IMG/VR virus record: IMGVR_UViG_3300033148_010428
Coordinates: 1 to 26,870 of that record
Origin: a virus
Length of the DNA: 26,870 nucleotides
Direction: 5' to 3' (one strand)
Translations under genes and position numbers: made by a program
Notes under the pieces: model-generated
Seen by the model: the letters and a program-made list of their open reading frames with translations, nothing else
Database searches by the model: none
What the model was told of the DNA's origin: nothing
In this document: positions 1 through 26,870 of the stretch, in pieces
Numbering within the stretch: position 1 is the first letter of the stretch
Layout: the number at the start of each line of letters is the position of its first letter

Positions 1-153
1 TTGAATCAAGACCCCGCGGCTATTCTCGCAACTTTTAAGTTTTAGTTTTCCTTCCATCAATAAGCTCCTTATTATCGACCGTAAGGCGGTTGAGATTTTT
101 TCATTCATTTCACAATATCCGTTATCGGGAATAGCCGCGGGGTCTTGATTCAA
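1..153. repeat. 25-bp perfect inverted repeat at the window edge
   Basis: Bases 1-25 are the exact reverse complement of bases 129-153, with a 103-base spacer. The repeat reaches base 1, so it may continue outside. It lies inside the radical SAM frame, which stays open through both arms. A contig that begins exactly in such a repeat suggests either a fold-back or assembly artefact or a genuine recombination or inversion site. The sequence alone does not decide. Confidence 0.9.
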
Positions 154-1140
154 AGCCATGTTTGTAGCGAAACATCTGTTGCAGGAGAACACCTTGCAAT
201 TAAGGCACTTAACAGCTTTCTGCCGCATCCCGCTTATTTTCTTAAACGCCTCGCTTGTCTCATCAATGCCTTTCCATACATCTCCCAGGCAAAAATCGTA
301 TTTCTTCGAATAGGCAACAAACCTGTGGCAGGGATATATCCTGCCTTCAGTTGAAACCCCGATCAAAAACTCACCGGCCCGACAGCCTCTCTGCCGATTA
401 AATGAATTATTGACGATACGCTCCAGAGAGTTGTGAAGATAGTTGAAATATTGCTTATGTCCATTGCGATAATACAGCTCAATACATTTCTTTAACTCAC
501 TCACAAAATCACTGATCACTTCATCATTCCAATCGCCTTCTACAATAGGCGTAAGGTTCGTAACTGGAACCCCAAAGGAAAGCATTGCTTCAAAATCTTT
601 TGATAACGACTTTATGTTATCAGGCGTAACGGTCATGCGCACACCGACACTTTGAAAAACCTCTCGTATTTTCTTTATGTTTCCGGCAATAACTTTATAG
701 CTCCCCTTATCATTGGCAAATACCCTGTTGGCATTATGGGTTTCCTCACAGCCGTCAAGAGATATCTGAAAATGCCAGTTGAAATTATTGTACGGCCGTA
801 TACTTTTAAAATAATCTATCATTTCATCAGTCAACACTGTTCCGTTTGAAAGGATATGAACACCTGCTTTAAAGTTCAGTTTGTCACAGATAGTGTGCAG
901 ATAATCTATGCCCGCTTTAACTGTGGGGAAGTTGAGAAGAGGCTCTCCGCCGAAGAACGTAAACGTTAAATTTTCAAACGGGCGGGTAAACATTTCCTTT
1001 TCGTAATGTCTTACAAGCCAATCAATAGTCTGGCGCATAGTTTCCGGTGACATATCACCGGTACGGTTTTCCTCATAGCAGTATTTACACTTAAGGTTGC
1101 ATTTATTAGTTACAAAAATATAAGCTGATTTCGGTTTCAT
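1..1140 (-). CDS. Radical SAM/SPASM-domain maturase, 3' end cut by window edge
   Basis: The frame stays open from ATG at 1140 to base 1 (380 codons, no stop seen). It carries the radical SAM signature CNLKCKYC (Cys14, Cys18, Cys21), the SAM-binding GGEP (residues 64-67), and a C-terminal SPASM-type cysteine set (Cys253, 271, 284, 312, 315, 320, 323, 343) expected to hold auxiliary iron-sulfur clusters. Known SPASM enzymes modify ribosomally made peptides, for example by thioether or C-C bonds, or act as sulfatase maturases. A GGAG site lies inside the end of the upstream gene and only one base separates that gene's TAA from this ATG, so translation is probably coupled. The natural substrate is inferred to be the Cys/Thr-rich protein encoded at 1142-1717. 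The last eight codons lie in an inverted repeat (bases 1-25), so the true C-terminus is uncertain. The family call is secure; the substrate is inference. Confidence 0.93.
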   Translation of the reverse strand, partial: MKPKSAYIFVTNKCNLKCKYCYEENRTGDMSPETMRQTIDWLVRHYEKEMFTRPFENLTFTFFGGEPLLNFPTVKAGIDYLHTICDKLNFKAGVHILSNGTVLTDEMIDYFKSIRPYNNFNWHFQISLDGCEETHNANRVFANDKGSYKVIAGNIKKIREVFQSVGVRMTVTPDNIKSLSKDFEAMLSFGVPVTNLTPIVEGDWNDEVISDFVSELKKCIELYYRNGHKQYFNYLHNSLERIVNNSFNRQRGCRAGEFLIGVSTEGRIYPCHRFVAYSKKYDFCLGDVWKGIDETSEAFKKISGMRQKAVKCLNCKVFSCNRCFATNMALNQDPAAIPDNGYCEMNEKISTALRSIIRSLLMEGKLKLKSCENSRGVLIQ

Positions 1141-1141
1141 T

Positions 1142-1717
1142 TTAATCTCCACAATCACATTCACTGCAACACTGCTCCTGGCAAGTACACGTACAGGTAC
1201 AAGTGCATGTGCAGGTGCAAGTACAGGTGCATTCACACTCACAGCAGACTATATGCGTATGAGCCGCCAGGCTTTCCAAATGGCTTCTTAATTCTTCATG
1301 CGCCGATGCCTTAACCCATGTAACCAGCGCGGTAACAGGATCATCTTCGAAACTAAATCCCGGATTATAAATATCCGAATTTACGCCATATGCCGGTACA
1401 TAATGATTATGGCCATCAAAATCCTTAATAAAACCTATGATTTCATTCGTATGCGACGCCTTCGGCGGAGTTTCATCTACAACAAGCTGAGCATTCGATT
1501 CAGCCCAGGCGACCGCTACATCAGGCAACTCAGCGTTTGAATTATTTCCATTAAATACATGATAATGGCCGTCCAAAGCTTCCAAAGCCGCTCTCAGCTC
1601 CACAATATGCGTCTTTTTAACAGGCGTCACATCCTGAACCAGGGGATTATCTGTCCACGCTACGGGGACAGGATTCCCTCCTGAATCTTTCGGGGGCCCG
1701 CTTGTATAATTTCCCAT
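1142..1717 (-). CDS. Tail-locus protein with three HxH repeats and a (Thr-Cys)8 C-terminal tail; putative rSAM substrate
   Basis: The product has 191 residues and matches no family I recognise. Residues 21-157 hold three related units of about 50 residues, each with a His, a helix-like ELRxxLExL segment and an HxH pair: His37/51/53 (HYH), His89/103/105 (HNH) and His140/153/155 (HTH). All 16 cysteines lie in the last 34 residues: CC-E-C-E-C, then eight Thr-Cys pairs (residues 164-179), then QEQCC and ECDC. The Thr and Cys codons in the repeat vary synonymously, so the protein pattern is selected rather than being a fresh slippage product. GAGGAAG lies before the ATG. It sits distal to the tail-tip and fibre genes, and the next gene is a radical SAM/SPASM enzyme one base away. 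I infer a virion or tail-surface protein whose Cys/Thr tail is crosslinked, or is metal-binding. It could instead be a RiPP-like product unrelated to the virion. Confidence 0.88.
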   Translation of the reverse strand: MGNYTSGPPKDSGGNPVPVAWTDNPLVQDVTPVKKTHIVELRAALEALDGHYHVFNGNNSNAELPDVAVAWAESNAQLVVDETPPKASHTNEIIGFIKDFDGHNHYVPAYGVNSDIYNPGFSFEDDPVTALVTWVKASAHEELRSHLESLAAHTHIVCCECECTCTCTCTCTCTCTCTCQEQCCSECDCGD

Positions 1718-1728
1718 ATTTCTTCCTC

Positions 1729-2301
1729 TTAAGCGTACACCGCTCTTGGCGGAGTGTTTTCAAATCTTGAATTAGCGTTGTTATATCTGAGTGTTTGTCC
1801 ATCCTGAACCGTATCAAGGTGTACGGGTATAGTCTCGTAGAAACCTCTGGCACCGGCGCCGTTAGTCCCGTAATATTTAGTATTTCCCGGCGAAGTCGCG
1901 CCGCCTTCCAGTTTCCCTGAACCCACACCGCCGTCTTTTAATTCCAGCTTATCCGTTCCTGAAATCTGAAAGACACCGGTCTCAATTAACCCGTCCAGGT
2001 ATTCCGGTGTAGTATCGCTTACATCAGCTTTTAATTTGTTTGGCGAATTCTCTGCAGGTAAAACTCCTGCCGCTGACGGCACGTTCATAAGGCCCGTGAG
2101 AGCCGAACCATTGACCTTATTAGCCGTGGCAATCTGAGCGAGTTTTGTGTCTTCAATGCCAGCACCGGGGGATACCTTCGCGTTTGTAATCTGCAAATTA
2201 GGATCCGTACCAAGTTCTATAGCGTCCCAGTTTGCCCGGCAGGCGGGCGGAAAGTTTATCAAAAGCATATCATTTTCCGGTGTCGTCTTGTCCCAGGCCA
2301 T
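1729..2301 (-). CDS. Putative tail fibre/appendage protein
   Basis: This 190-residue protein opens with MAWDKTTPENDMLLINFPP and continues with low-complexity, Asn/Thr/Gly-rich sequence. Blocks such as GTDPNLQITNAKV and IEDTKLAQI resemble the repeating shaft of trimeric phage fibres. It has no cysteine-rich or enzymatic motif; one Cys lies near residue 21. A strong AAGGAGGTG precedes ATG 2301. It overlaps the upstream 92-residue gene by 32 bases and ends 11 bases before the HxH/Cys-rich gene, so the two are probably translated together. A fibre or adaptor role is inferred from composition and from position after the J-like gene; no receptor-binding domain is recognisable. Confidence 0.6.
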   Translation of the reverse strand: MAWDKTTPENDMLLINFPPACRANWDAIELGTDPNLQITNAKVSPGAGIEDTKLAQIATANKVNGSALTGLMNVPSAAGVLPAENSPNKLKADVSDTTPEYLDGLIETGVFQISGTDKLELKDGGVGSGKLEGGATSPGNTKYYGTNGAGARGFYETIPVHLDTVQDGQTLRYNNANSRFENTPPRAVYA

Positions 2302-2548
2302 CGGGCACCTCCTTATTTTTGTATGTTTGAGCGACTTTATTCATATCGTATAACTCAATGCCATGCTCCCTGAGAGTCTCAATCCAGCAAACATCATGCA
2401 TGAACAAATTCTGCGCGTAATTATACGCCTGCTCAATACAGGTAAAAACCATCGGTCTCTTGCGGGGTGTTCTTAAAACAATGTCACCTTTAACCGTTAC
2501 ATAGGCCATGTTCTCAGGGATCTTTTGTTTGCATCTATGGCAGTTCAT
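2270..2548 (-). CDS. Hypothetical small protein with N-terminal CxxC
   Basis: This 92-residue protein starts MNCHRCKQKIP, so it has a Cys3-x2-Cys6 knuckle at its start and further cysteines near residues 37 and 53, which could complete a zinc site. I do not recognise the family. It overlaps its upstream neighbour by 14 bases and the downstream fibre-like gene by 32 bases, typical of packed phage cistrons. A role in tail-tip assembly is only a guess from position. Confidence 0.6.
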   Translation of the reverse strand: MNCHRCKQKIPENMAYVTVKGDIVLRTPRKRPMVFTCIEQAYNYAQNLFMHDVCWIETLREHGIELYDMNKVAQTYKNKEVPDGLGQDDTGK

Positions 2549-2762
2549 CAGTTATAACCTCGCTTTTTTTTGCGTGTTTAATCAATTTTTCTATCAGTCC
2601 GTTAAGTGCCGGTTTGCTGAAACCGGCGTTCCTGATCCCAACGCTCTTAGTCTTGCCAATCGTACCGCCATCATTGACCTTATAGAGGATCACTCCATTG
2701 GTAAATTTGCCTTCCACGAACTCAATAATAATTTTGTTTGGTATTAATTTCTTTGCCATCAT
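2535..2762 (-). CDS. Hypothetical small basic tail-region protein
   Basis: This 75-residue, lysine-rich protein begins MMAKKLIPNKIIIEFVEGKF and follows the J-like gene's stop by five bases. Its predicted pattern is short beta strands then a helix. It has no recognised domain. The tight spacing and overlap with the next gene support a real cistron of the tail operon. Confidence 0.6.
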   Translation of the reverse strand: MMAKKLIPNKIIIEFVEGKFTNGVILYKVNDGGTIGKTKSVGIRNAGFSKPALNGLIEKLIKHAKKSEVITDELP

Positions 2763-2767
2763 AACTC

Positions 2768-5575
2768 CTATATCCCGTGACTATGCCAGTCAAAGGTTCC
2801 TGTTTGCGCCACTCCCTGGGCGTTGTATAACTTGACCGTAAATCCCGTTGTTGACTTACCGGCAAATTGCGAATAAATGCCGGAGCCGCTTGTTATCTCA
2901 ATATGAACGCTCGGTTCTTCATGAAATATTTCCGTAAAAAAGATTTCTTTACCGTCATTCGCAACCGTAACTGTATCAGTACCGTGTTCGTCTATATCCG
3001 GAAGATCACCGAAATAACTCAATGTCGAACAGGTAATATAGTCACCTAAATTCTCCCTGGATAAAGTCATCTCGATTTGAAAATATCTGCAGTAATAATC
3101 ACCCGGCTGGTAAACTTCCCAGTCACTCCAGACAATGTTATCTTCAGACATCCTTATCCTGAAACCGGCCGCTCTGAGCGTTTCCTGTCCGGTAAACCGG
3201 TATGTTGTGCTGTCGTTAAACCTGGAAACACCGTCACTGTTAAAGCGTCTCCCTGTAGATATCGAAGCAATAACGTCAACCCCGACATAAACGGTAGCCA
3301 CATAACCAAAATCCCTTACAGGCGCTGTATAGGTCCCCGAAAACTCGCCGTCTGAAATGATCAGGGTACCGCCGACCTTTTCAAGGTTTAATAGTGTTCC
3401 AAGCCAGTCAGGATGTTCTTCAAATTCAGCGATAATATTACGAAAAGGAATAGTGCTTACCGTAACTATCGCTTCTTTCGCGTTATCTGAATAATTGCCT
3501 GAGGTATCAAGGGCTTTGATCCAATAGCTCTGTTCAACGCCCATTTTCACATCCGTGGTCAAAAACGAGGTTCCCTGCTGAAAGGTAATAAACTCTCCGC
3601 TGTCCCAATCCTCACCACGTCTGATTTCGTAACCCCATACATCAACATCACTTATCGCTGTCCAGCCAAAATAGATCATGTCTCTGTTTTGATTAACCAA
3701 AAAGGAAGTAACATCCGTTGGCGGCGCGGCTTTACCGACAACAGTGATTTCCTGTTCAGGTGAAGTATTGAACGCGCCTTCTTCGTCCATATCCGTGACC
3801 GCCACAACTTTGACCTTATATGTGTAGTTGGAAATAATATCCCCGAGTATCTGAAAATGCGTGCCGGTGGTTTCGCCTCGAAGGCCCCAGCTGGCTCCGT
3901 CATTATCACTTAGATATATTCTGGCCTTGGCGTAGGTTTTTACGAAATATGATGCCGCGTCCGGTTTATCGAACCAAACATCAATAGTATTCTCAATTGT
4001 ACCGTCAGCTTTTTTAACGATGGCTTCAGTCAGGTTTAGATTTTCAACATTTGGGATTTCAGTTGAAAGCGAAGAGTAGTTGCTTTCGGGCAGTATAATA
4101 TCCGAATCGTCATACACATTCTCGTTATACTCTAATGCCTGTATCCGGCATTCATTGGTTCCCTGCCTTTGAATAGAAACCACTCTGAAATCTTTCTTAA
4201 TTTTGTTTGTTTCGCCGATAGCGTATACATCAAAGGCCTGAGGCGTATTCGCAAAAGCCTCACACTCAATCTCTGTATAACTTCCCATAGGAGAAGTAAT
4301 ATTTTTCTCCTCAATCGTATCGTCGGAAAACCTGACCTGAATCTTGTAGGATTTGCCGTCTTCAATAACCATTGTACGGTCAAGTTTAATCAACGTCGCG
4401 GTCGATCCTGACTGCACACGCCCCGAAAAACCCCACTGCGGCACATCATGAGAAATTGAAATAATGTCTCCTGCCTGACAGGCGATAGCGTCAATCCCGG
4501 CCCTGAAAGCGATTGTACGGTTAATATACTTTGCGACCTTAAGCGCGTATCTCCCGGCCCGAATAGCATAGCTTAGGCGAGTAGTGAAAAGACGAATTTG
4601 ACTCTTGCGCATTGGATCCCCGGCGGCCAAAGCATCCTCGTCAATATAAGAAACCGTCTCCTGGCGGTATCCTTTATCTTTATCCATAAACTGAATTTCA
4701 ATAACATTAGGGATTTCTTTCATCGTCTTCCAGCTCTGGGCGAAACTACCTTCAATGATATTGCCCATACCGAAAAGTTGCGTTGGATTGGTAGCTTTAT
4801 CTATCTTAAACGACACTCCGCCAGCCGAATACACCGGCATAGCGTTGAATGTAGCGCATAACTGTATCAGCACATCCAGTGCCTTTGAGTTTGAATCGAT
4901 AACAACATCCATCCGAAATCGCTTCTCAAAACCGCCTTTGCCGTCAGCTACTTTTTTTTCACAGTAGCGTGACATTTCGAGTAAAGACGCGTTGTCCAGG
5001 TTGTCTGATGATATAAATTCACCCAGGCCGTAGCGGTTGTTAATTATAAAATCTCTTAAACACCACACAGGATTTGCCGAGTATTTTCCGGTAAAAGTCG
5101 ATCCGTCCCACGAAAGAAGTGTATCGTCCGAAAGCAATCTGTAATCGGTGCCGTCCCAATAATAATCTTCCCAGTCAACCGGCGTTCCGGCATTACGGAT
5201 ATCCGGAACCGATACCTGTTTACCCTTAACAACGCATGTTATATTAGGCATTGATCCTGATAACTGATCCGTTGCCAGAAGTTTAATACCTAAAAGGGCA
5301 GTGTTGGGATACCTGAGGTCATCTGTTTTAATCTCATCAATCTGAAACCACATAAGATCGCCTTGTTTTAAGGGATCAAGTGAAGAATCCTCAGACGTTC
5401 GTGTTATCCGAATATCGTATTGTCCAGGAGTTAAGCCCTCTTTGCGAAAGATCCTGCGAACAGTCGATCTCGATTTTCCGGAAATTGTGGTTTCACCTAA
5501 ATCGATATAAACTGGATCTGTATGCAGTTTATATTCAACACGATAGGTGACAATGCGGGTTGTCCTTTGTAAGGT
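2768..5575 (-). CDS. J-like tail tip/host-specificity protein, C-terminal portion (split by frameshift)
   Basis: This open frame of 935 codons has its first ATG at 5353, but the homologous protein clearly starts further upstream. The segment before the ATG reads IVTYRVEYKLHTDPVYIDLG and then GQYDIRITRT, a typical continuation of the J/TipJ family. Downstream are the conserved YPNTALLGI block, a distal-tail-like core, and fibronectin type III-like beta modules (for example around PPTDVTSFLVNQNRDMIYFGW). The C-terminus ends in a small beta domain. The family forms the central tail-tip hub and contacts the host receptor. The N-terminal portion is in another frame at 5535-6287. Joined, they give about 1,175 residues, close to lambda J plus a small domain. 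The frames overlap between 5535 and 5578, and a one-base change near 5550-5565 would join them. It could be a sequence error or a disabling mutation. Confidence 0.85.
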   Translation of the reverse strand, partial: TLQRTTRIVTYRVEYKLHTDPVYIDLGETTISGKSRSTVRRIFRKEGLTPGQYDIRITRTSEDSSLDPLKQGDLMWFQIDEIKTDDLRYPNTALLGIKLLATDQLSGSMPNITCVVKGKQVSVPDIRNAGTPVDWEDYYWDGTDYRLLSDDTLLSWDGSTFTGKYSANPVWCLRDFIINNRYGLGEFISSDNLDNASLLEMSRYCEKKVADGKGGFEKRFRMDVVIDSNSKALDVLIQLCATFNAMPVYSAGGVSFKIDKATNPTQLFGMGNIIEGSFAQSWKTMKEIPNVIEIQFMDKDKGYRQETVSYIDEDALAAGDPMRKSQIRLFTTRLSYAIRAGRYALKVAKYINRTIAFRAGIDAIACQAGDIISISHDVPQWGFSGRVQSGSTATLIKLDRTMVIEDGKSYKIQVRFSDDTIEEKNITSPMGSYTEIECEAFANTPQAFDVYAIGETNKIKKDFRVVSIQRQGTNECRIQALEYNENVYDDSDIILPESNYSSLSTEIPNVENLNLTEAIVKKADGTIENTIDVWFDKPDAASYFVKTYAKARIYLSDNDGASWGLRGETTGTHFQILGDIISNYTYKVKVVAVTDMDEEGAFNTSPEQEITVVGKAAPPTDVTSFLVNQNRDMIYFGWTAISDVDVWGYEIRRGEDWDSGEFITFQQGTSFLTTDVKMGVEQSYWIKALDTSGNYSDNAKEAIVTVSTIPFRNIIAEFEEHPDWLGTLLNLEKVGGTLIISDGEFSGTYTAPVRDFGYVATVYVGVDVIASISTGRRFNSDGVSRFNDSTTYRFTGQETLRAAGFRIRMSEDNIVWSDWEVYQPGDYYCRYFQIEMTLSRENLGDYITCSTLSYFGDLPDIDEHGTDTVTVANDGKEIFFTEIFHEEPSVHIEITSGSGIYSQFAGKSTTGFTVKLYNAQGVAQTGTFDWHSHGI

Positions 5576-6287
5576 TTACATTGACAGGATAAAGGTTGTG
5601 CAGATCCTCAAAATTCGGGATCAATGACTGATTGTTGGCGCCATGCCTTTCAGTTACGCTTATCCCGCTGAAATTGCCGATAGGATTGCTGTTTATCTTG
5701 ATATCGTCTATGGACTCGATTATACCTTCACATAAAGACAAAAGAACATTGAGGTAATTCTTATCACCATCGTCCCATATGTACTGGTTAATAATATTTC
5801 CGCCGATCTTATGTTCGCCGTATACAACCGCAACCGGTACACCTACTTCCTGAATCGTCTGAACACCATCCCAGCCGTATGTGGGCGAGCCTTCATCAAG
5901 TCCGCCTGTCGGCCCGGCCCCTAAATTAAAGTCAGGCATTCTCGGCTGGTTCATGTATTGATATATTGAATACCCCATGGACAGCACAAAGAAAGTGAAC
6001 AGAAAAGGGTGAGCAACGGCTACAGCCCACACGGCTGAAACAATCGCTGAAATCACAGCAACAACAGGAGCCTTAACCTCAGGGATAATCGTAATCTCAT
6101 CATCTTGTTCAATACGCGCGTCAAGGTCTTTGACTCTCTTGCCGGTAACAATAACCCGCTTGTCTTTATAATCAAATCCCGAAACATCAAGATGGCCTCG
6201 CAGAGTCTTGTCTCTTGAATATGAAACTTCCAAGGTTTTAGCTTCGTTTAATTTGAAAGGATTATTTATGTTTCGTACAGTTACCAT
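5535..6287 (-). CDS. gpI/J-like tail tip protein, N-terminal portion (split by frameshift)
   Basis: The start chosen is ATG 6287. It overlaps the end of the NlpC/P60 gene by seven bases and has AAGGAA upstream; an earlier ATG at 6332 lacks support. Residues about 1-75 look like the small beta-grasp domain found in lambda gpI. A hydrophobic stretch follows (VAVISAIVSAVWAVAVAHP and on), then the TipJ N-terminal region with PTYGWDGVQTIQEVGVPVAV and the YGEHKIGG motif. The protein then runs out of frame, ending in CHLSC, where homologues would continue directly into the sequence encoded at 2768-5575. The gpI and J functions therefore appear fused in one gene in this phage, then interrupted by a single-base frameshift. 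Confidence 0.85.
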   Translation of the reverse strand: MVTVRNINNPFKLNEAKTLEVSYSRDKTLRGHLDVSGFDYKDKRVIVTGKRVKDLDARIEQDDEITIIPEVKAPVVAVISAIVSAVWAVAVAHPFLFTFFVLSMGYSIYQYMNQPRMPDFNLGAGPTGGLDEGSPTYGWDGVQTIQEVGVPVAVVYGEHKIGGNIINQYIWDDGDKNYLNVLLSLCEGIIESIDDIKINSNPIGNFSGISVTERHGANNQSLIPNFEDLHNLYPVNVNLTKDNPHCHLSC

Positions 6288-6781
6288 CTTATTTTCCTTA
6301 AGCGATAAAAGCCTTCCGTTCTTTTGCTCCAAGCCTCATCGTCAAGCCTTGAAACCACCACGCCTTGTCTGGGGCAGTGGATAAACTTCCTGTTTTTTAA
6401 AACAATGCCCGCATGGTTAGCCACGCCTCTTGAGTTTAAAAACAATACACCGTCCAGAGTTTGCGGAACGTCAACTTTTTTCCAGTCGTTCTCATAATTC
6501 TCTCTGAAATAATCCCTGCCTCTTAATCCCCAGATCTTCTCATATTCCAAATCTTCGACATCAAATAACTTAAATCCCATGTCCGCGTATACCAATTTAA
6601 GGAACCCCCAACAGTCCAGGCCTGCCAATGTCCTGCCCCTGTGCAGATAGGGAATACCCAGATACTTATCCGTAATCAGCTTCTCTACATGATGTATATC
6701 CGTCTTGTCGGCACCGAAGGAAAAGCCCCGAACCTCTGATAATTGTTCAGTTGTTTGCATCTTTGCTGTGTCTTGTCGCAT
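6281..6781 (-). CDS. NlpC/P60 tail assembly peptidase (gpK-like)
   Basis: The protein is an NlpC/P60-fold cysteine peptidase of the lambda K type, expected to work at the tail tip in cell-wall passage or tip assembly. The catalytic Cys lies in GLDCWGF and the catalytic His in NHAGIVL; a later FIHC block fits the family. The reading frame is open upstream to an ATG at 6808. I chose ATG 6781 because AGCGGA lies six bases before it; ATG 6760 is another option. All three starts overlap the L-like gene considerably (76-124 bases), and no start codon exists just after that gene's stop, so the true start is uncertain. The lambda N-terminal JAB-like domain is absent or unrecognised. Confidence 0.85.
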   Translation of the reverse strand: MRQDTAKMQTTEQLSEVRGFSFGADKTDIHHVEKLITDKYLGIPYLHRGRTLAGLDCWGFLKLVYADMGFKLFDVEDLEYEKIWGLRGRDYFRENYENDWKKVDVPQTLDGVLFLNSRGVANHAGIVLKNRKFIHCPRQGVVVSRLDDEAWSKRTEGFYRLRKIRW

Positions 6782-7296
6782 GTTATTTCCGCTCCCGCGT
6801 ATCCGCATTCTGTGGATTTAAACTTCCAACTGCAGTAGTTTCTCGCGTACCTGCGTGCCGGAAGATCCATACCTAAAACGTCAAATTTGCTCGTCAGCGT
6901 GAACTCGACGTTGCTCTGATCCGCTGTGTAATTATCAATATAAAAAATATCGTCGATATACGCGTCCGGATCGACTAACTGATCCGCCCAGACCGTACGA
7001 ATAATGACCTTTTTGCCCCTGAAATCGTACTGTTCCAGATAAAGCTGAATAAGCCTTGATATATTTGCCAGCCGCACTTTTACCTGATCGATCTGCCCCT
7101 GATTATTTTCTCCGGTAAACTCGTGCGTAATGGGGAAACGGGTATAGGTCACGGCATTATATACAACATCTTCGTCATATCCGGCTAAATGCAGATCATT
7201 TGACCCGTCGTAATCTTCTATTATGTATAAGAAGACCGGACGGTTTTCCTGTTTCGCTTTTTCATTTTTAAATGTCGCGTCAATATCTCTCGGCAT
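6685..7296 (-). CDS. Minor tail protein L-like
   Basis: This 203-residue protein matches the lambda gpL/TipL pattern: an N-terminal beta-rich region (YIIEDYDGSNDLHLAGYDED, TRFPITHEF) and a C-terminal module with four cysteines in YCSWKF, TECGY, ITCDK and RCKQL, followed by RFGAFPSVPTRR. Lambda gpL is known to hold a 4Fe-4S cluster through C-terminal cysteines, and the spacing here fits. It sits between M-like and K-like genes as in lambda. Its start ATG overlaps the stop of the M-like gene by one base. Confidence 0.87.
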   Translation of the reverse strand: MPRDIDATFKNEKAKQENRPVFLYIIEDYDGSNDLHLAGYDEDVVYNAVTYTRFPITHEFTGENNQGQIDQVKVRLANISRLIQLYLEQYDFRGKKVIIRTVWADQLVDPDAYIDDIFYIDNYTADQSNVEFTLTSKFDVLGMDLPARRYARNYCSWKFKSTECGYAGAEITCDKTQQRCKQLNNYQRFGAFPSVPTRRIYIM

Positions 7297-7634
7297 TACT
7301 TGACCTCTCTTAAATTAAGTTCAAAATCATAAAGCTGATATGACTTCATAGCGAATTTGAAACTATCGTCAACAAACCTGACGGTGTATTCCACTGAGTC
7401 ATTTGAATTAGTCCATGTGAAGCTGGCAAAAGCTCCATACTTGCTGATAAAGAAATCTTTTACAGCGTTCATCTCTGTTAATGTTCTTGTCCTGAACCTC
7501 AGCGTCCATTTTCTGATGGGATTTTCCCATTTACGTCTCCTCTGCTCAACACCGCTTTCAAACTCTGAAATCAATGTTTTATATTCAACAGTTTCTTCGA
7601 TAACAAAATCGGGTTTAAAATTAAAATCGCTCAT
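7296..7634 (-). CDS. Minor tail protein M-like
   Basis: The product has 112 residues, almost the length of lambda gpM (about 109). It has the family's layout: an N-terminal FKPDFVIEETVEYKT segment, central RKWTLRFRTRT, and a C-terminal beta strand with YQLYDFELNLREV. It acts at the tail tip next to the L-like protein. It shares a four-base overlap with the tape-measure gene upstream and one base with the L-like gene downstream. Confidence 0.83.
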   Translation of the reverse strand: MSDFNFKPDFVIEETVEYKTLISEFESGVEQRRRKWENPIRKWTLRFRTRTLTEMNAVKDFFISKYGAFASFTWTNSNDSVEYTVRFVDDSFKFAMKSYQLYDFELNLREVK

Positions 7635-9286
7635 GTGTAACTCCTGATAACCGATCTTATTTTTCCGTTATTGTAAATGTCATCGGCAATAGCTTCCGAC
7701 AACATCTTTCTGTTGCGCCAAACATCCTGCGCGTCCCAGGCCTGCACTACCTGATTGATATTAATAGTCACTCCGCCTCTGACTTCTTCACCGCGGTTAA
7801 GCGCTTTTAAGCTCTCTGAACCGCCCAACGCGCTCATACCGCGTCTTGATAAAACACCTTCACCGGTCTGCGCTACTATCGGCACCTCATCCGGCGCAAG
7901 CCCCTGATGAGCTTTAATAAATCGTCTGCGTCTTTTTACCATGCCGCCTTCATGGAACAGACTACCCACGGGCACACCGAATATACTTCCGCCAGCTCCG
8001 CCCGCAAAAGCGGTAAGCAGTTTGATCATTACAATCTTCGCGAGTATCTGCGATATGGTCTGAAGCATGGCTCTGCCAAAATCCGCAAATACTTCTTTCA
8101 GATTTCTAAGTTCTCCGGTGAACGCCTTGAAGAAAAGGTTGGAAAAAGCGCTCTGCATATTTTTTGCCGTCTGCTTTACGAACTCATGCATCGCGTTAAA
8201 TTGTTTGACAGTGTCTTTTGCGCTTTCACCGACCTGTTTAGCCACGTTCTTTAAAATCTCCGCGGTCTTGTCCCCGGTATCTTTAACCTTAGCAAACACC
8301 AAGTCGTACTGATCCATCGCGACTTTGGCACTTTCCATCGCCGCCAGCTCAAAGACTTTTTTATTGTTCTCTATACTGCCTGAAAGTTTTTTTACGCTTT
8401 CAGCCGCCTGCCGGTAAGTCTCACCCATATGTCCGGGCAGTTTACCTAAAACCTCGTAAAACTTTACGAGTGGCACCAATAGCTTCTGGAAAACCGTGTT
8501 TGCCGCTTCCAGCAGGGTAAAGAAGCCTGAAATAATCTGATTCATAAAGCCCTGGATAAATCCAAGCACATGCCAAAGTGCCTGACCGATCTTTTCCGCC
8601 ATATCCTGCCATCCGGCTTTGAGTTTCTGCATTTTTTCCAGATTCGTCATTGTGGAAGTATCTATCCTCTGGAGGATTCGTTCTCCGGCTTCAAGAGTGG
8701 CATTCAGAAAGGCTTGTTTTCTTTCCAGCTCGGTTAATTCTTTTGTGGATTTTCCAATGGATTTCGCGTACTTCGCATAAGCGTTTCCGGCGCTTACAAT
8801 AATCCCCAGGTTATCAAGAATCAGTTTTGACTGACGACCTACACCGATAGCAATACTCTCAAACATAAAACCCACATCTTTGCCAAAAGCCCTGGCTGAG
8901 GCACGGGAAATCTCCATCATCTTGGCTAACTTTGTCGGATCGATTCCTAAAATCATTGCCTGTGACGCTTTTTCCATAATCTGTGAAGTAGACAGAGTTT
9001 CACCTGACATCCTACGCAGATCCTCCACAATTTTATCCGCGCTCATACCCACAGAGGCGGCAAGGTTTTTAAATGCCTGACTTTGTTGTTCAGCCTTCGC
9101 GCCAAGTTCCATAAGCTCCCACGCTTTACGCAAAGCCATAATAGACGCTGTAATCGCGGCGGTAATAGCAAGCCAGTTTTTCTTCCATGAGTTCGCGAAC
9201 CTTTGCAGTGCACCACGCACGCCCTGAAGGCGTTTAGTGGCTTCGTCTCTCAGCTTTAAAATTATGGATAACTGCTTATTGCTCAT
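7631..9286 (-). CDS. Tail length tape measure protein
   Basis: This 551-residue protein begins with a basic helix (LKLRDEATKRLQGVRGALQR) and a hydrophobic segment (WLAITAAITASIMALRKAW). Long alanine/lysine-rich helical regions with tape-measure hallmarks follow, including SMTNLEKMQKLKAG-type sequence and amphipathic hydrophobic stretches near residues 235-270 and 410-440. The C-terminus carries GGAGGSIFGVPVGSLFHEGG and VPIVAQTGEGVLSRRGM, a motif common at tape-measure C-termini. It sets tail length and is ejected with the DNA. It is shorter than lambda H (about 853 residues), predicting a shorter tail. It lies directly after the G/GT chaperone pair. Confidence 0.92.
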   Translation of the reverse strand: MSNKQLSIILKLRDEATKRLQGVRGALQRFANSWKKNWLAITAAITASIMALRKAWELMELGAKAEQQSQAFKNLAASVGMSADKIVEDLRRMSGETLSTSQIMEKASQAMILGIDPTKLAKMMEISRASARAFGKDVGFMFESIAIGVGRQSKLILDNLGIIVSAGNAYAKYAKSIGKSTKELTELERKQAFLNATLEAGERILQRIDTSTMTNLEKMQKLKAGWQDMAEKIGQALWHVLGFIQGFMNQIISGFFTLLEAANTVFQKLLVPLVKFYEVLGKLPGHMGETYRQAAESVKKLSGSIENNKKVFELAAMESAKVAMDQYDLVFAKVKDTGDKTAEILKNVAKQVGESAKDTVKQFNAMHEFVKQTAKNMQSAFSNLFFKAFTGELRNLKEVFADFGRAMLQTISQILAKIVMIKLLTAFAGGAGGSIFGVPVGSLFHEGGMVKRRRRFIKAHQGLAPDEVPIVAQTGEGVLSRRGMSALGGSESLKALNRGEEVRGGVTININQVVQAWDAQDVWRNRKMLSEAIADDIYNNGKIRSVIRSYT

Positions 9287-9606
9287 CTTTTAAACAGATT
9301 CCTTTTCCTTATTTTTTCCGCTTCCATTTTCTTTAATTCCTTAGAAATAACTTCAAAGGCGTCTAACATTTTTGCCGGTTGCTCAAGCCATCCTCCGGCA
9401 TTCGGCAAAAATCCAAGTTCATAAAAATTAAATGCCCTGATAAAATCCGCGCTTTGACGCGTAACGATTTTAAAAGGGCATCCTTGATATTCTTCGCCGT
9501 TTAGTCCCCAAGTCTCTTGTCCCTGGATCTCAAACTCACATTGCGCCTTCTCTCCCGATAAACAGCTTTGGCAGTTCACAGCAAGGTCACCCAAATGAAC
9601 CGCCAC
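9283..9606 (-). CDS. Tail assembly chaperone, T-like segment made by -1 frameshift
   Basis: This frame of 107 codons begins with a GTG three bases after the upstream gene's TAA and lies in the -1 frame relative to it. GGAGGG upstream is 18 bases away, too far to start translation at this GTG. A slippery heptamer (9612-9618) ends the upstream gene, so the sequence is probably expressed as a fusion of about 250 residues, as in lambda gpGT. It carries CQSC, AQCEF and QGCPF cysteines near its start, which could bind metal, and a basic C-terminal helix. The T part normally contacts the tape measure, whose gene overlaps its end by four bases. Confidence 0.82.
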   Translation of the reverse strand: MAVHLGDLAVNCQSCLSGEKAQCEFEIQGQETWGLNGEEYQGCPFKIVTRQSADFIRAFNFYELGFLPNAGGWLEQPAKMLDAFEVISKELKKMEAEKIRKRNLFKR

Positions 9607-9608
9607 AA

Positions 9609-10034
9609 TTAGTTTTTTTGCTCACCCTCCGATAATCTGGATTCATCCAATATCACCTCCGCAAGCTCCTGCCTAAGCTCGCTTGGAAACATCGCTATAA
9701 TTCTATCCGGCACGGCATCCCGCATTTTCCCCGCGTAACGAATAGATTCAAACTTAAGCTCAATAGGTTTTTTAACCTGAGGATCCAGGAAATTATCCAA
9801 TCCTTTAAGCCCGAATTTAATAGCCGCTATCTGACGTTTGTTCCAGTTAAGCCGCACTTTTGCTTTATCCGTTGGGTTGGTTGAACTCATCTCATAGCTT
9901 GACGAATCGTCGTCAATTTCAGCCCTGAGTGCAGGGTCCAGCACACCTATGTGAAACACCGTTGGATTATCTTTGTCCTGATCAAGTTTTGACGTGTAAT
10001 TTCTTGTCGCGTTTATATCGATTCCTGTCAACAT
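9609..10034 (-). CDS. Tail assembly chaperone, G-like
   Basis: At 141 residues it is the length of lambda gpG (about 140), and it holds the same place between tail tube and tape measure. The sequence has an N-terminal beta region, then KVRLNWNKRQIAAIKFGLKG and a helical C-terminal half ending RLSEGEQKN. It is expected to coat the tape measure during tail assembly and is not found in the mature tail. The last codons form a -1 slippery site, giving both G-like and G-T-like products. GGAGGCCC lies before the ATG. Confidence 0.82.
   Translation of the reverse strand: MLTGIDINATRNYTSKLDQDKDNPTVFHIGVLDPALRAEIDDDSSSYEMSSTNPTDKAKVRLNWNKRQIAAIKFGLKGLDNFLDPQVKKPIELKFESIRYAGKMRDAVPDRIIAMFPSELRQELAEVILDESRLSEGEQKN
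9612..9618 (-). promoter_or_regulatory. Programmed -1 ribosomal frameshift site with upstream SD-like enhancer
   Basis: On the minus strand the heptamer A AAA AAC sits in the correct zero-frame phase (codons CAA AAA AAC) immediately before the TAA of the G-like gene. A one-base backward slip continues as CTA ATT GTG GCG into the T-like frame. GGAGGG at 9625-9630 lies six bases 5' of the heptamer, resembling the stimulatory Shine-Dalgarno placement in E. coli dnaX. The upstream/downstream arrangement is the conserved tail-chaperone frameshift. Confidence 0.85.
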
Positions 10035-10050
10035 AGAGGGCCTCCTTTTT

Positions 10051-10578
10051 TTATAAACATAAAATAGTTAATTCATCATCGCCCGGTTCCAGTGTTCCGT
10101 TTAACGAAAAACTCGCGCGGGCGCTCGCGATGCCTTCCCTGTCTTCATCAGCAATCTTTGAATACTGCACTCTTGGCGCGTAAAACCAGAACTTGTTGCC
10201 GGAAACCTCGCCGACCTGAAAGTTTAAAACCATCTCATCGCCGTTAAACCACTTACCGAAGAAATCATGATTTGACACGCTTACCATTTCAGGATTAAGC
10301 GAACCTACCGGCTTTCTGTCAGATATGACATAAGAGAATATCCCGGATTGCTCGTTTACATCATCGCGTACGCCTAAGACATTCGCCCAGTCAATCTCAA
10401 GCTCGCTTAGTTTCGCCTGCAGATTATCCAGCCAAAGATAGGCATTCAGGAAAACAGGCGGCTTGGTCGATTCGTGATTTATAGACGAAAGAAGTCCTGC
10501 GTCTTGCGTGTTTAAATATGCTCCTGAGAAATCAAAGTCCAGTATAACCGGTTCGCCAACTTTAAAATTAAACTTCAC
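10051..10578 (-). CDS. Tail tube protein, C-terminal half (separate frame)
   Basis: The frame starts with GTG 10578, but the same frame continues upstream as KKVLKGARGKVKFNFKVGEP, a run with the GARG block typical of the C-terminal half of phage tail tube proteins. PVILDFDFSGAYL follows, also typical. It is thus the second half of the protein begun at 11174. It could be made by -1 slippage at the end of the first frame, by reinitiation at the GTG, or the split could be a homopolymer error. The product contains beta-rich sequence and ends DELTILCL. Conserved second-half motifs are intact. Confidence 0.8.
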   Translation of the reverse strand: MKFNFKVGEPVILDFDFSGAYLNTQDAGLLSSINHESTKPPVFLNAYLWLDNLQAKLSELEIDWANVLGVRDDVNEQSGIFSYVISDRKPVGSLNPEMVSVSNHDFFGKWFNGDEMVLNFQVGEVSGNKFWFYAPRVQYSKIADEDREGIASARASFSLNGTLEPGDDELTILCL

Positions 10579-10595
10579 CTTGCCGCGCGCGCCTT

Positions 10596-11174
10596 TTAAG
10601 ACTTTTTTACCACCGTCTTGATCCCTGCGGGATTTGTTATCGGTTTTAATTCTCTGCCGACTTCCGATGGATCCGAACCGGCTGTTGCTGAAGCTCCGGA
10701 AGTAGACCCTGTAATAGTCTCTGCGTCCTGAAATGTTCCCGACGCCTCAATGAAATAGAGAGTAGTCGTACCGTCGGCTGTATCTATAACAACACGCCCT
10801 GTTGCTCCGGAGGTACCGCCGACAATGGTCTCACCGTGCTGAAACGGCCCTGCGGTTATCGCCCCGATTGAAATAGACTGCAATGGCTCAACCTGCCAAC
10901 CGCAGGCTTTAAGAAGCTTAAGCCATTCAGGTTCAGTAGTGGATACACCGGAACCTCTTAATCTTAAATTAAACGTTAGTCTTGATACTTTTTTTCCCGG
11001 GAGGTCACCAACTTTTGAAAAGCTGGCGCCTACTGGATTCCTTTCATGCAGAGGCGGATCCACATCTATAACAGGATTTTCAACTAAAAGTTTTGCGTCC
11101 TGGCTGGCCAGCGCCTCTTCAATGCCTTCGGCGCTTTCAACCTTTGCGGCAAGTTGTCTTCTTCTCGTCAACAT
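10596..11174 (-). CDS. Tail tube protein, N-terminal half (V-like)
   Basis: The start MLTRRRQLAAKVESAEG, followed by ERNPVGASFSKVGDLPGKK and LRLRGSGVSTTEPEWLKLL, is the pattern of siphophage tail tube proteins, which stack as hexamers to form the tail lumen. A serine/glycine/threonine-rich insert (FQHGETIVGGTSGATGRVV and a second ETITGSTSGASA copy) is a twice-repeated beta motif. The gene stops after VVKKS, while its conserved second half continues in the -1 frame. The stop is preceded by A AAA AAG, a strong slippery sequence in correct phase, and by only one further sense codon. Joined through that site the protein would have about 374 residues. GGAGGG is seven bases before the ATG. Confidence 0.85.
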   Translation of the reverse strand: MLTRRRQLAAKVESAEGIEEALASQDAKLLVENPVIDVDPPLHERNPVGASFSKVGDLPGKKVSRLTFNLRLRGSGVSTTEPEWLKLLKACGWQVEPLQSISIGAITAGPFQHGETIVGGTSGATGRVVIDTADGTTTLYFIEASGTFQDAETITGSTSGASATAGSDPSEVGRELKPITNPAGIKTVVKKS

Positions 11175-11190
11175 ATTTTATCCCTCCTTT

Positions 11191-11658
11191 TTAAGCAGAC
11201 AAAGTTGGATCAAGCCTCTCGTGCCTGTACTTTATCTCAATCTCAACAATGATCCCGGCATAGTGCTGACCTTCAGTTGTCTCGAACGGTGTAGTTCCCA
11301 GCACGTTTGTATCAACCGCGTATCCTCCGCGGGTATGATCAGCTAAAACCGCTTTTTTTATATCGCCCTGCAATCTATTTAAATAAGTGTCCGTAGAAAT
11401 AGCCTCATCTTCATCACTTACATAGAAACAATCGAGATAGACACTTAATGTGCATTCCTCAAGAGGATAGGGCGCGGACTGTTCGGATTCATCGCCCGGG
11501 CTGATAACAACAGCCGGGAGATTAACCAAGCTGTTGCCGTGCATTGACCAGCGCTGGATAGTCTCAGGAGTAAAGTCAAAGTTATAGCCGCCCGCAACAG
11601 TTATTCCTTCAAGCGTGGTTTTTAGGTTTTCAAGTATTTTTTCTCTTACAGTTTCCAT
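11191..11658 (-). CDS. Tail terminator/completion protein, U-like
   Basis: This 155-residue protein lies between the Z-like and tube genes, exactly where lambda encodes tail terminator gpU (about 131 residues). It starts METVREKILENLKTTLEGI and contains LPAVVISPGDE, a beta strand TLSVYLDCFYV and the C-terminal IEIKYRHERLDP that recurs in this group. It is expected to cap the tail tube and provide the surface for head joining. The ATG overlaps the upstream stop by one base. The call rests on synteny and length more than on sequence. Confidence 0.7.
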   Translation of the reverse strand: METVREKILENLKTTLEGITVAGGYNFDFTPETIQRWSMHGNSLVNLPAVVISPGDESEQSAPYPLEECTLSVYLDCFYVSDEDEAISTDTYLNRLQGDIKKAVLADHTRGGYAVDTNVLGTTPFETTEGQHYAGIIVEIEIKYRHERLDPTLSA

Positions 11659-12578
11659 TAAATTTTCCTTAAGGCACTGTCTATTTTTTGATTGAGAATG
11701 TCGATCCTGTAATTAACAAGCCCGTCCCATGTTCTGTAAAAACCGAGCCTTGGCTTCAACCTGACCTGTCTTTTTAAAACAAAAAGAGGCAGTATTTTCT
11801 GCGTTCTTTTTGTAACCCTTGCTAAAAATGTCTTGCCCCTGAATCGCATAGGGTGTACGTTTTTCAACGTCTTAGGCTTTCTGTATCTTGTTCTTAGCTT
11901 CCCGCGCGCGGTAAACATCTGCGTCCTTGCCGATAGAGGAACCGCAAGCCTGCCACCGCCGGAATCTTTTACAATGCCGCCTGTCTCATGAATCCTGGCG
12001 ATCTTTGAATCTGAAAAAACTTGAATGCCCATTCCTTCGATAGTGGGCGATACTAAAAACGTACGCTTAAACGTACCAAAAAGGCCGTGACCTGAAGCGC
12101 CCCGCACGCCTGGAGGTCCCTGCAGTTGTTGTTTCCTGAACCTTTTCAGAAACCCCTTGCTTATCCTGTCCAGACCATCACCAAGTTCAAATTTTAAGAC
12201 CTTGGGAGCGATCTTCAGCGCCTTATCAAGCGCGCGTTTATCTATCATTAAATGCCACATTCCATTGTCGCTACTCAACACTTCATTGATCCTGGCTTCC
12301 CTGGCCGTACCCTCAACATCCTTAAGCGTAATGCGATCGTCTTTTTTATCTATCGCGATGACTCCATTGACATCGTCATTCGCGATATAAATCTCTGCCT
12401 GTTTCCTCAAAGAACGGCTCGCGTTCTCGGAAAAAGGTTCAAGACCTTCGCGTACTATTACTGCTTTAATAACTTTAGGGAACCCACCCGAGGGAAGATA
12501 GGTAATCTCTTCGGCAAACTCGTCCGTATTAAGAAACGTATTGACAGAATCCACGGGCAGTTGATCTTTAAAACTCAT
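11658..12578 (-). CDS. Head-tail connector fusion: FII-like N-terminus plus Z-like C-terminus
   Basis: ATG 12578 is chosen because AAGGAGC lies seven bases upstream; an in-frame GTG at 12602 lacks such a site. Residues about 1-115 match the head-tail joining FII-like family (NTFLNTDEFAEEITYLPSGG, then AEIYIANDDVNGV and a final MWHLMIDKR). From about residue 116 the sequence becomes a tail-completion Z/gp10-like protein (ALKIAPKVLKFELGDGL, then VFSDSKIARIHETGG and a basic C-terminus). Total length 306 is almost the sum of lambda FII (117) and Z (192), which are separate, adjacent genes there. No stop or frameshift separates the two parts. An internal ATG in the joining region could also start Z alone. 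Confidence 0.78.
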   Translation of the reverse strand: MSFKDQLPVDSVNTFLNTDEFAEEITYLPSGGFPKVIKAVIVREGLEPFSENASRSLRKQAEIYIANDDVNGVIAIDKKDDRITLKDVEGTAREARINEVLSSDNGMWHLMIDKRALDKALKIAPKVLKFELGDGLDRISKGFLKRFRKQQLQGPPGVRGASGHGLFGTFKRTFLVSPTIEGMGIQVFSDSKIARIHETGGIVKDSGGGRLAVPLSARTQMFTARGKLRTRYRKPKTLKNVHPMRFRGKTFLARVTKRTQKILPLFVLKRQVRLKPRLGFYRTWDGLVNYRIDILNQKIDSALRKI

Positions 12579-12598
12579 CAGGCAAGCTCCTTTGGTTA

Positions 12599-12628
12599 GC
12601 ACCCGGGGGCGTAAAAACCCCCGAGTGC
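12599..12628 (-). other. Stable hairpin between capsid and connector genes
   Basis: Bases 12599-12609 pair with 12618-12628, an 11-bp GC-rich stem with one wobble and an eight-base loop, in the 42-base gap after the major capsid gene. No U-run follows on the minus strand, so it is not a standard intrinsic terminator. It may reduce read-through, protect the capsid mRNA 3' end or mark an RNA processing point, giving more capsid than connector protein. Confidence 0.7.
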
Positions 12629-12644
12629 GTTGTTACCTTCAAGT

Positions 12645-13601
12645 TTAAGCGTCAACCTTCATCAGATGAGCAAAATAAGGATCAATGATAATCTCATCAA
12701 CATGCTGTCTGACCCTGAAAATGTCGCTTCTGGCGGCATCATCCCTATACTGCTCAACTGTCGCGTTCTCAGGGCTGTCGGCAGTCCAGAGGAACGTCCT
12801 TCCCATGGAAGGATCTGAAAGCCTCTGGCCTTCACCAATCACAGCTACCATGACATAATCGTCACTCCAGATGTCGGCCCCTTTGAAAGATTTGCCTTCT
12901 TTGGCGCTGTTGTAGATACCTTTTCCAACAACTATTCTCTTTACGCCTAAGATATCCGCCAAAGCGTTAAGGATTTCCGCCTCAGTAAGTCTTGCGACAT
13001 ACTGAATCGCGCCTTTAATCCCGGAGTTAGCAAGCAATCTGTCAATGTTCGCTTTACCCATAATGAGCGTTCCCGGATCCATGCCGCAGTTTTTTCTCAC
13101 CTTTTCTCTGACTTCACGCACCTGGGCGATAACATCGCTTGAGGCGTTATCCCATGGCTCGGCTGAGTAATCAGTGAAAAGGTCAGCTCCTGAGAAAGTC
13201 GTAGTATCGAAAACAGCCGATGCGATACGCTTTTCCTGAGCCTGAAGAACCCTGCGGGTTACAATCTGCACAGTTGTAAGCTCTGAGTCAAAGTCGCTTG
13301 CGTACATCTCTCGCTCTGAATCATCCAGAGGCCCTTCAAGACCATGCTCTTCGCAATTGTACTGACGGTCTTTGGCCTGAAAAGAATCCCTGTTGTAGTT
13401 GCCTCTGGGAGCCCGTTTTGTGTCGGCGTCCCGGGTGATGCTTTCCCTTGTGATAGCAGGGAAAATGCTAGCCTTCTTTTGGGTAGGGAAGATAGGCAGA
13501 ACCTTTGTACCGATAAACTCATCCTGCGCCTGTATAAATTCCAGGGCCGCTTCACCCAGCTCGAGTCTCGGTATTGCTCTTGTCCCTTGATAGTCCGGCA
13601 T
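12645..13601 (-). CDS. Major capsid protein (lambda gpE-like)
   Basis: This 318-residue protein (lambda E has about 341) has the E-family layout: an N-terminal arm, KVLPIFPTQKKASIFPAI and TRDADTKRAPRG, the long helix region LTTVQIVTRRVLQAQEKR, then MDPGTLIMGKANIDRLL, and a C-terminal IFRVRQHVDEIIIDPYFAHL. It has the HK97-type fold by family. It forms the icosahedral shell and follows the decoration gene as in lambda. An AAGGAGG site precedes ATG 13601. Nothing looks broken. Confidence 0.93.
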   Translation of the reverse strand: MPDYQGTRAIPRLELGEAALEFIQAQDEFIGTKVLPIFPTQKKASIFPAITRESITRDADTKRAPRGNYNRDSFQAKDRQYNCEEHGLEGPLDDSEREMYASDFDSELTTVQIVTRRVLQAQEKRIASAVFDTTTFSGADLFTDYSAEPWDNASSDVIAQVREVREKVRKNCGMDPGTLIMGKANIDRLLANSGIKGAIQYVARLTEAEILNALADILGVKRIVVGKGIYNSAKEGKSFKGADIWSDDYVMVAVIGEGQRLSDPSMGRTFLWTADSPENATVEQYRDDAARSDIFRVRQHVDEIIIDPYFAHLMKVDA

Positions 13602-13631
13602 TTTAATTCCTCCTTAAATTTTTAATTCCTG

Positions 13632-13985
13632 TTAAACCAGTAAACCTTCAACCACTTCGAGATCATCCGCTGAAGCTTCAAGAACCCTGCCCTGAACGGA
13701 ACCGTTTACCACGGCTGAAATCTTTCCGTCATCCGCACCGTAGAAATCACCGCCAACAGCTATAGCGTCCAGCGTTACCAGCTTGAACGTGCGGCTTCTG
13801 GTTTTTAAGTCAACCGTTACATGCTCGCCCTGGGCGGCCTTGGCGGCCGTTATGCCGATAAAATCCTCTCCGGCATCGGCATATTCAACCTGTGATCCGC
13901 TTCCGGCTGAAAGTTTAACCCTGCGGTAAGCTTCCAAAGCTTCTCCCGCTACAAATGCTTTTAATCCTATTGTGTACTGTGACAT
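13632..13985 (-). CDS. Capsid decoration/cement protein (DUF2190/gpD-like)
   Basis: The product has 117 residues, similar to lambda D (110), and sits directly before the major capsid gene. The sequence (FVAGEALEAYRRVKLSAGSG, EDFIGITAAKAAQGEHVTV) has the valine/alanine/glycine beta-barrel character of the DUF2190-type capsid-stabilising proteins, which are added to the expanded capsid at threefold sites. AAAGGAGGA precedes the ATG. Confidence 0.82.
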   Translation of the reverse strand: MSQYTIGLKAFVAGEALEAYRRVKLSAGSGSQVEYADAGEDFIGITAAKAAQGEHVTVDLKTRSRTFKLVTLDAIAVGGDFYGADDGKISAVVNGSVQGRVLEASADDLEVVEGLLV

Positions 13986-14018
13986 TCTCGTCCTCCTTTA
14001 TCCCATTTCTAACGGGAT

Positions 14019-14438
14019 TTATTGTTCTCTTTTTTCCGCAGTCTTCTGTAACGCTACAGTCATACTGCAGTTGTGTTTTTCTTTATATTCCTTAGCCCTT
14101 TCAAGATGACTCTTTTTCTTCGGATCCTGAGGATCCTCGGGATTGTCCGGGCCCACGCCTTTCGCCGAAGAATCCCTGAGACCTTTAAGCTGATTCTCCT
14201 GAAACTTAATGGTCGCCTGATCTAAAGAGAAACCCTTTTCAATAGCTTCAAGAGCGGCATGACCCATATCCTGAAACGTCTCCGCTTTCTTAAGTATCTC
14301 AACAGTTCTTTCTCTTTCGAGTTTTTGTCCTTCGCCGACACCTTGCTTCACACCTTCCTCGACACCTTGCTTGTGAACAGCATCAAAGATATCCGCTCGC
14401 TGTTCCTTTAGTTTTTCTACTGTCAACTCGTCAAACAT
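14019..14438 (-). CDS. Nested scaffold protein (internal start)
   Basis: Within the protease gene, in the same frame, an ATG at 14438 (Met234) is preceded by AAGGAGGTGG at 14444-14453, an almost perfect Shine-Dalgarno at eight bases. It would make a 139-residue scaffold beginning MFDELTVEKLKEQRADIF, matching the lambda Nu3 strategy of supplying extra free scaffold. The coiled-coil composition supports the role. Confidence 0.8.
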   Translation of the reverse strand: MFDELTVEKLKEQRADIFDAVHKQGVEEGVKQGVGEGQKLERERTVEILKKAETFQDMGHAALEAIEKGFSLDQATIKFQENQLKGLRDSSAKGVGPDNPEDPQDPKKKSHLERAKEYKEKHNCSMTVALQKTAEKREQ

Positions 14439-15137
14439 TTTGTCCACCTCCTTTTTCTTTGATACGGTTTTTACTACCTTGTCATTCGATCGATACCTTT
14501 CCAGAAACGCAATCACGCCTCCAATCGCGTCCGGTTCCTGTAAGAATCTATCTAAAAAGGCCGTCATCTCGGCAGACGGCTGTACGCTTTCTGAGAAGAA
14601 CGGCATCCCAAAAAGTCCGTTATTAGCCGCGGGATCATCAACAACATCTACCGAGAATAAATTTTTTACCCGAATAAACGGCGGTAGTTGATTCCCGTTC
14701 TCGTCTTTTTCCTCACGGTTTTCTTCATCCCAATAAATAACCATGGAAGATCCGAAAGCATTTGGGTCGCTCTCAGCAAGATTTGTTACATAAGTCGCTA
14801 AATCTCCATCAGGCGTAGAATGCGCTGTCTTATCAATATGCAGATCCGCGCGAACAATATCTCCGTCACGCCTGAAGTTCTTAACCCGGCCGAGGAATGT
14901 ACCCAGGGCGGTCGAACTCATGTTGGGATGGCCGAAACGGGATTTTATCCCAATTTTAGATTTATTACCAAGCTCCACAATGCTATCTAACGCGGCGTCA
15001 TCAAATTCACCACGCGCGTCTTTGGTTATTCCTTTAATAACCACGGCAAACCCGCTTATAACATCGGTATTTTTATCAACACGGATATCACCGCTTCGTG
15101 CTACATCAGTTCTAAAGAAGATATTTTTATCTGCCAT
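14019..15137 (-). CDS. Prohead protease with C-terminal scaffold domain (C/Nu3-like)
   Basis: Residues about 1-190 form a phage prohead peptidase domain: GFAVVIKGITKDARGEF, the FGHPNMSSTALGTFLGR block with candidate catalytic His70, and NAFGSSMVI with candidate Ser130/131. Residues 234-372 are a charged, coiled-coil-like scaffold (KQGVEEGVKQGVGEGQ, ERERTVEILKKAE) ending in a lysine-rich tail. In lambda, the C protease carries the Nu3 scaffold in the same frame, started internally. The same arrangement is visible here, with a strong internal start at 14438. The scaffold guides capsid assembly and is then degraded. Serine/histidine assignments are by motif position only. Confidence 0.88.
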   Translation of the reverse strand: MADKNIFFRTDVARSGDIRVDKNTDVISGFAVVIKGITKDARGEFDDAALDSIVELGNKSKIGIKSRFGHPNMSSTALGTFLGRVKNFRRDGDIVRADLHIDKTAHSTPDGDLATYVTNLAESDPNAFGSSMVIYWDEENREEKDENGNQLPPFIRVKNLFSVDVVDDPAANNGLFGMPFFSESVQPSAEMTAFLDRFLQEPDAIGGVIAFLERYRSNDKVVKTVSKKKEVDKMFDELTVEKLKEQRADIFDAVHKQGVEEGVKQGVGEGQKLERERTVEILKKAETFQDMGHAALEAIEKGFSLDQATIKFQENQLKGLRDSSAKGVGPDNPEDPQDPKKKSHLERAKEYKEKHNCSMTVALQKTAEKREQ

Positions 15138-15211
15138 CTTTTTCTCCTGTTTTTTCTTCTATGCAGACAATAATGTTGTGAGGCATAGCCATGTTTTGTC
15201 TGCCTGAAACT

Positions 15212-16792
15212 TTAATTTTCCTGATCTTCTTTTTGGATTTCATCTTCTTTGTTTTCTTCTCCATCATTTAAACTTCCATTGTTCTGCGGCAGTCCCAGTT
15301 CATTCATCTTGTCGAGTTCACGTTTTCTCTGTTCAAAACTTTCCTCCCAATCCTTGCCTCTCGCGGAATACAAATCCGAGTGGGTGACTATGCCGTTTTT
15401 AAGCCCCACTTCCGCGGCTTTGGCTTCTTTAAGCGGATCAACCCATTCCCATCCAGGAGCTATCCATGTCGCGCCGGTCCAATATCGTCTTTTTTCGTAA
15501 AAAGAAATCGCTCCCAGCTCGCCTTTTAAATACGCTTCTTCCAAAACCATATCCCATACCGGCTGGCAGAGCTTTCTCGATAACCATTCCTGTTTGACTT
15601 TAAAATATCTACGAGCCTCTAAAAGAGCCGCCCGCGCGCTTGAATAATTGGTTTTTGAAAAGTCCTTGGCAACCAACTCATACGGTAAACCCAGCGCGGC
15701 TGAAATAGCTCTCAACATTCTCTCTACAAAAGGCTCAAATGTCGCTCCGGGGCGTTGAGGATTAAACGAGGTAATCGATTCACCCGGCATCAAGTGTTTG
15801 ATCATTCCCGGCTCCAGAGATTCGACCAGCTGATTTGACATATTTCTTTCATAAGCCGAATTTACCGCGATATCCATCGATGCCTCAGAAGTAATAAAAA
15901 GAGAAAAACAAGCCGCTATGCGCGCGGCAACGAGTTCTGCTTCGGCGTATTCTGCTAAATCTTTAAAGTAGGTCAGTACAGGGGCAAAGAAAGGAACGCC
16001 GCGTGTCTGTCCGGAACGTAAAACATGATAGAGATGAAAAACATTCCTGCGTCCGTATTTATTCATTGCCGGTATCTCCACAAACTTTTTCTCTCTTTTG
16101 GCATACCTGAAATCTCCCGGGTGCGTTTTCTGAATAAAATAGGATACAGGCTCGCCGTTTTCTCCAATCCTGACTCCGCTTCGGATAGACTTATCGCTTC
16201 GTTTATCAGGCGGTGTCTCCAATCGGTCCGATTCAATTACCTGCAGAGCCAAAGAATAAGGCCTGTTGTTGTCTTTAACCATAAGAGGGATAATAATTGC
16301 TTCGCCATTCTCTAAAATCTGGCGGTCAACTAACTGCTGAATTTCGTAAAAGTCCATACGTTTGCCAGCATCGGAAAAAGCAAGCCATCTTTTCCAGCTC
16401 CGTTCCGCTCTCTTTTGAAAGTTAGCCGCTGACTTATCGCTTATACCAAGAAACTCTTTATCGACTCTTGATTGCGGCCTAATGCCGGTGCCGATAACAT
16501 TTGTGGTCATAGTTGAAGTGATGCCTGAAGCATGCGCGTCGTTGCGGTTTAAATCACGGCTACGTTCACGCATTTCAGCAAGCTCAGGAAGCAACGCCTC
16601 ATCCGCTGATCCGCCCCGTGGAAGCCATGACGAATGCAGGCGGTCGCGCCGCGATCCTTTATAAGCGCCGAACTTTTGCGAAATATTAATTGCTTCGCGG
16701 TACATTTTTCGTTTAAACCCTGCCCGGGGAGAGAAGAAAGAAACGACATTGTCTATGCCGCCAGCTAATTTTTCTGATAGTTTAGTTTTCAT
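15212..16792 (-). CDS. Portal protein (lambda gpB-like)
   Basis: At 526 residues it is close to lambda B (533). It has the Phage_portal_2 pattern: AYKGSRRDRLHSSW, then SRDLNRNDAHASGITSTMTT and VIGTGIRPQSR near the start; HLYHVLRSGQTRGVPFFAPV in the centre; and KDFSKTNYSSARAALLEARR with the tryptophan-rich C-terminal part. It forms the dodecameric ring through which DNA is packed and ejected. The ATG overlaps the stop of the W-like gene (ATGA). The last 45 residues are acidic and glutamate-rich. Confidence 0.93.
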   Translation of the reverse strand: MKTKLSEKLAGGIDNVVSFFSPRAGFKRKMYREAINISQKFGAYKGSRRDRLHSSWLPRGGSADEALLPELAEMRERSRDLNRNDAHASGITSTMTTNVIGTGIRPQSRVDKEFLGISDKSAANFQKRAERSWKRWLAFSDAGKRMDFYEIQQLVDRQILENGEAIIIPLMVKDNNRPYSLALQVIESDRLETPPDKRSDKSIRSGVRIGENGEPVSYFIQKTHPGDFRYAKREKKFVEIPAMNKYGRRNVFHLYHVLRSGQTRGVPFFAPVLTYFKDLAEYAEAELVAARIAACFSLFITSEASMDIAVNSAYERNMSNQLVESLEPGMIKHLMPGESITSFNPQRPGATFEPFVERMLRAISAALGLPYELVAKDFSKTNYSSARAALLEARRYFKVKQEWLSRKLCQPVWDMVLEEAYLKGELGAISFYEKRRYWTGATWIAPGWEWVDPLKEAKAAEVGLKNGIVTHSDLYSARGKDWEESFEQRKRELDKMNELGLPQNNGSLNDGEENKEDEIQKEDQEN

Positions 16793-17001
16793 TTCGGATT
16801 CTCAAATTTCGCATACGTGGTTGTGTCTTTGCCCGCGGCAATTTCTCTGCGCAGTTGATCGCGCAGTTTTAAAAGCTCACTTAAACTTATATACTGAATA
16901 TTCCTGCCGCCTATTGAATAAGACTGCACTGCTCCGCCAGTCATTTTCGTGTTTATTGCGGTATTGAGATTATCGAGCATCTCTTGTTTTGTGGGCGCCA
17001 C
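16789..17001 (-). CDS. Head-tail joining protein, W-like
   Basis: The start chosen is GTG 17001 (VAPTKQEMLDNLNTAIN) because AAGGAG lies six to seven bases upstream. This gives 70 residues, against 68 for lambda W. An upstream ATG at 17052 would place the terminator hairpin in coding sequence. The short sequence with GGRNIQYISLSELLKLRDQL is characteristic of gpW, which binds under the portal to complete the filled head. It is the first gene after the promoter-terminator leader. Confidence 0.85.
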   Translation of the reverse strand: MAPTKQEMLDNLNTAINTKMTGGAVQSYSIGGRNIQYISLSELLKLRDQLRREIAAGKDTTTYAKFENPK

Positions 17002-17026
17002 GAAAAACTCCTTTTTGTTTCCCAAT

Positions 17027-17062
17027 AAAAAAGCCCGTTCCGGCTGGTGCACCAGAACGAGC
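17027..17062 (-). terminator. Intrinsic terminator/attenuator upstream of the W-like gene
   Basis: On the minus strand GCTCGTTC (17062-17055) pairs with GAACGGGC (17040-17033), with an inner TGGTGCACCA palindrome, and is followed by six U residues. A-rich sequence before and U-rich sequence after extend the stem. It lies 26 bases before the W-like start, so the morphogenesis genes downstream would need read-through or antitermination. Confidence 0.82.
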
Positions 17063-17121
17063 TTTTATTATCTATTGGGCGTGCTTTTCAAGGTTGATCA
17101 GACCTATCGCACTATAACTTT

Positions 17122-17150
17122 ATATTACTCAAAACTATATTCACTTTCAA
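17122..17150 (-). promoter_or_regulatory. Sigma-70-type promoter before morphogenesis operon
   Basis: Minus-strand TTGAAA (17150-17145), a 17-base spacer and TAATAT (17127-17122) make a good -35/-10 pair. It lies in the 176-base non-coding gap between the zinc-ribbon gene and the W-like gene. A transcript would start near 17115 and meet the intrinsic terminator about 55-90 bases later. Confidence 0.6.
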
Positions 17151-17177
17151 ATAGTCGTTACTACAAAATGGAAAACG

Positions 17178-17420
17178 CTATTTTTCATAATCTTTTTCAA
17201 CTGACTTAAAATTATATCCGCACTCTCTGCAGTAGTGATATCTGATTGGGGGATGAGAGCCGTAGCACTTTACGTTTTTACTATTACATTTCGGGCAACG
17301 CAAAGGGATAAATACCACGCCGTACCCTCCGCCATCTGTTGAATTATCCTCCGGTTGTCTTTTATGGTTGTCAGCGTCATTTTTTAACCAATTGCTTTTT
17401 TTCTCAAGCCATTTGCTCAT
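17178..17420 (-). CDS. Small zinc-ribbon protein
   Basis: This 80-residue protein has a C-terminal zinc ribbon: RCPKCNSKNVKCYG, then HYCRECGYNF. These provide a CxxC...CxxC set, plus an extra Cys. The N-terminal 40 residues are hydrophilic. Its ATG directly follows the terminase stop codon. Such ribbons are found in phage transcription activators (for example Ogr/Delta-like) and in many other nucleic-acid binders. Given its place just before the late leader, a late regulator is possible but unproven. Confidence 0.7.
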   Translation of the reverse strand: MSKWLEKKSNWLKNDADNHKRQPEDNSTDGGGYGVVFIPLRCPKCNSKNVKCYGSHPPIRYHYCRECGYNFKSVEKDYEK

Positions 17421-19298
17421 TTAAAGCCAATTTCCTTCACGTTTTCTAATCCAGTCTTTGCGGGAGTTGTCCTGATTAATTATCCGCTGATGAACTTTAA
17501 CAGCGTCATCTTTTCTGATGTTCAGGGCCCTGATAATATCTGCCGCGGCCACGGCATACACTTCGGAATCGAGATAGTGATTTGCTATCGCGTCTTTTTT
17601 CTTCTGCCAAACTTCTTTCGCGCGGCCGGTGTTTCTATTGCGCACCAAAACTTTATGTTCTGACGTAAACTGCGTTAAATATTCCTCAGTCGGGCTTTTA
17701 AAAATATGCCATTTACAGGGATCCCTCGTAGTCACCAGGCGATTAATCTTGTCTTTGTATTGGCTGACGTTTAAATTCCATAAAACCAAACCGCCCCGGA
17801 TAACGCTTCCGGTTCTTGAGTTAATATCAATTTTCGAGGCCCGATAAAAACGGCCACCGGTAATTTCTTCCTGCCCCTTGATAGCCTTTGTTTTGTCCGC
17901 CCACTGGCGGCAGAATCTATACACTTCATCCGTACGGTACCCTGAGTCTATACAGCTCATATACACCGGAAGGGTTTCATTAGAAGATATCTTTTTATAT
18001 TCCGTTTTAAAAAGAACATCCGCTATGTCCTCCCAATATTCAACACGATCCGCACGAATAAGCCAGGATTCCTCGTAATATCCCCAACCGCGGATAACAT
18101 AATAAAAATGGTCTTTCTGGACATCAACACCGGCGGTTAATACAAACACGTCATCAGGCACGCAACCCTGATCGTAATCTCTGGATAAAGATTTTATTCT
18201 ATCAACTGTGGTTTCTTCGATTTTCTCTTCCCACACCTCCGCAAGCCACGAATTAACAAAGTTCATCAACAACTCAATATAATCTTTCGACTTTAAGAAT
18301 TCAGCGGCAATGTCGCTCCATGTAAGCCACGGGGAATAGAGGGAGTTTATTGAAAATCCACGATGTTTGCTTCTGACAATGTTTTCTGAAACGCTTCCGT
18401 CGTCATTTATCTCGGAATCTTCAGGGACCCACTTGCCCCGATTTAATATTCTGCTTTTCTGATAATCTTTAATGCGCTTATTGCAGTAAAAACATTTATA
18501 CGAAGCAAGGCGTTCGTTCTTGATACGTTCTGACGATTTTTCTTTTTTAGGCCACTTAATCTGCCCGAATAAAAGAACCTGATATTTGCCGCAGTGAGGA
18601 CACGGCACATAATAGCGGCTTCGGTCTGATTTCTCATATTCCCGAAAAACATAGCCGTCCCTTGTGGTAGGCGTGGACACCTTAACGGTCTTTTTATTCC
18701 AGAATGTTTTTTGCCGCTCACTGGCCAATTTGATCGGGTCGGCTTCACGGCCCGAAAACTTTGGATATTTATCGATCTCATCTAAAAAAAGATAACGAAT
18801 AGGCCGTGAGGCAAGATCAGCCGGTGAATTCGAACCCGCAAAATATAAAGTCATCCTATCCAGATGATATTCAAGCCTTGTTATATCATCCGATAACCTC
18901 GGCAAATGTTCGCGCAGGGCATAAGAGCCTTCAATCATAGGCAAAACCCGGTTGCATGAAACGCTCCTCGCGTCAGTTTCTCGCGGCAGAACTACCAGCG
19001 TAGGGCCCGGATCCTGGTCAATAATAAACCCGAGCATGTTGAACATGGCTTCAGTTTTACCTACCTGAGAAGCGGCCATAACCGTTATTTCTTCAACAAA
19101 AGGATCCGTAAACGCGTCCATAATGCCTTTAAGATAGGGTGTCCTCGAAGTCTTCCACCGGCCCGGCTCTGCAGAAGTCACCGGATTAAGATAACGAAAA
19201 TTGTCAGCCCATTGGCTAACCGTTATCTTTTCCGGACGTTTCCATGCCTTTTTTTCTTCCGGTATCCATATTTTTCTGTCTTGTTTTTTTGTTATCAT
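17421..19298 (-). CDS. terL: Terminase large subunit (GpA-like)
   Basis: This 625-residue DNA-packaging motor (lambda A has 641) has an N-terminal ATPase: SQWADNFRYL, Walker A AASQVGKTE with Lys81, and Walker B YLFLDEID with Asp173/Glu174. Then comes a zinc knuckle (Cys233/236, Cys269/272), and a C-terminal nuclease domain starting TAGVDVQKDHFYYVIRGWG, where Asp392 is a likely metal ligand. It cuts concatemeric DNA and drives it into the prohead through the portal. GGGAG precedes ATG 19298, which overlaps the small-subunit gene by 83 bases. The nuclease motifs look intact. Confidence 0.95.
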   Translation of the reverse strand: MITKKQDRKIWIPEEKKAWKRPEKITVSQWADNFRYLNPVTSAEPGRWKTSRTPYLKGIMDAFTDPFVEEITVMAASQVGKTEAMFNMLGFIIDQDPGPTLVVLPRETDARSVSCNRVLPMIEGSYALREHLPRLSDDITRLEYHLDRMTLYFAGSNSPADLASRPIRYLFLDEIDKYPKFSGREADPIKLASERQKTFWNKKTVKVSTPTTRDGYVFREYEKSDRSRYYVPCPHCGKYQVLLFGQIKWPKKEKSSERIKNERLASYKCFYCNKRIKDYQKSRILNRGKWVPEDSEINDDGSVSENIVRSKHRGFSINSLYSPWLTWSDIAAEFLKSKDYIELLMNFVNSWLAEVWEEKIEETTVDRIKSLSRDYDQGCVPDDVFVLTAGVDVQKDHFYYVIRGWGYYEESWLIRADRVEYWEDIADVLFKTEYKKISSNETLPVYMSCIDSGYRTDEVYRFCRQWADKTKAIKGQEEITGGRFYRASKIDINSRTGSVIRGGLVLWNLNVSQYKDKINRLVTTRDPCKWHIFKSPTEEYLTQFTSEHKVLVRNRNTGRAKEVWQKKKDAIANHYLDSEVYAVAAADIIRALNIRKDDAVKVHQRIINQDNSRKDWIRKREGNWL

Positions 19299-19881
19299 GT
19301 CTTACTCCCGCAAATTCATCTATAATTTCACTGATCGCTTCGTACAGATCAACTTCGATTTCTCTCGGCTCTTTCATAGCCAGAACCGGTGCCAGCCTTG
19401 TCGGCAGGGCAAGAAAGGCTCTCTTAACCGCAATAATTCTGGCAATCCTTCCTTTTTCTACTTCCTCCCGAGGCATAAGCTCACCGGTTACTCTTTTAAG
19501 TTCCAGCTCAAGTAAAGATGCTTTATATTTCCTGAGCTTGGTCTCCCAATAAATCTTGCCTTCGGTTTCTTCATCAATAGTGCCGCTTCTTCCGTCATAC
19601 CATCTTTTAATTTCTTCCAGGTCATAATAACCGTCTTTTGTAACCGGCATGCCTTCGCGCTTCCAGCGATAAACTGTTCTCCAGTTGACCTCCATGATTT
19701 TTGCGACTTCTTCGATTGTCTTCACTGTGGTATCACCAAGAGGTTCAGTCTCAAAATCCTCAAGCTCTTTTATTTCCTGCTTAGACAGAGCGGTGCCGCT
19801 GTGCAGTTTTTCGATTAAATGCAAATATCGTTTCTTGCGGGCAATCTCCGCTAAATTCTGATTCTTATTTTGTTCCGCCAC
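19216..19881 (-). CDS. terS: Terminase small subunit (Nu1-like)
   Basis: This 221-residue protein has a helix-turn-helix/MerR-like DNA-binding segment around residues 53-95 (TIEEVAKIMEVNWRTVYRWK, then DLEEIKRWYDGR). A helical oligomerisation part and a C-terminal segment with AFLALPTRLAPVLA follow, as in lambda Nu1 relatives. It recognises the packaging site and hands DNA to the large subunit. The last 80 bases overlap the large-subunit start; the start overlaps the methyltransferase gene by 17 bases. Confidence 0.85.
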   Translation of the reverse strand: MAEQNKNQNLAEIARKKRYLHLIEKLHSGTALSKQEIKELEDFETEPLGDTTVKTIEEVAKIMEVNWRTVYRWKREGMPVTKDGYYDLEEIKRWYDGRSGTIDEETEGKIYWETKLRKYKASLLELELKRVTGELMPREEVEKGRIARIIAVKRAFLALPTRLAPVLAMKEPREIEVDLYEAISEIIDEFAGVRHDNKKTRQKNMDTGRKKGMETSGKDNG

Positions 19882-21181
19882 TTACGCCCTCCAATACAGC
19901 CTTATTACCTGTAAACTCTTCCCATCGTTTAACCGTAACATCACAAAATACAGGCTCAATCTCCATAGCGAAGACTCTACGGTTAAGACGCTCTCCGGCA
20001 ATAATCTGCGAACCTGAACCGCAAAACGGTTCATAGCAAATCTCACCAGGCGCGGTATGCACTCGCATGGGAATGGCAAATACCTCAGTAGGCTTAACTG
20101 TTGGGTGATTGATCCCGGTGTTTCTTTTTTTACCTTCCCAGTCCAGCTCCCAAAGATCCGTGTAGTATTCCGGTTTTGACGGATCTCCTGACCTTATCAA
20201 ATCAACAGTCCAGACACTGCCGATTGATTTATTCTTAGGTTTATACGGCGGTTTGTTGCCGCGCACCCACATCAAAAGACACGGCTCATGCCGCCATGAA
20301 TAAAATGAATAGGTAAGAATAGAGCAGGGTTTCACCCAGATAATCTGCTGGTGAATAAGCAAGTTTAACTCATCACAAACTTCCTCAATCATTGCTTTGC
20401 GTTTTGAAGCGTGCCATAAATAGAGAGCCGAGTTGTCCTTTATGTGTTTTAGTCCCGCTTTATAGAACAATTTTATAAATTCTTTCGCGTCCGGGATATC
20501 GATCTCATGATACACATCAGACCAGTCTTTTCCGCCGGTAGGCCTGTCTGCTCCGGTATAGTCAACACAATACGGCGGATCCGTGGCAAACAGACTTGCC
20601 TTATTGCCTGCCATAAGCCTTGCGACATCTTCATCTTTAGTAGAATCGCCACAAAAAAGACGGTGTTCTCCCAGTATCCACAGATCACCTTTTTTTGTAA
20701 CCGGATCTTCCGGCGGTTCGGGAATATCATCCGGCAGTGTTTTTCCCGCGCCGGTATTTTCCGTTTCAAACTCCGCGACTTCTTCCCGCAGTTCTTTCAT
20801 GCGAAGCGCAACATAATCATCAGACGATTCAGTGCGCAGTTTTTCCAGGAGGGGAATAATAGCCTCTGTCCATGACCCCACGATCTGCTGAGAATTGAGA
20901 GTAAGGTTCATAGCCATTTCAGAAACCTCATCCAGATCAACCATGATCGCGGTAACATTTTCAACGCCTTCTGCCTGTAAAATCTTATACCTCTGATGGC
21001 CGGAAATAATCCTCATATTGCGTTTATTGACTACCAGAAGATCCACCAGCCCGAACTTCTCAAGCGACTGCCTGAGGCCCGCAAGAGCCGCATCCGAAAT
21101 CTCTCTTGGATTGTACGGTGCCGGTTTGATTACTGACATTTTGACATCGCAAATGTCAGGTTTTACATTAATTTTTGCCAT
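19865..21181 (-). CDS. ParB-domain/DNA methyltransferase fusion
   Basis: The first 100 residues are a ParB/Srx-type nuclease-like domain (IKPAPYNPREISDAALAGLR, RIISGHQRYKILQ). The rest is an amino-methyltransferase with catalytic ATDPPYCVDY, a central region around WHASKRKAMIEEVCDE, and the SAM-binding FCGSGSQIIAGERL near the C-terminus. DPPY before FxGxG marks the beta-class (N6-adenine or N4-cytosine). This fusion is frequent next to phage terminases. It probably methylates phage DNA to escape host restriction or to mark packaging DNA; specificity cannot be read. A strong AAAAGGAGGCG lies before ATG 21181. No cognate restriction enzyme is in the window. Confidence 0.92.
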   Translation of the reverse strand: MAKINVKPDICDVKMSVIKPAPYNPREISDAALAGLRQSLEKFGLVDLLVVNKRNMRIISGHQRYKILQAEGVENVTAIMVDLDEVSEMAMNLTLNSQQIVGSWTEAIIPLLEKLRTESSDDYVALRMKELREEVAEFETENTGAGKTLPDDIPEPPEDPVTKKGDLWILGEHRLFCGDSTKDEDVARLMAGNKASLFATDPPYCVDYTGADRPTGGKDWSDVYHEIDIPDAKEFIKLFYKAGLKHIKDNSALYLWHASKRKAMIEEVCDELNLLIHQQIIWVKPCSILTYSFYSWRHEPCLLMWVRGNKPPYKPKNKSIGSVWTVDLIRSGDPSKPEYYTDLWELDWEGKKRNTGINHPTVKPTEVFAIPMRVHTAPGEICYEPFCGSGSQIIAGERLNRRVFAMEIEPVFCDVTVKRWEEFTGNKAVLEGVSGGTK

Positions 21182-21385
21182 TTTCGCCTCCTTTTGACCA
21201 TAATTGCAAACATCATAACTCCTTTATTTACAGCGTGTTTCGAGCAGGTTGCCACCTGGGTGCCGTTTTTCTCAGCCCCTCAATCATAATTGTCCCTGAC
21301 ATCGTTTTTTTACCTCAAAATCACTGACAAACTGCGCCTCACCTGACCCTCGGCCCAAGCCCCCTGGGAAGGACCCGCAAATCTC
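21182..21385 (-). other. Short non-coding gap with two possible tiny ORFs
   Basis: This 204-base gap lies upstream of the methyltransferase. A 24-codon frame at 21228-21302 (MSGTIMIEGLRKTAPRWQPA...) has GAGGT eight or nine bases before its ATG, and a 17-codon frame beginning at 21216 has AAGGAGTT just before it and overlaps the methyltransferase start. Both could be leader peptides; neither resembles a known family. I see no clear promoter or terminator. Confidence 0.3.
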
Positions 21386-21850
21386 TTACCAAATCCATCC
21401 CAATCCCATAAGCACATAAGCGAGCTGAATTCCACAAAACAGCCCGAAGAAACCCTCGCATACCTTCCAAATAAAAATATTCGCGGTTAGTTCTGTGTTT
21501 GAAAGACGGAAGAGGGTAATGAATGCCAACGCAGTAAATATATTCCATACCGATACTCCGATTGGGATTGTAATTAACGCATAAGCCAGCCCCACCAAGA
21601 ATCTCTGCAACCATATCTTGCCTTCGCCATATCCCAGTGAATATCCTGCCCCGGCTACGACCGCTACCGCAACAGCCTTCCACCACACAATACCCACAAT
21701 AAAACAAGCAAGCATATACACAGAGGGAAGGATAAACCTGCGCCATCCTTTCCATCCGGGTATTTCATCAGAAATCTGAGTGCCACCCAATGCAAACAAC
21801 AGCCAGCTTACAGCCGGTATAAACACCATCAACAATTCTTTATTCAACAT
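21386..21850 (-). CDS. Multi-pass membrane protein of unknown function
   Basis: This 154-residue, mostly hydrophobic protein has about four to five membrane segments, including LLMVFIPAVSWLLFALGG (near residue 6), the stretch around VYMLACFIVGIVWWKAVAV, then LVGLAYALITIPIGVSVWNI and GLFCGIQLAYVLMGLGW at the end. GGAGGC precedes the ATG and it overlaps the replication gene by seven bases. A holin-like or superinfection-exclusion role is conceivable, but nothing in the sequence shows it. An overlapping open frame at 21339-21755 is rejected. Confidence 0.6.
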   Translation of the reverse strand: MLNKELLMVFIPAVSWLLFALGGTQISDEIPGWKGWRRFILPSVYMLACFIVGIVWWKAVAVAVVAGAGYSLGYGEGKIWLQRFLVGLAYALITIPIGVSVWNIFTALAFITLFRLSNTELTANIFIWKVCEGFFGLFCGIQLAYVLMGLGWIW

Positions 21851-22644
21851 ATTGTGCCTCCGGTTATCTGTTTTAATATGTCAGCGAATCTGCCGATTCC
21901 CTGTTTCTTTAATTCTTTACCTTTCTTTTCATTCATATTGGAGAAAAAAGCCGCGCTTTCCATCTTCAAAACTTTAATAAACCAGGGATAAGGATCTCGA
22001 ATCCTGCCTTTGTCTTTTTCGTACTGCTTACATATTTTAATCAACACCTCATCCGGTATGCTTTCGTCTTTGCGCCATTTCGCGTCTTTTTTGAATTTAT
22101 TAATAAGCTGGTAGATGTTGAATCCCCGGTTATAAACAGAATCCAATAATTCTTTGGTTTTAGAAGAAACATCATCGCCTGTCCCAGCCTGTTTATTAAC
22201 TATCTCTTTTCCATTCTCTTTTCCATCCCCATCCCCATTCCCAACTGAGATATTCATAGCATAACCGTTCGTTAACGGTTGCTTAACGGTTAAAAGCTCT
22301 TTAGGCACCGGTGGGATAACACTCTCGCGTTCGGTCTTGTGAGGTTTTTGGTGTTTCTGCCAGTTGATGATCTGGTAATATTTCTCGCCGTCAATTTCGT
22401 AACGCACTATAAACGGTCTTTTACCGTTCTTTTTATGACAGGCTAAAAGCCGCATTATCTCTTCAGCATCGACTTCATCATAAGGCATGATCTCGATCTT
22501 AAGCCTTTCAGGACGGTCTTCGCCACGGCCCTCGCGGTCAGCCTGCACCCATAATCCCTGATAGAAAAGCCTCGCTTCAAAGGAAAGCTCTTTTATGTCC
22601 TCATCTTTAAAAAAATCGGGTTTCAGATATCTTATTCTTGCCAT
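21844..22644 (-). CDS. Phage replisome organiser-like replication protein
   Basis: The N-terminal 110 residues carry the recognisable phage block MARIRYLKPDFFKDEDIKEL, LWVQADREGRGEDRPERLK and IMPYDEVD, ending in INWQKHQKPHKTE. This is seen in phage replisome-organiser and DnaD-like proteins with a winged-helix fold. A hydrophilic linker follows (residues about 115-165), then a helical C-terminal part with WFIKVLKMESAAFFSN. It presumably binds the phage origin and recruits the host helicase or its loader. No separate helicase or loader gene is in the window. It lies five bases after the winged-helix gene. Confidence 0.75.
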   Translation of the reverse strand: MARIRYLKPDFFKDEDIKELSFEARLFYQGLWVQADREGRGEDRPERLKIEIMPYDEVDAEEIMRLLACHKKNGKRPFIVRYEIDGEKYYQIINWQKHQKPHKTERESVIPPVPKELLTVKQPLTNGYAMNISVGNGDGDGKENGKEIVNKQAGTGDDVSSKTKELLDSVYNRGFNIYQLINKFKKDAKWRKDESIPDEVLIKICKQYEKDKGRIRDPYPWFIKVLKMESAAFFSNMNEKKGKELKKQGIGRFADILKQITGGTIC

Positions 22645-22649
22645 AGGTT

Positions 22650-22874
22650 TTATTCCGCCTTCACAAAGTCATACCATGCCATATTGCCTTTTAAGTTCCG
22701 CTTAATACATTCATCCTTAGTCAGTTTTCTCAATATACCTTCCTGCACAAAATCCCTGATCGTTCTATCAGCCCGCAGATAGTAGTTTTTGCTTTCATAA
22801 GCTATGACATCAGCTTTTGAGAAAATCTTTTTTTGCCTACACCAATTCAGTAATTCTTTTCTTTTATTAACCAT
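22650..22874 (-). CDS. Small winged-helix-like protein
   Basis: ATG 22874 is chosen because GGAGGTG lies six bases upstream; a GTG at 22883 falls inside that site. The 74-residue product (MVNKRKELLNWCRQKKIFSK) contains YLRADRTIRDFVQEGILRKL, which fits a helix-turn-helix with a following wing. Many early phage regions carry such small DNA binders. It may control early genes or assist the adjacent replication protein. Confidence 0.6.
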   Translation of the reverse strand: MVNKRKELLNWCRQKKIFSKADVIAYESKNYYLRADRTIRDFVQEGILRKLTKDECIKRNLKGNMAWYDFVKAE

Positions 22875-22898
22875 TCTTGTCACCTCCCGATTATCGGC

Positions 22899-23216
22899 TC
22901 ATCTTATCCAGCTAAAGAAACCCCATAGAGCCAGAAAAAAGTACACAATAAATAAAAATGACTGAGCGTATAAACGCTTGCGAAAATCTATAACGGCCCA
23001 GCAAGCGTTGGTAAACATCCATACAGCAAAACCGGCCGGGCTTTTATTCACATTCAGCACAACCCCGGTAATGGATAGCACCGCCAGAGCCCACATCATT
23101 ATCTCCATGAATTCTTTTGAATCCTTCCCAAACGGTCTGTTCGCTTCAATAAACTTTCTCCGGTTATAACTACTTAATCCCTTATATAATTCTTTCCATC
23201 CTTTATTAACTCTCAT
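22899..23216 (-). CDS. Small membrane protein, PnuC-like features
   Basis: This 105-residue protein has a charged N-terminus (about 35 residues) and three hydrophobic segments: MMWALAVLSITGVVLNVN, GFAVWMFTNACWAVID, and FLFIVYFFLALWGFFSWI. The NACWAVIDF and final FFLALWGFFSW patterns recall PnuC-type nicotinamide riboside transporters, but it is much shorter and lacks the full set of helices. Function unknown. It overlaps the upstream 96-residue gene by 11 bases. Confidence 0.6.
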   Translation of the reverse strand: MRVNKGWKELYKGLSSYNRRKFIEANRPFGKDSKEFMEIMMWALAVLSITGVVLNVNKSPAGFAVWMFTNACWAVIDFRKRLYAQSFLFIVYFFLALWGFFSWIR

Positions 23217-23496
23217 CAGGGCTCCTTTCTTTGCGCTTGGGAACTCGCTCGACTATAAAAAAATCTTCTCCCACGCTTTCTGTCGCGCATTCAGTAAAGA
23301 CACTTGCGAGCAGAGCGCCAACTTCATCAGTGACATGAATAATCACGCGGTGTTCGGACATGAGAAACGAACCGTCCATTTTTACCCTGGCCTTGCCGAA
23401 AACACCGCGTGCCGCGCGCATCGCGGATTCCATCTGCTCACGGATCAGGCTCTTATCGATCCTTTCGTCAAATTCGAACTTATATACAAATTCCAT
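23206..23496 (-). CDS. Hypothetical early phage protein
   Basis: This 96-residue protein (MEFVYKFEFDERIDKSLIRE) has a beta-alpha pattern and charged C-terminus (RVPKRKERSPDES). I recognise no family. GGAGG precedes the ATG and it is embedded in the leftward early cluster between the sigma-like gene and a membrane-protein gene. Confidence 0.6.
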   Translation of the reverse strand: MEFVYKFEFDERIDKSLIREQMESAMRAARGVFGKARVKMDGSFLMSEHRVIIHVTDEVGALLASVFTECATESVGEDFFIVERVPKRKERSPDES

Positions 23497-23506
23497 CTCG
23501 AACCTC

Positions 23507-24028
23507 CTATCTTAAAAATTCCTCAAGTCCCGCTTCCTTGAACACCGTTCTAATACGCTTAACTTCTGCATTAAGTGTTGTTCTAGGAATATTCATTTTT
23601 TCACCAGCTTTTGCGATACTTATTCCTTCCATAAGAAACCGGCAAAGTTGTTTTTGTCGAAAAGAAAGATTTGCTGTAACTTTCGACATTGCATCAGGAA
23701 GATCTCCTGCCGTTATTTTTGAAATTACCTGTTCCTCCTTCATTAGAACTTTCTCCTTCGCGTTTACCGAATAGGTCTCTTCCATAGCGTCAAGCGATGC
23801 ACTCAAATACATTACTTTGCGCTTATTTCTTTTTTCAAATTTGACAATATCAGCCAATTTGTTTCGCGTAATTCGGTTTAGAAATGTCCGTTCAGATGCT
23901 CCTAATTCAGGGCGGTATTGGTCTTTAGTGAAAAACCAATGAACCAGACATTCCTGCATGAGGTCATCAAACCCTTCACTTCTAAGACATGCATAATTCT
24001 GCTGAGCGCACCTGATAAGACATCGCAC
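23507..24028 (-). CDS. Sigma-70 family RNA polymerase sigma factor
   Basis: The 173-residue frame from GTG 24028 contains a region 2-like block (EGFDDLMQECLVHWF, TFLNRITRNKLADIVKFEKR) that would bind core polymerase and the -10 element, and a region 4-like helix-turn-helix (LSFRQKQLCRFLMEGISIAK, MNIPRTTLNAEVKRIR). It is small, like ECF and phage sigma factors. Coding-quality sequence continues upstream of the GTG (EWELREV and beyond) for about 17 codons to an in-frame TAG; an ATG with an AAGGAG at about 17 bases lies nine codons before that TAG. So the true N-terminus is unclear. It could redirect host polymerase to phage promoters, or regulate the leftward operons. Confidence 0.8.
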   Translation of the reverse strand: MRCLIRCAQQNYACLRSEGFDDLMQECLVHWFFTKDQYRPELGASERTFLNRITRNKLADIVKFEKRNKRKVMYLSASLDAMEETYSVNAKEKVLMKEEQVISKITAGDLPDAMSKVTANLSFRQKQLCRFLMEGISIAKAGEKMNIPRTTLNAEVKRIRTVFKEAGLEEFLR

Positions 24029-24139
24029 TTCCCGTAATTCCCATTCCTGAAATAAGCCACAATAATTTTGACTAATATGGACACCTCGCTATTTGGCAGT
24101 GTCCGGAAAGTTATCCATTCGATTCCGAACACAATCTCC

Positions 24140-24355
24140 TTACGGTCTTTTTCCCCAAGTAAGTGGTTTGCATCCGGATAATTCATCAGGCGTTGGCTCT
24201 CTTTTTAATATTCCTTTTAATACAGCTTTCACGGCTTCGAGGATCTTCTGGTTCTGTATCCTACGAGCTACACCTTCCAGAGGTTTTTCCGGGAATTCGA
24301 CATTGAATCCCCGTTTAAACCGATTCTCAAAATTTGATTTCTGCCTGTCTCCCAT
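24140..24355 (-). CDS. Hypothetical small basic protein, first gene of leftward operon
   Basis: This 71-residue basic protein (MGDRQKSNFENRFKRGFNVE) ends PLTWGKRP and has AGAGGGA before its ATG. It is the first gene after the inverted-repeat regulatory region. No family is recognised. A 94-codon frame starting at 24186 overlaps it and the sigma gene in another phase and is less convincing. Confidence 0.55.
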   Translation of the reverse strand: MGDRQKSNFENRFKRGFNVEFPEKPLEGVARRIQNQKILEAVKAVLKGILKREPTPDELSGCKPLTWGKRP

Positions 24356-24365
24356 AATGTCCCTC

Positions 24366-24478
24366 TACAAGCTACATACGACGACTTTTCAAAAACAGAC
24401 GAAAAATAATCAAAAAAATTGTTTTTTTCGTCACCTGGCCGAAAATCGTCGTATATAGCAATAGAGTTTGTAGCTTGT
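24366..24478. repeat. Nested inverted repeats between divergent transcription units
   Basis: In the 252-base gap between the leftward early genes and the rightward recombinase, acaagctaca (24367-24376) is inverted at 24469-24478, tacgacgacttttc (24377-24390) is nearly inverted at 24441-24453, and gacgaaaaa (24398-24406) is inverted in tttttttcgtc (24422-24432). The arms are interrupted by AT-rich spacers. It may be an operator pair for a regulator of both directions, an origin, or a recombinase-associated site. Confidence 0.75.
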
Positions 24479-24607
24479 GATCCCCGATCAGAACAACCCT
24501 AACGTCTTGTAATAGCTTGACTTGTAATGCCTTCTATTATAGGGTTGGGGCGCAACGAAAATCTGGAAGAAATCTCAGGGGCAACACAAAATAAGAGGCA
24601 GGTTAAA

Positions 24608-26359
24608 ATGGCACAAATAATCAGATCAAAAGAGAAAAAACGATTCGTAATTTACACCCGATGCTCTACCGATGATCAGGCTCAGGGTGATTTTACAACA
24701 CTGGACGCGCAGGCGCATCACTGCAAAAACATGCTGGATGCCTTCGGCTATGAACTTGCGGATATTGGGAAAAAAGGAATTATTAATGATGACGGGTTTT
24801 CAGGAAAAGATCTGAACAGGCCGGGAATACAGAAGATTCTTGAGGATATAAACAAAAAGCGGTCATTTGACGGAGTAATATTTTTCCGTCTCGACCGCTT
24901 AACAAGAAATCCAAGGGATCTCTACTCGCTCATTGATTTATTCAGAGATAAAGATGTTGATTTTATTTCAGTAAGGGAAAACCTCGACAGCTCAACTGCC
25001 ATAGGACGTGTAGTGATTGGAATTTTAGGACTGTTGTCTGCCTTTGAACGTGAACTGACAGGTGAACGAGTAAAAGCTTCAGCTATTGCCCGTGTGCGAC
25101 AGGGCAAATGGGTAGGCGGGTTCCTGTGCTACGGGTACAAACTGATAAAAGACGGTGATCCCTTGCCTAACGGAAGACAGCCACATAAGGTTGTACTGGA
25201 CGAAAAAATTGCGCCGAAACTGCGGATCATCTGGGAAATGGCCGCTGATAATAAGTCTCTTATGGAAATCGGCCAGGAGTTAATACGCCGGGGCGTAAAA
25301 ACCCGCTACGGTAAAGAATGGCGTAAACAAACCTTATCAACGATTATTAAAAACCCCTTCTATAAAGGATATCTTCTTTATGCTAAAGAACTTCATAAAG
25401 GAAATCACGAGGCCCTGATTGAACCCGCTGTCTGGGAAAAAGCAAACAGGATGCTTGTCGCCAGACTGCCCGGACACGGGTTCAGCCGGAAACCAAAATC
25501 ATATGATTATCTATTAAGTGGATTATTACGATGTGGTAAATGCGGTAGCCACCTGATATCGATATCTAATAAGGGGCGATCGGGAAGGAAGTTTTGTTAT
25601 TACATCTGCGGCAGGTCCAAACAAAAACTCGGATGCGATGAGCTGAGTATCCCGGCAAAAGTATTCGATAAAGCTTTAATAGACTATTTTCGCAAGGCAT
25701 CAGAAAACAGGGATATCATCGTAAAAGGAATAGGCGATGCCATACGTGAAGCTCAGCTGATGGCCGGGCGTATTGATACCTTAATCAACGAAACGGAATC
25801 AAAACTAAACGACTGCCACCATGAAGCCAAGACACTTCTTGATCTGGCAATGAGCGGAACTGTAACGCAGGGCGCTACATATAAAACTAAAATGCATGAA
25901 TTGGATAATAAGATCGTTGCTCTGGAAGACAAACTAACCAAGCTCCGAACACAAAAGACAGCCAGTGACATGACTGCCAATTCAGGAAACTACCTGCACG
26001 AAACACTCCAGTTTGCCATGCAATACCTCGATAAAGCCCCGGCAGATGCCCAGAAAAGCCTCATACATGCCCTTGTTAAAGAGATTGTAATCCATAAAGA
26101 AGTTATAGATCTTAAAATGTACCTGGGCGATCCGGAAGAAACCCTGCAGGCCGATATATCCGACTGCAAACATGCCGTAAAAAAGAAAAGCCCCGCTTCG
26201 GTATTAAACCGAAACGGGGCAGTAACCAACCAGACGCTTGGTGCGTCTGTTCGTCAACAATGGCTCCCCGGGCTGGACTCGAACCAGCGACACCGTGGTT
26301 ACAACCTTCTTACGTTTCCGTTCCGCCAGAGGCGGATCCACCTTAGGTGGAAAGGGTAG
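24608..26359 (+). CDS. Large serine recombinase (phage integrase)
   Basis: ATG 24608 is chosen because GAGGCAGG lies just upstream; an earlier ATG at 24527 has no Shine-Dalgarno. The catalytic domain begins RFVIYTRCSTDDQA with nucleophile Ser20, followed by RLDRLTRNPRDLYSL and the E-helix region GLLSAFERELTGERVK. Next is the recombinase domain (NPFYKGYLLYAKEL), a zinc ribbon with Cys309/312/334/343, and a coiled coil (RIDTLINETESKLND to LEDKLTKLRTQKT) of the large serine integrases. The enzyme joins attP and attB in one step and needs a directionality factor for excision. The final 55 codons run through two hairpins and a tRNA 3' end (WLPGLDSNQRHRGYN), so the true C-terminus may be affected by integration. 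Confidence 0.93.
   Translation: MAQIIRSKEKKRFVIYTRCSTDDQAQGDFTTLDAQAHHCKNMLDAFGYELADIGKKGIINDDGFSGKDLNRPGIQKILEDINKKRSFDGVIFFRLDRLTRNPRDLYSLIDLFRDKDVDFISVRENLDSSTAIGRVVIGILGLLSAFERELTGERVKASAIARVRQGKWVGGFLCYGYKLIKDGDPLPNGRQPHKVVLDEKIAPKLRIIWEMAADNKSLMEIGQELIRRGVKTRYGKEWRKQTLSTIIKNPFYKGYLLYAKELHKGNHEALIEPAVWEKANRMLVARLPGHGFSRKPKSYDYLLSGLLRCGKCGSHLISISNKGRSGRKFCYYICGRSKQKLGCDELSIPAKVFDKALIDYFRKASENRDIIVKGIGDAIREAQLMAGRIDTLINETESKLNDCHHEAKTLLDLAMSGTVTQGATYKTKMHELDNKIVALEDKLTKLRTQKTASDMTANSGNYLHETLQFAMQYLDKAPADAQKSLIHALVKEIVIHKEVIDLKMYLGDPEETLQADISDCKHAVKKKSPASVLNRNGAVTNQTLGASVRQQWLPGLDSNQRHRGYNLLTFPFRQRRIHLRWKG
26179..26220 (-). terminator. Intrinsic terminator of the tRNA unit
   Basis: Bases 26190-26202 pair with 26208-26220 (13 positions, one mismatch, AT loop). 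On the minus strand the stem is followed by a U-rich run. It is about 40 bases downstream of the tRNA 3' end and lies, oddly, inside the recombinase reading frame on the other strand. A second, 7-bp hairpin is at 26231-26249. Confidence 0.85.
26261..26301 (-). tRNA. 3' exon of an intron-split tRNA, probably tRNA-Asn(GUU)
   Basis: The minus-strand sequence starts TAACCACGGTGTC, then the T-arm GCTGG-TTCGAGT-CCAGC, acceptor CCGGGGA, discriminator G and CCA. Its 41 bases equal tRNA positions 36-76 with a five-base variable loop. The T-arm pairs perfectly. G73, a CCGGGGA acceptor side and T36-A37-A38 fit tRNA-Asn, split between positions 35 and 36. If the exon began a few bases earlier, the anticodon could read UGU (Thr). 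The 5' exon is beyond the window, so identity is provisional. Confidence 0.8.
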
Positions 26360-26870
26360 GACTATCTCTTTACCCTTATAGGGTATCGGGCGCTATGGGG
26401 CTTATTGGTAGAGATCCTCATCCCCTAGTCTCTGCACATTCCTGCTTACACTTAGTCTCTTTTAGCAGGCTTTGCTCAGGATTACCATAGCATTGTTTGC
26501 CGTAGGCTTCCCTGAATTCACCCAATTTTGCAACCAAGGTTACCCTTGGAAGCTGCAACAGTCCGGCATGAACCTCACGATGACAATTGGAACATAGTAA
26601 AAGGCATTTATCTGCTTCTTTAAAAACCCTTGTTATCCGCCTCGTACATCCACTTTTAGAAATGCCAAAATCTTTCTTGTGCCCTTCTAAATGATGAAAC
26701 TCTAAGGCGTCTATACATTTATTGTATCCGCAGATAAAACACCTACTACCCCTATAGGTAACAGCAAGTTCTTTCGTGCGTCTACGATATTTCTCTACTC
26801 TATCAATTAAATACTTGCGCCTATCAACGTACTTCCTTTTGTCAACGATACGACTCACACCTCCTTTCAC
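26302..26870 (-). mobile_element. Group I intron, 3' part, inserted in the tRNA anticodon loop
   Basis: The 3' catalytic core is visible on the minus strand. An R-like GTGCAGAGACTA (with GACTA at 26426-26430) pairs with the S-like AAGAGATAGTC (TAGTC at 26360-26364) to form P7. A P8 hairpin TACCC-TATAA-GGGTA lies at 26371-26385. P9-type hairpins follow (CCACC-TAA-GGTGG; TCCGCC-TCT-GGCGGA; ACG-GAAA-CGT with a GNRA loop), and a terminal G precedes the exon at 26302. An HNH gene occupies the upstream part and ends within the R element. The 5' half (P1-P6) is outside the window. Confidence 0.83.
26418..26870 (-). CDS. HNH homing endonuclease in the group I intron, 5' end at window edge
   Basis: The 150-codon frame starts with a GTG at the very edge, so it may begin further out; an in-frame GTG at 26858 follows GGAGGT too closely. 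It has the HNH layout: zinc-binding CFICGYN (Cys44/47), the catalytic ALEFHHLEGH (His59/60), and CLLLCSNCHREVH (Cys93/96, His97, His101). The N-terminus is basic (DRRKYLIDRVEKYRRRTKEL), suited to DNA binding. Its last codons (ECAETRG, TGA) overlap the intron's R element. Such enzymes cut intronless alleles and spread the intron by repair. All core residues look present. Confidence 0.88.
   Translation of the reverse strand: MKGGVSRIVDKRKYVDRRKYLIDRVEKYRRRTKELAVTYRGSRCFICGYNKCIDALEFHHLEGHKKDFGISKSGCTRRITRVFKEADKCLLLCSNCHREVHAGLLQLPRVTLVAKLGEFREAYGKQCYGNPEQSLLKETKCKQECAETRG

Follow-up and report, generated by a model that had tools for sequence, protein, structure and literature searches.

A cysteine-tailed protein gene and a radical SAM/SPASM enzyme gene in a viral tail locus, with similar pairs in other phages

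Gene content of the locus and its relatives

The window, which comprises the whole analysed stretch of 26,870 nucleotides, carries a cassette of minus-strand genes at its first end. One of these genes (P0002; positions 1142 to 1717, minus strand) encodes, according to its open reading frame and translation, a protein of 191 amino acids that is presumed to be the substrate of the enzyme encoded next to it. Its C-terminal end, CCECECTCTCTCTCTCTCTCTCQEQCCSECDCGD, forms a cysteine-repeat tail (residues 158-191, CCECEC(TC)8QEQCCSECDCGD; positions 1145 to 1246, minus strand) with 16 cysteines in 34 residues, none being found in the first 157. The preliminary description of this DNA, which had reported 16 cysteines within the last 34 residues, including eight Thr-Cys pairs, is thereby confirmed by the translation. 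The remaining genes of the window have a cysteine content of 0.9%, and the probability of at least 16 cysteines in 34 residues is 3e-24. Three N-terminal repeats, WTDNPLVQDVTPVKKTHIVELRAALEALDGHYH (positions 1559 to 1657), WAESNAQLVVDETPPKASHTNEIIGFIKDFDGHNHY (positions 1400 to 1507) and FEDDPVTALVTWVKASAHEELRSHLESLAAHTHIV (positions 1247 to 1351), all on the minus strand, were read by eye and are putative; an AlphaFold model of P0002 was unusable (pLDDT 31). Comparison of P0002 against Pfam, NCBIfam and PHROGs returned no family matches, and no structural-family homologue was detected.

Relatives of P0002 were found in nine IMG/VR contigs (86-96% identity) and in a prophage of Candidatus Velamenicoccus archaeovorus LiM (Omnitrophota), in whose complete chromosome a genome scan located the cassette. 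The run in these relatives is (TC)8 or (TC)6, the latter occurring in L003, L004 and L010. Between the cysteine tails of the window and the LiM prophage there are 18 synonymous differences (17.3 sites) and no nonsynonymous ones (84.7 sites); synonymous sites are saturated and the amino acids unchanged. The tail codons are furthermore mixed, with TGT and TGC for cysteine and ACC, ACA, ACT and ACG for threonine. This codon diversity and the lack of nonsynonymous changes relative to LiM rule out a DNA microsatellite or artefact as the origin of the TC run.

The stop codon of P0002 ends at position 1142 and the ATG of the radical SAM/SPASM enzyme gene (P0001; positions 1 to 1140, minus strand) starts at 1140, leaving the gap of one base that had been claimed for the two genes. 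They adjoin in every relative contig that reaches both. P0001 is cut by the contig end, with genuine sequence extending to approximately base 25-29. Positions 1 to 28 (no strand assigned) are a 28-nt inverted copy of positions 126-153, and the last eight P0001 residues (NSRGVLIQ) are therefore a fold-back artefact of the contig end. The full-length relatives, found among eight IMG/VR contigs, comprise 428-430 amino acids, with approximately 56 more C-terminal residues.

Directly upstream in the operon lies a gene for a 190-amino acid protein (positions 1729 to 2301, minus strand), which is 80% identical in LiM, and further upstream a gene for a J-like tail tip protein (positions 2768 to 6332, minus strand; phrog_31, lambda TipJ). 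The latter is interrupted by a frame break at approximately 5353-5535, which splits it into ORFs of 265 and 861 amino acids; the LiM prophage has a single 1236-amino acid ORF. In the longer relatives the order runs from the J-like tail tip gene through genes for proteins of 75, 92 and 190 amino acids to the cysteine-tailed protein and the SPASM enzyme. Located 3′ of these, and beyond the end of the window, are genes for a 450-amino acid B12-type radical SAM enzyme (best model TIGR04479, 93 bits against a cut-off of 600), a 96-amino acid protein and an Lcl_C/DUF1566 protein. The B12-type enzyme (L011:7291-8643), which is kept after the SPASM enzyme, is nearest to the PhpK family, below its cut-off, and a second modification by it is possible. 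The last third of the Lcl_C/DUF1566 protein (L096:10942-11505 and homologues) is variable, like the target of a diversity-generating retroelement. Such an element was rejected, as no reverse transcriptase occurs in eight related contigs and the single one of LiM lies elsewhere.

The window is collinear with the LiM prophage across the ParB/methyltransferase gene, terminase, portal, capsid, tail and cassette. An enzyme of the window type is present in one of 384 Omnitrophota genomes, which rules out a wide presence in this group. The window also encodes a ParB-like/DNA methyltransferase fusion (positions 19865-21181) and a large serine recombinase (positions 24527-26359), which would fit a temperate Omnitrophota phage.

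Relationship of the enzyme to known maturases

The CxxxCxxC motif of P0001 (C14, C18 and C21; positions 1078 to 1101, minus strand), its GGEP motif (residues 64-67) and the SPASM cysteines C253, C271, C312, C315, C320, C323 and C343 (auxiliary-cluster region C253 to C343; positions 112 to 384, minus strand) are all intact, in agreement with what had been read previously from the sequence. The radical SAM cysteines, C253 and C271 do not vary across 49 phage enzymes, and the other SPASM cysteines are nearly invariant. The CxxxCxxC motif, two sets of auxiliary-cluster cysteines and a radical SAM fold place P0001 among the radical SAM/SPASM enzymes, although it scores below the curated cut-off of every NCBIfam maturase model.

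The closest of these models is that of the PapB family ranthipeptide maturases (NF047865), which is likewise closest for several other phage enzymes. P0001 reaches 208.4 bits against its cut-off of 340 and falls outside the family as defined. PapB links Cys to Asp or Glu (PMC9413430). PapB-type spacings are present in P0002 where the TC run borders its flanks (C158xxxE162, C184xxxD188 and C187xxxD191), whereas the eight TC pairs themselves contain none, and the target is a phage protein of 191 amino acids. The closest fold is that of CteB, the maturase of the SCIFF system (TIGR03974; PDB 5wgg, 5why), a SPASM enzyme with a cysteine-rich target that shares 26% identity with the phage enzyme. It ranked first when a profile of the 49 phage enzymes was compared against solved structures (6.5e-74), and was the best fold match of a predicted model of the closest full-length relative (pLDDT 80; 1.1e-19). 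The paper describing the CteB structure refers, in its title, to thioether bond formation. In contrast to P0002, the SCIFF target is a short peptide, and P0001 lies outside TIGR03974 (135 bits against a cut-off of 425). Furthermore, the alignment begins at CteB residue 98; the phage enzyme lacks the N-terminal domain of approximately 97 residues located ahead of the SAM domain in CteB, which leaves its substrate recognition to be accounted for. CteB links Cys to Thr.

By analogy with CteB, thioether chemistry would be the most likely activity of the phage enzyme. Threonine is the obvious partner in the TC run and fits the Cys-Thr link of CteB; the predicted Cys-to-Thr/α-carbon cross-links in the P0002 tail are plausible. 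Alternatively, the tail could be modified by a different chemistry, such as conversion of Cys to formylglycine, the formation of carbon-carbon cyclophanes or epimerisation; if a tail tip carried aldehydes, for instance, these could bond host amines. Anaerobic sulfatase maturases are indeed the second closest fold, and cyclophane maturases are found further down among the NCBIfam models. However, formylglycine formation uses one Cys set within CxPxR or CxAxR, a sequence context that P0002 lacks, while both sulfatase (66 bits) and cyclophane maturase scores lie far below that of PapB (208). We consider a different chemistry quite unlikely.

The pairing of an enzyme with a cysteine-rich target is a type already recognised in cellular RiPP genomics (PapB, CXXX and SCIFF), and some phage members fall within the NCBIfam CXXX models. 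The enzyme of phage contig L031 passes the cut-off of TIGR04115, the model for the CXXX-repeat enzymes, and four and three phage cysteine-repeat proteins match the target models TIGR04114 and TIGR04117, respectively. P0001, by contrast, scores 145 bits against the TIGR04115 cut-off of 350, and P0002 matches no NCBIfam model and has a cysteine spacing of two rather than four. In one cellular CXXX operon that was read (L398), an enzyme of approximately 730 amino acids is accompanied by a 57-amino acid peptide and a transporter. The possibility that such cellular operons are prophage-borne was discarded, none of four being phage-like over approximately 4 kb read around each.

Pairing of enzymes and cysteine-repeat proteins across phages

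Distant phage SPASM enzymes were gathered by searches with enzyme alignments, and most of them lie beside genes for cysteine-repeat proteins of 64 to approximately 1000 amino acids. A same-strand cysteine-repeat gene occurs within six genes of 67 of the 96 phage enzymes. Where long flanks are available on both sides, 49 of 69 enzymes have such a neighbour and 20 lack one, many of the latter being on long separate branches. Cysteine-rich genes are over-represented up to three genes from the enzyme (near versus far, p = 3e-6), although the far group contains true partners at a distance of four to seven genes. The repeats show three main cysteine spacings, namely every second (CTCNCNYCTC, CDCDC, TCTC), third (CQTCDSCQ) or fourth residue (CSGSCTGTC), and the spacing follows the enzyme tree, with 10 changes as opposed to the 27 expected from shuffles. 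Among 29 enzymes less than 40% identical, eight changes were counted compared to 13.1 expected, a value as low being obtained in 2 of 1000 shuffles.

The reverse comparison started from all 38 viral contigs whose DNA matches CTCNCNYCTC. A SPASM enzyme is encoded in the same record in 37 of these, 36 at an E-value of 1e-80 or better and one as a weak partial match (7.8e-11), the lone exception being a 24-kb fragment, and the radical SAM genes usually occur two or three together. None of 49 control contigs, which were unrelated viral contigs from a (TGYNNN)8 scan, contains such an enzyme; the contrast is strong, if not perfectly matched, as another repeat pattern had served to select the controls, whose average length is below that of the test contigs. 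The (TGYNNN)8 scan was itself discarded as a reverse test, since it returned mostly out-of-frame repeats.

The co-occurrence of substrate and enzyme anticipated in the preliminary description is thus borne out in both directions (67/96; 37/38 versus 0/49), as well as by the agreement of spacing with the enzyme tree. Homologues of the enzyme were not consistently found beside an unrelated substrate, and the searchable motif was enzyme-free only in the 24-kb fragment, apart from the one weak match. The pairing is well supported as general among phages.

Several cultured phages carry the pairing. In Erwinia phages Huxley and pEa_SNUABM_29 and Salmonella phage SPAsTU, two tandem cysteine-repeat ORFs (L348:7179-7970, L349:7103-7905 and L352:7184-7987 in these Erwinia/Salmonella jumbo phages) follow a virion structural gene and directly precede two radical SAM genes. 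They are unannotated in the Huxley and SPAsTU records, that of Huxley showing opposite-strand hypothetical genes there. Campylobacter phage CPt10 encodes radical SAM enzymes (gp023, gp141 and gp166), a protein with CDCNYCTC repeats (gp145) and two with CxxC repeats (gp032 and gp169). The latter two (gp169, L355:10920-11345; gp032, L347:19838-20047) have a common N-terminal domain, LIDGYYxDSxNNKWDSS, followed by the CxxC repeats, and gp169 lies near gp166. The enzymes of CP220 and CPt10 are of the same kind as those found here (37% identity to that of L294). In the literature, however, the 11-12 radical SAM genes of Campylobacter phages and an intragenic 21-bp repeat were noted separately and not linked, and Timms et al. 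(2010) suggested that the radical SAM genes boost host metabolism (PMC2853527).

That proposal favours an explanation in which the cysteine tail serves to bind metal or iron-sulfur clusters, while the target of the radical SAM enzyme is something else, for instance tRNA, DNA or host metabolism, and alternating cysteines are able to bind metal. For unrelated genes, however, neither a two-way co-occurrence nor a spacing that follows the enzyme tree would be expected, and the enzymes are members of the SPASM group of peptide maturases, leaving this explanation highly improbable.

Virion association and proposed role

Genes near the phage pairs include those for tail and virion structural proteins, and in some phages the cysteine repeat is fused to such proteins, namely a tail fibre (L032; phrog_2631, 2.7e-32), two tail proteins (L033) and a Hoc-like capsid decoration protein (L036; phrog_10993, 2.9e-92), with a second Hoc-like case in L316. 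In the part of the Faecalibacterium phage Mushu record that was read, the Hoc-like protein has no cysteine-rich stretch and no radical SAM gene lies nearby. Many of the repeat partners match just two PHROGs of unknown function, phrog_26958 (20/64) and phrog_6085 (15). The fusions uphold, for the relatives, the earlier remark that the substrate is unusual in being long and of structural type. With regard to the claim that the phage modifies its own tail or surface protein, the pairing stands in both co-occurrence tests, and the sole pointer to a virion role for P0002 itself is its position after the J-like gene. Judging from gene content and fusions, a virion role of the cysteine-repeat proteins as a whole is moderately supported. 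As many unrelated phages have the same pairing, phages probably radical-modify proteins of their own particles.

Alternatively, the cysteine-tailed protein may function outside the virion, as a RiPP-like toxin, exclusion factor or signal encoded by the prophage or during infection and made in the host cell. P0002 lacks a structural homologue, and lambda-like phages often have cargo genes behind J, both of which fit this view. However, the cassette differs from the cellular CXXX operons that were checked in having no gene for a transporter, a protease or immunity, and other phages have the repeat joined to tail or capsid domains. P0002, at 191 amino acids and with no protease or transporter gene in the cassette or the LiM prophage, also departs from the RiPP pattern of a short precursor with a leader and accompanying cleavage and export genes. 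A role outside the virion therefore appears rather unlikely.

We consider it somewhat probable that P0002 is the substrate of the adjacent SPASM enzyme, that it is a component of the tail tip or surface and that its C-terminal tail is thioether cross-linked. During infection, the enzyme would cleave SAM at its CxxxCxxC cluster and abstract hydrogen from residues beside or between the cysteines, whose thiols would be joined to carbon in a series of thioether cross-links along the tail. These would connect Cys to Thr in the TC repeat and, possibly, to Asp or Glu where Cx3D and Cx3E motifs flank it. The B12-type enzyme, whose gene comes next in every longer relative, may introduce an additional change, e.g. 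C-methylation. The product would be a rigid tip resistant to proteases and reduction. We infer the thioether chemistry, the residues cross-linked and the benefit to the phage. Points against this reading are the enzyme's scores under all maturase cut-offs, its missing N-terminal domain, the 20 of 69 phage enzymes that have no repeat gene nearby and the failure to find a structural homologue of P0002.

Short secreted peptides are known to undergo radical cross-linking. What appears undescribed is the occurrence of such pairs in phages and virions, with long structural targets, without genes for export or cleavage and over a broad range of phages; in the PMC open-access set, no paper was found that connects phage radical SAM enzymes with cysteine-rich virion proteins. 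The chances seem evenly balanced that the pairs mark a widespread, unrecognised class of tailed phages which build virion appendages from cysteine-repeat proteins and cross-link these covalently with radical SAM enzymes of their own, the lineage of the enzyme being matched to the cysteine spacing. If so, phages would have a novel means of hardening or functionalising their particles, the puzzling radical SAM genes of Campylobacter, Erwinia and Salmonella phages would gain a role, and the large number of such genes in cultured phages such as Campylobacter CP220 would be explained. The cultured carriers make direct testing feasible, and many uncharacterised pairs of maturase and cysteine-repeat protein are on offer for peptide engineering.

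The cassettes vary in composition, with one, two or three enzymes; in L294:4901-8302 three consecutive radical SAM genes lie ahead of the gene for a cysteine-repeat protein. The enzymes of the CxxC class (L330:5806-7134, as well as L327 and L336) start with a cysteine-rich stretch, MSDCRSCYTCEKG, and perhaps act on themselves.
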